Assembly (NCBI GenBank): GCA_022984795.1
Contig: JALIHJ010000030.1
Location: 124,001-188,000 of the forward strand
Direction of reading: 5' to 3'
Source: Fabrea salina
Taxonomy: Eukaryota; Ciliophora; Heterotrichea; Heterotrichida; Fabreidae
Length of the DNA: 64,000 nt
The notes under the pieces were generated by a model. The model had not been told where the DNA came from and did no database searches. It was given only the letters and a program-made list of their open reading frames with translations. Position numbers and translations under genes: made by a program. How positions within the stretch are numbered: the stretch's first letter is position 1; each line of letters begins with the position of its first letter. This document shows positions 1 to 64,000 of the stretch, in pieces.

Positions 1-1151
1 TCACTTTTGCCCGGGAACAAAGGAAACCCAGTAGCTAGTTCAACTATAATGCACCCTAAGCTCCACATGTCTATAGAACTTGTGTAAGGGATTCCTAGAA
101 TCACTTCTGGGGCTCTATAGAACCTAGACTGTATGTAAGTAAACACTTTTTGGTTTTCAAAGCAAGACGCTCCAAAGTCAATTATTCTTAGTAAAGAGTC
201 TGCTGAAGACTTAAGCAAGATGTTTTCAGGCTTTAGGTCGCAGTGGATTATTCGGTGCTTACCTAAAAGCCTAAGACACTGCAGAATTTGGTAGGTAAAA
301 TTCCTAATAAGCTTCATTGAAAGGCCGTTGTAGTTGTTTGACCTTATAAACTGATAAAGGTTCATGTTCAAGAGTTCAAAGGTTATACAAAAGTGACTTC
401 TGAACACAAAAAACTCATGCATTTGCACAACGTTGGAGTTTTGTTCTTGGTCTTTTTGGTTTAAAAATTGCAGTATTTCAGTTTCTAACTTAGCTTGTTC
501 TTGGAACTTAGGTTGGTTTTTTATGATTTTTAAGGCACACTGGATGCCTTGTTTGTGGTCAAACACCTGCAAAACTTGTCCAAAAGTGCCTTTACCTAGC
601 AGTTTGAGTATTTCGTACCTAAAGTATATGTGATCCCCAATTGTTACTTTGTAATCACCGTTTTCTTCGTCAAACCCGAAGTTGTGTTCATAAGAGTTTC
701 CTTCAACCTTACAAGCCTTTTCCCCGATATAGTAGATGTTTGTGTACTCAAGAATTTCTTTTTGTTCGTATAAACTAAGTGCTTGTTTGCGGTTTAGAAA
801 CACTTTAGAGGGTTTGAAAGGAACCTTTCCAGTCAAAGTTTCTTCTTCAGAATACTTCTTTTGAAGCAACTCGTTAACATTAGTTAATATTTTAGAGTTG
901 GCGCTATATGTGTGTTTGTGATGGAACCTTTTTTTGAACTGTTGGGTTTTCAAAACGTTGTCAGTGCTGAGCTGGGACCCCAGGATACTAGAGAGAGTTT
1001 CATGGTTCATAGAGAAGTGCTTTGTGTGGCGAGTTCGAGTGAACTGGTACTTTTGTGAGTAGTTTCTTGTGGACACTGGTATGTAAGGGTATTTAAGGTT
1101 TTCTGAACTTTCTTCAAAAGTGGTTTCTAAACTTTTCAAATTCTTTTTCAT
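1..1151 (-). CDS. DYRK-family dual-specificity protein kinase (3' end outside window)
   Basis: The gene starts at ATG 1151 on the minus strand and stays open to the window edge, giving 383 residues with the C-terminus missing. The first ~170 residues are basic and low-complexity. The kinase domain follows: glycine loop GKGTFGQV, the VAIK-type lysine in ALKII, and the catalytic loop HCDLKPENIL. HCD in place of HRD is typical of DYRKs. It continues with DFGASC, the activation segment YIQSRFYRAPE and DMWSLGCI. The YIQSR stretch carries the tyrosine that DYRKs autophosphorylate during folding. DYRK/YAK kinases act in growth control, splicing and ciliary control; which subgroup this is cannot be told without the C-terminus. 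The divergent small gene at 1221 starts 69 bp away. Confidence 0.9.
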   Translation of the reverse strand, partial: MKKNLKSLETTFEESSENLKYPYIPVSTRNYSQKYQFTRTRHTKHFSMNHETLSSILGSQLSTDNVLKTQQFKKRFHHKHTYSANSKILTNVNELLQKKYSEEETLTGKVPFKPSKVFLNRKQALSLYEQKEILEYTNIYYIGEKACKVEGNSYEHNFGFDEENGDYKVTIGDHIYFRYEILKLLGKGTFGQVLQVFDHKQGIQCALKIIKNQPKFQEQAKLETEILQFLNQKDQEQNSNVVQMHEFFVFRSHFCITFELLNMNLYQFIRSNNYNGLSMKLIRNFTYQILQCLRLLGKHRIIHCDLKPENILLKSSADSLLRIIDFGASCFENQKVFTYIQSRFYRAPEVILGIPYTSSIDMWSLGCIIVELATGFPLFPGKS

Positions 1152-1220
1152 AATTTACTTTTAACAAACTTAACGGTACAAAGAGTTAGTGTATTTCTAT
1201 CTAAGTGTGCATAAAAATAA

Positions 1221-1460
1221 ATGCCTAAGGTACCATTCGAACCTTCCAAGTTAAAAACCCTAGGAAAGTCTAGGTACAGGTATGTAATGGCCCAGTTGTT
1301 TATTGGGGTGAGTTTCAGCGTCGTGACTTTCAATCACTGCAAGGATTTTGCCAAGAAACTGAGGGAACAACGAGTTTCTGAACTCAAAGAGCAAATTGCT
1401 GCTGTGAACCCTGACAAAGAAGCCCAAAAAAGACTACTTAAGGTTTACGGACTAGAGTAA
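1221..1460 (+). CDS. small single-pass membrane protein, unknown function
   Basis: 79-residue reading frame from an ATG with an A-rich upstream context (ataaaaataaATG) to TAA. A basic N-terminus (about residues 1-22) precedes one hydrophobic segment (about 23-40), followed by a charged helical tail rich in K, E and R. The size and shape resemble small inner-membrane respiratory-chain accessory subunits, but I recognise no family. It sits between the divergent DYRK gene and the convergent cysteine-rich gene, whose stop codon is 25 bp beyond its own. The codon use matches its neighbours, which supports a real gene. Confidence 0.7.
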   Translation: MPKVPFEPSKLKTLGKSRYRYVMAQLFIGVSFSVVTFNHCKDFAKKLREQRVSELKEQIAAVNPDKEAQKRLLKVYGLE

Positions 1461-1485
1461 TTAAAGGAAACTTGTTAGCTTTTAC

Positions 1486-4400
1486 TTAGAAGAGGAGTTG
1501 CAGAAGAGAAAAGATCAGCAAGTTGCATATGCTGAAGGCACTCTCAGGCACAAAGGTTTTGTTAGAGTAGGTATTGGATAAAGTGATGCTTCCACAGCCT
1601 CTATCTTTACTACTGTGTTTTTCCATGATACCATCTTCGTTTAGTTGTCCAAAGGCATAAAGCAGAGTGTAGTTTTTTCCAGGAACTAGCTTCAGAGTCT
1701 CGTTTACAACGTTAGTGTTGAGTTTTCTAATCCAGTTTGCCACTATTCCTCCTTCAGCAGCATTATTCACCTCTTTATGCTCGAAGGTCGGAGTAGTGTT
1801 GTTCACAGGACGGCCTCCTCTGCTCTGGAGGTTGAAAGTGTTCATGTGGAACAGACTGTGGTTCTTGAGCATCAACACAGCGTAGTCCCCGTCTTGCATC
1901 GAAATAGACTCAGAGGGGTCTTTCAGGGCCACTCCACACCAACCGTAGTTGTTTGAGTTGCTGACTATACTTGAGTTCAGACTCAGAGTGAATACGACCT
2001 CATCACTGAGAACTTCCCACTTAAAAATTCCATATTTGATAGTTTCGTTGCCTAATTTAACAGGAGGCACATTGGCATTCCCAGAGAAGTTGTTGTATAA
2101 ATCAATAGTTCCGTAACCTCTGTTGATATCTTCATGTTTCTTCATTTGGCCATTAGAATCTAATTCTCCAAAGGCGTAGAGTAAGTTGTACCTTTCTAAA
2201 GGAGCTAAGTTGATAGTCTCGTTTGAATTTTTTTCAAGATCCCTAGTCCAACTTGCCACAATAGTTTCGTTTTGGTTCTTCACAGTAATTTCTTTAAAGG
2301 TTGGATTCGTGTTGTTCATGGGACGGCCTCCTTTGGTAGTTAGGTTGAAAGTGTTCATGTGGAACAGACTGTGGTTCTTAAGCATCAACACAGCGTAGTC
2401 TCCGTCTTGCATTGTAACTGGGTAAGAATGTTCCCTTAAGGCAACTGCGTACCAGCCGTAGTCAAACAAAGCGTTGTTTACTATGTCTGGATCAACTGTA
2501 AGGTTGAATATGACTTGACTATACCTAACTTGCCACTGCAATTTTGCTCCTTTCAAAGTTTCTTTGCCCCAATCTTTAAGATTATGAACTCTGGCCCAAA
2601 AGTCTTTGTTGAAAGCTTCCTTTGTGCATTTGTCGTTTTCATGATACCTAGCGAAGTTTGTGAAGTTGTAGAGTGCTACATAGAACTGATCTGGATTGTA
2701 TTTTTTTTTTTCTGTGGCGTTTACAGCCTTCATTAAGCACTCAACGCTGTACCTTCTCTCTGTGTTGCAGAAAGTATTATTAGTGTGGTCTATTTTCTTA
2801 AATTGACTAATGAGCAAAGCCCCAGGAGGGTCTCCAGTCATGGGACTGCAGTACTTCTTAGCAGATGGGTTCATTCCGCACGAACAAGTGCCTTGGAAGC
2901 CCGAGCCAACTGTGCAATTTTCAGTATGAGTGCACTCTGTGGGGAAAGAACTTGACTTAGGAGCACTCACACAAGTCCCTGAAGTGCTGTTGTATGTGCC
3001 GCTCTCACAAGCATAACTGAAACCTGACCCTATGCTGATGCTTGACTGAGGAGGTGGAACACGGTCCCCTATCTTTCCAGAGAAGTAAGGAACGCAAGGG
3101 TGGTTGCCGATTTGGCCACTTGTGGTGTTGCAGAAGGCCCCCAGTGCACACTCGAAGTCACTTATGCACCCTGAAGAACCTATTGGAATCAACTCTGTGC
3201 ACTCGTCAAGAAGGTTGCAGTACAGTCCTGGGTCGCAGTCTTTGTTGTGCGAGCAACTGCCTCCTTTGGGTTTGCCTTTGCACACTCCTTCTGCACAGTT
3301 TCCAGAAATGCACTGAGTGTTGTTAGAACAACTCTCTCCAGGGTACTTAGGAGATGGTTCAGGGGCTTGTCCACAGGTAACATTCAGGAATTTATTACTC
3401 ACTGCTAGTTCGCTGTCACAGTAAGAGTCATGCGAGTCGTTCGGGCATCCTCTTGAGTAAAAGGTGTTGTCTCCTTCGTTGTAGGCAATGCACACTCCTT
3501 CTTTCCAGTCACTTCCACCGCAAGCATAGGCCTTGCACTCAAAGTCCTTTTCAGAAAGTCCGAAGTATTTTTGGTTGTAAATGACTTTGGTGCAGTCGTC
3601 GTTTCCTTGGTACCTGCCGTAGTCTTCAGCTAGCAAATCGTTCCTTGCAAGTTGGAGTCTTTCATGGGAGCTCAGGGTCTTTTCCAAGCAGTACTCGTCG
3701 AACCTGCCTAGAGTCTGGCAACTCTTGATTGTTGGGGAGTTAACGTGTTTCAACAAAAGCGACCTCTTGGTTTTCGAAGGAGGATCCCCTGTGAAGGTAT
3801 CGCAGTACTTGAAGCCTTCCTTGTCCATTCCGCACTTACAAGACCCAGATACAAGTGTTTTGTTACCAGTTCCTATGCAATCATTGTCTTTCTCGCAAGG
3901 TTTCCCATAATTGGGGTTGATGATTTCTTCTATGCACTTGCCTGTGCCGTTTTCGTCAAAGATGGTTTCTTCACAGCCTCCTGACTTGCACAGGTTAGTT
4001 ACTCCTTGTCCGTTCCAAGTCAAGCACATCCCAACAGTTTGCCCGTTTTCTAAACTGTAGTAAGACACACATGTTCCTTCTTCGTAGTAAGTCCGGTTGC
4101 AAGCCATGGTGTTCACGCATTCAAAGTCACTTCTGCAAACCTGTCCTTGACCTTTCTGAGTCTTGCATTTTCCGTCCTGTGCACAGTAGTTCCCAACATT
4201 ACAGTCACCGTGTGATGTGCAAGATTCGCCTAGTGGTTGGCCCTGGCATTTATTGGAAGCACAGTTATCCGACAAGCAATCAGAGTCCTTAACACAATTC
4301 TCTCCAGGAAGCTTGGGCTCCCTAACAGGTCTGGGTTCTGGTCCGCACGTAGAGTTTTGGGTTACTCCAGGACCCACGACGCAATGTGGATCTGTAGTGG

Positions 4401-4545
4401 TCTGGCAGACCTGCATTAAAACAACATTCTGGGTGATGTTTTTGTTTACGCAAACGTTTCCATAGTCGATTCCTTCGCTATGGCAACTGTAACGAGTGCA
4501 TTCTCCACCAGCTTCTGCTAATGTTAATAGGAGTAGACTCCACAT
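1486..4545 (-). CDS. large cysteine-rich surface protein with two DOMON-like domains (copy A)
   Basis: 1019 residues from ATG 4545. The reading frame extends five codons further upstream, but without an ATG, and the second copy of the gene at 62685 begins at the same Met-Trp-Ser. A signal peptide (~1-14) is followed by cysteine-rich EB/Dickkopf-like modules such as CVKDSDCLSDNCASNKC. These appear as two related halves (~55-330 and ~395-590). Two tandem DOMON-like beta domains (~650-810 and ~830-990) share the motif QDGDYAVLMLKNHSLFHMN. The C-terminal ~17 residues are hydrophobic, as in a GPI-anchor signal or membrane tail, and there are many N-glycosylation sequons. It is probably an adhesion or surface-coat protein; the ligand is unknown. 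DOMON domains in other proteins bind haem or sugars. Confidence 0.85.
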   Translation of the reverse strand: MWSLLLLTLAEAGGECTRYSCHSEGIDYGNVCVNKNITQNVVLMQVCQTTTDPHCVVGPGVTQNSTCGPEPRPVREPKLPGENCVKDSDCLSDNCASNKCQGQPLGESCTSHGDCNVGNYCAQDGKCKTQKGQGQVCRSDFECVNTMACNRTYYEEGTCVSYYSLENGQTVGMCLTWNGQGVTNLCKSGGCEETIFDENGTGKCIEEIINPNYGKPCEKDNDCIGTGNKTLVSGSCKCGMDKEGFKYCDTFTGDPPSKTKRSLLLKHVNSPTIKSCQTLGRFDEYCLEKTLSSHERLQLARNDLLAEDYGRYQGNDDCTKVIYNQKYFGLSEKDFECKAYACGGSDWKEGVCIAYNEGDNTFYSRGCPNDSHDSYCDSELAVSNKFLNVTCGQAPEPSPKYPGESCSNNTQCISGNCAEGVCKGKPKGGSCSHNKDCDPGLYCNLLDECTELIPIGSSGCISDFECALGAFCNTTSGQIGNHPCVPYFSGKIGDRVPPPQSSISIGSGFSYACESGTYNSTSGTCVSAPKSSSFPTECTHTENCTVGSGFQGTCSCGMNPSAKKYCSPMTGDPPGALLISQFKKIDHTNNTFCNTERRYSVECLMKAVNATEKKKYNPDQFYVALYNFTNFARYHENDKCTKEAFNKDFWARVHNLKDWGKETLKGAKLQWQVRYSQVIFNLTVDPDIVNNALFDYGWYAVALREHSYPVTMQDGDYAVLMLKNHSLFHMNTFNLTTKGGRPMNNTNPTFKEITVKNQNETIVASWTRDLEKNSNETINLAPLERYNLLYAFGELDSNGQMKKHEDINRGYGTIDLYNNFSGNANVPPVKLGNETIKYGIFKWEVLSDEVVFTLSLNSSIVSNSNNYGWCGVALKDPSESISMQDGDYAVLMLKNHSLFHMNTFNLQSRGGRPVNNTTPTFEHKEVNNAAEGGIVANWIRKLNTNVVNETLKLVPGKNYTLLYAFGQLNEDGIMEKHSSKDRGCGSITLSNTYSNKTFVPESAFSICNLLIFSLLQLLF
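1808..1899 (-). repeat. intragenic repeat, unit 2 (DOMON-like core)
   Basis: This 92-bp segment encodes the core of the second DOMON-like domain and is nearly identical in DNA sequence to 2321-2412. The part encoding QDGDYAVLMLKNHSLFHMN is the best conserved, with differences clustered at one edge. Confidence 0.85.
2321..2412 (-). repeat. intragenic repeat, unit 1 (DOMON-like core)
   Basis: 92-bp partner of 1808-1899 in the first DOMON-like domain. The units are direct repeats 513 bp apart inside one gene. Confidence 0.85.
3230..4545 (-). repeat. arm A of a long inverted repeat (5' part of cysteine-rich gene copy A)
   Basis: This segment, read on the minus strand, matches 62685-64000 on the plus strand with no length difference over 1316 bp. 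By eye I noted about a dozen substitutions, i.e. roughly 99% identity. Homology stops within about 20 bp upstream of the start codons; the right arm is cut by the window edge. Confidence 0.95.
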
Positions 4546-4930
4546 TAATTTTCTCAACAAACATGGAATCCTTGAATATTAGTTTTTGGAGGCTTTATCT
4601 CCAAAGGCTTAGGGTTATCTAAGATTGAAATGCAGTTCTTTATCAATATTATCCATCCATTCAAAAATAGTTGTTTAGATTCTAAATATTCGAAAAGTTG
4701 ATAAAAAATTTCAAGATACCTCAAAAACAGGGTGCTGAGTTGTGTTAGAAGATTTTTACTCTAATGCTTATAGAAGATTTAATTCTTTGCAGACAGTGTG
4801 GTTCTCAAACTCGGAACATTGATAAAAAAACCAGCACAAATACTAACAACATATGCGTAGATTCCGCACTAAAGTAACTTATTCTTCCAAATAAATTCAA
4901 TTCCCAGTTCGAACCAACTACGAGAAGCTA

Positions 4931-4952
4931 CTTATGGCCATTCAGCCATAAG
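4931..4952. promoter_or_regulatory. perfect 8-bp inverted repeat upstream of photolyase
   Basis: CTTATGGC, a 6-nt loop, then GCCATAAG. It lies about 10 bp upstream of a TATA-like element and 78 bp upstream of the photolyase ATG. The position suits a binding site for a dimeric regulator, but that is inference. Confidence 0.45.
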
Positions 4953-4961
4953 GGCCTTAAT

Positions 4962-4969
4962 TATAAAAG
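4962..4969 (+). promoter_or_regulatory. TATA-like box of photolyase gene
   Basis: TATAAAAG, ending 60 bp upstream of the photolyase ATG. Most genes in the window have no room for such an element. Confidence 0.45.
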
Positions 4970-5029
4970 GGCACTCAATAGCCCAAGCTAATTCTAATAG
5001 TTCTAATAGAAAGCTGTAATTACTGAAAT

Positions 5030-6454
5030 ATGAAGCGCATGAAGCAACCTTTGGTAGTGCATTGGTTCCGCCAAGACTTGCGACTTAGCGATAATCCCGC
5101 TTTGAATGCTGCAGCATCTAGAGGAAAAGTGCTGCCTCTTTACATACTAGACGATGTTAACGCAGGCGAACATGCTATGGGAGGTGCTAGTCGCTGGTGG
5201 TTGCACCATAGCTTGATTGCCTTGCAAAATGACTTGAATGGAAGTTTAGTTGTAGCAAAAGGCGATGCAAAGAAGATTCTAGTAGAACTCGTCCAGAACT
5301 TTTCAATCCAGGCAGTGTACTGGAACAGGTGCTATGAACCTTGGCGCGTTCAGCGAGACACCCAAATTGAAAGTGAGTTAAAGTCTTTAGGAATTACTAC
5401 TGCTAGCTTCAACGGAAGTTTGTTGTGGGAACCTAAAGACATTAATAAGCCTGATGGGACTCCTTACAAAGTTTTCACGCACTTTTACCGCAAAGGGTGT
5501 TTGTCTGCTCCTGAACCAAGAAATCCTCTTTCTGCTCCAGAGAACCTTGAGTTAGCTGAGGACTTAGGACCTTCAATGAGCATAGAAGACTTGGAACTGC
5601 TCCCTACCACAAGATGGGACCTTAAACTTGAAAATTACTGGAAGTTTGGAGAAGAAGGTGCTCAGGAAAGACTCAATAGCTTTCTGAAGAGCGGATTGTA
5701 TGACTACAAGAAAGGAAGAGACTTTCCAGCTGACAAAAAGGTTTCTAAGTTATCTCCCTACTTGCACTTCGGGCAGATTTCTCCTAACCAAGTGTGGTAT
5801 GTGGTAAAAGCGCAAGGCAACAATAAAAACGTAGACCACTACTTAAGTGAACTAGGCTGGCGTGAGTTTTCTTACTATCAGCTTTATCATTACCCCCATT
5901 TGCCTGACCAAAACATGAACACTCGGTTTAACAGCTTTCCTTGGAAAGACCCAGGTGACAAGTTCAAACGCTGGTGCAAAGGACAAACTGGATGCCCTAT
6001 AGTGGATGCAGGGATGCGTGAACTCTGGGAAACCGGGTATATGCACAACCGCACTCGCATGATCACAGCTTCCTTTTTGACCAAAAACATGATGGTCCAC
6101 TGGTGGCACGGAGAACAGTGGTTTTGGGACTGCTTAGTTGACGCAGACTTAGCAAGTAACAGTGCTGGATGGCAGTGGGTGGCAGGTTGTGGAGCTGACG
6201 CTGCTCCCTACTATAGAATTTTCAACCCAGTTTTGCAAGGTCAGAAGTTTGACCCTGAAGGAAACTACATAAGAAGGTACATTCCAGAACTCAAAGACTT
6301 ACCTAACAAGTACTTAGCTTGTCCTTGGGAAGCACCAGTTTCTGTGTTAAGAGAAGCTGGAGTTAAGTTAGGCGAAACTTACCCTCGACTATTAGTGGAC
6401 ATTCAAGCTTCAAGGAACTCAGCTTTGGCAGCTTTTAATAAAATCAGTAGGTAG
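5030..6454 (+). CDS. phr: class I CPD photolyase / cryptochrome-photolyase family
   Basis: 474 residues, the usual length for class I photolyases. The N-terminal alpha/beta antenna domain (~6-135) begins with VVHWFRQDLRLSDNPAL. The C-terminal FAD-binding domain (~200-470) carries LGWREFSYYQL, MRELWETGYMHNRTRM and WQWVAGCGADAAPYYRIFNP, which in known photolyases line the FAD pocket and supply part of the electron-transfer tryptophan chain. The absence of a long C-terminal tail favours a DNA-repair photolyase over a signalling cryptochrome. It would split cyclobutane pyrimidine dimers using blue light, in the nucleus or mitochondria. The stop codon directly abuts the stop codon of the convergent gene at 6455. 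A hairpin and TATA-like box lie upstream. Confidence 0.93.
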   Translation: MKRMKQPLVVHWFRQDLRLSDNPALNAAASRGKVLPLYILDDVNAGEHAMGGASRWWLHHSLIALQNDLNGSLVVAKGDAKKILVELVQNFSIQAVYWNRCYEPWRVQRDTQIESELKSLGITTASFNGSLLWEPKDINKPDGTPYKVFTHFYRKGCLSAPEPRNPLSAPENLELAEDLGPSMSIEDLELLPTTRWDLKLENYWKFGEEGAQERLNSFLKSGLYDYKKGRDFPADKKVSKLSPYLHFGQISPNQVWYVVKAQGNNKNVDHYLSELGWREFSYYQLYHYPHLPDQNMNTRFNSFPWKDPGDKFKRWCKGQTGCPIVDAGMRELWETGYMHNRTRMITASFLTKNMMVHWWHGEQWFWDCLVDADLASNSAGWQWVAGCGADAAPYYRIFNPVLQGQKFDPEGNYIRRYIPELKDLPNKYLACPWEAPVSVLREAGVKLGETYPRLLVDIQASRNSALAAFNKISR

Positions 6455-6685
6455 TTAGTTACTAAATTTAGCCTGCAGTTGTTCACGTCTTGCTTCGAGC
6501 TTAGCTTTGTACTGTGTGTAGGCAACCCCAAAAAATACTAAAGGAGAAACTAAAGCTAAGCTGTGTGACTTCCAAGAAGAGTAAGGCCTCATTTTAAAGT
6601 ACCTGACTCCAAAGTATATTCCTCCGCAAGTGAAGAACCACTGTCGAAAGGCCAAACAAAAAGTGCACTTAGGGGAACTTTCCAT
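6455..6685 (-). CDS. small two-segment membrane protein, unknown (possibly DMAC1-like)
   Basis: 76 residues. A CTFC motif near the N-terminus leads into a hydrophobic stretch (~8-28), and a second follows (~43-58) before a charged helical tail. A cysteine pair before two short membrane segments recalls the mitochondrial DMAC1/TMEM261 family, but the match is too weak to name it. Its stop codon is immediately next to the photolyase stop, with no intergenic base. Its ATG lies 5 bp from the ATG of the divergent MED31-HIBCH gene. Both borders with neighbours are therefore minimal. Confidence 0.65.
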   Translation of the reverse strand: MESSPKCTFCLAFRQWFFTCGGIYFGVRYFKMRPYSSWKSHSLALVSPLVFFGVAYTQYKAKLEARREQLQAKFSN

Positions 6686-6690
6686 ATTAA
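6686..6690. promoter_or_regulatory. 5-bp bidirectional start region (CAT-ATTAA-ATG)
   Basis: The start codons of the genes at 6685 (-) and 6691 (+) are separated only by ATTAA. Any promoter must overlap this spacer and the adjacent coding sequence. Confidence 0.6.
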
Positions 6691-8076
6691 ATGCAAGAGC
6701 AAACGGAATTTCTAAGATTCCAAATGGAACTAGAGTTTATTCAGTGCTTGTGTCACATGGGGTACCTGAACTGTAAGACTTACCTAGACCTTGCACTTAC
6801 AGGTTACTTTGACGACCCTAAGTTCATTGCTTATTTGGAGTACCTTAAGTACTGGAAGTCCCCTGAGTACTCTAAGTTCCTTATGTAACAACTACTTAGC
6901 TTTCCACAGTGCCTTCACTTTTTAGAACTTCTGCAGTCACAAGAGTTCAGGCAGTCTTGCAAAGACACGGCTTTCACCGACATGATGCATCGACAGCAGT
7001 TCTTCCACTGGTACTACCAAGAAAAGTCCCAGCCTGTAGAAAAGTACATCACTCCTATGCTCAAACTAGAATTAACTGACTCTTACCACGAAATTGTAAT
7101 AGCAAGAGAAGCCAGTTTGAACACATTTAACCTAGAAATACTTGAAAGCTTAAAAAAGATTCTTACTCAAACTAAGGAATCTCCCCAGCTTCTAATGCTT
7201 TCAGGTGAGAAAAAAGTACTTAGTGCGGGGGACGACTACGTAGGAATCTTTTATTCGCCTAGAAGCATTTCTGACTATTTAGCTTACAAGTTCCAGTCTT
7301 GGTATTTACTTAAGTGCCGCCAAAACAGTTTGTGCTTTATGCAGGGCTCAATCATGGGCTCAGGACTTGGACTAGCGCTCTCGTGCAATTTAAGGGTAGC
7401 CACTCCTTCTACAGTGGTTCAACTGCCTGAGAATTCTTTAGGTCTGATTCCTGACCCAAGTGCTTTGTACTTTTTAAGCACTCACTCTAACCAACCCCTA
7501 GGCCTTTACTTAGCCCTTTCTGGAGCTACTCTCAAAGGGGCTGACTTGTACTTGTACGGATTTGCTACACACTTTATGAGTGACGACATGGTGAACAGAG
7601 CTGTAACCAGCATTAAAGGCGGACATTCTTTAAGTGTAGTTTTAGACAAACTTTGCACAGTTCCTTCAGTTAGTCAGTCGTCCTTAGAGCCTGCAATGTC
7701 TGAAATAAAAGAAGTTTTTGGAAACTACACTTCTTTGCAAGACATTTATCAAAGACTTGCCAGTAGAAGCACTGATTTTTCCAAACAAACCCTTATGCTT
7801 TTGAAACCTTTGTGTCCTTTGTCTCTGAGAATAACTACAAAAGCCTTTTTTAACTTTAGCAAACTTACCTTTGAAGAAGCCCTCTGCAAAGGGTACGACC
7901 TGTTATGCCAGTTAATAATTCACAGAAGCTACAACTTTTCAATAGCAGTAAACCACAAACTTCTATACAAGTCAAAGTCCCCTATGCCTTGGAGTCCAGA
8001 CGACGTCTCCACAATAACTCCGCAAATATTGGCGCCCTTTTTCAATAATTCTGAAGGTCCCCATTTAGAACTTTAA
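6691..8076 (+). CDS. MED31 - 3-hydroxyisobutyryl-CoA hydrolase fusion
   Basis: Spliced over a 15-nt intron (6885-6899) this reads 456 residues. Residues 6-105 are a complete Mediator subunit 31: [11 protein letters not shown], the [17 protein letters not shown] stretch, and after the intron [12 protein letters not shown] and QQFFHWYY. Without a stop it continues (from ~118) into a crotonase-fold protein of the HIBCH type. This has SAGDDY at the oxyanion-hole strand, [28 protein letters not shown] with the Glu and Asp that act in HIBCH, FATHFM, and a C-terminus like HIBCH (PMPWSPDDV). MED31 works in nuclear transcription; HIBCH hydrolyses 3-hydroxyisobutyryl-CoA in mitochondrial valine breakdown, so the pairing is odd. 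An in-frame ATG at 7057 could start the HIBCH half alone, without an obvious targeting peptide. Confidence 0.88.
6885..6899 (+). other. 15-nt intron in MED31-HIBCH
   Basis: GTAACAACTACTTAG. Removing it restores the MED31 core motif across the junction; retention gives an immediate in-frame TAA. A is at position 10. Confidence 0.93.
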
Positions 8077-8084
8077 ATTTAAAT

Positions 8085-9092
8085 ATGCAAGTAGAGCGCG
8101 AATGCGACAAAGAAAACGTCTCTTACGGAAACCAAGCAACGCAGATAGAAAGGCTCAAAGAAAAAGGAATCAACCAAAATGACATTTCAAAACTAAAAGA
8201 AGCTGGCATTTGCACTGTGGAAAGTCTTAACATGATGACTAAGAAGTTCCTGATTACGATAAAAGGAATTTCTGAAGCCAAAGCTGATAAGTTATTGGAA
8301 GTCGCCAGAAGTTACATGCAGTTAGGCTTCATGACCGCTTCTGACTACAACGAAGCTAGGAAAAATATAGTATATTTAAGTTCAGGTTCCAAAGAAGTAG
8401 ACAAACTCCTTGGAGGCGGCATTGAAACAGGTTCTATTACTGAACTATTTGGGGAGTTCCGCACTGGCAAAACACAGATTTGCCACACTCTAGCTGTGAC
8501 CACTCAACTTCCCTTTGAAATGGGCGGAGCTGCTGCTAAAGTGATTTACATCGACACAGAAGGCACCTTCCGTCCTGAAAGAATCACAGCAGTGGCTCAG
8601 AGGTTTGGCCTGGACCCCCAAGCTTGTCTAGACAACATTATTTGCGGACGTCCTTACAACTCTGACCAGCAAATCCAGCTTTTAATGCACGCTTCAGCAC
8701 TTATGGCAGAGGGAAGGTTTGGGCTGCTTATAGTGGACTCAGCTACTTGTCTGTACAGAACAGACTACCAAGGACGTGGGGAGTTAGCCGCAAGGCAAAA
8801 CCACTTGGGTAAGTTTTTAAGGTACTTGCAGAGACTAGCTGACGAGTTCGGAGTAGCTGTAGTTATAACTAACCAAGTAGTGGCCCAAGTGGACGGAGCT
8901 GCTATGTTCCAAGCAGACGCAAAGAAGCCCATAGGGGGGCATATAATGGCACATGCTTCACAAACAAGACTCTACTTGAGGAAAGGTAGGGGTGAAAGCA
9001 GAATTATGAAAGTTTACGACTCTCCAAGCCTTCCTGAGTCAGAAGCAGCTTACGCTATTTCTGAAGGAGGCATAATTGACTATAATGACTAG
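8085..9092 (+). CDS. RAD51: RAD51 recombinase
   Basis: 335 residues, matching the family length (~340). An N-terminal helix-hairpin-helix domain (~20-80) precedes the RecA core with Walker A GEFRTGKT (~126-133), [12 protein letters not shown], Walker B LLIVDSA (~219), and the DNA-binding loop region [15 protein letters not shown]. It ends near [12 protein letters not shown] as RAD51 does. The protein forms filaments on single-stranded DNA and drives strand exchange in double-strand-break repair. The sequence looks closer to RAD51 than to DMC1, but a tree would be needed to exclude a meiotic paralogue. It starts 8 bp after the HIBCH stop and is followed 6 bp later by the next ATG. No intron was found. 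Confidence 0.95.
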
Positions 9093-9098
9093 TAATTA

Positions 9099-9398
9099 AT
9101 GATGTTTCTCAAAAGGTTCCTAAAGCGAGCTTATAAAATGGAAGATCCCAAGTCACTCGAAGAAAGGGTAAGGAAGTTAGAGTACGTTTTCGGAGAAGGA
9201 GCAAAGGACACCGTAAGGGAAACCCAACAAGAAATCTTAAAAGAATTATATGAGTTGCGGGATGCTTTGCAGCAAGACTTGGCAAGTAGTAACTCAGGTC
9301 CAGTTTCACAAGAGGTCCAAAACGAACTTTCTGCCCTCAGGGAAGAAAACCAAAAACTCAAGTACCGCATTTCACACCTTAAAAAACATATTTCTTAA
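9099..9398 (+). CDS. small coiled-coil protein, unknown
   Basis: 99 residues from the first ATG (9099), or 86 from the ATG at 9138, whose upstream TATAAA-rich context resembles other starts here. The first 13 residues are basic and hydrophobic (MMFLKRFLKRAYK) and could be a targeting peptide if used. The rest is a two-part coiled coil (~15-60 and ~70-98) with a serine/proline break. No family was recognised. The upstream start lies just 6 bp after the RAD51 stop, which favours 9138 if any leader is required. Confidence 0.7.
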   Translation: MMFLKRFLKRAYKMEDPKSLEERVRKLEYVFGEGAKDTVRETQQEILKELYELRDALQQDLASSNSGPVSQEVQNELSALREENQKLKYRISHLKKHIS

Positions 9399-9505
9399 GT
9401 ATAACCTAGCTTAAAGACAAGTCTATTCAACGAGAGTAATTACTGAGGTCTACAACAGGACAAGCTACTAATAGAATATTCGAATAATCTAGATCCTAAT
9501 TTATA

Positions 9506-9874
9506 ATGTCAGAAAGTGAGGATGATTTATACAAAGTTTTAGAGGTCAGAAGGAACTCAAGTTACAATGAAATAAGAAAGTCTTACTTCAAGTTGGCTAT
9601 GAAATACCACCCTGACAAAAATAAAGACTCAGGCAAAGAATTTCAAAAAATTAATGAAGCTTACTCAGTTCTTTCCGATGATGAAAAACGGTTTAATTAC
9701 GACTTATTTAATACGCCTCAAGAAGAAGGCCCCCTTTTAAAAGACCTCCAAGAAAACTCAGAAGAAGCTAGGGACTTTGAGATGTTTTTATCGGAACTGT
9801 TTGATAAAGGCAAAAAGCGACCAAGGAACTCCAAAAAAGACAAGAACCAAATTGGCAAAAAGCAAAAAACCTAG
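9506..9874 (+). CDS. J-domain (DnaJ/Hsp40) protein
   Basis: 122 residues. The J domain occupies ~6-72 with the invariant HPD in KYHPDKNK, so it should stimulate an Hsp70 ATPase. Residues 75-100 are acidic and the C-terminus is lysine-rich (KKRPRNSKKDKN), which suggests nuclear location. There are no zinc or peptide-binding domains, so this is a class C J protein. The DLYKVL and YSVLSDDEKR segments recall DNAJC9, but the protein is shorter and assignment to that subfamily is not secure. Confidence 0.9.
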   Translation: MSESEDDLYKVLEVRRNSSYNEIRKSYFKLAMKYHPDKNKDSGKEFQKINEAYSVLSDDEKRFNYDLFNTPQEEGPLLKDLQENSEEARDFEMFLSELFDKGKKRPRNSKKDKNQIGKKQKT

Positions 9875-9914
9875 CAATCATAAACTTAACTACCAAAACT
9901 ATGTTAAGTGTGTA

Positions 9915-10511
9915 TTATACAGAGTTATTTTTACACAAGTTTTTCAAACTTTTCACCTGGGCCCTTTGTTCAGTTAAGAACTTTACAGGCACTGGAAGCG
10001 TCAAAGGTCTTTCAGTTTTTGGGGGAATGCATTCTCTGTATTCAGGCATAGGCCTTGCTTTGAACACTAAGGTTTTTCTGTAGTCCTGTATTTCTTTTGC
10101 TTCGAGTTCCTGAGCCATAGCTTCGCTTTTGAGTTTTTCAGCTTCAGCTAAGGCCTGGGCTTCCATAACTTTCCTATCGAACTCGGCCCGCTGTTTAGCC
10201 CTTGATTTGGACCTAAAAAGGGGCGAAAAAGGTACTGTGAAGGAAGGATTTGAAGTTTGGGCGGGAGGCGGGGGGTACTGGGGCATAGGTCTGGCCTTGA
10301 AGTTGAAAGGAGGTGTGTTTTCCTTTTCACAGTGGTGCTTTCGGGAACGCGCTGCAGTATGAATGGGATAGTGTGAGTTTCCAGATAAGGTTTGTAGGGG
10401 TTTGCGTTGGTTGCATGCGAAGCTCGTTGGTTTGGAACCAGACTTCAGCTTTATCTTTTTGGCAGCCGAAGAAATAGTGTCGGCATCTAGCTTCCTCTTC
10501 AAATTTTGCAT
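9915..10511 (-). CDS. TPX2-family microtubule-associated protein
   Basis: 198 residues. Two copies of the TPX2-type motif FKARPMP occur (~73 and ~151). A charged helix SKSRAKQRAEFDRKVMEAQ lies between them, and PLTLPVPVKFLTEQRA near the C-terminus matches the conserved block that ends TPX2 C-terminal domains. The N-terminus MQNLKRKL plus KKIKLK looks like a nuclear localisation signal, as expected for a protein released at spindle assembly. TPX2 relatives nucleate or bind microtubules and activate Aurora kinase; the Aurora-binding part is not evident here. It lies downstream of the CDPK on the same strand, 24 bp away. Confidence 0.8.
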   Translation of the reverse strand: MQNLKRKLDADTISSAAKKIKLKSGSKPTSFACNQRKPLQTLSGNSHYPIHTAARSRKHHCEKENTPPFNFKARPMPQYPPPPAQTSNPSFTVPFSPLFRSKSRAKQRAEFDRKVMEAQALAEAEKLKSEAMAQELEAKEIQDYRKTLVFKARPMPEYRECIPPKTERPLTLPVPVKFLTEQRAQVKSLKNLCKNNSV

Positions 10512-10535
10512 TTTAAATTTAAAGAATTAACCGAC

Positions 10536-11894
10536 TCACTTACTAGATAAGCTCCTTCTTTTGGGGAAAAAACAATTCTTGAACTCAGAAAAGGTAAAAG
10601 AATAAGGGAAGCAAGGGTTCAGCTCCTCAACAATTTGAGAGGCTTCTGAGAGACTAATGTCTTCTCCTTGCCTTCTAAAGGCTTCTTGGACACTTTCGTC
10701 AGTTATAACTCCTTTTCCGTTTTCAAGCACCTCGAACCACTCCCAAAGCCACTCTCTGCGTAGCACTGCACACCCCAAAATTCCTGCTACGAAACTGCTG
10801 AATTTCAAACTGCCTTCGCACGTTAGCCCTTTTAAGATGCTGTAGAGTTGGGAGTTGGTCAAAGAAGAGCACTGCAATGCACTCTGCAGTTCGCTGAAAG
10901 TAACTAATCCTGAGTGAGAAGTGTTAACAGAAAGGTAGATGTTTTTGAGTTCTTTGATGCTGTTTGTGTTGAGGTGTTTGACAAGTAAAGTAATGGTCTT
11001 CTTCTTGAGCAATGAAAAGTTTATGAAACTTTGCAAAGAAAAAATAGCACACTGAGGTATGTAAGGCTTTGGAAAGGACTCAAACCACTTGTGAGCTAAA
11101 GCTTTTTTGGCAGAGTACCTTTTACCAGGGTCAACTTCAAGTAACTTCCTTATAAGACTTTTGGCGTTTGAGGAAACGGACTTCCAAGGTTTTTCTTTGA
11201 ACTGGACACGGCCTTTAAGAACTTTCTTAAACACTTCTTTATTAGTGTCTCCATAAAATGGAAACTGTCCACAGAGCATTATGTATAGCATAACTCCTAA
11301 ACTCCATAAGTCGCACTTCTTATCGTACTTCCCTTTCAAAACCTCAGGTGCAATGTAATAAGGACTCCCAACTACTTCACTCATTTCTTTGGCAACTGCA
11401 GACAAGCCGAAGTCAGTTAACTTCAAGTCTCCTTCAAGCAGGAAGTTTTCAGGCTTGATGTCTCGGTGGATAACCCCGCAGTTATGTATGTGGTTTACAG
11501 CAAGCAGCACTTCTTTGATGAGCTGCCTTGCTTCCTGTTCTGAAACCCTTCCTTTGGACAGAATGTACTCCCCGAGTTCTCCGCCCGAACAGTACTCCAG
11601 AACTAGGTGCAGGTTTTCAGAGTCCTCAATTACTTCGTAAAGCTTAACTATGTTTGGGTGGTCTAGGCTTCGAAGTATAGTTACTTCTTGAGTGGGAGTT
11701 CGCGAAGTCTTTTGGAGAGTTTTTACAGCGTATTTTTTTGATTTGCTAGTTGCCAGTCTAACAGAGCCAAAGCGGCCTGTGCCTATGGTTTTGCCTAAGT
11801 AAAACCGGGAACTGAGTTCTGACGGGTGCTTAGATTGACGAGTGTTTTTGAATTCTTGCTGCATTAATTTAAGATTATATGCTTGGAGAATCAT
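10536..11894 (-). CDS. calcium-dependent protein kinase (CDPK) with degenerate EF hands
   Basis: 452 residues from ATG 11894; an ATG at 11864 (MQQEFKN) with an AT-rich leader may be the true start. The kinase domain (~30-290) has GTGRFGSV, YAVKTL, HRDIKPENFLL, DFGLSAV and GSPYYIAPEVL, so it looks active. The C-terminal ~150 residues align with the CDPK junction and calmodulin-like lobes, but the loops have lost most acidic ligands (for example NTSHSGLVTFSE). Calcium control may be weak or absent. CDPKs are abundant in ciliates and link calcium signals to motility and secretion. The stop codon is TGA, one of only two in the window, with a TAA three codons further on. Confidence 0.9.
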   Translation of the reverse strand: MILQAYNLKLMQQEFKNTRQSKHPSELSSRFYLGKTIGTGRFGSVRLATSKSKKYAVKTLQKTSRTPTQEVTILRSLDHPNIVKLYEVIEDSENLHLVLEYCSGGELGEYILSKGRVSEQEARQLIKEVLLAVNHIHNCGVIHRDIKPENFLLEGDLKLTDFGLSAVAKEMSEVVGSPYYIAPEVLKGKYDKKCDLWSLGVMLYIMLCGQFPFYGDTNKEVFKKVLKGRVQFKEKPWKSVSSNAKSLIRKLLEVDPGKRYSAKKALAHKWFESFPKPYIPQCAIFSLQSFINFSLLKKKTITLLVKHLNTNSIKELKNIYLSVNTSHSGLVTFSELQSALQCSSLTNSQLYSILKGLTCEGSLKFSSFVAGILGCAVLRREWLWEWFEVLENGKGVITDESVQEAFRRQGEDISLSEASQIVEELNPCFPYSFTFSEFKNCFFPKRRSLSSK

Positions 11895-12084
11895 GAACTA
11901 TTAAATCTTTTCCTGAATCAGTGAGTTGCAGTCAATTCTTTCATAGTGAATAATAATTACCGTTTAAAAGTTTCCATTCCTAGTTCTATTGCTAATTCAG
12001 TGTCAAACTTAAAACCAGTTTTATTATAAAGTTACTACAAAGCTAACTGTTCAAAGGATTTCATGATTTCTGATAATTATAATT

Positions 12085-13896
12085 ATGAATTCTGTTAAAA
12101 AGGGCGAACTATCCTCTTGGAAATTTCTAAAGTTCTTTTTCCCATATGCTTGGCAGCATACCAATTCCCTTGACAAAATGCTAATGTTGGTGTCCTTCGT
12201 TCTACTAATTAGTGCTAGCTTGGTCAAACTATATTCAACCATCATCCTCAAGTCGGCTGTGGACTCGCTTTCAGCATCCCCCGATTTCTTTCTGATTTCG
12301 TTCTACGTTTTCCTTCTGTAAGTTCTAAAAAGGTTCTTATCCCAGACGTGCAACAACGCCAAGAAGCTCAGCTTTGCCCCAGTAGAGGCCAAAGTCCAGG
12401 CCAAGCTTGCGTCCCAAGTGTTCGACCATGTTTTGAGTTTAGGGATGAAGTACCACCTGTCTAAAAAAGTTGGAATGGTGCTTCGCTGTTTGCAGAGAGG
12501 CGCTTCTTCTTTTTCTCAGGTTTTGAAAACCTGTTTGTTTTCGCTGCTTCCTGTAATACTGCAGTTGGTGTTGATATCTGTATATTTGTTAAATCAGTAT
12601 GCTTGGTACTTTTCAGCTATCATTTTGACCTCTGTAGTGATGTATGTTGTTTTCACGTTCGTCACTACTGAGTGGAGGTCCAGAATTCAAAGACAACTTA
12701 ATGAAAGCGACAACCGCTACACACAACTTGCCACTGACGCTTTGATTAACTTTGAGACTGTAAAATACTTCAACGCTGAGTCCCACGAAAGTAAAAGGTA
12801 CTTCGATTCGTTCCAAGACTACAAAAAAGCTTCAATTAGGATGCAGAGTTCGTTGGCGTTTTTAAATATTGGGCAGGAGTTCTGCATTCGAGTAGGGTTT
12901 TTTTTCTGTTTGCTTTTAGTGAGTTTAGAAATAGCTAACGGAGAAAGACAGGTTGGCGACTTTGTGCTTATGCTTACTTTTATACAACAAATTTACTCAC
13001 CTTTGAACAACCTTGGGTCTTATTACCGCTCCATAAAGCAATCTTTCACTGACATGGAAGGAGTTTTTGACTTACTTTCTCAAAAAGAAGAGATTCCAGA
13101 CCGGCCTTTTGCCAAAAAGCTTCTGCATTGCAAAGGCGAAATTGAGTTTAAGGATGTGCGCTTTAGTTACTTGCCTGAAGTGCCTGTTTTGAAAGGAATC
13201 AGCTTTAAGGTGGAACCTGGAAAAACAGTAGGAATTGTTGGCAAAACTGGAAGCGGAAAGTCCACTTTGATGAAGTTACTTTACAGGTTTTACGAAGTTA
13301 CTTCTGGAAGCATTACTATTGACTCCCACGAATTAAAAGACCTCAGTAAAGAAAGTCTTAGAAAGCAAATAGGAATTGTACCTCAAGACTGCAGTCTTTT
13401 TAACGAATCCCTTCTGTATAACGTTACTTACGGAGGCGTGGCTTTCAACAACGAAAAAACAACCTACAAAGAAACTCGCAGAATGGCTGAGTGGGCAGTG
13501 CAGCAGGCCCAACTAGAAAGACTGATTGAAAAACTGCCTGAAAGTCTTGAAACTAAAGTAGGCGAAAGGGGAATGAAACTTAGTGGAGGAGAAAAACAAA
13601 GAGTAGCTATTGCCAGGGCCATCCTTAAAAAACCCAAAATACTTTGCTTTGACGAAGCCACTTCTTCTTTAGACAGTTCTACAGAAGAACAAATCCTGGG
13701 AGCAATGAAAACTGCTAGCAGGAACAGAACTACCTTTATGATAGCGCATAGACTTGCAACAATCATGCATGCTGACTTAATTCTTGTGCTTAAGGACGGG
13801 AAAATAGTAGAGCGGGGAACTCACCAAGAATTAATAAGCCACAAAGGAGAGTACTGGGAACTCTGGAAACAGCAGTTGAATGTAATTAACGATTAA
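12085..13896 (+). CDS. mitochondrial ABC half-transporter, ATM1/ABCB7 type
   Basis: 598 residues after removal of a 15-nt intron at 12318-12332. The membrane domain (~20-330) has about six segments and the family motif YFNAESHE. The nucleotide-binding domain (~365-590) has Walker A GKTGSGKST, the LSGGEKQRVAIARA signature, Walker B ILCFDEATSSLDS and the H-loop in IAHRLATI. ATM1 proteins export a glutathione-bound sulfur species from the mitochondrial matrix for cytosolic iron-sulfur protein assembly; HMT1/ABCB6-type relatives are the alternative. The N-terminus is short for a targeting peptide. The 3' end overlaps the convergent channel gene by 11 bp of coding sequence. Confidence 0.9.
12318..12332 (+). 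other. 15-nt intron in ABC transporter
   Basis: GTAAGTTCTAAAAAG. Retention gives an in-frame TAA; splicing joins the two halves of the membrane domain in frame. A is at position 10. Confidence 0.93.
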
Positions 13897-16666
13897 GACC
13901 TCTATGCATAGTAAAAGTAGAAGTTTTGTACTTGGGGTCTAGTTCTTCTTTAGTGTCTTGTTCAGCAGTCTGGGTTTGTTTGTTGATTTTAAGTTTAGGC
14001 AGTTTAGCTTTTCCTTTGTTTTTGATATGTTTAGTGACTGAAGCAAGCTTAACTGAAAGCTGGTTAAGTGCTTGGGAGTTCTTGAGTAAGGTGTGCTCGA
14101 TGTTGTTCATGGTTTCTTGAGTGATTTCATCTGAGTTTTGCTTCATGATCTTTTGTCTGATGTTGGGGTTGAAAGCTGCGTTTAGTATTTTCCCAGCTGC
14201 AGAAGTGGACTTGTAGTTTTTTTCAGTTTTGAGTTGTTTGAAGTTTTTCATCATAAGGGCTATTAAAGGAGTGTTTAAGATCTTTTTTTCTCGGTTTTCT
14301 TTGACAACTCTAAGTATGGCCCCTTTAAATCGGTCCCTTCCTCTGTTTTCATTCAAGTTGAAAACTTTGGAAGGCTTGGAGTCATACGCAAACACAAAGT
14401 CGTCTACATAAGGAGTGTTGAGTTTGGACCAGTGTTCGTAGTTAGACAAGCTTACGTTTAGGTCTTTGCTGGACTTCCTCAGTCTGTTTATGCAGTTTTT
14501 GCTGAGGCAGTACAAAGTGCAGTCTTTAAGTGTTTTTGCTTGAAATATGTACTTTTCACTAATGATAGTAGAAAACAAACCTAACACCGAACCTGGGTTG
14601 AGTTTTTTAAGCACTAGCTCCACACAGTGACTGCCAATGAGTCCACTGTTCATTTTGGAACTAAAGTTTAGCTCAGTGCTGTGGAGTGCTCCCATAGTTC
14701 CTGCGTTGCCAAAAAGCGGGTAGAGTTCAGTGTGCTCTTTCAGACTTATTTTTTCTTCTGAGTCAGTTCTGATTACTTGAGCTCCTTGCAGGTAAAAACT
14801 GTTTTTGCGGGTTTCTAAATCTTTGTCGTTCAAAGTAATAGAAACCTCTATTTTTCCGTCAGCTAAAAAGTAGATTTCGTTAGGAACGTCTCCAGGCTTA
14901 ACTATGTACTCTCCAGCTGCAAAGTTCCTTACCTTGAGTCCGTACACTAGTTCTTGCTCAGTTTTGTGGTTCAACTCGTTCAAGAAGGGCACGCGCTTTA
15001 TCATCCTAAGCAAGAACCTTTTGTACCTATCACTGTAGTTGTACATTCCTTCTTTAAAGATTTCGTTGCACATAGGGAACTTCTTGACTAGTTGGGTGAA
15101 GTTTTCTTTGTCCAAAATAGCAAGTGTGCAGTAGTTCTTAGCAACCACTGTGGCTGTTCTGTGTCCTCCAACTAACAAAGCTACTTCTCCAAAGTGACTT
15201 CCTGGGCCTAGTATGCCTATTTGCTTGGTCCTTTTTCTTTCGTCACGCACAGTCACTTGGCAGTCGCCCCTTGCAATAAAGTACATGCACTTGTTTTCGC
15301 AGTCTTCGCCTTGCACAACCAAAACCTCTTCTGGTTTGCAGAAATGAGGCTTGAGTTTGGGGAGTATGAACTCAGCCATGCGTTTGTCTTTTTTAAGAAT
15401 GGGGTTTTGCTTCAGAATAGCTTCAAACAAACAGTGAAGCACCTTGTTGTACAATGAAGGCGATATGAGAGAGTACAGAGTTTCAAAGTCCCTTTGGCTT
15501 GCCATGGTGGCTTCTGTGTATATCAGGTAGTCTGATATTTTTTGCTGCAGTTCTTCTGAAATCTTCATGTTTTTCATGGCTGTGTTTGCTGAGTTCTGCT
15601 GTTCCTGGAACTTAGTTTGGCGCATGTTTAAGTTGTCCATGAGCACTGCCATGTTGCCAAACATCACTGCGTTGATCATCGCTCCTATTAGGATCAAGAA
15701 CCCAGCAAAGCAAGCTTGCAGTCCATTCCTAGGCAGAATCTCTCCTCCACAAAGCATTATCACTGAAATGTAAAAAGAGACCCAGTACTTATCTCCGTTT
15801 TCTTGCTCAAAAATATCTTCGTAGGTGCTGTTAGGAGTCAGCCAGTCTTCGTCGTAAGAAATAATGATCCACCAAGCACAAGAAACCAGGTGTATGTACA
15901 TGATCAGAAAAAAGAACAGTTGAGAAATCCTAAGTACTAACTTCACGTCGTTCCTTGCACGCATGTAGTTGATGATTCTGTTGAGTCTTGAAATTCTGTA
16001 AAGTTTCAGCAACCCAAACAGGTAAAACAAAGTAGTTGCTTCTATTTCGTTAGTTTCTCCGTAAAACACAATGATCAAGTCAGTAGGAATGCAAGCTAAA
16101 AAGTCTATCCAGAACTGGCCCATTAAGTAGTTCTTAGCTATGGTTTTGCTGTCTAGCACCTCGTCTCCTGTTGACTCCATGTAAAAGGATGTTTTAAAGT
16201 TCAAAACTAAGTCTATAAAAAAAACTATGTCAATCAGTCCGTTTACTATGGTTATAAAGTTGTTTTCTGAAAAAAAGTCCCTGTAAGCTATTGTATAAGG
16301 AGTCAAAAAGCAATTCCAAGCAGCCATCAGCATCACACACAAGTCCCATTTTATTCTAAAAGGACGCGAGATTCTGATAATGAACTTTGTTTTCTCAGCT
16401 TCTCTAGCCATATAGTCAGTAGAAAAAGGCACACTAGGCGAAACTTCGTAAGGCTTAGGGGACTTAGAAGGAAGGTAAGTATCCCCGCCAGGCACACTTA
16501 AAGTTGGATCGGCATAGGAGGGATCATAAGAACTTACCCTCCTTTCAATCTTTTTTTTAGTACTGATAATTCTTCTTAGATTCCAGTTGTCTCGGTTGAG
16601 ATCTTCAGTTTCCTGGAGAGTTGCTCTGTCAGTTTCTGAACCCACGAACTTCTTTACTTCTTCCAT
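13886..16666 (-). CDS. cyclic-nucleotide-gated-type cation channel with two nucleotide-binding domains
   Basis: 926 residues. A cytosolic N-terminus (~1-100) leads into six membrane segments (~105-360), including an arginine-bearing S4-like segment (YRISRLNRIINYMRAR). The pore reads MLCGGEILPRNG instead of the potassium-selective GYGD, close to the GET filter of CNG channels, so mixed cation or calcium permeability is likely. The first cNMP-binding domain (~435-550) has FGEVALLVGGHRTATV with the phosphate-cassette Glu and Arg. A second, more divergent one lies at ~570-720. Expected in the ciliary or cell membrane. Its last codons overlap those of the ABC transporter on the other strand. Confidence 0.88.
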   Translation of the reverse strand: MEEVKKFVGSETDRATLQETEDLNRDNWNLRRIISTKKKIERRVSSYDPSYADPTLSVPGGDTYLPSKSPKPYEVSPSVPFSTDYMAREAEKTKFIIRISRPFRIKWDLCVMLMAAWNCFLTPYTIAYRDFFSENNFITIVNGLIDIVFFIDLVLNFKTSFYMESTGDEVLDSKTIAKNYLMGQFWIDFLACIPTDLIIVFYGETNEIEATTLFYLFGLLKLYRISRLNRIINYMRARNDVKLVLRISQLFFFLIMYIHLVSCAWWIIISYDEDWLTPNSTYEDIFEQENGDKYWVSFYISVIMLCGGEILPRNGLQACFAGFLILIGAMINAVMFGNMAVLMDNLNMRQTKFQEQQNSANTAMKNMKISEELQQKISDYLIYTEATMASQRDFETLYSLISPSLYNKVLHCLFEAILKQNPILKKDKRMAEFILPKLKPHFCKPEEVLVVQGEDCENKCMYFIARGDCQVTVRDERKRTKQIGILGPGSHFGEVALLVGGHRTATVVAKNYCTLAILDKENFTQLVKKFPMCNEIFKEGMYNYSDRYKRFLLRMIKRVPFLNELNHKTEQELVYGLKVRNFAAGEYIVKPGDVPNEIYFLADGKIEVSITLNDKDLETRKNSFYLQGAQVIRTDSEEKISLKEHTELYPLFGNAGTMGALHSTELNFSSKMNSGLIGSHCVELVLKKLNPGSVLGLFSTIISEKYIFQAKTLKDCTLYCLSKNCINRLRKSSKDLNVSLSNYEHWSKLNTPYVDDFVFAYDSKPSKVFNLNENRGRDRFKGAILRVVKENREKKILNTPLIALMMKNFKQLKTEKNYKSTSAAGKILNAAFNPNIRQKIMKQNSDEITQETMNNIEHTLLKNSQALNQLSVKLASVTKHIKNKGKAKLPKLKINKQTQTAEQDTKEELDPKYKTSTFTMHRGLNR

Positions 16667-16697
16667 TTTAGTATTTGCAAAATAGAATTATTACAAG

Positions 16698-17546
16698 TTA
16701 ATGCCTCCAACCTCTGTCGTGGCCTCCTTCCATCATAGGTTCCAAAAACCCTCTGAACCCGTTTTGCTTCTTAATGAACCACCTAGCTCCGTACCCCTCT
16801 GAAACCCGCACTTCAACTACTGGTTCTTCGCTAGGCAGGCAGTGTACATTGATCCACACGCACTCGTTAAGCAGTCTTTCCAAAATGTTTTCGGCCAGGG
16901 CATTTTTTTCGTCTTCAGACCCTTTGCTTTTGCCCCAAAAGCCCTCAGAACTCCTGTGGTAGTGCTTAGTTAAGGCACGTGCACCCACAGTTAAAGTAGA
17001 ATTTTTGCTTTCTTCTTTGGTGTGTCTTTGCTTGAAGGCACGCACTAAAGCTTCCCTTGTCGGAGGCAAGTAGGAATTAACACTGCCTTGAGTCCTCCTT
17101 ATCCCCAGACAAGTCAGCACTCCTCTCACACCCAAACTAAGCAGAACAGATTCTCCTAAAGACACTGCACTTGCTTCACTTACCCTTGATACAAAGTCCA
17201 CCACTATTGAAGTAAACTGCGACAAAGAGTCTAGTTCTTTATTAGTGCTTTCGGTTTCGAAGCCGTGCACAGGGCTGAAAGATACAGGAAAGTACCCTGC
17301 CTGTGCCCATAACCACAAAACCTTTGAAAGGTGCTTTAAAAAATTCCCAGAAGGGTAGCCTTTAAATACTGGTCCTTCCTGGTGCACTAAGTTTGAATGC
17401 AAGCTTTCGGCGTAGCTCTGGTTGTTTAGCTGGCGCAAAAAAACATCTCCAAATACCTGCGCTAGAGCTTTGTTGTTTGTGGAAACTACTTCTTTTAGGA
17501 CGTTGAAAACTTCATCTTCACTGGATGAGGAGTCGCTTCTTTTCAT
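16698..17546 (-). CDS. conserved-looking protein of unknown function with C-terminal GFRGFLEP motif
   Basis: 282 residues. The N-terminus is serine/acidic (RSDSSSSEDE); the middle is mostly helical without membrane segments. The last ~40 residues contain GYGARW, GFRGFLEPMMEGGHDRGWRH, dense in Gly, Trp and His and very likely a conserved functional end. I have the impression of having seen a similar C-terminus in other eukaryotic uncharacterised proteins but cannot name a family. It sits between the channel gene (31 bp) and ZC3H15 (15 bp), all on the minus strand. Confidence 0.7.
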   Translation of the reverse strand: MKRSDSSSSEDEVFNVLKEVVSTNNKALAQVFGDVFLRQLNNQSYAESLHSNLVHQEGPVFKGYPSGNFLKHLSKVLWLWAQAGYFPVSFSPVHGFETESTNKELDSLSQFTSIVVDFVSRVSEASAVSLGESVLLSLGVRGVLTCLGIRRTQGSVNSYLPPTREALVRAFKQRHTKEESKNSTLTVGARALTKHYHRSSEGFWGKSKGSEDEKNALAENILERLLNECVWINVHCLPSEEPVVEVRVSEGYGARWFIKKQNGFRGFLEPMMEGGHDRGWRH

Positions 17547-17561
17547 ATATTTTTAAATTAC

Positions 17562-18509
17562 TTAAGCCTCAACTGGTTGTGGGTCTTGTTGTGCTTTCAT
17601 AGGGGGCTGGACTACTTCTTCTGTAGCTTCTTCAATGACTTCGGCGTCGTGTTTAGCTTCTTCTTCTTCAACTCGTCCGTACTCGTCTACAGCAGCATCG
17701 TCGTCTCTAAACAACGAAGGGTCGTAGGTAAACATGGCGCGTCCACTCATTCCTTTGAGTCCAGCTTTCTTTTCTTCCTTTTGGGCTTTAGCTTCTTTTT
17801 GGTCTGCAAGCCACTTCATGAACATGTCGAAACTGACTTTTGGTCCTTCTGTTCCTATTTTGGTTCTTTCTTCGTCTAAAGTGTACTCAAAAGGAGTTTC
17901 GTCCTCTATTTCAGGCATGCCTTCTAGGCGCTTTTCTTCTTCGGTTTTCAAGATGTAGCCTTCCGGAAGGCAGTGTCTGTAGATACAGTCGTCTCCGTTG
18001 GGACACTTCCAAAACCACCCGTACTTGTTTGACTCCACTGCCTCCAAAAAGAAGTTGCAAGTAATGTTGTTTTTGACTGGGCGGGGATCGTTGTAAAGGT
18101 TTGGCTTTTCTTGCTTGAGGGGTTCTGCTGTGAGGTCATGTGAAAACTTGCACTTGTTGCCTTTTGAACAGAGGCCCTGTTTGTAGTACGAGCAAATTAC
18201 TCTTTTGGGGTCCTCTGTGTCTTTAGGAATCGAGGTCACGGTCTTGAACAAGGAGGCCAGAAGGGCTTGGTCGGCTTTTTTCTTTTCGCTTTCTTGTTTA
18301 GCTTTGTTCTGTTGTTCTATCATCGCTTTTTCGGACTTGTTGGGTTGGGTTACTTGCTGCTGAACTCCTTTAATGTATTTTTGGACCTGTTTGGATTTGT
18401 TTTTGTTTTTCAGTCCAAATGTTTTGTCTTCGATGATTCTTTGTTTCTTCTTTTCTTCTTCGCGTTTCTGCTGCTTTTCTTGTTCCTTCTTCTTGTTTTT
18501 GGGTGGCAT
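17562..18509 (-). CDS. ZC3H15: ZC3H15/DFRP1-like CCCH zinc-finger protein
   Basis: 315 residues. The start MPPKNKKKEQEKQQKREEE and the KTFGLKNKNKSKQVQKYI segment are characteristic of ZC3H15 (yeast Tma46). Two CCCH fingers follow: C-x7-C-x5-C-x3-H in CSYYKQGLCSKGNKCKFSH (~105-125), and a longer one in CNFF...KCPNGDDCIYRH (~150-180). The C-terminal half is acidic and contains the DRG1-binding region in known homologues. The family partners the translational GTPase DRG1 on ribosomes. The length is shorter than the human protein (~426), mainly at the C-terminus. Confidence 0.92.
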   Translation of the reverse strand: MPPKNKKKEQEKQQKREEEKKKQRIIEDKTFGLKNKNKSKQVQKYIKGVQQQVTQPNKSEKAMIEQQNKAKQESEKKKADQALLASLFKTVTSIPKDTEDPKRVICSYYKQGLCSKGNKCKFSHDLTAEPLKQEKPNLYNDPRPVKNNITCNFFLEAVESNKYGWFWKCPNGDDCIYRHCLPEGYILKTEEEKRLEGMPEIEDETPFEYTLDEERTKIGTEGPKVSFDMFMKWLADQKEAKAQKEEKKAGLKGMSGRAMFTYDPSLFRDDDAAVDEYGRVEEEEAKHDAEVIEEATEEVVQPPMKAQQDPQPVEA

Positions 18510-18645
18510 TTTTATGATTATAATTCTTAATGTCTAGAAAGTTCTATTTACATTGAAACTCTTGCAAATGGTTTCTAATGAGTTGCATTAAAAAACATCT
18601 TAAAACTTAATATTATACCCGGTTACCTTTAATATCCGTTTAAAA

Positions 18646-19061
18646 ATGCATAAAGTAGCTTTTGTGCTTTTACTAGTAACTTCTGTGGTTAGTCAGAAAA
18701 CTCAACACTTGCACGACTCTGAAGGCAAACAGGTGCCTTTATCAGAAAGTTCCCAATTGGAGCGGGTTTACAGTTCTGCACTTGGTAAAACATATCTAGA
18801 GGCTTCTTACAACTCAGCAGAGATGAATCAAAGGATGACTCTGAAGAAGACGACACACGCATCCTAACTGTGTTTTTACTTAATTTTATAGGGTGTGTGT
18901 TGTGCTGTGGTTTTGTCCAGGGAGTGATTATGGTTAGCAAAAAGAAGAATATCGAGCTGAAGTCCCAACGAGCAAACTACCAGCAGTACAAAAGCCTACT
19001 TAAGTTCCGCAGACTGAGGATGGAAAAAGCAAGAGAACGAGAATCTATAGAATCAGCATAA
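18646..19061 (+). CDS. small signal-peptide protein with predicted C-terminal membrane helix; splice-dependent
   Basis: Begins MHKVAFVLLLVTSVVSQ, a clear signal peptide. The reading frame changes at a short intron at 18785. Excision of 17 nt (to 18801) gives 132 residues with an acidic stretch (DESKDDSEEDD), one membrane segment (TVFLLNFIGCVLCCGFVQGV) and a basic cytosolic tail. Excision of the standard 15 nt (to 18799) gives a 68-residue soluble product that stops at 18867. The acidic-plus-membrane reading looks more like a designed protein. No family was recognised. It precedes VAP by 9 bp on the same strand. Confidence 0.65.
18785..18801 (+). other. short intron with tandem acceptor (TAG/AG), 15 or 17 nt
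   Basis: GTAAAACATATCTAG matches the 15-nt consensus with A at position 10, but two more bases (AG) supply a second acceptor. Only the 17-nt version keeps the membrane-segment frame. An assembly indel nearby is the alternative. Confidence 0.6.
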
Positions 19062-19070
19062 TCTAATAAT

Positions 19071-19745
19071 ATGCAGTCTCCCGAAAGCCCCCTCTTAGTT
19101 ATGGACCCCAATACAGATCTTTGCTTTGAGTTTGTTCCCAATGCGACTGCCACCACTATTCTGCACCTTAAAAACATCCACAGTGAAAACGTAGCTTTCA
19201 AAGTCAAAACCACAGCTCCCCGGGCATACTTGGTGAGGCCTAACCAAGGGATTCTGCGCTCCAACGAAGCTAAAGAGTTGAACATAATTATGCAGCCTCT
19301 TGGAGAACACCCAGGTGAAGTGAACCACCGGTTTAAGGTGCTTGCAGCATCTACTTCTTTAAGTCCCAAAGCCACTTCTCAAGAAGTGATGGATTTCTGG
19401 AATTCCTTAAGCAATGAAAAAATTCAAAGTGCTAAGTTAGGCGTCAAAGTCGAGGAAAGAACCCAGCCCGAACCTGTGGAACCAGACACTCAGAAAGCTG
19501 ACCAGAAGTCTGAGCACATCAAAAGCCAAATTAAAGACTTAGGCGAGTTCAACCATAAACTAGAGTCCGAAAAAGGCGACTTAGAAAACCAGTTAAGAAG
19601 GATCCAAGACGACCTCAAAAGAAAAGAAGAAATGGTGAAGCACGCAGAAGAAACCAAGAACGGAGGGTTTGGTATTTTACATATACTTATGTGTTTTGTA
19701 GCGGGGATGATCTTTGGGTACCTGTCTTCAGTTAGTAATTCCTAA
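19071..19745 (+). CDS. VAP (VAMP-associated protein), ER-anchored MSP-domain protein
   Basis: 224 residues. The MSP domain occupies ~8-120 with LHLKNIHSENVAFKVKTTAP and YLVRPNQGIL, the regions that bind FFAT motifs. A coiled coil (~145-200) and a C-terminal membrane helix (~203-221: FGILHILMCFVAGMIFGYL) complete the usual VAP/Scs2 layout as a tail-anchored ER protein. VAPs tether the ER to other organelles and recruit lipid-transfer proteins. The length is typical for the family (~240). Confidence 0.93.
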   Translation: MQSPESPLLVMDPNTDLCFEFVPNATATTILHLKNIHSENVAFKVKTTAPRAYLVRPNQGILRSNEAKELNIIMQPLGEHPGEVNHRFKVLAASTSLSPKATSQEVMDFWNSLSNEKIQSAKLGVKVEERTQPEPVEPDTQKADQKSEHIKSQIKDLGEFNHKLESEKGDLENQLRRIQDDLKRKEEMVKHAEETKNGGFGILHILMCFVAGMIFGYLSSVSNS

Positions 19746-19776
19746 AATTCTAACTTTTAATTTTGTTCTAATTAAA

Positions 19777-20274
19777 ATGAGCGAAACCTACTTGAATAAC
19801 AAATTAAGAGTCCTCAAAAAAGAAAACCAAGAACTCAAACAACTCCTAAAAGACTCAGAAAGTAAAGTCAAACAGTTAATTGAAGACACTAAAGAAGAAA
19901 ATAAAGTTCTTTGGAGTATGCTTGACCAAGCAATTCCCCAGTTTAAGCAAAAAAGCAACTTAAGTGCTTCAACAATGTCTAATTCTTTTTCAGACAAAGC
20001 AGTCCAAGTCAACTCTGAAAGCACTCAAAGTCTGGATGAACTAGAAAGCATCCTTGACTTTTTAGAGTCACAAGTAAACAAGACTCAAACAGACTCCTCC
20101 CAAGAAGCCTTTCTATCTGACCAGATTTTTAAATCTCAAAGTGAAGTTTCTGAACTAGAATCCCATACTGCTTTTTTGCGCAAAACTCTCAGAGAAGCCC
20201 AGAATGAATACGATGCCTTGGTCAGACACCTCACTTACGAAGATTGTCCTTCAGTTTTTTCGTTGCTTGAGTAA
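19777..20274 (+). CDS. small coiled-coil protein, unknown
   Basis: 165 residues from ATG 19777, preceded by TTAAA. An open frame extends upstream to 19714 but overlaps the VAP end. Two heptad-rich regions (~8-60 and ~95-155) are split by a serine-rich linker, and the end is EDCPSVFSLLE. No family was recognised. It lies 31 bp after VAP and 16 bp before RAP1. Confidence 0.75.
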   Translation: MSETYLNNKLRVLKKENQELKQLLKDSESKVKQLIEDTKEENKVLWSMLDQAIPQFKQKSNLSASTMSNSFSDKAVQVNSESTQSLDELESILDFLESQVNKTQTDSSQEAFLSDQIFKSQSEVSELESHTAFLRKTLREAQNEYDALVRHLTYEDCPSVFSLLE

Positions 20275-20290
20275 TCATTTAAGTAATATA

Positions 20291-21244
20291 ATGAAAAAGA
20301 TATTCTGCAAAGAAGGCAAGTCTATGAAGTTCTTTATGGAAACATGCGAAGAAAAACTTTCAGTCCAGAAACTAATACTAACGCACCACGGAACCATGTG
20401 CAAAAAGTACTCTCAGGATTGTATTGAACTTGTCCCTTACTTGCCTGGATTCAAACTTAAATTTGGCGTTGCAAAAAAGCATGCTTTGTACTCTTATAAA
20501 TTCATTCAAGACTCAGTGGCTTCGGGTATACTACAGAACTTAAAAGACTATGAAGTTAAACCTGAAAGTTGGGTTGGCGGGAAAACCAAAGCCCCCAAAG
20601 CCCGTAAATTCTACACAAGTGCAGACGAGTCAAAAATGATTGACTACGTAAAGTTCAACCCAGGCCAAGCTTCTAGTAGGTCTTACTGGGAATTTGCTCT
20701 TTCAAACGGATTAGGCCTAGACCACTCAAGCAACAGTTTAGTGCACCACTGGAAGTATGTGTTACCTAAACGCTACAACATGAACTTTATTCTGGAGAAA
20801 TTAAGGCTCCCAAATGAGTCTAACTTGCTTTCTCCAACTCAAAACTTCGAACAGGAAGAAAATGCTTCTACAGCTTCTGAGTACACTCCCCAAAAAGAAA
20901 CTAACCTCAAAAGAAAGTCCAAAAGCCCTTTCAGTCTTAGCAAAAAACTAAAAACAACCCAGTCAAGTCCAGAAATATCCCAAATGCAGACTTTCGAGGA
21001 CTACACGCAAATCCAAGTAAGAGTCACTGGCCAAGAAAGAAAGGTGTTCGACATGCAACATCTCAGGCGACTAGTCTTTTGTTACAACATTGCAGAATAC
21101 TTTCAGAAACTTGTAGATATCTGTAGAAGGTCATCTTGCTGCTGCTTAGAAGAAGCCCAAGTTGCACAAGTCCTTATTCAGTGCCAAGGAGACGTGCACT
21201 CCACAATTAGCTTTTTTAGTTCTTATAGTAGTAAAAATGCTTAG
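20291..21244 (+). CDS. RAP1/TERF2IP-like telomere protein (BRCT-Myb-RCT)
   Basis: 317 residues from ATG 20291. Residues ~3-92 match the RAP1 N-terminal BRCT domain: IFCKEGKSMKFFM, LSVQKLILTHHGTMC, and the KKHALYSYKFIQDSV helix near its end. Residues ~107-160 look like the RAP1-type Myb domain: YTSADESKMIDYVK, then SRSYWEFALSNGL and SLVHHWKYVLPKRY. A basic, serine-rich linker carries KRKSKSP and KKLKTTQ. The last ~85 residues form a small helical domain placed like the RCT that binds the TRF2/Taz1 partner. RAP1 protects telomeres and silences chromatin. Ciliate macronuclei have very many telomeres, which makes this protein notable. The last codons overlap the NIT2 start. Confidence 0.8.
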   Translation: MKKIFCKEGKSMKFFMETCEEKLSVQKLILTHHGTMCKKYSQDCIELVPYLPGFKLKFGVAKKHALYSYKFIQDSVASGILQNLKDYEVKPESWVGGKTKAPKARKFYTSADESKMIDYVKFNPGQASSRSYWEFALSNGLGLDHSSNSLVHHWKYVLPKRYNMNFILEKLRLPNESNLLSPTQNFEQEENASTASEYTPQKETNLKRKSKSPFSLSKKLKTTQSSPEISQMQTFEDYTQIQVRVTGQERKVFDMQHLRRLVFCYNIAEYFQKLVDICRRSSCCCLEEAQVAQVLIQCQGDVHSTISFFSSYSSKNA

Positions 21245-22076
21245 GAATTTCAGACTTGGTCTTTGCCAGTTTGCTGCAGGGGCTGATAAACCTGCAAACC
21301 TGCAACTAGCTCAGCAAATGATAGAAGAAGCTGTTGCAAAGGGAGCACAAGTAGTTATGCTTCCAGAGTGCTTCAACTCGCCTTACCACACTAAGCATTT
21401 CCCTAACTACGCAGAAGAAATTCCTGGGAACTCCCAGTCTTCTCCAACTGTATCTTTCCTGCAGAGCATGGCACGCACTCATCAAATATACTTAATTGGG
21501 GGCTCTATTCCAGAAATAGACTCTCAAAAGTACTACAACACTTGCATATGTCTCAACCCTGATGGAGAAATCCAAACAAAGCACAGAAAAGTCCACCTGT
21601 TTGACATCAACGTTCCAGGAAAAATCACCTTTTACGAAAGCGAAATCTTAAGTCCAGGCTCACAAGCTACGATATTCAGCACTGAGTTCTGCAAAATCGG
21701 AGTAGGAATTTGTTATGATTTAAGAATGCCTGAGTACGCTTACACCCTAGGAAAGTCAGAAGAAGTGGGCTTGTTGGCTTACCCTGGAAACTTTAACGTA
21801 GTAACTGGTGAAAAGCACTGGGAGGTGCTTTTGCGTACAAGGGCAGTGGACAACCAAATATTTGTAGCAGCTTGTTCACAAGCAAGGGACCCTGAAGGCG
21901 AGTACCTTTCTTGGGGTCACTCAATGCTAGTGAATCCATGGGGCCAGGTGCTTAACTCAACCACTCACCTTCCACAAGTAGTGATTCAGGATGTTGACTT
22001 TGGAGTTCTTCAAGAAAACCGAACTAGTTTGATGAACAGACAGCACAAGAAGTGGAGTGTCTACGATATGAGTTAA
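21237..22076 (+). CDS. NIT2: NIT2-type omega-amidase (nitrilase superfamily)
   Basis: 279 residues from ATG 21237, the usual NIT2 length (~276). The catalytic triad is complete: Glu in MLPECFNSPY, Lys in HRKVHLFDI and Cys in GICYDLRMPE. It would hydrolyse alpha-ketoglutaramate and alpha-ketosuccinamate in the cytosol or mitochondria, closing the glutamine transamination pathway. The open frame extends upstream to 21162, but homology begins at FRLGLCQ right after this Met. The ATG lies inside the RAP1 reading frame (8-bp same-strand overlap). The stop TAA shares the sequence TTAA with the convergent SAXO gene. Confidence 0.93.
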   Translation: MLRNFRLGLCQFAAGADKPANLQLAQQMIEEAVAKGAQVVMLPECFNSPYHTKHFPNYAEEIPGNSQSSPTVSFLQSMARTHQIYLIGGSIPEIDSQKYYNTCICLNPDGEIQTKHRKVHLFDINVPGKITFYESEILSPGSQATIFSTEFCKIGVGICYDLRMPEYAYTLGKSEEVGLLAYPGNFNVVTGEKHWEVLLRTRAVDNQIFVAACSQARDPEGEYLSWGHSMLVNPWGQVLNSTTHLPQVVIQDVDFGVLQENRTSLMNRQHKKWSVYDMS

Positions 22077-22843
22077 ACTTTATACTTATTCTTAAGGTAT
22101 TGCTTTTTAGTTCGAATGTTTCTTTTGGGAGAAAAACTTAAGAAGCTAGACCTGTAAGTAGAGTTAAAGTGGTTTTTAGGAGACTCGCTTGTAAATAGCT
22201 CGTTTGAAGTTTTCCTGACACTTTTGGGGAGAGTCACTGTTTCCATAGGTTTGTAGTCAGACCTGTTGGTAGTTTCGTGCATAGTAAAGTCCCTAGCACC
22301 TAAAACCAAACTACTTTGAAGAACTTCAGGTCTGGCCTCTCTTTCTGCAAGAGCTGGCTTGAAAAACTCAGAGTTGTAAGTTGAGTTTGCCTTAAACTTT
22401 ACTGGAGAAGGCAAATAGCTTCTTTCTTCCTTAGTGAAAATTAATTTTGGGGGTTTCCAGTCCACAAAGTTCTCATTGTAGCTTGAATTAAACATAAATT
22501 TGAAGCTAGGACTGGGTTTTCTTTTTTCAGCCTTAGATTTGACAGGCGAATGTTTATGGGCTACGTAGTCCTGTTGCTTAGTAGTCACAAGGTCCATGCG
22601 GCCTTTAGTAGGCGGCAACTGAGCACCTTTAGGAAAGGGTTTGGGAGGTGTGGTGTTTTTGCCGGAGTAATTGGACCTATAGTTAGTTGAAAAAGTGCCT
22701 TTAAGTTTATAAGGAGTTTGTTTAGGAGTTGAAGGACAGGCGTGTTTCCCGCAACTACACAGGTAACAAAAGCAATTGCCTTCTAAGTGGTCTATTTCTG
22801 TTTTTAGGGGCAAATCATCTTCATTAAGCAGACATGTTGTCAT
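22073..22843 (-). CDS. SAXO-type axonemal microtubule-stabilising protein
   Basis: 256 residues. The N-terminus carries a cysteine-rich block CFCYLCSCGKHAC as in SAXO (FAM154) proteins. It is followed by spaced short repeats with F/Y-x-S-x-Y and TTNRSDYKP, which resemble the Mn microtubule-binding repeats. The protein is otherwise basic and disordered. SAXOs lie inside ciliary doublet microtubules or on basal bodies. It ends on a stop codon shared with NIT2 and starts 51 bp from the divergent RCC1-repeat gene. Confidence 0.78.
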   Translation of the reverse strand: MTTCLLNEDDLPLKTEIDHLEGNCFCYLCSCGKHACPSTPKQTPYKLKGTFSTNYRSNYSGKNTTPPKPFPKGAQLPPTKGRMDLVTTKQQDYVAHKHSPVKSKAEKRKPSPSFKFMFNSSYNENFVDWKPPKLIFTKEERSYLPSPVKFKANSTYNSEFFKPALAEREARPEVLQSSLVLGARDFTMHETTNRSDYKPMETVTLPKSVRKTSNELFTSESPKNHFNSTYRSSFLSFSPKRNIRTKKQYLKNKYKV

Positions 22844-22894
22844 TTTAGAAGTTAACTGAGTGAAAAAGTATTAACGTATTAAAAAATCGTTAAA

Positions 22895-25167
22895 ATGAAA
22901 GGATACACAGAAGTGTTTGTTTGGGGGGAGACCAACAAGGACAACTAGGGCTGGGCTGCAAAAAGCCAGGGTGCTACTCCCTTCCTAGGTTCTGCAGTTT
23001 TAACATACAAATACTGCAGGTTGCATGCGGTTACGAACATTCAGCTATTTTGTCAAAAAGTGGGCACGTTTACTGCATTGGAAGTAATGCTCAAGGAAGT
23101 TTAGGACTGGGCAATCAAAGTGTTTCTTCCACTTCTTCGCCCCATTTAGTCGAAACTCTCAAGGACCAAAGAGTCCTTAAAATAGCTTGTGGAATGCACC
23201 ACACTCTAGCTCTAACTGAGTCGTGTGTTTACTCCTGGGGAAGTGGAGAGTTTGGGGCTTTAGGAACAGGAACTACTAAAGATGAGTACACTCCAGTGCC
23301 TATGAACTTGCCACAAGAGTTTGTTCCCGAAGAAATCAGTTGCGGTGGCAGGCACAGTGGAGTTGTTGGACAAGGAGTTCTTTACACTTGTGGAGCCACT
23401 GAAGCTGGGCAGTGCGGAACTGGAGTTCGTTTTCCACAACTAATTCCAGCAATAATAAGTATAGAAGAAGAGTGCTCCAAGGTGGCTTGTGGAGTTTTCC
23501 ACACTTTAGTGCTGACTAGAAAAGGCAGAGTCTATGCCATGGGAGGCAATTCTTTTGGACAACTTGGAATAGGCAACAGAAGGAGTCAAAGTAGTCCAGT
23601 GCTGATAAACTACTTAGAAGGAAAGTTTATAAAGCAAATAGCTTGTGGAAACTTTAGTGCAGCTTTAAGTGACAGAGGAGACCTTTATGTGTGGGGGACA
23701 GGGTCATTTGGAGAGTTTAACTTACCTAGCAAGATGCTGGGGTTTAGTGAGCCCATTAGGTTTGTGAGTTTAGGAGGAAGTTTTGGAGTAGCTATTGACA
23801 CTAAGTCAAATGTGTACTCTTGGGGAAACAACCGCAGTGGAGAACTAGGTTTAGGCGACTCTGAAATTAGAAAGTACCCAGTACTAGTGAATTCTTTAAG
23901 TGGCAGAGATGTGAAAGTTCTTTCTTGTGGAGACAACTTTTGCATAGCCCTAGCCAGAGACGTGTATGCTAAAAATGACTTTTCACAAACAATGAACCTT
24001 TCTTCTATAAGCAAAAACGAGTCTTTCCACAGAAGTGACTTGGACCCTTCTTTTAAAACAAGCAGACCAACCCAAGAAAGAAGCAAGTCCAACCACTCTG
24101 AACACCGAATTAAAAAAGCAGAAGACTTTAGCCGCAGTGAAATTCCAAGTGTTAGGCACAAAAGACGCTACAGCACTGACGAAGAAAACACTTACTTGAA
24201 ACACGAAGTCCAGAGGCTCAGAAAAATGCTTGAGTCTTCAAACGTTCTTAAACAAAGGAACAACTTACTTGAAAGTGAAATTTTAAAACTAAACACAGCT
24301 ATTCAGAAAGGCGGGCTTTCACAGAACAAACAAGTACACAACCAAGAAATATACCACCTGCAACAAGACTTGAACATAGCAAACAAGCACGGAAAAAGAC
24401 TTGAACAAGCTTTAGCAGATTGTGAGTACAAGTTGCAAACTGCACTGAACGAAGTCACTGAACTCAAAAAAAAAAACAGTTTCTTAAAAAACGAAAAACA
24501 AAAAGTGTCTAAAATCAACAAAGACTTAACTCAAGAAAAATTGAAACTCAGAACTGAAAACGAAGAACTCTACAGCACCCATTCAGTTGTACACTCTGAA
24601 CAAGCTGCTTCGGAAAAAGCATACCTAAACAAACTCTTAGAAGAACAAAGTTACGAAAACGAAAGACTTAAACAAGAAAACTCAGAACGGTCCTACCAAA
24701 TCAACTCACTAATCCAAGAAAACAACACTCTCAAAGAAAAAGTAAACTCACTTTACCACGAAAACGACCTTTTAAAACAACAAATTGAGTCAATTGAAAC
24801 CAAGAACTCACAGACACTGAGCAACATTGAAAAAGGATTGAGTCAAAAAGCCAAGGACTACAGAGAAAAAACTCTAGGCCTCCTAAACACTCCTAAACTT
24901 GAAAAAAACGAAAGGTACGCCCTTTCACCTGAACAAATAAAACGAGCTTCGAGAAAAGCTGCTACTCAGTACCACGAAAACAACCATGACTCCCCTGTGA
25001 AAAACCTAAGAATCACTTCTCCCAGTCGAAGAAGCCCTGACAGACCTTCGCCCTACAACTCGAAAAGTAAAACTTCGTTTACTCCTTCAAAAAACGAAGT
25101 AATGACTAGAATTGGAATGTTACTTAAAGACAAGCAAATACTTGAGTCCAAGATTAAAGACTTGTAA
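22895..25167 (+). CDS. RCC1-repeat protein with long C-terminal coiled coil (apparent one-base frame break near start)
   Basis: About 757 residues. ATG 22895 opens MKGYTEVFVWG, which is the start of an RCC1 blade, but the frame then ends within 18 codons. The rest of the blade (GDQQGQLGLG) continues in another frame at a run of six G (22923-22928). One missing G would join them, so an assembly indel is the simplest explanation. Seven RCC1-type blades (~1-355) with repeated ACGxxHTLAL and GQLGLG motifs form a propeller. A basic serine-rich linker (~370-420) and a coiled coil (~425-680) follow, and a basic tail ends it. The role is unknown; RCC1-coiled-coil proteins in other protists act at basal bodies or in trafficking. 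Confidence 0.85.
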
Positions 25168-25168
25168 A

Positions 25169-25663
25169 TTAATGTTTATTGTTTGGTAGCAAGTGCTGGA
25201 TTTCTTTTTTTATTTGTCTCATTCTCATAGCAGAGTACGAAAACACTTCTCTAGGTTCGATCTTTTTAGTTATGATTTCAGCAAAAATAACTTTAAAGGC
25301 ATAAGTAATTCCAGTTTCTTCTAGGTAGTTTTCGAAGTTAGTTGTTTCGTTATTTACTCGTGACTCAATGCTGTCAATAGGAATTTCTTCTTCTTTGAAC
25401 TGCTGGACTAAGTGGTTAACAACTTTGCTGTAGTCTTCAAAAGACAAACTTTTGCCTTTTTCTATTTCAAGTTTTTCAAGAATTTCATGGACTTCTGAAA
25501 CCCCTGGAGGAGCCATGTTGATTCCCAAAGCAAAGTTCTGAGTTGCTTTTTCAATATTTTCAGGACTGATGTACCCTGAGTTTTGGAGTTCGTTGAAAGA
25601 AGTCTGAGCTAGTTCCTTAAACTTAGTTTGGTCTTTTAAAACTTCACGCAGTTCGTCTGACAT
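25169..25663 (-). CDS. helical, EF-hand-like protein without intact calcium loops
   Basis: 164 residues from ATG 25663; the frame continues upstream, but that would run into the divergent gene. Residues ~8-95 have two EF-hand-like helix-loop-helix pairs (SGYISPENIEKA; KSLSFEDYSKVV) lacking most calcium ligands. Residues ~105-155 form an amphipathic helical block (FENYLEETGITYAFKVIF) somewhat like the RIIa/Dpy-30 docking helices found in ciliary proteins. I cannot assign a family. It has a 1-bp gap to the convergent RCC1 gene and a 4-bp gap to its divergent neighbour. Confidence 0.7.
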   Translation of the reverse strand: MSDELREVLKDQTKFKELAQTSFNELQNSGYISPENIEKATQNFALGINMAPPGVSEVHEILEKLEIEKGKSLSFEDYSKVVNHLVQQFKEEEIPIDSIESRVNNETTNFENYLEETGITYAFKVIFAEIITKKIEPREVFSYSAMRMRQIKKEIQHLLPNNKH

Positions 25664-25667
25664 TATA
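25664..25667. promoter_or_regulatory. 4-bp bidirectional start region (CAT-TATA-ATG)
   Basis: The two start codons are separated only by TATA, and CATTATAATG is itself nearly palindromic. Confidence 0.6.
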
Positions 25668-26301
25668 ATGTCAAACGAGCACACTTTTTCTTTTAACTCA
25701 GAAAACAGCGACATAGAAGATGACATTCCGGATGAAAGTGAAGACACTTTAAACCAACGAATGAGGAGCTTCGAAGTTAAGTCTAAAAAGGAAGCAGAAA
25801 AGTCTGGCCTCTTAGAATTTGTCCAAAAGAAAAAAGCCCAAAACCAACCTTGAAAACCTAAGTGAAGAAATAAGCCAACTTGTAGCAGAAAACGAGGACT
25901 TAGAAAACAACTACAAGTCCATCAGACACAGCCTCAACGTTAAGTACTATGAACTCTTGACAGAAAAACAACAACTTAGCGAGATATTGACTGAATACGA
26001 GTCCAAACAAAAAGAAGAAGCCTCTGAGCACCAAGAACTGCAAAACTTACTTAACCAAAAAAACCAAACTTTAAGTGAACTACAAAAAGACTTAACTGAG
26101 TACTACATGAAAAAAGATGCCCTTGAAAAACAACTTGACGAACTCAGGAATTCCACAAGTGAAGAAACCCAAAAATACTCTGCACTTGTAAAAGAAGCCG
26201 AAGACAAACTCAACAAAGAGCAAGAACTGTACTCTCAAAATCTAAAAAGAAAAGCAAAACTCCAAGAAAAACTTAAGCAGTTAACTCAAGACAACTCATA
26301 A
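25668..26301 (+). CDS. coiled-coil protein, unknown; frame change near residue 52
   Basis: The first frame (ATG 25668) gives ~52 residues of acidic, disordered sequence ending KSGLLEFVQKKK. The next frame continues PKTNLENLSEEISQL into a ~150-residue coiled coil ending at TAA 26301. The change sits in an A-rich run (25825-25836). Either one extra A is present, giving 210 residues, or a 16-nt intron 25821-25836 is removed, giving 205. The intron would start GTCC rather than GTAA, so an indel seems more likely. Neither half looks complete without the other. No family was recognised. Confidence 0.7.
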
Positions 26302-26318
26302 CTTAAATAACGAATATA

Positions 26319-27335
26319 ATGGCTATTCCAAAAAGTGCATTATCATACTCGCAAGCATTCAAAGACACAGAAAAGGAACTTAAAAACCACCTGCCTCCTT
26401 GGAAAGAAGCTAACTCCTCCCAAAAGTTAGCACTGCTTGCTATATACGCTGCAATATACTTTCCTGTAGCAATTTTACTAAGCCTTGTAATTGGTGTTTA
26501 CTCCCTTTACATAATTTTTTACGTTTATCCTTTGATAACCGACGAGCCCAACCCTCCAGACCTTTACTTTTACCAAAGTTCCTCTGAACAAAGCTTTGCA
26601 AAAGCAAGGGGGTACTTGTGTTTAGTTTTAGTTTCTTGGTGCTTGTTTTGGTTACTATGCAGCATGTTTAAAGCTATCTTTACAGACCCAGGGCAGATTC
26701 CCCAGACTCAGGAGTGGGATGCTCCTTACGATGAAGCTTCTGAGTCCTCTTCTGACCTTACTCCTCAAACCTTTGAAAAGCGCAAAGATGGAGCAAGCAG
26801 AGCATGTCCTCGCTGTAATCGGCGCAAACCTGACAGGTCACACCACTGCAAACAGTGCCAAAGGTGCAACTTGAAGATGGACCACCACTGCAATTGGATT
26901 GCTAACTGTGTAGGCTACTTCAACTATAAGTACTTTTACTTGATTCTTTTTTACGGCAGCATAGCTTTGTCAATATTCATAGGGACCTTTTGGGAGGCAG
27001 TGATAGTAAACTTGGACGACCCAGATAATTCAACACTGACTTGCTTCTTAGTTGCTTTGTGCTACTCACTAATGATAATGCTAGGCGTGTCAGTAGTGGG
27101 GTTTTTTATATTCCACAGTTGGCTTATAGCTAAGAACTACACCACCATAGAGTTCTGTGAAAAAAGAAGACAAAAAGTAATAGAGTATAGAGAAAGTCCC
27201 TATGCCTTTTCAGTGTACTACAATTTCCAAGAAGCCCTTGGAGACAATCCCTGCATGTGGTTTTTCCCTTTTAAGTACCGAAAAGAACGCCAGAATGGGC
27301 TAAGTTTCAAGTTTCAAAAAGTTAATATTGAGTAA
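26319..27335 (+). CDS. DHHC palmitoyltransferase
   Basis: 338 residues. Four membrane segments lie at about 46-68, 93-115, 205-228 and 240-265. The cysteine-rich catalytic domain sits between the second and third, with CPRCNRRKPDRSHHCKQC and KMDHHCNWIANCVGYFNYKYF; the catalytic Cys is in DHHC. It transfers palmitate from acyl-CoA to protein cysteines at the Golgi, endosome or cell membrane. Substrates cannot be inferred. The stop TAA is followed at once by the ATG of CFAP69, with no base between. Confidence 0.95.
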   Translation: MAIPKSALSYSQAFKDTEKELKNHLPPWKEANSSQKLALLAIYAAIYFPVAILLSLVIGVYSLYIIFYVYPLITDEPNPPDLYFYQSSSEQSFAKARGYLCLVLVSWCLFWLLCSMFKAIFTDPGQIPQTQEWDAPYDEASESSSDLTPQTFEKRKDGASRACPRCNRRKPDRSHHCKQCQRCNLKMDHHCNWIANCVGYFNYKYFYLILFYGSIALSIFIGTFWEAVIVNLDDPDNSTLTCFLVALCYSLMIMLGVSVVGFFIFHSWLIAKNYTTIEFCEKRRQKVIEYRESPYAFSVYYNFQEALGDNPCMWFFPFKYRKERQNGLSFKFQKVNIE

Positions 27336-29780
27336 ATGGCAAGTAACGTCACACTTGAGAACGCCATAACCCTTATAACTTCTAAGTACACTGCTGAAAG
27401 AATAGACAGACACGCTGCTATGGTTCGGCGGATTTGCAGTGACAAGTCTCCTTACTCTGAAGGGTTTTACTTCAAAGACTTAGAGGTAGTAATGAAGCTA
27501 GTTGAAATACTCGTCAAAGGAATCGAAGAGGGAAAGCAAGAATACTTCCAAGCTCTGCAGACTCTGATCAACCACTGCAAACTGGACTTCCGCAAAGAAA
27601 AGTCAAGTGACGAAAACAACTACGTTCCTTTGCTTCCTCAGTTTTTGGAAAACTTCACTCCAATCCTCAAATTTAAAGAAGAGTCCAAAAAAGACTTAGT
27701 TCTTACAATTTGTGACTTCGTGACCTTTTTCGCAGCTAAAGAAACCCAAGTTTCTGCTAAGTCTCCTGCCAAACACTCTAAAAGTTCTGTGTCTAGCTTC
27801 AATAAAACGTCTGTCTCCGAAGAAATCGAAGAACCATTGGGAGTCCAAATCAGAAAAAAAGGAACTAAGTACTTGCGTGCTTTAGCCAACACTACACTTC
27901 CTGAGGCCTTTGTGCAGCTTTTAGCCGACAATGTGTCTGACCCTGAAATAGCAGCTCACTCAGTCCAAGCGATATCAGCTATTTCTATTTACGCTCCTTT
28001 AGCCCAGAAAATAGGAGAACTGGGGGCACTCAAGGACTTAGTAGTGGTGATTTGCAGTACTCCGAACTTCAGAGACCCACTTGTTAACATTTGCATAGAG
28101 TGCATTTGGAATATTCTTGAGCAGTCCGGACAAGACTCGATAGAGACCCTTGCTAGGGAAGAACTGATTCTTTCACTGCAATCCACAATCAACAAAGTGA
28201 TCACAGAGGGCTACAAACTCTCAGACAGAAAACTAAGGAACGAACTAATGATTCTGGTAACTACAGTAGTAGCAAGCACACACACCCACCCTTTCTTTTT
28301 GTCAAAAGAAGAGAATCCAGTTTCTTTTTTGGAACAACTCATTAAGTACAGTTCTTACGACGAAGTTAACCTGACTTCTGAAACTCCTGTGAAGCCCATG
28401 TGGGGTTCGGAGCCCGAAGACCTGGAATTCAAAAAGTTACTTTGGACTTGTGTAAGTAGGCTGATTTCTACACAACAAGAAGAAGCTGTTAAGGTGATAA
28501 TGAACAGCAACTACTTAGCTTCTATGCTTATTTACTTAGACCCCTTCCAAAAGAACCAACCTATCCAAAGGTGGCAGTCAGCCCAACTCAAAGAAATCCA
28601 AGCCCACGCCCTTTACATAATATACCACATCCTCTCAATAATTCCTGACCATTTCCAGCAGCAAAACGGAAACTACTGTTTAGTGCACTTCTTGAATGTG
28701 CATCAAGACATTCAAATGAAGCTAGCTACTTTAAAAGTGCTAGAAATCGCTTCTCAGTTCAGCGAGTTCAAAGAAGAGCTTTCAGAAGAGGGCTTGTTTG
28801 ACAACTTAATAGGCATAGTAGAAGGAGATGTGGACTACCCTTTGTCTGTGAGGGAACTGGCTTTGTCCATTGTTTCAAATGCTTGCAAAGACTGCAGAAA
28901 AAACCAAAAAGAAATCAGGCGCAAAGGCTGGATAGAAATAATAAAGTCCAACATCAAAGAAATTCCTCCTACGGTTTCTGGAGAACCAGATCAGTACCTA
29001 CTTGCAGTTCTGGACTGTTTGTGGCATGCAATCCTCCAAAACAAAAGGTCTGTTCTCCACTTTGTAGACATTGAAGGAGTTTCCACACTTCTGGACTACT
29101 TAGACGAGTGTCCTGAAATCCACAGAAGACTAGTGGTGTCTTGTTTGTGCAAAGTTCTTACTGTGCAAAGGGCTAAAAGTGCCTTTACTAGTTGGAACTC
29201 CATCAAAAACATGTCGAATGCTTCACAACTAATGGTGAAGTTGTACGAAGAAGAAGAAAAGAGACTCGGAGTTGAGTATGAAGAAGAAGGAGTGCTAAAA
29301 AACCCAGAGCGTCCCCTAGCTTACAACGAAGCTAAAACCACCAAAGGCTTTGAAAGACTAAGAGAAGCTTTGCTTGCTGGGGAGAACCAAAGCGAGATTT
29401 CAGTGATCCGCAAAAAGCAACTAGAAGTAGTTAGGAAAAGAGATTTGCGCGCAAGCATTTACAGTTGTCTTTCTTTAGTGGGCTTTGACGTGAATGAACT
29501 TGAAGGCAAAGAAAGACAAAAGATGGAAGTGATTCGCATGTACCCTGAGTTCAGAAAAGGAGAGTTACTGCTAGACATCAAGTACGAACTAGAAACCTTA
29601 GGAATAAGACCTATCACTGATGATAGAGTGTCCCTAGAAGAGTGGCTTAAAGAGTCCTACGAAAAAGCTTCTAACACCAAAAAGAACCAGTTGATGATTG
29701 CAAAGGACCTTAAACGACAAGAAGAAAAGTCACTTGAAGAGTTCTACCAGAAGATCCTTAAAAACGGCAAAACCATGTAA
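27336..29780 (+). CDS. CFAP69: CFAP69, armadillo-repeat ciliary protein
   Basis: 814 residues of helical armadillo-type repeats. Several blocks match CFAP69 as I recall it: DRKLRNELMILVTTVVAS, DLEFKKLLWTCVSRLIS, RWQSAQLKEIQAHALYII, LYEEEEKRLGV and LETLGIRPITDD near the C-terminus. CFAP69 belongs to the central-apparatus C1b projection in motile cilia and is needed for normal beating. The protein is somewhat shorter than the human form (~941). Its ATG directly follows the stop codon of the DHHC gene, so it has no room for its own leader unless transcription starts inside that gene. Confidence 0.88.
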   Translation: MASNVTLENAITLITSKYTAERIDRHAAMVRRICSDKSPYSEGFYFKDLEVVMKLVEILVKGIEEGKQEYFQALQTLINHCKLDFRKEKSSDENNYVPLLPQFLENFTPILKFKEESKKDLVLTICDFVTFFAAKETQVSAKSPAKHSKSSVSSFNKTSVSEEIEEPLGVQIRKKGTKYLRALANTTLPEAFVQLLADNVSDPEIAAHSVQAISAISIYAPLAQKIGELGALKDLVVVICSTPNFRDPLVNICIECIWNILEQSGQDSIETLAREELILSLQSTINKVITEGYKLSDRKLRNELMILVTTVVASTHTHPFFLSKEENPVSFLEQLIKYSSYDEVNLTSETPVKPMWGSEPEDLEFKKLLWTCVSRLISTQQEEAVKVIMNSNYLASMLIYLDPFQKNQPIQRWQSAQLKEIQAHALYIIYHILSIIPDHFQQQNGNYCLVHFLNVHQDIQMKLATLKVLEIASQFSEFKEELSEEGLFDNLIGIVEGDVDYPLSVRELALSIVSNACKDCRKNQKEIRRKGWIEIIKSNIKEIPPTVSGEPDQYLLAVLDCLWHAILQNKRSVLHFVDIEGVSTLLDYLDECPEIHRRLVVSCLCKVLTVQRAKSAFTSWNSIKNMSNASQLMVKLYEEEEKRLGVEYEEEGVLKNPERPLAYNEAKTTKGFERLREALLAGENQSEISVIRKKQLEVVRKRDLRASIYSCLSLVGFDVNELEGKERQKMEVIRMYPEFRKGELLLDIKYELETLGIRPITDDRVSLEEWLKESYEKASNTKKNQLMIAKDLKRQEEKSLEEFYQKILKNGKTM

Positions 29781-29803
29781 GTTGATAACTTAATACACTT
29801 AAT

Positions 29804-30733
29804 TTAGGAGTCAATAGAAGAAAAAGACCCTACAGATCTGGGTGAACACGGAGACCGTTGCGGAGAAAGCCACGAAATAAGTTCTTCACTTGGAGAGTGG
29901 CAGATTTCTTTTTCAGCTTCTTCTTTTTCTACTCTAAACACATACAAACAGAGTCCCATGATTACGTAGTAACTGATCAGTCTTATTACCAGGAATATCG
30001 AAATGTCCAAAACTTCATTTAGAGAAAAGTAGCTGTAGCATGTTTTGTTCCCGTCTATGTACTGATAAAGGTCGTCTAAAAAAGACAGTACGCTTGCTAT
30101 GAACATGCATATTATAAGTAACCTATTTAAATCTTACCACAACTCCTTGGTTCTTCCTAAATCTACCATCAAAGAGTCAATGTTCTGCAGTTTTTTTAGT
30201 TTCTTAGGCAAAATGATTCCTAAAACGATAAACCAAAGTGTTAACAAGAGTCCACTGCTCCTCATATACAGCCAAATAGGATTTGTACAGTCGTAAATCT
30301 GGGTTTTGTTGTTTTCTACCACAAAGAAAACAGCGAACCCTGTTAGAATAGCAAAGTGTGCTGCTACTAGTGGTTTAGCATAGTTTTTATAAATTCTAGA
30401 GTCAAACAACTTTCCAGTTTCCGAAGCAAAGTAGTAAAAAACAATAGTTTCCAGCACTAATTGGAAGTAGCTCATAAGCATAAACAGCACGTTGTACTCT
30501 GCGCCAAGGACCAAATAGTGAGTCACCATCATCAAAGTTTGAATTAGCTGGAGATACAAAACATTCAGAGTTTTGCTGAAGTAACTTGCCTCTGCCCTTA
30601 TTCTTCTTTTAATCAGAATAACCTACCTTTTAGTTACTGTAAATATTCCTATAACCAAGGACACTAGGGCTAAAAAGTACACTGCGCAGCACCAGCCAAT
30701 ATCAAGTTCTGAAAAGCACACTCTATATCCCAT
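29804..30733 (-). CDS. seven-transmembrane protein (GPCR-like), two tiny introns
   Basis: 299 residues from ATG 30733 after removal of two 15-nt introns (30623-30637 and 30123-30137). About seven hydrophobic segments are evident at ~14-36, 54-75, 80-103, 115-135, 150-172, 197-215 and 233-258. A short outside N-terminus and a serine-rich cytosolic tail (~260-299, SPQRSPCSPRSVGSFSS) suit a receptor regulated by phosphorylation. No sequence family could be named. The divergent SCYL2 gene starts 86 bp away. Confidence 0.8.
30123..30137 (-). other. 15-nt intron 2 in seven-transmembrane gene
   Basis: On the minus strand GTAAGATTTAAATAG; retention gives TAA directly. A is at position 10. Splicing continues into a membrane segment. 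Confidence 0.92.
30623..30637 (-). other. 15-nt intron 1 in seven-transmembrane gene
   Basis: On the minus strand GTAACTAAAAGGTAG; retention gives an in-frame TAG. A is at position 10. Splicing joins the first membrane segment to a basic loop. Confidence 0.9.
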
Positions 30734-30819
30734 TTGAGTACAATTTATTAGTATATTAAGTTTGGCATCTAACTAACTTGTTAACTATTTCTTCAACAAT
30801 ATGAGTAATAGATATTAAT

Positions 30820-32928
30820 ATGGGAAGCCAACTTGCAAAGAAGTACGAAATACAAAAAGACCCTATTTCTTTCGGTGGGATTGGCCAGCCTTGGCGCATC
30901 CACAAAGCTAAAACCAAAGACCGCTCCAAATCAGAAGTAAGTGTTTTTATGTTTGACAAAAAAGCTCTTTCGCAAAACCGCGAGAAACAAGCCATTGTGA
31001 ACACTCTCAAAGCAGAAGCAACGAACCTTGCTAAGTTAAGGCACCCTAACATTCTGCAAGTAGTTGAGCCTCTTCTAGAAGACAACAAAACCCTTGCCTT
31101 TGCCACAGAACCCCTCCAGCACTGTTTAGGCGACCTTCTCGGAAACCCCAGGCTTCTTTCAGAAGTTTTGTGTGACACTGAAGTGCGTCTGGGACTCCTT
31201 GACTTGATCCAAGCTTTGTCTTTTCTTCACTCAGAAGCCCGCATTGTGCACTTTTCTTTGTGTCCTGAAAACATTTACATAACTACAACTGGGAAGTGGA
31301 AAATATCTGGGTTAATGTTTGCGCAAAACCTAAACCAGGACTCTAAAGCTTACTTGGGAGAACTAGACATAGTACTAGCAGCTAAAAGCTTGCGCTACCA
31401 AGCTTCTTTAGGCACCCAAGCTCCTTTGCTGCACTTCAGTGCACCTGAAGTAGTGAGTTCTAACGCTGGGGACTGTTCTTCTGATATTTTTTCGTTAGGC
31501 TGCACTATTTATACAATTTACAAAGCTTTATCTGGACAGCCAGGAGAGCTACTTAACATAGAAGAGTACTCAAAGCAAGGACATAGAAATGCCTGTATGG
31601 CACTGAATCACGCACCTCCTTTAACAGTATCTTGCTTGCCGCCACAACTGTCTGAGTTAGTTTTAAGGATGGTTGGCTTCGAAAGCTCTCAAAGAGCTAG
31701 TTTGCACGAACTTTCAGTTTGCAAAGCGTTCCAAACTCCCTATGTAAAAGCAATTTACTACCTAGAACACCTCAATGAAAAACAAGAAAGTCAGAGACTG
31801 GCTTTTTTCAAAGGCCTGTCTACGATTATTGAGAAATTCGATAGAATCATAATGCTCAAAAGACTCCTGCCAGCAATTGTCCAAAACATGAAAGACCTAA
31901 GCTTAACTCCGCATATACTTCCTACGTTATTTACAGTAATTAAACAATGCGAATTAAAGCAAGACCAGTTTCAAGAACTAGTTTGGCCTAGCATCTCAAA
32001 ACTAACTCAGGCAAAAGAAATCCCTGCACAAAGTTTTTACTTGGTACTGAGTGAAATAGACCTACTTATGCAGTACTGTGAAGAGGAAAAGTCCAAAAAG
32101 TACCTTATGCCTATGGTTTTCAGAGGTTACGAATGCGGAGTTGCCCAAATAGAAGAAGTCCTTATGAAAAAAACTCCTGAAATGCTTAGCAAAATTCAAG
32201 ACAAAACCTACCTTAAGACTCAGGTGCTGCCTAGGTTCTTACAAGGAATCATCAAAACCAAGTCAAGTTCTGTGCGGGAACAAGGCCTTAAGTCACTTGG
32301 TGCAGTCCACACTAGTTTTGATAGGTCAACTATGATAGACACAATTCTTCCTTGTTTGGACAAACTTAAAAAACTAGACATGACTGGACCAATGTTAATG
32401 CCCCTTTTAGACGTCTACGAAGGAGTTTCTAGATCTCTAGGTTACAAAGTTACAGCTACCAACATTATTCCTGCTTTAAGTCCTTTGCTCGTAAACGGAG
32501 AAATGACTAAGGATGAGTTCAACAGACTTTGCGAGTGCCTTGAAACCATGTTTGCTATGGTCAGAAACTACAGAAGCCAGGAACTCCCTACACAAAATGA
32601 AGCCCCTGAGAAGTTTGAGTTCGAAGAATCCAACCAAGAACCTGAGCTAAAAGATATTTTTGGAGAGATTTCTAAACCAGAAATAGCAGACATCTTTGGA
32701 GAACTTGTTGAACAACCCGAAGTTAAACTACCTCCTCCTAAAAAACACCCTGTTAATCAGGTTTACCTGCAGCCAGACCCCTTTACTGCTTTAGAGAAGC
32801 CAAGTACTTTAAACCCCTTTGACCAGCCAGAATTCCAAGTGGACTACTGCTTTAAAGGAGTTCAGTCCAAGCCCCAGAGCCGAGACCTTCTGAGTGATTT
32901 CGCTTCTGATCCCTTTGCTGGGCTTTAG
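30820..32928 (+). CDS. SCYL2: SCYL2-like pseudokinase, clathrin-trafficking adaptor
   Basis: 702 residues. The N-terminal pseudokinase (~20-310) follows SCYL2: FGGIGQPWRIHKAKTK, VSVFMFDKKAL, RHPNILQVVEPL and, at the catalytic loop, HFSLCPENIYIT without HRD Asp or a DFG motif, so it should be inactive. A HEAT-repeat region (~330-580) follows. The tail has clathrin/AP-2-type motifs: DIFGE twice, DPFTAL, NPFDQ and DPFAGL at the very end. SCYL2 acts in trans-Golgi and endosome sorting. Human SCYL2 is longer (~930), mainly in the tail. The next gene starts 21 bp downstream. Confidence 0.92.
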   Translation: MGSQLAKKYEIQKDPISFGGIGQPWRIHKAKTKDRSKSEVSVFMFDKKALSQNREKQAIVNTLKAEATNLAKLRHPNILQVVEPLLEDNKTLAFATEPLQHCLGDLLGNPRLLSEVLCDTEVRLGLLDLIQALSFLHSEARIVHFSLCPENIYITTTGKWKISGLMFAQNLNQDSKAYLGELDIVLAAKSLRYQASLGTQAPLLHFSAPEVVSSNAGDCSSDIFSLGCTIYTIYKALSGQPGELLNIEEYSKQGHRNACMALNHAPPLTVSCLPPQLSELVLRMVGFESSQRASLHELSVCKAFQTPYVKAIYYLEHLNEKQESQRLAFFKGLSTIIEKFDRIIMLKRLLPAIVQNMKDLSLTPHILPTLFTVIKQCELKQDQFQELVWPSISKLTQAKEIPAQSFYLVLSEIDLLMQYCEEEKSKKYLMPMVFRGYECGVAQIEEVLMKKTPEMLSKIQDKTYLKTQVLPRFLQGIIKTKSSSVREQGLKSLGAVHTSFDRSTMIDTILPCLDKLKKLDMTGPMLMPLLDVYEGVSRSLGYKVTATNIIPALSPLLVNGEMTKDEFNRLCECLETMFAMVRNYRSQELPTQNEAPEKFEFEESNQEPELKDIFGEISKPEIADIFGELVEQPEVKLPPPKKHPVNQVYLQPDPFTALEKPSTLNPFDQPEFQVDYCFKGVQSKPQSRDLLSDFASDPFAGL

Positions 32929-32949
32929 TAATAAACCCTTTATGTAAAA

Positions 32950-33996
32950 ATGAATGTGCTAGTCGTTTTGCTCTGCACTGCAAGTGCGTTGAGACTGGAC
33001 GAAACCTCACTTATTCAGGTGTCCGAATTTGACTCATTCACAGGAAACGTTACTTACAACTCAGAGGACTACCAAGTCTCCTGTGAGTGCGATGAACAAG
33101 GAATAGTTGAGATTGAAGAAGTCAAATGCAAACCAACTAAAATCAAACTTGTCCAAAACCAAGAAGGCGAAGGAGCCTCTTACGAAGAGATTTCTAAAAA
33201 GTTAGAAGGGAACTTTGCTTATGCTGAAGTAACTAGGAGTTCATTTAGCTGCTTAGATGGAAGAATCACTGAGGAGGTTTTAGGAGCTCCAGGAGGGGAT
33301 GCTGGAGAGTTTGTTTTAGGCTTAATAGTTTACGAAGACATTACAGGCAAACAACTATCAGAAGAAGAAGTCCAAAGCACTTTGGAAAAGTACCTAGAGT
33401 GCATGGGACCAAGTTACTTCTACATGTGCACAGACACTGACTCAGTAGACCACATTGAAAAAGAACTAGCAGTAGAAAACATTGAAATCTTAAGTCCCCA
33501 AGAAAGCCTTCAAGAGGACATACTCAAAGTAATAGACGAACCCAGTAACATCGGAGACCTGCACCTTAGACTTTTAATTGAGTACCCTGACCTTTACTCT
33601 GTAAACTCTGAAGTCGTAAACCACTTCATTAAGGCTTTTTACAAGATATTGTGGGACAAAGAAAACCCACTGTCAGAACTACTTTACCTAGAAGTGCTTG
33701 AAGGGTCTCACAAAGAAACTGCTTTTTTAGAAATAACTACAAACAAAGAGTGCTTGAACGAGCAAGTAGCTCCTTTGGTTCTGCCTAAAGACGAGGACTT
33801 ATCTGTTTTCGTCAACCACTTAGAAGCAGTAATCATTAGGAGGAGTCAAACTGCTGACTTCTTTTCGCAGAACTTAGAAGGTGTTTCGTTTAATAGAATG
33901 CTAAAAAGACTTAATCATCATGGAGTGCTGTTTCTTGATGTCACGGGGTCCTACATTTCCAAAGAACTTCCTTTCTACACAGCAGCTTTTGTTTAG
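32950..33996 (+). CDS. secreted or lumenal protein, unknown
   Basis: 348 residues beginning with a signal peptide (MNVLVVLLCTASA). No membrane segment follows. It has scattered cysteines, among them CECDEQG, CKPTK, CLDG, CMGPSYFYMC and NKEC, a few N-glycosylation sites and an acidic composition. The C-terminus SYISKELPFYTAAFV is not an ER-retention signal. No family was recognised. It may be a lysosomal/secreted protein or cortical component. It ends 35 bp before the convergent NEK gene. Confidence 0.75.
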   Translation: MNVLVVLLCTASALRLDETSLIQVSEFDSFTGNVTYNSEDYQVSCECDEQGIVEIEEVKCKPTKIKLVQNQEGEGASYEEISKKLEGNFAYAEVTRSSFSCLDGRITEEVLGAPGGDAGEFVLGLIVYEDITGKQLSEEEVQSTLEKYLECMGPSYFYMCTDTDSVDHIEKELAVENIEILSPQESLQEDILKVIDEPSNIGDLHLRLLIEYPDLYSVNSEVVNHFIKAFYKILWDKENPLSELLYLEVLEGSHKETAFLEITTNKECLNEQVAPLVLPKDEDLSVFVNHLEAVIIRRSQTADFFSQNLEGVSFNRMLKRLNHHGVLFLDVTGSYISKELPFYTAAFV

Positions 33997-34031
33997 AAGT
34001 ACTGACTAACTTAATTAGTTATATGTAATCA

Positions 34032-35621
34032 TCAGTGGTCTTCTAAGTAAATTAAAGTATGTATTAGAGACAAAAAGTCTTTTTTGCCAGAAGGAAGTAC
34101 ATCACTTAGCTCTTCAAAGCACTTGTCGTAGTCCCAGTACTCGTCTTGACTCGATATGAAGCTTTTTAGTATGTGATAAGACTGAACAAGTACTTCAGTC
34201 CCTAGTTCTTTTTCTAAGTAGAACCTTAGTTCTTCGAGTTTTCCATCTTTTGAAATGTCTCCTGTTTGGGGGTTCTTCACTAGTTCTTCAGCTTCTGCTG
34301 AAACTTTGGCTAGTTGGGTGTTGGAGACCTTTTTAGGGTCTTCTGGGGGTTCTTTGGACTCTTCAGGGGTTTCTTTGGACTCTTCAGGGGTGTCTTCGTC
34401 CTCTTGGTTTTCTTCTTCATAAGCACTGCGAAGTACCTCAAGCATTCTTTCGTGGTCTTTGTCTTGGTCTCCAAGCCACTCAATTGTGAAGTCTTCACTG
34501 GGTTTTCTTTCTAGGTCTTGTTTCTTCTTTTTAATGTCTTCTCGCATTTTCTGGCGCATTTGTTCTCTTTCTTCTGCCTTTTGTTTCCTGGCTTCTTCGT
34601 TTTTGAGTTTTCGGGCTTGGATTTCTTTTTCTTTTCTTTCTCTAGTTTCTCTGAGTTTCTTTTGTTGCTCGATTTTAGAGAACTCGTTGGTTTTTCTGGG
34701 TTCAAAGACTTTTTGGGAGTGGTTGAGTTTTTTGTGTCTGGGCTTGTTAGGTCTTGTTTGGGGCCTGATTTCTTTGGCTAGGTTGGTTTGGGTAAGTTCT
34801 TTTTGTCTAATTGACTCTGAAAGGAAGTTTTGGATTCGGGACTTAATGAAGGGCATCCTTAGGATCTTAGAAAAAGTAGGTCTCTTCATAGGGTCTATGG
34901 AAAGCATTTGGGCTACTAAGGTTTTTAGGTCTTTTGTGAAGTGTGGAGGAATAGGGGGGTAAGCTCCTCTGACGATTTTCAGAGCTAAAAAGTGGATGGA
35001 AGAAGCGTCAAAAGGGGGTTTGAGCGTACAGAGTTGGTACAAAAGCACTCCCATACTCCAAACGTCACTTTTGAAGTTGTAGGGTTTGTTTTCAATGATT
35101 TCAGGCGAAAGGTAGTAAGGAGTACCTACTACGGTTTTTGCCTTTTCAGCAGTGGTACTTAGAACCTTTGCAATTCCAAAGTCGCCTAGCTTGACTACTC
35201 CACTCTGCATTAAAAACACGTTTTGGGCCTTTAAGTCTCTGTGGAGCACTTTGCGATCATGGACGTGTTTCATTGCCAAGCACATCTGTACAAACCAGTC
35301 AAGTATTTGCTTTTCAGGGAAGAACTTTCCTTTTTGGTTCTTAATTTTGTTGTCAAGGTCACCTCCGTCAGCATAGTCCATAACTATGTTTAGTTTTCCA
35401 TTGGCTGTGTGGATGTCTCTGAAGCAAATGATGTTAGGGTGGTCAAAAACCTGCATGACTCTGGCTTCGTTGTAAGCTTGGCTTTTCTCTTCCTCTGACA
35501 TCCCTTCTATGTTGATTTGCTTAATTACGTACTTAGAGCCGTCTTGGGGACTTTCGCTTAAGTAGCACTTTCCAAAGGCTCCTTGTCCTAGGAGTTTCAG
35601 TTCTTTGAGTTCTTCTACCAT
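34032..35621 (-). CDS. NEK (NIMA-related) protein kinase
   Basis: 529 residues. The kinase domain (~5-265) opens with LLGQGAFGKCYL and has YVIKQI, HRDLKAQNVFL, DFGIAKVL and VGTPYYLSPE, as in NEK1/NEK3/NEK5-type kinases. Basic and coiled-coil regions (~300-400), then an acidic PEESKE-type repeat (~405-440), and a helical C-terminus follow. NEKs regulate cilium length and basal-body function and are expanded in ciliates. The stop is TGA, doubled (TGATGA), with the CDPK one of only two in the window. Confidence 0.93.
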   Translation of the reverse strand: MVEELKELKLLGQGAFGKCYLSESPQDGSKYVIKQINIEGMSEEEKSQAYNEARVMQVFDHPNIICFRDIHTANGKLNIVMDYADGGDLDNKIKNQKGKFFPEKQILDWFVQMCLAMKHVHDRKVLHRDLKAQNVFLMQSGVVKLGDFGIAKVLSTTAEKAKTVVGTPYYLSPEIIENKPYNFKSDVWSMGVLLYQLCTLKPPFDASSIHFLALKIVRGAYPPIPPHFTKDLKTLVAQMLSIDPMKRPTFSKILRMPFIKSRIQNFLSESIRQKELTQTNLAKEIRPQTRPNKPRHKKLNHSQKVFEPRKTNEFSKIEQQKKLRETRERKEKEIQARKLKNEEARKQKAEEREQMRQKMREDIKKKKQDLERKPSEDFTIEWLGDQDKDHERMLEVLRSAYEEENQEDEDTPEESKETPEESKEPPEDPKKVSNTQLAKVSAEAEELVKNPQTGDISKDGKLEELRFYLEKELGTEVLVQSYHILKSFISSQDEYWDYDKCFEELSDVLPSGKKDFLSLIHTLIYLEDH

Positions 35622-35664
35622 TTATAACACAAAGTCAGTATGTTTAAACAAGTAAAAATTTAAA

Positions 35665-36813
35665 ATGAAATCTTATCTGGAGGATCTAAACATATATCCA
35701 GAAGTTCTTAACTTAAAAAAAGAACTAATATTTCTCCGAAGAGAGATCCACAAGTACCCTGAGCTCCTTTACGACTTGCCGAAAACTTCCCAGCTAGTGA
35801 AGACTTACTTAAGAACACTCGGACTTGAGGTCCACTCTAAAGTAGGAGTGTCTGGAGTTGTGGGAGTTCTTCGCGGAGAAGGCCCTTGTATTTTGCTCAG
35901 AGCTGACATGGACGCTTTGCCCATTGAAGAGACTGCCAACCTTGAGTACAAGTCAGCTTACCCAGGAAAAATGCACGCATGTGGACACGACGCTCACGTT
36001 GCAATGCTTTTAGTAGCAGCTAAAGTGCTTGTGGGGCTCAAAGACAGAATTAAGGGGTCAGTTAAGTTTTTGTTCCAACCTGCAGAAGAAGGAGGCCACG
36101 GGGCTAATGCTATGATTCAGGATAAAGCTTACCCAGTTCTTTCAGCTTCTCCTATTGTAGAAGAAGTCTACGCAGTTCACGTAACCAATAGCATCCCCAT
36201 TGGAGACTTTCTAGCTGCTGAAGAATTTGCTTCTGCAAACAGTGCTTACTTCCATATTGATTTGAAGCAAAAGTTGGAAGAAGCGAACTGCGTGTATGTG
36301 GGAGCCCAAGTGATTTCTAGCATTCAAAACATCAGCAGCTTAGTTCCGCCAGAGTACACTATGGTTATTTCGACTACAGTTTTTCAAGGAAACCCAGAGT
36401 TATGCAAGGTCGGAGGAACTATCAGGAACTACGAAGAACAAGTTAAAGACACCCTGTATAAGAACCTTAAAAACATCTGCAAAGGAGTAGAAGCTACTTT
36501 TGGCGTAGAAGCAAATGTCTGGTTTGAAGAGTTTTACTCCCCTACGGTTAACGATCCTGTGTGCACAGCCAAAGCAAGTAATGCTTTTACTAAAGTAGTC
36601 AGCAAGGCAAAAAGGCATACAGACAGTCCCCTAATTGGGGAGGATTTTTGTTACTTCACAAAAGAAAAGCCAGGGTGCTTTTTAATGCTAGGTTGTGCAA
36701 CCGAAGAAAAAAACCACCCTATTCACTCCAAAAAGTTTGAGTTGGAAGAAGAAGCACTGCTTATAGGGTGTTCTTACTGGGTGCAACTGGTTGAAGATCT
36801 TTTAATAAGATAA
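35665..36813 (+). CDS. M20-family amidohydrolase (N-acyl amino acid / IAA-amide hydrolase type)
   Basis: 382 residues. Metal-site motifs are in place: MHACGHDAHVAMLL, FQPAEEGGHGANAM, AVHVTN and, near the C-terminus, GEDFCYFTKEKPGCFLMLG. These follow bacterial HipO and plant ILR1 amidohydrolases, which release amino acids from N-acyl conjugates using two metal ions. A dimerisation domain (~190-300) interrupts the catalytic one. The family is patchy in eukaryotes, so transfer from bacteria at some time is possible but codon use matches its neighbours. No signal peptide is visible. It lies 43 bp from the divergent NEK gene. Confidence 0.9.
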   Translation: MKSYLEDLNIYPEVLNLKKELIFLRREIHKYPELLYDLPKTSQLVKTYLRTLGLEVHSKVGVSGVVGVLRGEGPCILLRADMDALPIEETANLEYKSAYPGKMHACGHDAHVAMLLVAAKVLVGLKDRIKGSVKFLFQPAEEGGHGANAMIQDKAYPVLSASPIVEEVYAVHVTNSIPIGDFLAAEEFASANSAYFHIDLKQKLEEANCVYVGAQVISSIQNISSLVPPEYTMVISTTVFQGNPELCKVGGTIRNYEEQVKDTLYKNLKNICKGVEATFGVEANVWFEEFYSPTVNDPVCTAKASNAFTKVVSKAKRHTDSPLIGEDFCYFTKEKPGCFLMLGCATEEKNHPIHSKKFELEEEALLIGCSYWVQLVEDLLIR

Positions 36814-36827
36814 CTATTACAATGTAG

Positions 36828-39800
36828 TTAGTGAAACTTAATTTTCTTAAGTGCTTCTTGGAGGTCGTTTGAATAAGCAACCACGTTTTCTGGAAGTAAA
36901 AGAAGCATTGACCTCGTAAGTTGTTTTTTCTTTTCTAATTTGAGTAAACTTTTTTGGAACAGAACGACGTAAAAGAAAGCACAAAACAATACGTACACAA
37001 CTAACACTATTTCTCTGATGAACCTGTACTTGTCTATTGCAAGTTTATAGTAGTCCATAAAGTCGTCTTCTAAGACTTGCATGTAATCTCCCAAGTACCT
37101 GTAGTCCAACTTAATGTTCCTTAAAAGGTCATTGCCTAGACTGCTCCACTTTTCAGGTCCTTTGAGAGTGTCGTTCATGTAGTACGCTGAGTGAACTAAG
37201 TACTCCAAGTCGAAAACGTAAACCTTTTGTATTTCGTACAAGCCAAACTGACTAACTGCTTCTCCTCCAATGTAAATGTCTTTTTTCCCAAAGAAGTAGT
37301 CAAAGTAGTCATTTTTCATCAAGGGGTAAATGTCTTCATAGGGAATTTCTAGTTCCTTGTCTCCCCTTACGAACATCCTCATGTACTTCCTTAGGTACTG
37401 AGTTTCGTTTATAGTTTTGTCGAAAGAAAGCTCCATAGAGTCAAAACTCACAAAAGTATAGTTGCCTTCTACTTGCTCGCTGTCAGCTAGAATGGTGTTC
37501 ATCAAGTACAAGTCAGACTTGATCATTAAGCTGTCCAGAGTTCCCACGTACTTCATGATCCTAGACTCGTTTTCAAAGCTTTCTCCAGGTCTTACTTGTC
37601 CTAGCCAAGTTTGCAGCACAATGACAAACACACTTGCTATCAGGATGAACCCAATGATTTTTTTCATCAAACTGTTGCCTAGCACAGTAAATATCTTAGA
37701 AATCCAACTTTTATCGTAGTTCAACATCACACTTTTGCCGTTTTCGCCGTCACTAGACCCTTCACTTCTGTTGAGCACGTGGTCTTCCCAAATGTCTTCC
37801 CAGTTCAGTTTGTTTCTGTTGTTAGGGTAGTCTTTTTCTTGCCTTGTTTGCAGTTGCAAGTTTGTAATTTCGTTCATAAAGTTAGTCAGGAAGGGTGGAA
37901 TGCTGTAAAAAACCTTGACAACTTCAAGATGTATCTTTTCTGATTTCATCAAGTAAAATAACGATATGAAAAAGATCAGAATCAAAACAATCATTTCCCA
38001 TATACAAAAGTATATTGCAGTCTGCACTAAGTTGCTTCGAGCGTCTTCAGCGTTACTTATGAACACGTGACTTAAGTTTTCCAAAGACTCTGCTATTGAA
38101 GAAACGCCATTTTCGTAGACCCAGAAAACATAAGGGTTGCCTCTGATGTTCCACTCGCTTAAGTCCTCTCCCAAGACCTTTTGTGCGTAGTAGTACTGCA
38201 TGTTTAAACTCTCTACTGGGTTTTTGTAGTCAATTTGGTAGGTACCGCCTTCTTGGATTGAAACGCACTTCACCGACTTTTCGTCCATTATGTCTATTTT
38301 GGCGTTTTCTGTCACATCGCGGACAAGCACATCCATGGTGTCTAAAGTAGACCTTAAAACGTTGTAAATAGTATCAAGGTCTTCAGGTAAAGCGCATCCT
38401 TGCCTAGCTGCATCCAGTAACCTTGCGTAAAGGGCCAAGGATAAGCTATGTGTTTGTATGTCAGTGAACTTGTTTATGTAGCTCAACTGGTTTGAGTACT
38501 GCTCAAAAGAAGACCCAGATATGAAGAAACTGCCTATTGAAACTCCAATATTCACAAGCAGCAGAACCACGAAAAACTTCCGCAAAGTCTTGAGTTCGGG
38601 TGCAAACTTAGAGTTGTGCCTTTCAACTTTCTTTTTAACACGTTTGATGATTTCTTGAGCTCCTTTGTTGTCACTTAAGTTCTCTGGAACTGGAATAGAC
38701 TTGTCGGAGGTTTTGAACCTGTTAGAGAGTTTATCCAAGGTTAACCCTCTCAAAGTCTCAAAGCCATGAATTGCTCCCACAGTTAAGTACACCTGGAACA
38801 AGTTAACGAACTTCCTAAAGAACTTCTCAGTAGTCTTTGAAAAAGGAGGTGCCCTTTCGATGTAAAGGATGTAGTACATTTCTTTTTCCCAGTTAAACCC
38901 TCTGACGTGGATTTTAATTCTGATAAACTCAACTTCAATGTCATGTCTGATTACAAAGCTTTGCATTGGTGGAAACACTAAGTTCTCTCCTTGGTACTCG
39001 GCGTAGTTTTTGGACTTAGTAAACAAGTACTGGAAGTTTTTAATGTGGTTGTCTATTTTGATTCTGGTTTGGACGTCGCTTAGCCCGAGTAGGTTGGTGG
39101 CATACCTGTTCACTGCTGTTATGTAGAACTCAGAGTCCAAAAAGATAACACCACTTTCGTGACTAGTGATATAGACAGGGCAAACCAATCTTAGTTTCTT
39201 TCCTTCCACAATAGAAGACCTTCGAGACGAGCGTCCAGGAGTAGTGATTGAAGGAAGTAAGTAGCATGACCTTCTAGTAGTGCCTCCGGGAGCCTTTAGT
39301 AAATCTGTTTCTAGTTCTTTGTCGCTATTTTCAGGACTGCACTGTGAGCCATCGTCTGAAACTTGGGTTATCCTTTTGCTGCCTCCACACTCCTCTACCC
39401 TTAGGTTACAAATTCCACTTATAACGAAGTTTTCTTTGTCCATTATAAACACCTCTACTGTTTCGACTGGCCTAGTATCATAAACTTCGCGCAAGTTTTC
39501 TAGAAACTTTATAAAGAAGTACCCGAAAGGTTTGGGCGTCAGGGTATTTAGGTGTTGGTTCATGAGCTTGGCCTTTGGAAGTTGTGCCCACTCCATCATG
39601 TCTTTGTTGACTTTTTCTATTTCGCCAAAGTTGGCTCTAGAAAGAGACACTGTGAATTCAGGGTGGAGAAGCATGTCTAGCTTAATGTTTTTGCCTTCAT
39701 CTTCGGACTTAAGGTCCTGGATTCGGTTTCTTAAGTTTTTTATTTCAGTTGTTTCGGACTTGTGCATAAGGTCTTCCATGAAGTACACATACATTGGAAG

Positions 39801-41351
39801 CATTTTGGAGTGCGTTCTGTCTAGGTTCATGAGGTACTTGTAATAGGTTTCGGCTGTGTCTATGTTCTTGGTGATGATTCTTGCCAGTGAAACTAGTTTG
39901 TCAAACGACTGTTTTGAGTTTAAGTTCAGTTCCGACCAAAACTCTTTTTGAGCGTTTAAAGCTGTGACTTCAGCTTTATGCGCTGACTCCAAGTAGCTTG
40001 AAAAAGTCACGACTGTAATGGCGTCTTTACCTGCGTTTTGTCTAGTTTTGTATATAATGAACTGCTCGTCAAGTTTGGGGTTCCTTTGTTCAGCTTGTTC
40101 TAGCTTAGCAATAGCTTCGTTCCTGTTTCTGTAAGTCAAGTGGAACTGAGCCACAAAGAGTTTAAGTAAACTAGAGTTGCCAAACTTCCTTTCAGCCCTG
40201 TAGTAAAACTCTTCTACTTCATTCAGCAAGCTTTCTTCGGTTTCTTTGTAACTTTCACAAAAAGATAAAATGTAGTACCTTGTGTGCAGTTCAACTTCGT
40301 AAGGGTCCCTGATTGTTTCGATTTTCATGTTGTAAAGGTGCTCTCTTCTTAAGTCACACGCTGCTTTAGTCAAAATCCAAATTGGCAAACTGCCTAAGTA
40401 AAAAAGAGTTATAGGCCCTGCGTCTTCAATGTTTCCTTCTAGCTTGGCTATCATCAAACAAGTTCCACACCAAGTGTAAACACCCAAGAATTGAGCCTGC
40501 ACAACAGTAGTTCTATAGTCATAGTAAGGCAAGTACCAGATGTACATGAAAGTAATTGGAACTCCTAAAGCCATAATACTGAAGATGTGGAGGTTTTGGT
40601 ACTCTATTGTTGGAGCCACATTAAAAATCACAGTTACTACTCCTTTGACTACTAAAAACAACAATTCAACTCTAGCGTGGGGCCTTGCCGAAACGTCGTC
40701 ACTTGTGTAGTCTTGCTCGTAGAAACTTGCCGCAACAATCAAACTCAGCATTGCAAATATTGCCGAAATAAGTGCTGCTGAGACTGCTAACAGCGCAGGT
40801 TGCTGGGTTGGACACCCATCCATAACCATAGTTCCAATAGCACAGCCAAATATTATTGAAAACTGTGAAAGGAAAGGCATGTAAAGCACAGTGGTCACCA
40901 AGCCAGCAACTGACCTGAGGATTTTAAGCAGAAAAACGTTTTGAACCTTTTTTTTAAGGAATTTGTAACCTACAATTCCGGCGTTTACAAGAGTCAGCAC
41001 AACCAAAAGCATGCTGCATACGTAGATTATCAAGTTTTGAAGAGGGTTGTCAGCCGATATGTAGAGTTCAAGCTTAGAAATAAAGCAAATGTAAGCAAAC
41101 CACCCAGAGTAAGACTGGTTCCAGGGGAATTCAGATGCGTAATTGAATGGAAATGCAAGCATCTGAAGAAAGTCAATTATCATTCCTATCAAGTTGGAGC
41201 AAAAAGATAAAGTGCTATCTTTTGCCATCACGAAAAGAGTCCCCATCAGTGCGGTTTTGAATCCCCGCCAAGCTCTTGAAAGGAAATTGTCGTAATTTTC
41301 CTCAAACTCTAAGAGTTCTGCATCACTTAGTTCCCTTTTACCAACTTCCAT
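36828..41351 (-). CDS. large ciliate multi-pass membrane protein, TPR/PAS type (TmcB/TmcC-like)
   Basis: 1507 residues without intron. About nine N-terminal membrane segments (~35-340) are followed by helical repeats (~350-470: AERKFGNSSLLKLF, FHLTYRNRNEAIAKLEQAE) like the TPR region of the TmcB/TmcC families expanded in ciliates. A PAS-like segment (~730-830) contains the VIFLDSEFYITAVNRYATNLLG stretch (positions about 39045-39165). Further membrane segments occur near ~935, ~1125, ~1230 and ~1455. Such proteins are proposed sensors, but no biochemical role is established. It is convergent with the M20 gene, stops 14 bp apart. Confidence 0.75.
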   Translation of the reverse strand: MEVGKRELSDAELLEFEENYDNFLSRAWRGFKTALMGTLFVMAKDSTLSFCSNLIGMIIDFLQMLAFPFNYASEFPWNQSYSGWFAYICFISKLELYISADNPLQNLIIYVCSMLLVVLTLVNAGIVGYKFLKKKVQNVFLLKILRSVAGLVTTVLYMPFLSQFSIIFGCAIGTMVMDGCPTQQPALLAVSAALISAIFAMLSLIVAASFYEQDYTSDDVSARPHARVELLFLVVKGVVTVIFNVAPTIEYQNLHIFSIMALGVPITFMYIWYLPYYDYRTTVVQAQFLGVYTWCGTCLMIAKLEGNIEDAGPITLFYLGSLPIWILTKAACDLRREHLYNMKIETIRDPYEVELHTRYYILSFCESYKETEESLLNEVEEFYYRAERKFGNSSLLKLFVAQFHLTYRNRNEAIAKLEQAEQRNPKLDEQFIIYKTRQNAGKDAITVVTFSSYLESAHKAEVTALNAQKEFWSELNLNSKQSFDKLVSLARIITKNIDTAETYYKYLMNLDRTHSKMLPMYVYFMEDLMHKSETTEIKNLRNRIQDLKSEDEGKNIKLDMLLHPEFTVSLSRANFGEIEKVNKDMMEWAQLPKAKLMNQHLNTLTPKPFGYFFIKFLENLREVYDTRPVETVEVFIMDKENFVISGICNLRVEECGGSKRITQVSDDGSQCSPENSDKELETDLLKAPGGTTRRSCYLLPSITTPGRSSRRSSIVEGKKLRLVCPVYITSHESGVIFLDSEFYITAVNRYATNLLGLSDVQTRIKIDNHIKNFQYLFTKSKNYAEYQGENLVFPPMQSFVIRHDIEVEFIRIKIHVRGFNWEKEMYYILYIERAPPFSKTTEKFFRKFVNLFQVYLTVGAIHGFETLRGLTLDKLSNRFKTSDKSIPVPENLSDNKGAQEIIKRVKKKVERHNSKFAPELKTLRKFFVVLLLVNIGVSIGSFFISGSSFEQYSNQLSYINKFTDIQTHSLSLALYARLLDAARQGCALPEDLDTIYNVLRSTLDTMDVLVRDVTENAKIDIMDEKSVKCVSIQEGGTYQIDYKNPVESLNMQYYYAQKVLGEDLSEWNIRGNPYVFWVYENGVSSIAESLENLSHVFISNAEDARSNLVQTAIYFCIWEMIVLILIFFISLFYLMKSEKIHLEVVKVFYSIPPFLTNFMNEITNLQLQTRQEKDYPNNRNKLNWEDIWEDHVLNRSEGSSDGENGKSVMLNYDKSWISKIFTVLGNSLMKKIIGFILIASVFVIVLQTWLGQVRPGESFENESRIMKYVGTLDSLMIKSDLYLMNTILADSEQVEGNYTFVSFDSMELSFDKTINETQYLRKYMRMFVRGDKELEIPYEDIYPLMKNDYFDYFFGKKDIYIGGEAVSQFGLYEIQKVYVFDLEYLVHSAYYMNDTLKGPEKWSSLGNDLLRNIKLDYRYLGDYMQVLEDDFMDYYKLAIDKYRFIREIVLVVYVLFCAFFYVVLFQKSLLKLEKKKQLTRSMLLLLPENVVAYSNDLQEALKKIKFH

Positions 41352-41454
41352 TTAACTAAACCGAACCAGAAATACTTTGAATACCGAATTATTCCTTTTA
41401 TTGTGTAATTGTGTAGTAAGTAATTACTAAGACTTATAGTAACTCCAAGTTAAG

Positions 41455-42108
41455 TTAAGAGTCGTGCATGTGGGCATGTCCGAAGTCTTGGAACTGCAGC
41501 ATATGTTTTTCGACGTTCGAACCTTCTTGACTCAGCATTTCTTTAAGGGCAATCTCGTCAAACTCATATAAGTCCTTCACATACTGAACTGGGTTGCCTG
41601 CCCAGAGTTGTTTTGCAGGAATCAGTCTTCCTGGAGGCACAACACTCCCTGGAGCTACCATGCATCCCGGTTCCAATTTAGCACCTTCCAAAATAATGCT
41701 TCCAGCGCCTACAGTTGCAAAGTCGTCAACCACACAAGAGTACAAAGTGCAACGGGGGCCTATGTAGCAGTTGTTGCCAATCATGACAGAAGCTGGGGAC
41801 CCTGTAGGGAGACTAGCTGTTGTATGGATAACTGTGTTATCGCCTATGAAGGAGTAGTCCATGACTGTAATTGAGTTGATGTCTCCTCTTAGAACTGCTC
41901 CGTAAAGCACTGCAGATTCGTGGCCTATTTCAACTTCCCCGACTACAGTCGCGTTTGGAGCTACGAAGGAACGGCCATGGTTAGGCCAAAGGTCGTAGAG
42001 GGGCATAATGTTGCGGTGCTTTGTAAAGCGTTCGAAGTAAGGAGTGTTAAGTGGAGGCTGGGCAGGTTTTTTTGCTTGGCGTAAGTACTGAGGGAGTCTA
42101 CGAAGCAT
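41455..42108 (-). CDS. gamma-carbonic-anhydrase-like protein (mitochondrial complex I type), probably inactive
   Basis: 217 residues. The basic N-terminus MLRRLPQYLRQAKK suits a mitochondrial presequence. A left-handed beta-helix (~45-170) follows with GEVEIGHESAVLYGAVLRGDINSI and hexapeptide repeats, then C-terminal helices. Gamma-CA enzymes need three histidines; here the first is present (NTVIHTT), but the usual GHNAxxHGC segment reads GPRCTLYSC, lacking the other two. This resembles the CAL subunits of plant complex I. It is head-to-head with the Rab gene, 19 bp between starts. Confidence 0.9.
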   Translation of the reverse strand: MLRRLPQYLRQAKKPAQPPLNTPYFERFTKHRNIMPLYDLWPNHGRSFVAPNATVVGEVEIGHESAVLYGAVLRGDINSITVMDYSFIGDNTVIHTTASLPTGSPASVMIGNNCYIGPRCTLYSCVVDDFATVGAGSIILEGAKLEPGCMVAPGSVVPPGRLIPAKQLWAGNPVQYVKDLYEFDEIALKEMLSQEGSNVEKHMLQFQDFGHAHMHDS

Positions 42109-42127
42109 AATATGGAATATAGTCTTT

Positions 42128-42700
42128 ATGGAGGAAAGTTTTGAAGTTAAAATAGTTCTTTTGGGGGACTCAGGTGTGGGTAAGACTTCACTTCTACAAA
42201 CTTTTAGCTGTGGAAAGTTTGGAGGCCAAGAAGTGACTGTTAACCCTGACTTTTACTCTGGAAGAACTAAACTAGAAGGCACAGAAGTCAAGTTCCAGAT
42301 TTGGGACACGGCAGGCCAAGAAAGATTTAGCAGCTTATCTAAAGTTTACTACAGGAACTCTGACTGCTGTGTGTTTGTTTATGACATCACGAATGAAAAA
42401 ACTTACCTAAGCAAGGAATTTTGGATAGGTGAGTTTGGGGAAATGAACCAAGGAAGAAACCCCCCTGTTGTAGTTCTGGGCAATAAGTCTGACTTAGCTT
42501 CCAAAAGGAAAGTGAGTTTTTCGGAAGAAAACTTCGAAACTTCAGCCAAGAACCAAAATGAATTATCTGAAGTATTTCAGAAAATTATCCAAAAAGCCCT
42601 AGAAAATGCTCTTGAAAGAAAAAGCAATGGTTTTAAACTAAGCAAGGAAGTTATAGATTTGCCTTGCAAAAAAAGCAAGTGCTGCTTTCTCAATTACTAA
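42128..42700 (+). CDS. Rab-family small GTPase
   Basis: 190 residues with GDSGVGKT (P-loop), WDTAGQERF (G3), GNKSDL (G4) and ETSAK (G5). The C-terminus CKKSKCCFLNY carries paired cysteines for geranylgeranylation, although four residues follow them. Switch I reads TVNPDFYSG where most Rabs have TIGVDF, and the region between G4 and G5 is short. Both make it a divergent Rab whose subfamily I cannot name. It would direct a vesicle transport step. It lies 24 bp before PRIM2. Confidence 0.92.
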   Translation: MEESFEVKIVLLGDSGVGKTSLLQTFSCGKFGGQEVTVNPDFYSGRTKLEGTEVKFQIWDTAGQERFSSLSKVYYRNSDCCVFVYDITNEKTYLSKEFWIGEFGEMNQGRNPPVVVLGNKSDLASKRKVSFSEENFETSAKNQNELSEVFQKIIQKALENALERKSNGFKLSKEVIDLPCKKSKCCFLNY

Positions 42701-42724
42701 ATATGGTAACTAATAAAGGCGGGA

Positions 42725-44032
42725 ATGAAAGGAACTAGGAAAATCAACCCGGTAGACTCAAAAGAAGAACCCCTAAAATTGTTTTATTCAAACCCAACTG
42801 CTACAGTGAACTTCTCTAGACTCATTGAAGTTTCTAAAAACAGATATAAACTCTTGAAAGACTTAGAGTTCTTAGAAGAAAGTTTTAAGTTTTCCGATGA
42901 AAACATTAACTACAAAAGAATAACTTACTCAAATAAGATAAAAGAATACAAACTAGAAATAAATGACCAACAAACAAACCAAGACGACGAACTCTCACAC
43001 TTCATCCTGAAACTGGCCTTTTGCAATGACCTAGAAGACTCCAGGTGGTGGGTCAACCTAGAAACACTGTTGTTTAAGCACCGACTCAAAACTTCTGGGC
43101 TAAGGAACTACAAAAGTTTACTCCCAAGTGAAATAAACAAAGGCGTTTTAGAAAAGGTCAAGAAAAGCCAAATTGAAGTGCCTTTTGAAGAAGACCTTGG
43201 AAGCGACACCGAGTTTTTTAAGGTTCCTTTAAACCTAGGAATGACCCTGACTGAAATCGGCTACTCTCCCATTGATGGTTATTTTTACTGTGGGTACAAC
43301 GACTTAGTTTATGTGTTTACTAGCCTTTTCAAAGAAGGACTAGAGCATTCAGTCAGGAAGGCAAAAGAAGCCCAAATCACCGACCAAAGAATCCACGAAC
43401 TAATCCAACTCATTAAAAACTCAGAAAAAGACTTTACACACGAGCCCGAGATTCAAGGAGTAGTTAACCTAGAAAACATCAATCAAGTGGCTGCTTCACA
43501 CTTTCCTCCCTGCATGAAAAAACTGTTTGACAAACTTAACGAAAAACACCACTTGAAGCACCTAGGAAGACTCCAACTAGGTTTGTTTTTAAAAGGCACT
43601 GGACTCCCTTTTGAAGAAGCACTTAAGTTCTGGAAGACTCAGTTCCAACCTAAAGTTACTTCTGAAAGGTTCGCTAAAGAGTACCAGTACAACATAATGC
43701 ACAATTACGGAAAAGTTGGGAAGATGGCAGACTACAGACCGTGGAGTTGCAGTAAAATCATTAACTTGCCAAACAACTCCGAGGAAGAATTCCACGGTTG
43801 TCCTTTTAAAAAAGGAAGTCCGCAAGACTTAGTAGGAGTCCTCAGGAACTACCCTATTTCTAAGGAACAAAGAGAAGAACTCCTCAGCAAGTTCCCCAAA
43901 GACCCCCAAGTATCTTGCTTAAAACTGTTTAGGTTCTCCCATCCAGGAGTGGACCAAAGTCTGACTGAAAAAGTAGGAAGGCACCCTAATGCTTACGTTG
44001 AAGCCTCAATTAAGTGCAGAGGTACTTTTTAA
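42725..44032 (+). CDS. PRIM2: DNA primase large subunit
   Basis: 435 residues. The C-terminal iron-sulfur domain (~260-435) has four positioned cysteines: HFPPCMKKL, WSCSKI, FHGCPFK and SCLKLF. It also has GRLQLGLFLKGTGL, YNIMHNYGKVG and HPNAY, the usual PRIM2 landmarks. The N-terminal domain is divergent and lysine-rich. With the small subunit and DNA polymerase alpha it makes the RNA primer for replication. It is slightly shorter than the human protein (509). The MAT1 ATG follows 5 bp after its stop. Confidence 0.93.
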   Translation: MKGTRKINPVDSKEEPLKLFYSNPTATVNFSRLIEVSKNRYKLLKDLEFLEESFKFSDENINYKRITYSNKIKEYKLEINDQQTNQDDELSHFILKLAFCNDLEDSRWWVNLETLLFKHRLKTSGLRNYKSLLPSEINKGVLEKVKKSQIEVPFEEDLGSDTEFFKVPLNLGMTLTEIGYSPIDGYFYCGYNDLVYVFTSLFKEGLEHSVRKAKEAQITDQRIHELIQLIKNSEKDFTHEPEIQGVVNLENINQVAASHFPPCMKKLFDKLNEKHHLKHLGRLQLGLFLKGTGLPFEEALKFWKTQFQPKVTSERFAKEYQYNIMHNYGKVGKMADYRPWSCSKIINLPNNSEEEFHGCPFKKGSPQDLVGVLRNYPISKEQREELLSKFPKDPQVSCLKLFRFSHPGVDQSLTEKVGRHPNAYVEASIKCRGTF

Positions 44033-44037
44033 TTAAA

Positions 44038-44769
44038 ATGGATATTGTATGTCCTATTTGCCACAGAGACGACTTAACTCCTGGACTTAAGTTAATGTTT
44101 TCCAAGTGCGGACACCAGCTTTGTGAAGACTGTATGAGGCAGATGTTTAGGACAGACCCCCAAATCATATGCCCGCTGTGCAGAACTGCTTTGAAAAGAG
44201 GGGACTTTTCTTCGAAGTACATTGAAGAAAGAGAAGTCGAAAGGGAAAAAGCCATCAGATCTGAAGTGTTAGCTGTGTAAAGCACAATTAGGTTCAACAA
44301 ACTCCCTGAAGACTTTGAGTCGCCTGAACAGTACAACGACTACTTAGAAGACATCGAAAACATGATATTTGACTTGTTTTCTCAAAACAACGTCGAAGGA
44401 ATCCGCCAGAAAATTGAAAACACCAAAAAAGAAAACCAACAAGACATTTACAACTGCACAGCTAGACAACAAGAAGTACTTAATAAAATGAAAGAAACCG
44501 GGATCATTGAAGACTCTAAGTTCAACGAAGCTTTAAGAGAAGAAGCCGAAATGCTTCTTGAAAAAGAAAGACAGATTCCTGAAGAATTCATTGCTAAAGA
44601 AATGCCTGAGTGCCTGAACTTTGACTCAGTAAGTTATAAGTAGAGTTACAACATCAAAGAAATGGAAGAAGAAATGAGGAACCTTTTCTTGTTTGCTAGT
44701 GGGTATGACTCTTTAGAGTACCTCACTACTGCACAAAACGAGTTTTTAACTAGCTTTAACATACACTAA
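44038..44769 (+). CDS. MNAT1: MAT1, CDK-activating kinase assembly factor (TFIIH)
   Basis: 233 residues after removal of two 15-nt introns (44277-44291 and 44629-44643). The N-terminal RING (CPICHR...CGHQLCEDC...CPLCRTALKRGDF) is of the MAT1 type. The helical centre reads FNKLPEDFESPEQYNDYLEDIENMI across the first junction, matching MAT1 closely. The C-terminal part that binds CDK7-cyclin H in other species is shorter (human is 309). It should assemble the TFIIH kinase module. Its stop overlaps that of the convergent coiled-coil gene (CTAA). Confidence 0.93.
44277..44291 (+). other. 15-nt intron 1 in MAT1
   Basis: GTAAAGCACAATTAG; retention gives TAA at once, splicing yields the MAT1 helix NKLPEDF. 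A is at position 10. Confidence 0.94.
44629..44643 (+). other. 15-nt intron 2 in MAT1
   Basis: GTAAGTTATAAGTAG; it ends in an in-frame TAG if kept. A is at position 10. Confidence 0.92.
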
Positions 44770-46298
44770 GACTTACTTAGCAGAAGTAACTCTTCAACAG
44801 CTGAGCTCATACATGAAGTAAAAGCAATGAAGTCTGAAGGCGAAGAAAGTTTGTTGAGGTTCAGGATTTCTTGTTCGAAGTACTTTCTTTGTTGGATTAG
44901 TTGGAGTTCAAGGTTGTTTTGGATGTTTTCTTTTTCAAAGCACTCACTGGACGCTGCTTGGTGGCTTCTTTGAGTGTTTTCGCGTGAAGACTTTTGAGTT
45001 GAGCAGTCAGGCAGCATGTCTAGAATGTTTAGGTCTTGGAATTCGTTGTGTTTAGATTCTAGGTAGTCGTTTTGTGCTTTCAAAGCTTGTTTTTTGGCGA
45101 ATTTGAGTTTTTCTTTGAGTTCTGTTATTTTTTGCAGGTGTTCTTGGTTGGTTTTTTTGTAGTAGTCACAATTTTCTTTTAGAACTTGGTTTTGGTTTTT
45201 GCACACCATGATTTCGTAGTGTTTACTTTCTAGTTCGGTTTCGCACTGTTTAAGTTTGCTTTCGTTTTCTGAGTTTTTGGATTCGAAGTTTTGGATTTGG
45301 GTTCTTAAGTTGTGGTTTTCTTGGTAGACTTTTTGGATTTCTTGGAGGTTCTGCCTTGACTCTAGTTGTTTTTGGGCTTCTAAAAGTTTGATCTCTAGTT
45401 CTTGGTTTTTTTCTTCAGAAGACATGAGTTGAACTTTCAACGACTCGTTTTCTTTTTGGGTTTTTTCTAAGCATTCATTTTTAGTTTTTGCTTCTTCTAA
45501 CTCTTTTTCAAGACTACTGATGGTTTCGTTTAATTCCGAAAGCTTTTTGGGAGACTCAAACAAGTTAATGCCTGTTTCAACTATTATTTCGGAGGATTCG
45601 TCAAGGTTTCTGAGTTTGTTGACTTCTAACTGTAAGTTGGTTATTTGTTGTTTTTGTTGGTTTACAATTTCTTCCCAGTCAATTGACTCGTTGGGTTTGA
45701 GGTTCTGCAATTCAGCTTTGACTGCGCTCTGAATAAACTTAACCTCAGAGTCGGGGTTTTGACTGCAGACCCACTCTAGCAGTTCAATAGCTTTTTTAAA
45801 AGGTGTGGTTTCAACATCAGCAGGTGGCCTGGCAGTATCAGTAACGGTGTTAAGAAACCCTTTATCTTTCCACTGCTTGAGTTGCTCTCTGTAGTACTCC
45901 TTTGCGTCGATCTTTTTGGCGTTCTGGAGTTCTTTTTTCATTTGTTGTTTTTCGAAACTCCAAACTCCTGCTCTTTCTCTCCAAAGGTCTATGTGGCGTT
46001 CTAAGTGCTGGACCTTTTTGTTTAAAATCACAGGTGAAGGAGCTGGAGGAGGCCGGGAACCTGAAGTTTTGTTTTTGGTAGGAGTGTTCATCCCTGAGTG
46101 CTTTACTAGTATTTTCGGCGTTCGGCATCTCGAACTGCATTCCGAACCACATCTACTGGCCTTGGAAGCTTTTCTATCGGAGGGAGAAGGCTGCAAGTAG
46201 TTCTGGAACTGAGAAATTTCTCTCAGAAAAGAGTTACTGCCCCCAGAAGCTTTTTCTTCAGACCTACTTAGCGCACTGGAACTTCTTCTATTTAACAT
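44766..46298 (-). CDS. long coiled-coil protein, unknown
   Basis: 510 residues. A serine/arginine-rich disordered N-terminus (~1-95) contains proline-rich SGSRPPPAPSPV. A first helical region follows (~100-240), then a continuous coiled coil (~245-430), with a short C-terminal helix. This layout is common for centriole, basal-body or cytoskeletal scaffold proteins, but nothing specific is recognisable. It is convergent with MAT1 with a 4-bp overlap of stop codons. Confidence 0.8.
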   Translation of the reverse strand: MLNRRSSSALSRSEEKASGGSNSFLREISQFQNYLQPSPSDRKASKASRCGSECSSRCRTPKILVKHSGMNTPTKNKTSGSRPPPAPSPVILNKKVQHLERHIDLWRERAGVWSFEKQQMKKELQNAKKIDAKEYYREQLKQWKDKGFLNTVTDTARPPADVETTPFKKAIELLEWVCSQNPDSEVKFIQSAVKAELQNLKPNESIDWEEIVNQQKQQITNLQLEVNKLRNLDESSEIIVETGINLFESPKKLSELNETISSLEKELEEAKTKNECLEKTQKENESLKVQLMSSEEKNQELEIKLLEAQKQLESRQNLQEIQKVYQENHNLRTQIQNFESKNSENESKLKQCETELESKHYEIMVCKNQNQVLKENCDYYKKTNQEHLQKITELKEKLKFAKKQALKAQNDYLESKHNEFQDLNILDMLPDCSTQKSSRENTQRSHQAASSECFEKENIQNNLELQLIQQRKYFEQEILNLNKLSSPSDFIAFTSCMSSAVEELLLLSKS

Positions 46299-46303
46299 TT
46301 AAC

Positions 46304-46549
46304 TTAAGCATTCATATCAGGTATTTTAAATCGCATTTTGGTAGAAGCCACTATAGCGTTGCGAGGCTTGTCTCCAGTTTTGAGAGGAGGTTCTCCACCA
46401 GCTCTGATTCCTAGTTCGTCAGCAGTCTTCCTTGACTCGCTTGGAGGCAAGTCAGGGTCAGCTTCTAAAAGTACTCCTCTAAGAAACAGTTCTCCTTCTG
46501 TGTGGGGTACTAACAGAAGTAGCAGTAGCGATACCGTTAAGAATTTCAT
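46304..46549 (-). CDS. small secreted protein, unknown
   Basis: 81 residues. A strong signal peptide (MKFLTVSLLLLLLVPHTEG) is followed by ~60 polar residues without cysteines (DPDLPPSESRKTADELG; PRNAIVASTKMRFKIP). No membrane segment or anchor is seen. It is packed tightly between a coiled-coil gene (5 bp) and the Kelch gene (16 bp), both on the same strand, which supports a real gene. Confidence 0.7.
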   Translation of the reverse strand: MKFLTVSLLLLLLVPHTEGELFLRGVLLEADPDLPPSESRKTADELGIRAGGEPPLKTGDKPRNAIVASTKMRFKIPDMNA

Positions 46550-46565
46550 TTAAATTTAACTATGG

Positions 46566-47567
46566 CTAAGACCCTATTTCAGATAGATTACATACTGTCC
46601 AGCAACTTAAACTAGTGTTGAGCGTGTAAAGGAAGTTGTCTTCGTTAAAAGTGAAGATTTGTAAGCCGTCCCTCAAAACGCTGTAAGGAAAAGAAGAGCA
46701 GTGCTTTTCAGGCAAACTAGCCATTTCTTTGATTTCTTCGTCCTTAAGCATGAAGGTTTTGTGCACGTTGTCTTCTCCGTCGTTGCCTCCAAATATCACT
46801 ACAAAGTCTCCACAAGACACTGCTTGGTGCAAAAACAAAGGCACGGGTAGTTTCACTCCCAAAACACTCCATGCTGACTTCTGGACGTCAAAGGTCTGGA
46901 TCTCGTCTAAAACGTGGTTTGAGTTACCCTCTATTTGCAGACCCCCACAAACGTAGATTTTGGAAGCCACACTATATACACCAGGGAACTCCACCCCTTT
47001 TGGAAGGTCAGGTAGTTGTTCCCATTTATCTTCTCTAGGCAAGTACTTGCTTAAACTTTCAGAGTAGTCTTGGTATATGGCTTTGGCAAAGTCAGTCCGA
47101 GTTTGGATTTCTCTGACGCCTCCTACTGCATAGACTGAGTCCTCTACTTGTATGAGTCTAAGTCTTCTGCGGGCACTGGGAAGAGAACTAATTTCAGTTA
47201 TCTCTCCTCCAGAACATTCCAGTGCAAAACAGTTTTTTACTTCTGAGGAGCAAAACAAGTCATAACCGCCTGCAAATATTACTCGAGAATTGTTGAAAAA
47301 AACAATCCCGCACTCAGAGTAAAGCTTAAGAGGCAAGTCTAAAGTTTCTAGTTGGTGCGAGTTAGCTTCGTACTGAAGCAGTTTAGTAGGCACTTCTGGG
47401 TCATTGAAGCAATACAGAAAAAGTTTAGAATCTTCAACTATTTCTTCAGAAGAAGAAGCATGCAGGATCTCGGGTTCTGCTTCTTCGTATGTGTATGAAG
47501 TCCTTTGAACCGATGCTACTGGTGTGTATATTGGTTCTAACACCTTCTTACCACATTTACAACCCAT
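46566..47567 (-). CDS. Kelch-repeat protein with N-terminal lipidation motif
   Basis: 333 residues. The N-terminus MGCKCGKK has Gly2 followed by cysteines, as in proteins that are myristoylated and palmitoylated, so it is likely on the inner membrane face. From ~70 on, Kelch-type blades carry glycine pairs and spaced Tyr/Trp: IFAGGYDLF, VYAVGGVRE, YVCGGLQIEG and VIFGGNDGED. About five or six blades are visible, too few for a fully clear propeller. There is no BTB domain. Partners are unknown. Confidence 0.82.
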   Translation of the reverse strand: MGCKCGKKVLEPIYTPVASVQRTSYTYEEAEPEILHASSSEEIVEDSKLFLYCFNDPEVPTKLLQYEANSHQLETLDLPLKLYSECGIVFFNNSRVIFAGGYDLFCSSEVKNCFALECSGGEITEISSLPSARRRLRLIQVEDSVYAVGGVREIQTRTDFAKAIYQDYSESLSKYLPREDKWEQLPDLPKGVEFPGVYSVASKIYVCGGLQIEGNSNHVLDEIQTFDVQKSAWSVLGVKLPVPLFLHQAVSCGDFVVIFGGNDGEDNVHKTFMLKDEEIKEMASLPEKHCSSFPYSVLRDGLQIFTFNEDNFLYTLNTSLSCWTVCNLSEIGS

Positions 47568-47597
47568 TGTTTAAATCTAAATTTTATAAAGCAAGCA

Positions 47598-48827
47598 TTA
47601 CTTAATCTTGCCCGGGAGCACACTTTCTGACATCGTTGATATTTTGTAGTACGTGGACTTTTCTGAGAACAAGTGAGTCAAAAACACAAAAACCGATATT
47701 TGTATTAGTGTGGTTCCAATAACTACTACAGTGTTTCTCCAGTAAGTTTCGAACACCCAAGACAGCACTACTAAGAAAGGCTGTGAAAAAAAGTAAACTG
47801 AACCTAGTACGCTAAAGTGCAGCACGAAGTTCTGAATTTTTCCACCCACAACAGACTGCAAGTCCTTCACCAGGTAAAAGAACCAACCCCACATTGCAAG
47901 TCTCATAGTAACCAAAATAGCTCCAGGAATTCCTTCGTAGTCACTGAACTTGTAGTAAGAGTCCTCTGTGATTCTGCCGAGACCCACAACTAACAAGTTC
48001 AAAAGCACTATCAAAAGTCCAATAGGAATGTATACGTCTGGCTCTGGAAAGTCCTTGAACTTCAAAGTCCACCCAGTTGCCATAAGTATAAACATCGTAG
48101 TTATTATGAGGCCAGACAGCACCTCCAAAGCTTGGTGAAAAAAGTCAAAAGCAGGTATTCCTGAACCGTTGTAAGCGTAGACCCACAAATGAAGTACTTC
48201 ACTAACTATTCCTAAAAACTGGAAACCTATTGCTAAGTTCAGCATGAGCAAGCTAGGTTCTATGTCCTCTGTTTTCTTAAATTTGTTGATAAGCCGCACT
48301 AAGTTCCCTGACAAAGCAACTAAGTACACCAGCATGATTAAGGGGAAAAAGTACACCATTCCTTTTTCCTCAAGTGAAAACTCAGAGTCGCCTACATTAG
48401 TTAGTCTGAGTTCTACCCTGATTCTATGCTTCTCGCTGATGGTTTTACTGCAGTCAGAAATAGCAAAGAACCAAAAGTGGGCTTTGACTCTTTGCGACAC
48501 AGTTCCTGAAACGTACCTAGACCACTCGCCGTTGTAAGGTATTCTAATGCTGCGACTTCTTTTGGTGGCTTGTTCTTTAGCTGAGCAGGAGTCTGCACTA
48601 AGGGCATCCTCCCACTTGTCGTCTAAGTATACGTTGACTGTGTAGTCTACGGTGTCTGTGCTTGTTTCGTTCACTGGCTTAAGTAGCTTTGCGCGCATTT
48701 CCCACTCGCCTTTCCCTATGTCAACTGCAAATTTGGAAACGTACTTCCAGGGCATGTCAGGGGTCAGTGTTAAGCTAGTTGAAATGAACTTTCCTGCCAC
48801 ACAAGTCACAAGGAAGAGTAAGTACAT
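47598..48827 (-). CDS. GPR180/TMEM145-like seven-transmembrane receptor
   Basis: 409 residues. A signal peptide (~1-12) and a ~150-residue lumenal domain precede seven membrane segments (~160-385). The arrangement and segments such as EEKGMVYFFPLIMLVYLV, FQFLGIVSEVLHLW and GWTLKFKDF match the GPCR rhodopsin-like family that includes GPR180 and TMEM145 (related to the GOST proteins). Ligand and transduction are unknown; Golgi trafficking is an alternative function. One of two 7-TM proteins in the window. Confidence 0.83.
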   Translation of the reverse strand: MYLLFLVTCVAGKFISTSLTLTPDMPWKYVSKFAVDIGKGEWEMRAKLLKPVNETSTDTVDYTVNVYLDDKWEDALSADSCSAKEQATKRSRSIRIPYNGEWSRYVSGTVSQRVKAHFWFFAISDCSKTISEKHRIRVELRLTNVGDSEFSLEEKGMVYFFPLIMLVYLVALSGNLVRLINKFKKTEDIEPSLLMLNLAIGFQFLGIVSEVLHLWVYAYNGSGIPAFDFFHQALEVLSGLIITTMFILMATGWTLKFKDFPEPDVYIPIGLLIVLLNLLVVGLGRITEDSYYKFSDYEGIPGAILVTMRLAMWGWFFYLVKDLQSVVGGKIQNFVLHFSVLGSVYFFSQPFLVVLSWVFETYWRNTVVVIGTTLIQISVFVFLTHLFSEKSTYYKISTMSESVLPGKIK

Positions 48828-48854
48828 TTTATTATGAAGTAGTTTAAAGTTAAT

Positions 48855-49508
48855 TTAATGCTCCTCAGTGGATTCACTTCTAGAAATATTACAATACCTT
48901 CTGTTGTCTGTTAATTTTCCTAAATTAACAAATAAGTCATTTGGATCGAGTCCTTTGTCATTTTTCTCGTAAACAAAACTGTTTTCAGGGGGCTTTACGT
49001 TTCCTGTAGGTTCAGTGGAGTTGTCTAGTTTAAAAACAATGCAAGGCCCCTTAGCTTGACTTGGTTCTTTAACTTCTTGATAAACTTCAATGGATTCTTC
49101 CATTTCCAAAACTCTATCATGGTTGCCTTGGCTGTCGTAAACGTCTGCAAAGATTTGATTGGGGTAGATTCTAGGTCCTCTGAACACAGGTTCTTCTTCC
49201 AAAGGAATTAATTTAGAAGAGTCACTGGTTTTTTGGGACCTGGGTAGTTTTTTTCTAAGTCCAGAGTTTTTTCTAGAATGCTTAGTCGAAGGTTGGTTAG
49301 GGCTTGATTTTCCTGAAAGAAAAGGCTTGCAGCATCGGGCCAGGTGCTTTGTATCCAAGTAAGGGGAAAACTTGTTAGACTGGGATCTTTTATGAGATGA
49401 CTTAGAAAGGATTCTGAGCAGACTGCTTGAAGTTAAGTCATCCCTTTTGGGAGCGACCATAAACATAGGAGTTTCTTTTATCAGTTTTTTGCTGTTGTTC
49501 TTCTTCAT
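48855..49508 (-). CDS. basic, serine-rich protein, unknown
   Basis: 217 residues. The first ~95 are strongly basic and serine-rich (RSQSNKFSPY; KHSRKNSGLRKKLPRSQK) with many potential phosphorylation sites. The rest is more acidic with DVYDSQGNHDRVLEMEESIEVY. No domain or membrane segment is recognised; it may be largely disordered. Its ATG is 5 bp from the divergent RecQ ATG. Confidence 0.7.
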   Translation of the reverse strand: MKKNNSKKLIKETPMFMVAPKRDDLTSSSLLRILSKSSHKRSQSNKFSPYLDTKHLARCCKPFLSGKSSPNQPSTKHSRKNSGLRKKLPRSQKTSDSSKLIPLEEEPVFRGPRIYPNQIFADVYDSQGNHDRVLEMEESIEVYQEVKEPSQAKGPCIVFKLDNSTEPTGNVKPPENSFVYEKNDKGLDPNDLFVNLGKLTDNRRYCNISRSESTEEH

Positions 49509-49513
49509 TTAAT
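49509..49513. promoter_or_regulatory. 5-bp bidirectional start region (CAT-TTAAT-ATG)
   Basis: TTAAT alone separates the starts of the basic protein gene (-) and the RecQ gene (+). Confidence 0.6.
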
Positions 49514-51988
49514 ATGAAATCTAATATCGAACAGATACTTAAAAAGCTAGAAGAGGTGACTCCTTGCCAAGAAATCACAGAAATAATTGACTATTCAAAC
49601 ACAAACATCATTGTGCCCCTAAAAGAAATTCCTAACACAATTATGTCCAAAAGAAACCCCAAGTCCTTAAGGGAACTTGCAAAAGAGCGCGCACAAAGAA
49701 AGCAAGAAAAAAAACCAAGAAGTCCAGTTAGGTTCGTAAACCCTATAGCTTCGCCTGTTCGGAGGCCACTGCCTTTGTTCGGGGCTCCAGAGTCTCCTGT
49801 ACAAGAAGTAAGTCCCCCGCCAATTCACAGCTTCAGATCTCCAGTCAAAACCACAGTTACTAGAGCTGGCAACCAGTGGAAAAACAACTTTTCTTGGGAA
49901 GAACGCATTGAAAAAGCCAACACAGAGATTTTCAAAAACCCAGGTTTCAGAGAAAATCAGAAAGAGGTCATAAACGCAGTTTTGTCAGGAAAAGACGCGT
50001 TTGTGTGCATGCCTACTGGAGGAGGGAAGAGCCTTACGTTCCAGCTGCCTTCAGTGCTGAACGAAGGAATAACTTTAGTGATAATGCCTTTAGTTTCACT
50101 AATATACGACCAAATGAACTTTTTGCAAAGCATAGGAGTAAAAGTAAGGGTCTTCAACTCTTCACAAAGCGCAACTGAACAGGACACTATCTACGACGAG
50201 ATACTCAGGGACAAAGACATCAAAATGGTCTTCTTAACCCCTGAAAAACTAGCTCAAAGCGAAAAAATGATCAACTTTTTGAGGAAACTCTACGAAAACA
50301 ACCAAATAAAACTCTTAGCAATTGACGAAGCTCACTGTGTGAGCCAGTGGGGAAGAGACTTTAGGGCTGACTACATAAAACTCAGGAGGTTCAGAGATAA
50401 CTTTCCGAACATTCCGGTCCTGGCTCTGACCGCTACTGCCACTGAGAAGGTCAGGGAAGACGTAGTCAAAGTTCTTAAAATGAACAAACCTCTTATGTTC
50501 GTAACTAGCTTCAACAGACCTAACTTGAGTTACGAAGTCAGAAACAAAACCAAAAAAGTCAACGAAGAAATTGCAAACTTCATCCAAAGAAACCACAGAG
50601 ACGAAACTGGAATAATATACTGCCTCTCCACAAAAGACTGCGAAAACGTTGCTAAGTGCTTAAGAAGAGAATACAAAATAAAAGCCGACTTTTACCACGC
50701 CAAGATTAATAACGAAAAAAGAAACAATACCCAGGACAAGTGGATGAAAGGAGAAATCAAGGTGCTAGTAGCCACAATAGCCTTTGGAATGGGAATTAAC
50801 AAACCAAACGTGAGGTTTGTGATACACTACTCTTTGCCTAAAAGTTTAGAAAACTACTACCAAGAGTCTGGAAGAGCAGGTCGTGACGGCAAGCCTGCTG
50901 AATGCATTCTTTACTACAGCTACGGTGACAAGCACAAACATGACTACCTCATAAACAACTCTATCAAAAACAAAGAAAGACAAAGCCAGAACTTCAACGA
51001 AATCTATGGAGTGTTAATTTATTGTGAGGACTTGTTTACTTGTAGAAGGAAGTTGCAGCTAGCTCACTTCGGAGAGAACTTTGACCCTAAGAACTGCAGA
51101 AAGACTTGTGACAACTGCAAGGCAGGCAGAGTAGGCATTGTAAAAGACATGACTGATGCTGCCTTAAAGGTTGTAGAGGTTTTGGAAGGTCCTAGGTTTG
51201 GGTGTAACACTTTGATCCAACTTGCTTCTTTGTTGAAAGGAGTTGGTAGCCGTAAAAACGAAAACTTAAGGGTGCACAAGTGTTTTGGAGCCTTGAGTGG
51301 GTTTGAAAAGGAAGAAATACAAAAGCTTATTAGGAAAATGGTGTTTCAAGACATTGCAAGGGAAAAGTCAGTGAAGGCTTTTAAAGGGGTCTACAACACC
51401 AACATTGAAATTGGGCCTAAGGCCAAAGACCTTAAAGAGGGAGGAATGTTTTTGAGAATGACTTTTGAATCCCATAAAAGTGTCCACATTCCTCAAGAAC
51501 CCAAAGGCAACTTTTCTGAAATACTTGACTTAGGTTACTCACCTCAAAAGGATACAGAACCCCCTACAGTTGCTCCTAAAGTTGCTTCTAAAGTTGCTCC
51601 TAAAGTTACCTGTAAAGCTTCTTCAATCCCTGAACAGGTTTCAGTGCCTAAAAAAACCACTGCAGAACTAGACTCTGAAGACTTAGAAGAACTTCTTCAA
51701 AGACTTAAAATGGTAAGATCACGTTTGGCTCGGAGAGCAGGAGTGACTGAATCCCAAGTGCTGCCTGACAAAGTGCTTGATAAGCTGTGCAAAGAACTTC
51801 CTGAAGAGTTGCCAGGGGTGAACTCAGCCTTCCTAGAAGAAATAAACTACTTTAAGCAGACCAGAGCCAAAGAACAAGACGAGTTTGATTTTGACTTGAA
51901 TTTAGAAGAATTAGACATTGCAAGTTTAGACTTAAAAAGAAAAAACAACACTCAAAACCCAGTGGACAAAAAGCCCAAGATGTATTAA
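49514..51988 (+). CDS. RecQ DNA helicase (BLM/Sgs1 class)
   Basis: 824 residues. A disordered N-terminus (~1-125) precedes the helicase core (~140-490) with MPTGGGKS, IDEAHCVSQWGRDFRADY, ALTATAT and QESGRAGRDG. The RQC zinc-binding region (~495-545) has CRRKLQL then CRKTCDNC, followed by a winged helix. An HRDC domain lies at ~720-785. The order helicase-RQC-HRDC matches BLM/Sgs1, though the N-terminal extension is shorter than in human BLM. It unwinds recombination and replication intermediates in the nucleus. TGGGKS and RDFRADY are intact, so it should be active. Confidence 0.95.
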   Translation: MKSNIEQILKKLEEVTPCQEITEIIDYSNTNIIVPLKEIPNTIMSKRNPKSLRELAKERAQRKQEKKPRSPVRFVNPIASPVRRPLPLFGAPESPVQEVSPPPIHSFRSPVKTTVTRAGNQWKNNFSWEERIEKANTEIFKNPGFRENQKEVINAVLSGKDAFVCMPTGGGKSLTFQLPSVLNEGITLVIMPLVSLIYDQMNFLQSIGVKVRVFNSSQSATEQDTIYDEILRDKDIKMVFLTPEKLAQSEKMINFLRKLYENNQIKLLAIDEAHCVSQWGRDFRADYIKLRRFRDNFPNIPVLALTATATEKVREDVVKVLKMNKPLMFVTSFNRPNLSYEVRNKTKKVNEEIANFIQRNHRDETGIIYCLSTKDCENVAKCLRREYKIKADFYHAKINNEKRNNTQDKWMKGEIKVLVATIAFGMGINKPNVRFVIHYSLPKSLENYYQESGRAGRDGKPAECILYYSYGDKHKHDYLINNSIKNKERQSQNFNEIYGVLIYCEDLFTCRRKLQLAHFGENFDPKNCRKTCDNCKAGRVGIVKDMTDAALKVVEVLEGPRFGCNTLIQLASLLKGVGSRKNENLRVHKCFGALSGFEKEEIQKLIRKMVFQDIAREKSVKAFKGVYNTNIEIGPKAKDLKEGGMFLRMTFESHKSVHIPQEPKGNFSEILDLGYSPQKDTEPPTVAPKVASKVAPKVTCKASSIPEQVSVPKKTTAELDSEDLEELLQRLKMVRSRLARRAGVTESQVLPDKVLDKLCKELPEELPGVNSAFLEEINYFKQTRAKEQDEFDFDLNLEELDIASLDLKRKNNTQNPVDKKPKMY

Positions 51989-52000
51989 TTAGTAAAATAA

Positions 52001-52315
52001 ATGGAAGGACAGAGTGAATTTAGAATAAGCTCCCGGCTAAAAGCTGTAGAGTGTATTTCGAAAGGAAAAGAGATTTTGAACAGAGATGGACGCGTTGCTT
52101 TCCATGCTATAGGTAATTCTATTGTAAACGCAGTAAAAGCAGCAAACCGCCTAGTTGAGTTAGGCTATGCCGATATGCAGAAGTTTAACACTTTTTCTAT
52201 TGATGAAACTTTTGAGAACCAGCCCAGAAAAGTTTACAAAGTGATTATAGAACTTTCTAAGTCGGCTGAGTTCGACCGAATCAACGAAGCTTATGAAAAG
52301 TCGAGAGCTAAGTAA
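52001..52315 (+). CDS. Alba-domain nucleic-acid-binding protein
   Basis: 104 residues, a single Alba domain. It starts with FRISSRLKAVECISKGKEIL, continues with VAFHAIGNSIVNAVKAANRL and ends with a beta strand KVYKVIIEL. Alba proteins bind RNA or DNA as dimers; in protists they often regulate mRNA stability, while relatives are subunits of RNase P/MRP (Rpp20/Rpp25). It lacks an RGG tail. It lies 12 bp downstream of RecQ on the same strand. Confidence 0.9.
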   Translation: MEGQSEFRISSRLKAVECISKGKEILNRDGRVAFHAIGNSIVNAVKAANRLVELGYADMQKFNTFSIDETFENQPRKVYKVIIELSKSAEFDRINEAYEKSRAK

Positions 52316-52328
52316 ATTCCAGTTTACA

Positions 52329-52475
52329 TTAACTAATTCTTTTAAACTTCACAGCAGTATGTTTGGGGGTTTTGATAGCTGTGTTTTGTGTTTGCAAAGT
52401 AACTGCAGTGCCTGTTCTTAAGTCTTTGTGAGCTTTAGTAGCTTTTTTCTGGATTTCGCGAATAAACTCTTCCAT
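52329..52475 (-). CDS. 48-residue small protein candidate
   Basis: ATG 52475 to TAA 52329, a short frame filling the space between Alba and the next gene. The product starts MEEFIREIQKKATKAHKDL and ends TPKHTAVKFKRIS; it is basic, with a helical start and a threonine-rich end. Codon use looks like the neighbours, and it lies 13 bp from the Alba stop and 45 bp from the divergent ATG, the same packing as known genes. No homology was recognised. Confidence 0.5.
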   Translation of the reverse strand: MEEFIREIQKKATKAHKDLRTGTAVTLQTQNTAIKTPKHTAVKFKRIS

Positions 52476-52520
52476 GTATTTAAGCTCCCCAGCTTAACTT
52501 AAAGAATATGAAGAAAAGGA

Positions 52521-53093
52521 ATGGAAAATTTGAAAAGAAAGCTAACAGAAAATACTTCTGAAGGTAAAAAACGGTTTAAAACAACTCTCCAGAGTTTAGA
52601 AGAGCCCAACGTGGATTTAATAGCTAATCCAAGTAAAAGGTCAGCAGCTAAGTCTTTGCAAACAGGCAACTCTTCAGACGTCCTCAACAGTATAGTAGCG
52701 GGAAAGTGCACTTTAAGCCCCGTCATAAACATCAAGAAGCACAGAAAGCACCTTAGGAAAAGGAACTCTTCAAACTCCAAAAACCACACTCAGTCGCCTC
52801 CTAAACTTTTTGAAGCTTTTGAAAAAATCACTCAAATTCCACAAAAAGAATTAAAGGTAGTGCAGAAGGAAACCCAAGTATTTAAGAAACTTAACAGTGT
52901 TTTGGAAGAAGAGTTCAGTCAAGAACTAACCCAAAAAATACTTAGAGAAGTAGGCAAACACTTACTGAAGAAAGTCCAAACTTGCAGTACTCCACTGAAC
53001 CCTATTAAGGTTCCAAGTTCCTGCAAAAGACTTAAACGCCTTAAAAGGGTAAGCAAAGTCAAAGAAGAAATCGAAAGACTCAAAAATAACTAA
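52521..53093 (+). CDS. basic nuclear-type protein, unknown, N-terminus like the TPX2-family gene
   Basis: 190 residues. It starts MENLKRKLTENTSEGKKRFK, strikingly like MQNLKRKLDADT...KKIKLK of the TPX2-family gene at 10511, probably a nuclear signal. The rest is basic with two helical stretches (~95-150 and ~165-190), no membrane segment and no domain recognised. An out-of-frame ATG lies 13 bp upstream (52508) and would give a short overlapping frame ending at 52561. Convergent with the SHIPPO gene, 8 bp between stops. Confidence 0.72.
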   Translation: MENLKRKLTENTSEGKKRFKTTLQSLEEPNVDLIANPSKRSAAKSLQTGNSSDVLNSIVAGKCTLSPVINIKKHRKHLRKRNSSNSKNHTQSPPKLFEAFEKITQIPQKELKVVQKETQVFKKLNSVLEEEFSQELTQKILREVGKHLLKKVQTCSTPLNPIKVPSSCKRLKRLKRVSKVKEEIERLKNN

Positions 53094-53101
53094 TAACGGC
53101 T

Positions 53102-53761
53102 CTACTTAGATATAAAATGCCTCTTAGGGTTGTAGTTACCAGGCCCAGGAATTCCTTTTTCAGGATAAACTATTCCTTTTTTGCTCCTCCCGAACACAGA
53201 GTTCGGCACACTACTTCTAAGCGAGTACTCATAGTCGAGTGGGCCTGGGTGGTCATCTTTTGAGTAGCCAAAGTCCCTTTTAGCTCTGCTAAAAGAAAAA
53301 CTTCCTCTTGGATGGCTAAAATCCGAGATCAAACTAAGTTCGTACTCCTTTTGTTCTTTAGTTAAAGACTTGAATGAAAAATCAGACTTCCTAGCTTTGG
53401 GAACTCTATGATTACTATAAACTGTTTGCGAACTAACCCGCGGAGATACCTTTTGGGAGGTAAGCAGTGGAGAGACTCTAAACTTGTCTGAGCTGAAAGT
53501 AGATGTAAATGTAAAGTTCTTTTCAGAGTTGGTTGGACTCGTCACTATTTCTTTGGGCTGCACAGAGTCTACCTGGGAAATAAGCCCATCTATAATTAGT
53601 TTCAGGTTCTGTTTGGAGGTCGTTAGTGGTTCTTTGCACTCGTTCAATATCTCTAAAACTAGTGAGTGAAGTTTCTTCAGCTTACCTGACTTTTCGAGTT
53701 CAAGCAAAGTGGGGTAGGCTTGTTCTTGGTCCTTTAAAACGTCTTTCAGCTTCCCTAGCAT
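53102..53761 (-). CDS. SHIPPO/STPG-repeat protein (ODF3-like)
   Basis: 219 residues. The C-terminal ~60 residues hold Pro-Gly-Pro repeats of the SHIPPO type: DDHPGPLDYEY and GIPGPGNYNP, separated by the expected distance. The N-terminus is helical (~1-75), the middle serine-rich. SHIPPO (STPG/ODF3/CIMAP) proteins bind the inside of ciliary microtubules or the sperm tail. It has fewer repeats than ODF3. Its start is 6 bp from the ATG of the Utp12 gene. Confidence 0.85.
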   Translation of the reverse strand: MLGKLKDVLKDQEQAYPTLLELEKSGKLKKLHSLVLEILNECKEPLTTSKQNLKLIIDGLISQVDSVQPKEIVTSPTNSEKNFTFTSTFSSDKFRVSPLLTSQKVSPRVSSQTVYSNHRVPKARKSDFSFKSLTKEQKEYELSLISDFSHPRGSFSFSRAKRDFGYSKDDHPGPLDYEYSLRSSVPNSVFGRSKKGIVYPEKGIPGPGNYNPKRHFISK

Positions 53762-53767
53762 TAATAA
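53762..53767. promoter_or_regulatory. 6-bp bidirectional start region (CAT-TAATAA-ATG)
   Basis: TAATAA alone separates the SHIPPO (-) and Utp12 (+) start codons. Confidence 0.6.
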
Positions 53768-54202
53768 ATGGAATCCTGTGCTGAGCTTTTAAATGCACTT
53801 AGAAACAAAGACATAAGCACCCTTAATTCATTGATTGAATCAACAGAGTGCCCTGAACACATACCACAGGAACACCTAGTGGACTTGCTTAGCTTCCTTA
53901 CTAAAAAGATGCAACAGAGTCCTTCCAAAAAGACACTTTCATGGGTTCATCAGCTTTCAAGCAAACACGGGCATTTACTTATACAAAGCGAAAACTTAAA
54001 ACAGCAAATAACTAAGTTGCTCGAAAGCTTCACAGACAAAACAGCTACTCTGGAAAAGCTATACAAGTTAAAAGGCAAACTTGAAGGAAACTTGTCAAGG
54101 ACTGAAGGCCCAGGCGTCTCTAACGAAATGGAAATTGAAGAAGAAGAAACCTCCGACGCTTCTATCGAAGAAATCACACACTACGAAGAGTTTTCCGATT
54201 AA
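53768..54202 (+). CDS. stand-alone Utp12-domain protein (WDR43/UTP5 C-terminus-like)
   Basis: 144 residues. Residues ~4-105 match the helical Utp12 domain found at the C-terminus of WDR43/UTP5: ELLNALRNKDISTLNSLI, LVDLLSFLTKKMQQSP, LSWVHQLSSKHGHLL and LEKLYKLKGKLEGNL. A short acidic tail (EIEEEETSDASIEE) ends it, as in WDR43. In other eukaryotes this domain follows a WD40 propeller in a UTP-A small-subunit-processome protein. Here no propeller is encoded nearby. It may bind its partners alone, or the propeller is a separate gene. Confidence 0.75.
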   Translation: MESCAELLNALRNKDISTLNSLIESTECPEHIPQEHLVDLLSFLTKKMQQSPSKKTLSWVHQLSSKHGHLLIQSENLKQQITKLLESFTDKTATLEKLYKLKGKLEGNLSRTEGPGVSNEMEIEEEETSDASIEEITHYEEFSD

Positions 54203-54205
54203 TTA

Positions 54206-54544
54206 TTAATTAGACACCTTACAAACGGGATTCCTGCAGTACGGGCATGTACTCTTTTTTGCAAGCCATTTTCCTAAGCACTCTGCATGATAACTGTGGT
54301 TGCATTTAAGCTTAGTGCCTTCAGTTGCAAGTTCAAAACAAATTGAGCACTCAAAAGCCACCCCTGAGTGCCTAGGCAAAGACTGTATTTCTGAAGCAGA
54401 CAAACCTTCAGGTTCATAATCAGAAAAAGATACTTCTTCTTCCCAAAACTCGTATCCTGAACTGTACCCATCAAAGTACACACTGCTGCCTGTAAAAGAA
54501 CTTTCTATTTCGTCTGAGTAGTAAGAGTCGTCCAGTTCCATCAT
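54206..54544 (-). CDS. RING-H2 finger protein, probable E3 ubiquitin ligase
   Basis: 112 residues (111 if the second Met at 54541 is used). The acidic, tyrosine-rich N-terminus (~1-60) is followed by a C-terminal RING-H2 finger: CSICFELATEG, CNHSYHAECLGKW and CPYC, with the C3H2C3 ligand pattern complete. The trailing W before the last cysteine pair is typical for E2 binding. No membrane segment is present. Substrates are unknown. Its stop is 3 bp from that of the Utp12 gene. Confidence 0.9.
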   Translation of the reverse strand: MMELDDSYYSDEIESSFTGSSVYFDGYSSGYEFWEEEVSFSDYEPEGLSASEIQSLPRHSGVAFECSICFELATEGTKLKCNHSYHAECLGKWLAKKSTCPYCRNPVCKVSN

Positions 54545-54550
54545 TTATAA
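54545..54550. promoter_or_regulatory. 6-bp bidirectional start region (CAT-TTATAA-ATG)
   Basis: TTATAA, a perfect palindrome, lies between the RING-H2 (-) and TMEM42 (+) start codons. Confidence 0.6.
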
Positions 54551-54895
54551 ATGCAAATTCTGTCTTGTGTGTTGTCAGGTTTCTTTGCAGCAACTGCCGG
54601 AGTGTTTGGCAAGTATGCTTTTATGCCTCAAGATGGAAGTTTACTAGTGAGAGTTCTTGCGTTTGGAGTTATGCTGGCACTTAACTCACTGATGCTGAAG
54701 TACTTAATGGAAAGTTACAAGCATTTAGGGGCTGGCAAAGCCACTGTAGTTAACTTTACTTGCAACTACATACTATCAGCTGCAATGGGTTACTTATTTT
54801 ACTCAGAAGCAATTTCAACTCAGTGGCTGCTGGGGGCAACTACTATGTTGGTGGGAGTTTACATTATAACACAAGACTCTAAATTAAGTACTTAA
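54551..54895 (+). CDS. TMEM42: TMEM42-like EamA-family membrane protein
   Basis: 114 residues with four membrane segments (~3-22, 31-50, 63-84, 88-107), half the size of the ten-segment drug/metabolite transporters. GFFAATAGVFGKYAF at the start, NFTCNYILSAAMGYLFY and the LLGATTMLVGVYII end match TMEM42. Such small EamA proteins probably dimerise. Substrate unknown. Its TAA stop overlaps the convergent gene's stop (TTAA). Confidence 0.85.
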   Translation: MQILSCVLSGFFAATAGVFGKYAFMPQDGSLLVRVLAFGVMLALNSLMLKYLMESYKHLGAGKATVVNFTCNYILSAAMGYLFYSEAISTQWLLGATTMLVGVYIITQDSKLST

Positions 54896-56118
54896 GTTTC
54901 TTCAAAAAAGTCCAGTTCAGAGTCTTCGAGTTCAGAAAGTGACTGGTTAGGGTTGTTTCCGAAACCTTTAGAGTTCATAAAGTTAGCTTCAAAGTCAACT
55001 AGTTGGTCGTCAGCAATAGCTCTGGGAGGGAAGGTTTTATCGTACAGCAAAGTTAAAACTCTTTCTTGAGAAAGCAACACTTCTATAACTTTTTCTAAGT
55101 CTTCTTCTGTGTCTTGGCTTTTTAAGCGTTGTTCAGACCGCTTCTTAGCAATTTCGTTTTTAACGTCTTCGACGCACTTCCTTAAAATGCCTTCGAGTTC
55201 AGTTTTGTTTTCAAGTTCTTTTGCGTAGGCAGTTCGGGCTATTCTTAGATTTTTCCTTTCAAGTTCTAGCATGCGTTTGAGTTTTTGAACAATTTGTTCA
55301 TGTCTAAAAAAAGGGTTGCTTTCGGACCTTTCTGGTTCTTCAAGTTTAATAGGGTTTTTTTTGTCAGGAGAGTAGTTACTTTTAGCTTTTTGAAGTTTCT
55401 TTTTTAAAAAAGAGTTTTTTTGAGTGATCTCTTCAAGTTCTTTTTGTAGGATCTTCTGGTCGTTTTCGTGGGCTTTAACTTGGACTTTGAGTTCTGAGTT
55501 TTCTTTATGCAGGTCTTTGTTTTTGCTTTCGACGTTTTCAATTCTGGACTTTCTCCATTCTAACTCTTCAGTGAGCTTAGTTTCTTTTTCGTTGTGGGTT
55601 TCCATTTTTTGGAGTTTCTTGATTTTCTTTTGGTTGATTTCGTTGTACTTCTCATTGAGTATATTGTTGTAGTCTTTGACGATTTCTTTTTCTTGGCTTT
55701 GAAGGAGTCCAACAGTTTTCCCTTGTATTCCTTGGATTTGTTCAACTAGGGCACTGTGCATTTGGTTTATCCTTTGTAAGTTGCGTTCTGTGGTTTCCAT
55801 CAGTTCTACAGGGGCTGAGTCTTGTTTTAAAAAGGCATCGTATTCTTCAATGGTTTTCCGGTACTCTTGTTCACGCATCACATACCTTTCTTGGCTTTCA
55901 GAAATTTGTCTTTTTAGGTCTTCAATCGCTTCTTTTTCGGCTTGGAGTTCAGATTGCAGTTCGACAATTGTGTTTTCCAAGTCAATGTTGTTGATGGTCG
56001 GGTTTTGGCGCCTTTGTCCCGAGCTCCCAGTTGGCGGTCTTGAGGGTTTTCTTTGGTCGTTCTTTGAGTAAAGGTTTTTCGAAGGGTTCCGTTGGAAGGA
56101 TTTTAAGTTGCTTTGCAT
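54892..56118 (-). CDS. coiled-coil protein, unknown
   Basis: 408 residues from ATG 56118; the frame stays open upstream, but that would overlap the divergent gene. The N-terminus is basic and disordered (NPSKNLYSKNDQRKPSRPP, ~5-45), then a nearly continuous coiled coil spans ~48-250 and ~285-365. The acidic end SELEDSELDFFEET resembles C-terminal EF-like tails but has no calcium loop. Likely a cytoskeletal or basal-body protein. It shares its stop with TMEM42 (4-bp overlap). Confidence 0.78.
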   Translation of the reverse strand: MQSNLKSFQRNPSKNLYSKNDQRKPSRPPTGSSGQRRQNPTINNIDLENTIVELQSELQAEKEAIEDLKRQISESQERYVMREQEYRKTIEEYDAFLKQDSAPVELMETTERNLQRINQMHSALVEQIQGIQGKTVGLLQSQEKEIVKDYNNILNEKYNEINQKKIKKLQKMETHNEKETKLTEELEWRKSRIENVESKNKDLHKENSELKVQVKAHENDQKILQKELEEITQKNSFLKKKLQKAKSNYSPDKKNPIKLEEPERSESNPFFRHEQIVQKLKRMLELERKNLRIARTAYAKELENKTELEGILRKCVEDVKNEIAKKRSEQRLKSQDTEEDLEKVIEVLLSQERVLTLLYDKTFPPRAIADDQLVDFEANFMNSKGFGNNPNQSLSELEDSELDFFEET

Positions 56119-56124
56119 AAAATA
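56119..56124. promoter_or_regulatory. 6-bp bidirectional start region (CAT-AAAATA-ATG)
   Basis: AAAATA alone separates the coiled-coil (-) and CLAMP-like (+) start codons. Confidence 0.6.
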
Positions 56125-56892
56125 ATGAGTGAAGTAAGAACTTCTGAAAGAGAGGACAAAAACCAACTAAGTGAAACTTTCTTAAAGAACCTGTGGAACA
56201 GTGAATACCCTCTAGAGTTTTTGAGTGGACTAGTTAAGAATGAATTCAAAGAACTAGGAGATCTAGTAACTGAAGAAGATTCAAAGCTCAAAAACGTGAT
56301 TAGTGAGTACGTAATTCGGAACTTTATTTTCTGTTTCAAAGAGCTCAAGCTCAGTTATTCAGGGTGCTCTAAGTACCTTGAAACTTGCATAAAGTTGCTT
56401 TCAAACTCCATTCAGAACAACTTTGCCTCAGCAGAAAAAGACTTGGAGTTATTCAAAGAAGCTCTTTCAGAACCTGACTCAGACAACTTGGTTTTCACCC
56501 AAACAGAAGCCAAAGAGTTAGAAGTATACATTAAAAAAACCTTTTTTTCTCACTACTTACTATACAAGTACCTCCTGAACAATCAAAGGCAAACTGAACT
56601 TTATGAGAGAAAAATTCTAGTAGACTTGCCGCTTCCCAAAGAAAAACACCAGAACTATGTTCAAAAACCAGAAGAACCAGAAGAAACTAAACCTGTTTAC
56701 TCCGAAAGTGCCACTGAAGAAGAAGAAGCTCCTCCTGAGCAACCAACCCGGTTCGATGAAGCTGCTAAAGCTTTTATCCAAACTAAACTTAACCAAGCAA
56801 AGGAAAGCATGATTCAAAGTTTAGCCCAGAGAGAAGAACTTCTTAACAAGAAACTTGAAGAAAAGAAAAGCGCCACTAAAAAGAAAAAGTAA
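56125..56892 (+). CDS. probable CLAMP/C1a-32-like ciliary protein (CABCOCO1 type)
   Basis: 255 residues from ATG 56125. The helical N-terminal domain (~15-165) includes LFKEALSEP and FTQTEAKELEVYIKKTFFSHYLLYKYL, resembling the CLAMP domain of the flagellar central-pair subunit C1a-32 and human CABCOCO1 as I recall it. An acidic proline-rich linker (~175-205) and a lysine-rich coiled coil (~210-255) follow. If correct, it belongs to the central apparatus, as CFAP69 does. The match is from memory and moderate. Confidence 0.6.
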   Translation: MSEVRTSEREDKNQLSETFLKNLWNSEYPLEFLSGLVKNEFKELGDLVTEEDSKLKNVISEYVIRNFIFCFKELKLSYSGCSKYLETCIKLLSNSIQNNFASAEKDLELFKEALSEPDSDNLVFTQTEAKELEVYIKKTFFSHYLLYKYLLNNQRQTELYERKILVDLPLPKEKHQNYVQKPEEPEETKPVYSESATEEEEAPPEQPTRFDEAAKAFIQTKLNQAKESMIQSLAQREELLNKKLEEKKSATKKKK

Positions 56893-57241
56893 TTTAATTT
56901 TTACTTATTGACTAATTCTCTACTTCTTGGGTTTACTTGTGTTTTCGGTAAATTTTCTAAAGCTAATGTGATATAAGCAAATCAAGAATTATATTGATAT
57001 TTAATTACTTAGGGAGTTAGGTTCTAATCTAGGTCATCTTAGTTTACTCAAAAATGGCTGACCTTAAGCTGTTAATATTGCAGAAATCATTTGTTGTAAC
57101 TTATGCCAACTTGCAAGTAAAATTTCAGAACTTTAAATAAAAACAGAATAAAAATTGTTTAAGCAATTATAAAAATTTGCAAATCAAAATAAGATTAACT
57201 TATGTTTGGCACTCTACTGGACTGTTTTCTTAGTACTTAAA
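56893..57241. other. 349-bp intergenic region
   Basis: A/T-rich, with no convincing gene. A 28-codon frame at about 57054 was considered and not accepted. No tRNA-like fold or repeat was seen. It probably includes the zinc-finger gene's promoter. Confidence 0.6.
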
Positions 57242-57745
57242 ATGGAAAAGCCCAAAAAGTCACTTGAGGCATGTGTAAAGTGGTATTGCTGCTCCTATGA
57301 TAATTGTACCAAGTATTACACTGCTAAGTATAATCTTAAGAAGCACATTGAAACAGTGCACCTTAAAAGCTACAGATATACTTGTCTTCACTGCAACAAA
57401 AACTACGCCAGCAAACAGAACCTAGAACAGCACTTGAATTTCCACACAGGAAGAACTCCATACGTGTGCCCTGTATGTAAGGCCAGCTTCAAGCAAGGGA
57501 GTCAGTTGTCTCTGCACAAGCGTATTCACAGCTCCTCAGAACTTGGAAGAAACAAAAAATTCAAGTCAAAGAGGACCAAAAGAAAAACCCGTAAGCCCGT
57601 TGTTGATGAAGATTATTCAGTAACTAAATCTATCGATATAGACGAAACTAAACCTGAGGTTTCTCTTCCTAGAATAGCTCAAAAAGAGTTCAAGGTTACT
57701 TTGCCGTCTATTTTCGATCTCATAGAGTCAGAACCAAGCCTTTAG
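57242..57745 (+). CDS. C2H2 zinc-finger protein (three fingers)
   Basis: 167 residues from ATG 57242; the frame extends further upstream, without an ATG. Three C2H2 fingers occupy ~13-98: CCSYDNC-x12-H-x4-H, CLHC-x12-H-x3-H and CPVC-x12-H-x3-H, with linkers HLKSYRYT and HTGRTPYV. The first, with a C-x4-C spacing, resembles TFIIIA-type fingers. A basic patch (KKFKSKRTKRKTRK) would act as nuclear signal. A probable sequence-specific transcription factor. It is unusual here in having wide gaps on both sides (349 and 506 bp). Confidence 0.9.
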   Translation: MEKPKKSLEACVKWYCCSYDNCTKYYTAKYNLKKHIETVHLKSYRYTCLHCNKNYASKQNLEQHLNFHTGRTPYVCPVCKASFKQGSQLSLHKRIHSSSELGRNKKFKSKRTKRKTRKPVVDEDYSVTKSIDIDETKPEVSLPRIAQKEFKVTLPSIFDLIESEPSL

Positions 57746-58251
57746 TTCGTTAAATTACACTTAATTAAATCGGAAGAGAAAATTAAGTTCAGAATATTAA
57801 CTAGTTGCTTAACCAAATCTTGCTTAGGAACTTTAGTTGCTTCCTTTTATGCTTCTGATCTAAACCATAATGTGGCAGCCATTTTATCTAGAACAATAGA
57901 ACTGATTTAACTTTGTGAGCAATATGAATAAACTAAGGGCACAAATAGTTTAAACAGAACTACCTAACATGAACTCTATGAACATAATTGAGTGTTGCTG
58001 ATTTAAAAAAACCATTGTTTCCAGACAAAACAATTAATGATTAACTCAAACCACTCAAGAAAATACAATGTAACAACCAAAGCAACTAAACCAAGAAACT
58101 GCTTGGAAAGTCCTTATAAATGAACAAGTGAGTTATAGTTACTTAAGGACTTCATTTGTAAAAGTGCATAATAGTTAGTCTAGGACCTAAACTAAGTAGC
58201 ATTTAGTAACCCATATATGAGTACCGATTGCACTGCAGACTTATAAAAATA
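57746..58251. other. 506-bp intergenic region upstream of NF-YB, with inverted repeats
   Basis: The largest gap in the window. No reading frame is accepted. An 11-bp pair TTTAGTTGCTT (57832-57842) and AAGCAACTAAA (58080-58090) is inverted, and a second 9-bp pair AAGTCCTTA (58108-58116) / TAAGGACTT (58144-58152) could form a hairpin with a 27-nt loop. TATAAA lies at 58115-58120. Confidence 0.6.
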
Positions 58252-58638
58252 ATGTCAGAAGAGGGCCAGGGCGAAAACCGAGAGCAAGACCGGTTCCTTC
58301 CAATTGCAAACATCTCTAGAATTATGAAGAAAGCCCTGCCTCCCAGCGCCAAAATCAGCAAGGACGCAAAGGAGTGCGTTCAAGAGTGTGTTTCTGAGTT
58401 CATAAGTTTCATCACTAGTGAAGCCTGTGAAAAGTGTCTAAGTGAGCGTCGGAAAACTATAAACGGAGATGACTTGATCTTTGCTATGAACACATTAGGC
58501 TACGAAAAATACCTAGACGCCTTACGTATATACCTGCACAAATACCGAGAATTCATAAAGGGAGAAAGGCCTGAAGAAAACTCTATTCCACCCATGCTGT
58601 TTCCAAACGAAGTGAAAAGAGAAGAGGAAAGTGAATAA
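58252..58638 (+). CDS. NF-YB / HAP3 CCAAT-binding histone-fold subunit
   Basis: 128 residues from ATG 58252. The histone-fold core (~14-105) follows [61 protein letters not shown] and [16 protein letters not shown] pairs with NF-YC and binds CCAAT with NF-YA. The regions outside the core are short, as in plant-type HAP3. No CCAAT box was found upstream in the long gap. The next gene's ATG lies 11 bp after its stop. Confidence 0.94.
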
Positions 58639-58649
58639 TAAACATATAA

Positions 58650-60140
58650 ATGGCTCATCAGTTTTTAAAAGAACTTTACGACTCTTCTGAGTTCAAACCT
58701 AAAGTACTCCAAAGGGTTTCTGAAGCCCTAACTCCTACTCGCCAAAAGCTCTCTCAAAAGATGAAGGACAAGGAACTAGTGTACAAAAGCTTCGAGGACC
58801 TACAAGACAGACTTAAACTCAACCAGAACCCTGCAGACATCGAAACCAACGTCAGAAAATCCAAACTCCAAGAAGCCAAGCGGACCAAAGAAGAACTCCA
58901 AGCAAAACTTTCCCAAGTAACTTCTTCAATTGAAATCCTAGACAGCTTATCACCAGAACGCAGCACCAAAGCCAACCTTCAAAACAAAACCATCAGAAAA
59001 GCTTACTACGAAGAACAACAAAAAGCTGCAGAAGAAGCCCGCAACAAGGTCAAAGACTACCATCAAGAACAAAAACAAAGGCAAAAAAAGATCAAAAAGC
59101 ACAGCGAGATGCTTAAAAAACTTGAACAAGAAGACAAAGAAATGGAACAGAAGCTCAAAGAACAAAAACAAAAACAAAAAGAAGAAGGGTACAAAACTTA
59201 CCTCCAAAAAACCTCCGAAAAGTCCAAAAAACGCAAAGAAGAAATAGAAAACCTAAAACACAAAATCAAAAAACAAAAAGGCTTACTAGCCCAAGTGCAA
59301 AAAGAACAAGCTGAAAAGAAAATCCAAGAAAAACTCAAACAAAAAGCTGAAGAAGAAAACAAAGTTAAGTACTCCCAAGACTACATCGAAAAAGTAAGTG
59401 AACACGCCAAGTGGTACGACTCAATCAAACAAGACCAAGAAAGAAGAAGACAACAAGAAACCAGAAACAAGTACATAGACAGCGCTGTAGAGTCCGTTTC
59501 TACCAAACTCCACTCTTCAAGCAGAAACATCTTGTTAAGGGACAAAAAGTTCCAAGAAGAAAAAGAAAAAGCCAACCAAGAACGACTCAGACTAGTCCAA
59601 AAAAGAGCCCAGTACTCTGGAATCGTTAAAGAAATGTTCACTCCTCACGTTGACTTAAAAAAGAGACAAGAAATCCAAAAACGCATTGACAAACTTGACA
59701 ACTCAGCAAAGATCCATAAAAAACAACTTTCTTCTAACTCGCCCAAACCAGAAGGTCCTTTGTCCAAGATCTGGTCCAACAGCACTTGGAAGCCCAAAAA
59801 GATCCCTGAAAACTCACTTGCACCCAGACCTAAGCCTAAAAGACAACCTAAAAAGGTTGACTACTTAAATGACATCAGAAAAGTCAGAGAAGAACAAGTT
59901 GAGAAAATGCTCACTGACGAACCTCAAATTTCCAGCTACTCCACTGAAACCGACAACCCCGAAAAGCTCAAAGAAAAAGCGCAGAACTTAGAAAAACAAG
60001 CTTTGAAAAAAGAAAAGCTACTCAACTTCGCTAAAGGCCAAAACTTGAAGAAGCTTGAGCACAGCTACAGTGTAGACCACATGATCATAGGGTCAATTAG
60101 AAATAAACTTGCAATCCTTGAACAAGCAACAAGAGCTTAA
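58650..60140 (+). CDS. long highly charged coiled-coil protein, unknown
   Basis: 496 residues, about 45% Lys, Glu and Gln by impression. A nearly uninterrupted coiled coil runs from ~55 to ~335 (LKEQKQKQKEEGYKTYLQK), followed by a basic proline-containing linker (~360-410: SNSPKPEGPLSKIW; APRPKPKRQPKK) and two further helical segments to the end. The composition is usual for ciliary or centrosomal scaffold proteins. No family was recognised. It is convergent with the S28 peptidase gene, 4 bp between stops. Confidence 0.78.
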   Translation: MAHQFLKELYDSSEFKPKVLQRVSEALTPTRQKLSQKMKDKELVYKSFEDLQDRLKLNQNPADIETNVRKSKLQEAKRTKEELQAKLSQVTSSIEILDSLSPERSTKANLQNKTIRKAYYEEQQKAAEEARNKVKDYHQEQKQRQKKIKKHSEMLKKLEQEDKEMEQKLKEQKQKQKEEGYKTYLQKTSEKSKKRKEEIENLKHKIKKQKGLLAQVQKEQAEKKIQEKLKQKAEEENKVKYSQDYIEKVSEHAKWYDSIKQDQERRRQQETRNKYIDSAVESVSTKLHSSSRNILLRDKKFQEEKEKANQERLRLVQKRAQYSGIVKEMFTPHVDLKKRQEIQKRIDKLDNSAKIHKKQLSSNSPKPEGPLSKIWSNSTWKPKKIPENSLAPRPKPKRQPKKVDYLNDIRKVREEQVEKMLTDEPQISSYSTETDNPEKLKEKAQNLEKQALKKEKLLNFAKGQNLKKLEHSYSVDHMIIGSIRNKLAILEQATRA

Positions 60141-60144
60141 GTAA

Positions 60145-61500
60145 TTACTCTGCATTAAGCCAAATTGACAAGTAAGTTTGAACCAACTGTCTGGCTTGCT
60201 TTAGTTCTTCTGAGTCAGAAGCTTTTGGAGTATAGAGGTCCACACAGTGAGCACAGTCAGTGCAGTTGATTTTTAAAACAGGCCTTTCAGAGTTGTAGTC
60301 AGACTCTAAGTTGCCAGCCCACTGCCAAGGGTCTTCCATTCCGTAGGTGTAGACAATCTTAGTGCCTTTGTAGTTCAAATCGCTTCCTGAAATAAGAGTG
60401 TTTGGAAGCTCCAAACCTCCTGGGTACTCAAAAATAGCATTGCAGAACTCTTTCCAGTAAGTAGTGTTCAGCAACTCAGAGCGCATTTTGTACTGGGAAG
60501 GAGTTTGGAACCAACCTAACTGAGTGCATTTTTGCCAGTACCATTGTCTTCCGTCTCTTTGGGGCTTCCAAAACACAGTTTCTAGGTAAGAAAGTGAGTA
60601 AAACTTAGGGTCCGTCATGCCGTATTTTTTGCCTACAGTGGCAACTGCTGCTAGTTTGTCCCAGTTAGTTTTGGCGTTTGACAAGGCACTGCAGAGTTCT
60701 GTTCTATGACCATATTGGATCAGTTCAGCCATTACGTCAGTTACATAAAAAAGCACCGGCCTTCCATCTCCTGATTTAAACATATCAGAAGCGTCGAACA
60801 CTTCAGTAACCTTAGTTAAGTTGCCGTTTTTATATTCTTCTTCCACCAAAGAATTCACACTTTTGATACCATCCACACATTCTTTTCCACTTAACATTGC
60901 AGACAAGTAAACTTGCTTGTCGAAGTCGGGAAACGAAAGGTAAGGCACAACGACTGCGGAAGAAGCCCAAGAAGCATCTACGAGTTGGGGGTACCTAGTT
61001 CTGAACCAGGCGCTGAAGGCCCCTGCGTAACTCCCTCCTACAATGACGACCTTTGCTTTTTGTCCCCTTTCTCTTAGGATTTGTTGGTTAAGGTCCACTA
61101 TGAACTTTGCAGTGTCTGCCATTGCTTGTTGCACGTCCAAGTAGAAGAACAGCTGAGGAAGCATGGAAGCGTAGTTGTAAGGAAGGGAGTTACCATAGTA
61201 CCTGTGCTCTAGGACTACGAATTTAGCCTTGAAGTTCTTTGCCACTTCTAAAGGAAACAGTCGGTTAGTAGGCACGCCAGGACACTCATACTCACCACAG
61301 ATGTATAAAAAAACAGGTCCATTTTCACGGTCCCAGAAATCATCCACTACCCAGTATGTTTGGTTAAACTCTCCTTGTTCTTGGTAAGGCCGATGAAAGT
61401 GGTTAATTGCTTGTTTAAAAGTACGCTGGTGTTGGTTATATTGAATTCCACTTGAAAGCACTGAGCAAACGCTGAAAACTAGTAAGAATTTTGGCACCAT
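60145..61500 (-). CDS. S28-family serine carboxypeptidase (PRCP / TSSP type)
   Basis: 451 residues from ATG 61500; the open frame extends further upstream but only into the divergent gene. The signal peptide ([18 protein letters not shown]) is followed by [12 protein letters not shown] and [19 protein letters not shown]. The catalytic Ser sits in [16 protein letters not shown], and the Asp and His positions are near EDPWQWAG and CAHCVDLY. Pro-X carboxypeptidases and dipeptidyl peptidase II of this family work in lysosomes or outside the cell. Cysteine pairs in CTDCAHC suggest disulfides. The start is 13 bp from Kae1. Confidence 0.9.
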
Positions 61501-61513
61501 TTTATTAGTCCTA
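61501..61513. promoter_or_regulatory. 13-bp bidirectional start region
   Basis: TTTTATTAGTCCT plus A lies between the S28 peptidase (-) and Kae1 (+) start codons, the longest of the seven very short divergent spacers. Confidence 0.55.
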
Positions 61514-62503
61514 ATGTACGCACTAGGAATAGAAGGCAGTGCGAACAAAATCGGAGTAGGGATAGTTAACGAAAAAGGAGATATCTTGGCTAACCCCAGA
61601 TACACCCATATTCCTCCTTCAGGCTCAGGTTTTTTGCCCAAAGAAACAGCCGAACACCACAGAAAACACGTACTGCTCTTAATCAAACAAGCCATTGAAG
61701 AAGCCAACATTAGCCTTTCGAACATTTCAGTCATCTGCTACACTAAAGGCCCTGGAATGGCTAACCCGCTAAGTGTAGGAGCACTTGTTGCAAGAACTGT
61801 GGCCCAGCTTTTCAAGATTCCTATAATAGGAGTCAACCACTGTGTGGCGCATATTGAAATGGGAAGACTAGTCACGGGGGCACAAAACCCCACTATTTTG
61901 TATGTCTCAGGAGGAAACACCCAAGTAATAGCTTACAACAAGGGGCGCTACAGAATATTCGGGGAGACAATAGACATAGCTGTGGGAAACTGTCTGGACC
62001 GCTTTGCACGGCTTATCAACATTTCAAACGACCCTGCTCCGGGGTACAACATTGAGCAACTTGCTAAGAAAGGCCAGAACTACATTGAACTTCCTTACTC
62101 CGTGAAAGGAATGGACGTGTCTTTTTCAGGCATACTTTCTAACATTGAAAATTTGGCAACCAAGCACTCCCCTGAAGACCTGTGCTTCTCTTTGCAAGAA
62201 ACGATCTTTGCTATGCTGATTGAAGTAACTGAAAGGGCAATGGCCCATTGCAACTCTAAAGAAGTACTGATAGTGGGTGGAGTGGGGTGCAACTTAAGAC
62301 TCCAGGAAATGATGAAGCAAATGCTTGAAGACCGAAATGGAATACTTTATTCTATGGACGACAGGTACTGCATTGACAACGGTGCCATGATCGCTTATAC
62401 AGGACTGCTTCAGCACACTAGTGGGGAAAAGTTTGACTTAAATGAGTGCATTTATACCCAAAGGTTTAGAACTGACGAAGTCGTTGTGAGGTGGAGGGAC
62501 TAA
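61514..62503 (+). CDS. OSGEP: Kae1/OSGEP, tRNA N6-threonylcarbamoyladenosine synthase subunit of KEOPS
   Basis: 329 residues, typical length (~335). The start [18 protein letters not shown], the metal-binding [10 protein letters not shown] (HxxxH), [10 protein letters not shown] and LIVGGVGCN and the C-terminal metal Asp in [12 protein letters not shown] match Kae1. With Bud32, Cgi121 and Pcc1 it makes t6A37 on ANN-reading tRNAs. It lacks a mitochondrial presequence, so it is the cytosolic rather than Qri7/OSGEPL1 form. KEOPS also affects telomere maintenance in yeast; its proximity to RAP1 is probably chance. Confidence 0.96.
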
Positions 62504-62684
62504 GTCATTTGAGCTAGGAATTAAAGGCTAATATTTAAAGAAAGAGTGTGTTAATTCCATAACTGATTTCAGTTTAAGGTTTTGTAATACCCATTAAATA
62601 CTTTAAGTAGTTAACTTAGGAGTGTTTTTTGGAAGTAATTATAGCTAAGAGTTGTTGAACATTTTTTAAAGGTGTTGAAAAATA

Positions 62685-64000
62685 ATGTGGAGTCTACTCC
62701 TATTAACATTAGCAGAAGCAGGTGGAGAATGCACTCGTTACAGCTGTCATAGCGAAGGAATCGACTATGGAAACGTTTGCGTAAACAAAAACATCACCCA
62801 GAATGTTGTTTTAATGCAGGTCTGCCAGACCACTACAGATCCACATTGCGTCGTGGGTCCTGGAGTAACCCAAAACTCTACGTGCGGACCAGAACCCAGA
62901 CCTGTTAGGGAGCCCAAGCTTCCTGGAGAGAATTGTGTTAAGGACTCTGATTGCTTGTCGGATAACTGTGCTTCCAATAAATGCCAGGGCCAACCACTAG
63001 GCGAATCTTGCACATCACACGGTGACTGTAATGTTGGGAACTACTGTGCACAGGACGGAAAATGCAAGACTCAGAAAGGTCAAGGACAGGTTTGCAGAAG
63101 TGACTTTGAATGCGTGAACACCATGGCTTGCAACCGGACTTACTACGAAGAAGGAACATGTGTGTCTTACTACAGTTTAGAAAACGGGCAAACTGTTGGG
63201 ATGTGCTTGACTTGGAACGGACAAGGAGTAACTAACCTGTGCAAGTCAGGAGGCTGTGAAGAAACCATCTTTGACGAAAACGGCACAGGCAAGTGCATAG
63301 AAGAAATCATCAACCCCAATTATGGGAAACCTTGCGAGAAAGACAATGATTGCATAGGAACTGGTAACAAAACACTTGTATCTGGGTCTTGTAAGTGCGG
63401 AATGGACAAGGAAGGCTTCAAGTACTGTGATACCTTCACAGGGGATCTTCCTTCCAAAACCAAGAGGTCGCTTTTGTTGAAACACGTTAACTCCCCAGCA
63501 ATCAAGACTTGCCAAACTCTAGGCAGGTTCGACGAGTACTGCTTGGAAAAGACCCTGACTTCCCATGAAAGACTCCAACTTGCAAGGAACGATTTGCTAG
63601 CTGAAGACTACGGCAGGTACCAAGGAAACGACGACTGCACCAAAGTCATTTACAACCAAAAATACTTCGGACTTTCTGAAAAGGACTTTGAGTGCAAGGC
63701 CTATGCTTGCGGTGGAAGTGACTGGAAAGAAGGAGTGTGCATTGCCTACAACGAAGGAGACAACACCTTTTACTCAAGAGGATGCCCGAACGACTCGCAT
63801 GACTCTTACTGTGACAGCGAACTAGCAGTGAGTAATAAATTCCTGAATGTTACCTGTGGACAAGCCCCTGAACCATCTCCTAAGTACCCTGGAGAGAGTT
63901 GTTCTAACAACACTCAGTGCGTTTCTGGAAACTGTGCAGAAGGAGTGTGCAAAGGCAAACCCAAAGGAGGCAGTTGCTCGCACAACAAAGACTGCGACCC
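62685..64000 (+). CDS. cysteine-rich surface protein, copy B (3' part outside window)
   Basis: 438 residues from ATG 62685, open to the window edge. It begins with the same signal peptide (MWSLLLLTLAEAGG) and cysteine-rich modules as copy A at 4545. Few residues differ (for example Pro to Leu in TGDPPSK, Ser to Thr in LSSHERL, Ile to Val in QCISGNC). No indel exists over this length. A 181-bp gap without a gene separates it from Kae1. Its C-terminal half, probably with the DOMON-like domains, lies beyond the window. Confidence 0.92.
   Translation, partial: MWSLLLLTLAEAGGECTRYSCHSEGIDYGNVCVNKNITQNVVLMQVCQTTTDPHCVVGPGVTQNSTCGPEPRPVREPKLPGENCVKDSDCLSDNCASNKCQGQPLGESCTSHGDCNVGNYCAQDGKCKTQKGQGQVCRSDFECVNTMACNRTYYEEGTCVSYYSLENGQTVGMCLTWNGQGVTNLCKSGGCEETIFDENGTGKCIEEIINPNYGKPCEKDNDCIGTGNKTLVSGSCKCGMDKEGFKYCDTFTGDLPSKTKRSLLLKHVNSPAIKTCQTLGRFDEYCLEKTLTSHERLQLARNDLLAEDYGRYQGNDDCTKVIYNQKYFGLSEKDFECKAYACGGSDWKEGVCIAYNEGDNTFYSRGCPNDSHDSYCDSELAVSNKFLNVTCGQAPEPSPKYPGESCSNNTQCVSGNCAEGVCKGKPKGGSCSHNKDCD
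62685..64000 (+). repeat. arm B of a long inverted repeat (matches 3230-4545)
   Basis: Inverted partner of arm A, about 58 kb away and cut by the window edge, so the full arm length is unknown. Upstream of the ATG only about 15-20 bp remain similar. Confidence 0.95.

Follow-up and report, generated by a model that had tools for sequence, protein, structure and literature searches.

A continuous MED31–HIBCH-type crotonase reading frame in the compact genome of Fabrea salina

The locus and its reading frame

We analysed a 64-kb window, the whole stretch of DNA from position 124001 to 188000 of its contig in Fabrea salina, and searched the genome (18.33 Mb, 103 contigs) with sequence profiles. 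Fabrea salina uses the standard code and has 15-nt introns. On the plus strand of the window, a Mediator subunit 31 (MED31) domain is followed in one frame by a crotonase domain of the 3-hydroxyisobutyryl-CoA hydrolase (HIBCH) type. The features of the locus, in window positions, are as follows.

6691–8076, plus strand: fused MED31–HIBCH coding sequence, 451 aa with two introns removed; stop codon TAA at 8074–8076; recognised by the open frame and the pair of Pfam matches
6691–7017, plus strand: MED31 part, residues 1–99 (Pfam Med31 at residues 9–99; numbering corrected by five for intron 1)
6773–6787, plus strand: intron 1, 15 nt, GTAAGACTTACCTAG; its removal takes out a 5-residue insertion relative to human and S. 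pombe MED31
6885–6899, plus strand: intron 2, 15 nt, GTAACAACTACTTAG; if it were kept, the frame would stop at TAA 6886–6888
7018–7056, plus strand: linker, residues 100–112 (13 residues)
7037–7039, plus strand: TAG in the +1 frame, a MED31 stop only after a one-base shift or a 16-nt non-consensus splice at 7011–7026
7057–7059, plus strand: suggested internal start ATG, with a poor context score (−6.4)
7057–8073, plus strand: HIBCH-type crotonase part, residues 113–451 (ECH_2 match at 7093–8043; predicted HIBCH fold)
8085–9092, plus strand: next gene, RAD51 family (Pfam Rad51, 1.7e-123), beginning 8 nt past the stop of the fusion

Positions 6691–8073 translate without a stop once 6885–6899 is removed, and ATG 7057 becomes residue 113 of the spliced protein. 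The proposed Pfam search found both Med31 (PF05669) and ECH_2 (PF16113) in this single protein. The Med31 match (E = 2.9e-31; 107.8 bits against a cut-off of 25) covered profile positions 3–93 of 95, and the ECH_2 match (1.4e-51; 176.5 bits) covered positions 4–335 of 335. Across the junction, the codon score over 210 nt was 0.085 in the fusion frame versus −0.145 and −0.214 in the other frames. The fusion frame is confirmed in the sequence, as the initial annotation had described it, with the right coordinates and no internal stop.

The window contains 24 long ORFs, of which 18 were scanned against Pfam here, four were left unscanned and two (the fusion locus and RAD51) were scanned separately. 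None of the 18 combined unrelated Pfam families, and two had no Pfam match at all; this count speaks against a general habit of fusion in the window. Since both domains lie far above their curated cut-offs and 0/18 other ORFs join unrelated families, the fusion is beyond chance. Upstream, the ATG of a minus-strand ORF of 76 aa (6455–6685), which has no Pfam match, lies 5 nt away from that of MED31. If this ORF is real, it and MED31 would be divergent genes with a common 5-nt spacer.

A single 15-nt intron had been annotated previously. The intron at 6885–6899 stood, and the count did not, because a second one at 6773–6787 had been overlooked. Both introns match the pattern GTAANNNNTANYTAG, which has three occurrences in the window where 0.33 would be expected, two of the three being these introns, on which the pattern was itself partly shaped. 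For introns and starts we used a 244-kb sample consisting of the window and 18 stretches of 10 kb (L010–L027). This sample contained nine candidate frame-bridging 15-nt introns, two of them mutually overlapping, with a consensus near GTAA....TACTTAG; the other lengths between 13 and 20 nt gave one or two candidates apiece. A loose count of GTA..TAG spacings in the sample had no excess at 15 nt. A search for a consensus 15-nt intron at the MED31/HIBCH junction found none. In Blepharisma, introns of 16 nt occur, according to the accessible part of the published report (PMC9942806).

The two halves of the predicted protein

The fusion locus gave the single PF05669 match in a profile search of all contigs, and the genome-wide search yielded no second, unfused MED31 copy. 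Given that no in-frame stop separates the halves and that this is the only PF05669 match, a MED31-only protein is not encoded as written. The MED31 half aligned to the 7emf chain over the full domain (E = 2.6e-27), with 51% identity to the human segment. The fused protein thus carries a full Med31 domain like MED31/SOH1 (PF05669) proteins, whereas the MED31 chains among the PDB matches comprise 93–151 residues and have no enzyme domain. The MED31 chain of 6w1s has 93 residues, the last of which is the conserved Trp, so a tail past this Trp is probably free. Scans of viral contigs (109 pattern matches) and prokaryote contigs (113) revealed no MED31 relatives, a comparison that says nothing on heterotrichs.

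Four further Mediator subunits were matched in the genome by Pfam.

MED7: locus L028, contig C40
MED6: locus L029, contig C24
MED14: locus L110, contig C70
MED4: locus L111, contig C16

MED7 is 167 aa long after removal of one intron and aligns to its 7emf chain from residue 4; the match covers its N-terminal part. As MED4, MED6, MED7 and MED14 are encoded, MED31 has partners. MED21 and MED10 gave no match in a genome search that had no positive control. According to the available part of one report, Med4, Med7N, Med14 and Med31 form the Mediator knob, which touches the Pol II tail (PMC6130968). In Tetrahymena, as far as the accessible text goes, Med31-FZZ is macronuclear and pulls down Mediator (PMC6562869), which indicates that Med31 can bear a tag. 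According to the available part of another report (PMC12716044), MED31 is the subunit of Mediator that can still be recognised in Paramecium and Tetrahymena. With MED7, MED6, MED14 and MED4 detectable, more of Mediator is seen here than that partial source gives for Paramecium (MED31 only).

Turning to the second half, the genome contains 16 ECH_2 matches, eight of them spanning nearly the whole profile. Two of these eight (L002 and L003) are canonical HIBCH genes, with N-termini that by eye are basic and targeting-like. The remaining six (L004–L009), the fused one included, group together on long branches with a support of 100/100; the branch of the fused half is the longest among the six (2.28), so that its position in the tree is unsure. 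The Glu and Asp of PE..IG..PD, which we take to be the catalytic residues of HIBCH, are kept in the fused half, in line with the initial annotation. The 18 bacterial rows of the alignment read AGGD and PDVG or PDIG at two motifs that in the fused half are AGDD and PDPS. Elsewhere in the six-gene group, the catalytic Asp is missing from L006, and L008 retains neither Glu nor Asp; these losses indicate that the group tolerates decay.

The predicted fold of the HIBCH half is complete (pLDDT 86.0, pTM 0.88), the first 60 residues being less certain, and it matched human HIBCH (3bpt) in Foldseek with a TMq of 0.90. The top Foldseek match was plant mS47 (TMq 0.90–0.92), which shares the predicted fold but has a lower sequence score: the best PDB match by sequence was human HIBCH (3bpt) at 1.1e-28, with plant mS47 at 1.2e-21. 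A long HIBCH-like gene, L112 on contig C18, aligned over about 700 residues with chain 6z1p_BI of the Tetrahymena mitoribosome (2.9e-58) and, by this similarity, is likely the mS47 of this genome. We do not favour mS47 as the identity of the fused half, because HIBCH is closer by sequence and L112 suits that role better; mS47 comes first in the Foldseek ranking alone. A canonical mitochondrial HIBCH was also rejected: by eye there is no room for a targeting sequence before MED31, and the gene stands apart from L002 and L003.

Judged from its sequence, the fused half is a HIBCH-like member of the diverged six-gene group. It has the same full profile match (PF16113), predicted fold, Glu and Asp as HIBCH, but differs in having no targeting-like N-terminus, in belonging to a diverged group and in its AGDD and PDPS motifs. 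The initial annotation had noticed no obvious mitochondrial signal, and by eye the N-terminus is indeed not mitochondrial-looking. It had also framed the fusion in terms of mitochondrial valine degradation. That framing fails, since the fused half is a diverged paralogue and the canonical L002 and L003, as well as the mS47-like L112, lie elsewhere.

Start contexts and gene spacing

The 244-kb sample contained 119 long coding ORFs, in 97 of which an in-frame stop lies no more than 60 nt upstream of the first ATG ("bracketed" starts). A start model of a 12-position context separated these 97 starts from 731 internal ATGs with an AUC of 0.93; picking starts close to a stop may favour AT-rich flanks. 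The start context is strongly A/T-rich: among the 97 starts, 70% have A at −2 and 55% have A at −3. The score of ATG 7057 was lower than those of all 97 bracketed starts (lowest, −4.4) and fell at the 18th percentile of the 731 internal ATGs. ATG 6691, the MED31 start, scored 5.24, the 76th percentile of the 97 starts, and ATGs 6982 and 6985 scored lower than ATG 7057. Among the 22 ORFs outside the model, four were below ATG 7057. One of them is the ORF at 6982 in the fusion locus itself; in the other three the frame stays open for 81–453 nt upstream, so the true start need not be their first ATG.

Base composition was also compared. The 30 nt 5' of ATG 7057 have an AT fraction of 0.53 versus at least 0.67 in 30/30 close tandem downstream genes. 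The AT-richest 30 nt ending before 7057 reach 0.60, and positions 7056–7085, just within the HIBCH half, reach 0.70. The starts of seven HIBCH paralogues, all outside the training sample, scored −1.6 to 4.6, with an upstream AT fraction of 0.60–0.80 (two at 0.60–0.63). By the context and AT tests, and exceptions among the left-out ORFs and the paralogues aside, the HIBCH half is without a gene-like start. The internal initiation at ATG 7057 suggested earlier is argued against by this start context, which is worse than 97/97 starts.

Genes in the sample are closely packed. Tandem neighbours were at most 60 nt apart in 31 of 50 pairs, and one pair of the 50 overlapped, by 14 nt. The two genes were in frame in 14 of the 31 tight pairs, five of which had a single stop between them. 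Given that tandem genes nearly touch and are often in frame, stop loss is an easy event here; yet none of the 18 other long ORFs is fused. In a genome this compact, where only a few bases separate neighbouring genes and neighbours often share a frame, new proteins can arise when one stop codon is lost. In one pair, a DHHC palmitoyltransferase gene (26319–27335, plus strand) is followed by a CFAP69-like gene (27336–29780, plus strand), the TAA of the former abutting the in-frame ATG of the latter (27333–27338) with no spacer. This pair is one stop codon short of a fusion.

Readings of the locus

We favour one continuous gene over two. The reading that we consider probable is a single gene for one 451-residue polypeptide of MED31, linker and crotonase that arose by stop loss, in which MED31 docks and the crotonase is a passenger. 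In this polypeptide, the only recognised MED31 of the genome would be joined by a short linker to a complete HIBCH-type crotonase. We expect the MED31 half to bind MED7 in the knob of Mediator in the usual way, with the crotonase most likely riding on Mediator as a C-terminal passenger. As to its origin, a diverged, non-mitochondrial HIBCH paralogue probably lay a few nt 3' of MED31 and the intervening stop was lost. A single mRNA over both halves, incorporation into Mediator, enzymatic activity and the stop-loss origin are what we infer from these features.

Two alternatives would separate the halves. The locus could give two products from a real fusion frame, by internal initiation, separate transcripts, alternative splicing or cleavage. 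ATG 7057 immediately precedes the first strand of the predicted fold, and genes this close must have nearly overlapping transcripts. However, the start context is poor at 7057, 6982 and 6985, and a MED31-only mRNA would otherwise be without a stop. Such a stop, at 7037, would be gained by splicing the 16-nt GT-AG site at 7011–7026, but this site lacks the consensus TA and TAG, and its splicing would delete the conserved Trp. We regard two products as unlikely. The locus could also hold two ordinary neighbouring genes joined by a sequence or assembly error, namely a shift by one base somewhere from about 7013 to 7036. The run of 4 A at 7022–7025 would be a place for it, the +1-frame TAG at 7037–7039 would end MED31 17 nt before ATG 7057, and a gap of 17 nt is typical for this genome. 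On the other hand, a stop in one of the two other linker frames is likely by chance (about 0.7 by our own estimate), ATG 7057 would rank worst of the bracketed starts, and all 30 close tandem genes have a more AT-rich upstream region than it has. The start context of ATG 7057 thus disfavours both the one-base error and the splice, and we consider the former very doubtful.

The fusion may also couple function. The crotonase would then be a Mediator-held nuclear acyl-CoA hydrolase that alters or senses the local supply of short-chain acyl-CoA and in this way regulates chromatin or Pol II. The kept Glu and Asp and the full predicted fold are compatible with this, but the fused half is the longest branch of its group and has the altered AGDD and PDPS motifs, and the losses in its sisters L006 and L008 point to a group that tolerates decay. 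CDY and CDYL are nuclear proteins in which a crotonase fold is joined to a chromodomain. Both were among the fold matches, at lower similarity (TMq 0.50 and 0.49), and CDYL is tied to histone crotonylation in the accessible part of the literature. Like the fusion, they combine a crotonase fold with another domain; they differ in that this domain is a chromodomain rather than MED31 and that their crotonase is short and not of the HIBCH type. By analogy, a nuclear acyl-CoA role of the crotonase is possible, and we consider functional coupling of this kind rather unlikely. It seems quite improbable that every Mediator here carries a MED31-linked HIBCH-type hydrolase in the knob near the Pol II tail, tuning or sensing short-chain acyl-CoAs at promoters; if true, a metabolic enzyme would be built into the core transcription machinery.

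Judged from the two profile matches, the fusion brings two known families together in a new combination of domains. Our literature search, with most subscription papers beyond its reach, found no report of a MED31–HIBCH fusion. MED31 is a universal transcription subunit, and its only recognised copy in this very compact genome shares one reading frame with a metabolic-type enzyme domain; the transcription machinery may thus carry an enzyme as an additional part. Should the only MED31 copy always be tethered to a crotonase, simple gene fusion would have given a core transcription complex an enzyme, and the covalent coupling of metabolism to transcription could be tested directly.

A HIBCH–Med31 link is also known from a fungus. 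According to the accessible part of the report, the Penicillium transcription factor PoxRsrA binds both a putative HIBCH and Med31 (PMC10570388), a contact that would speak for functional coupling, but the link there runs through separate proteins. The same partial source gives 21.9% identity between the putative fungal HIBCH and yeast HIBCH.
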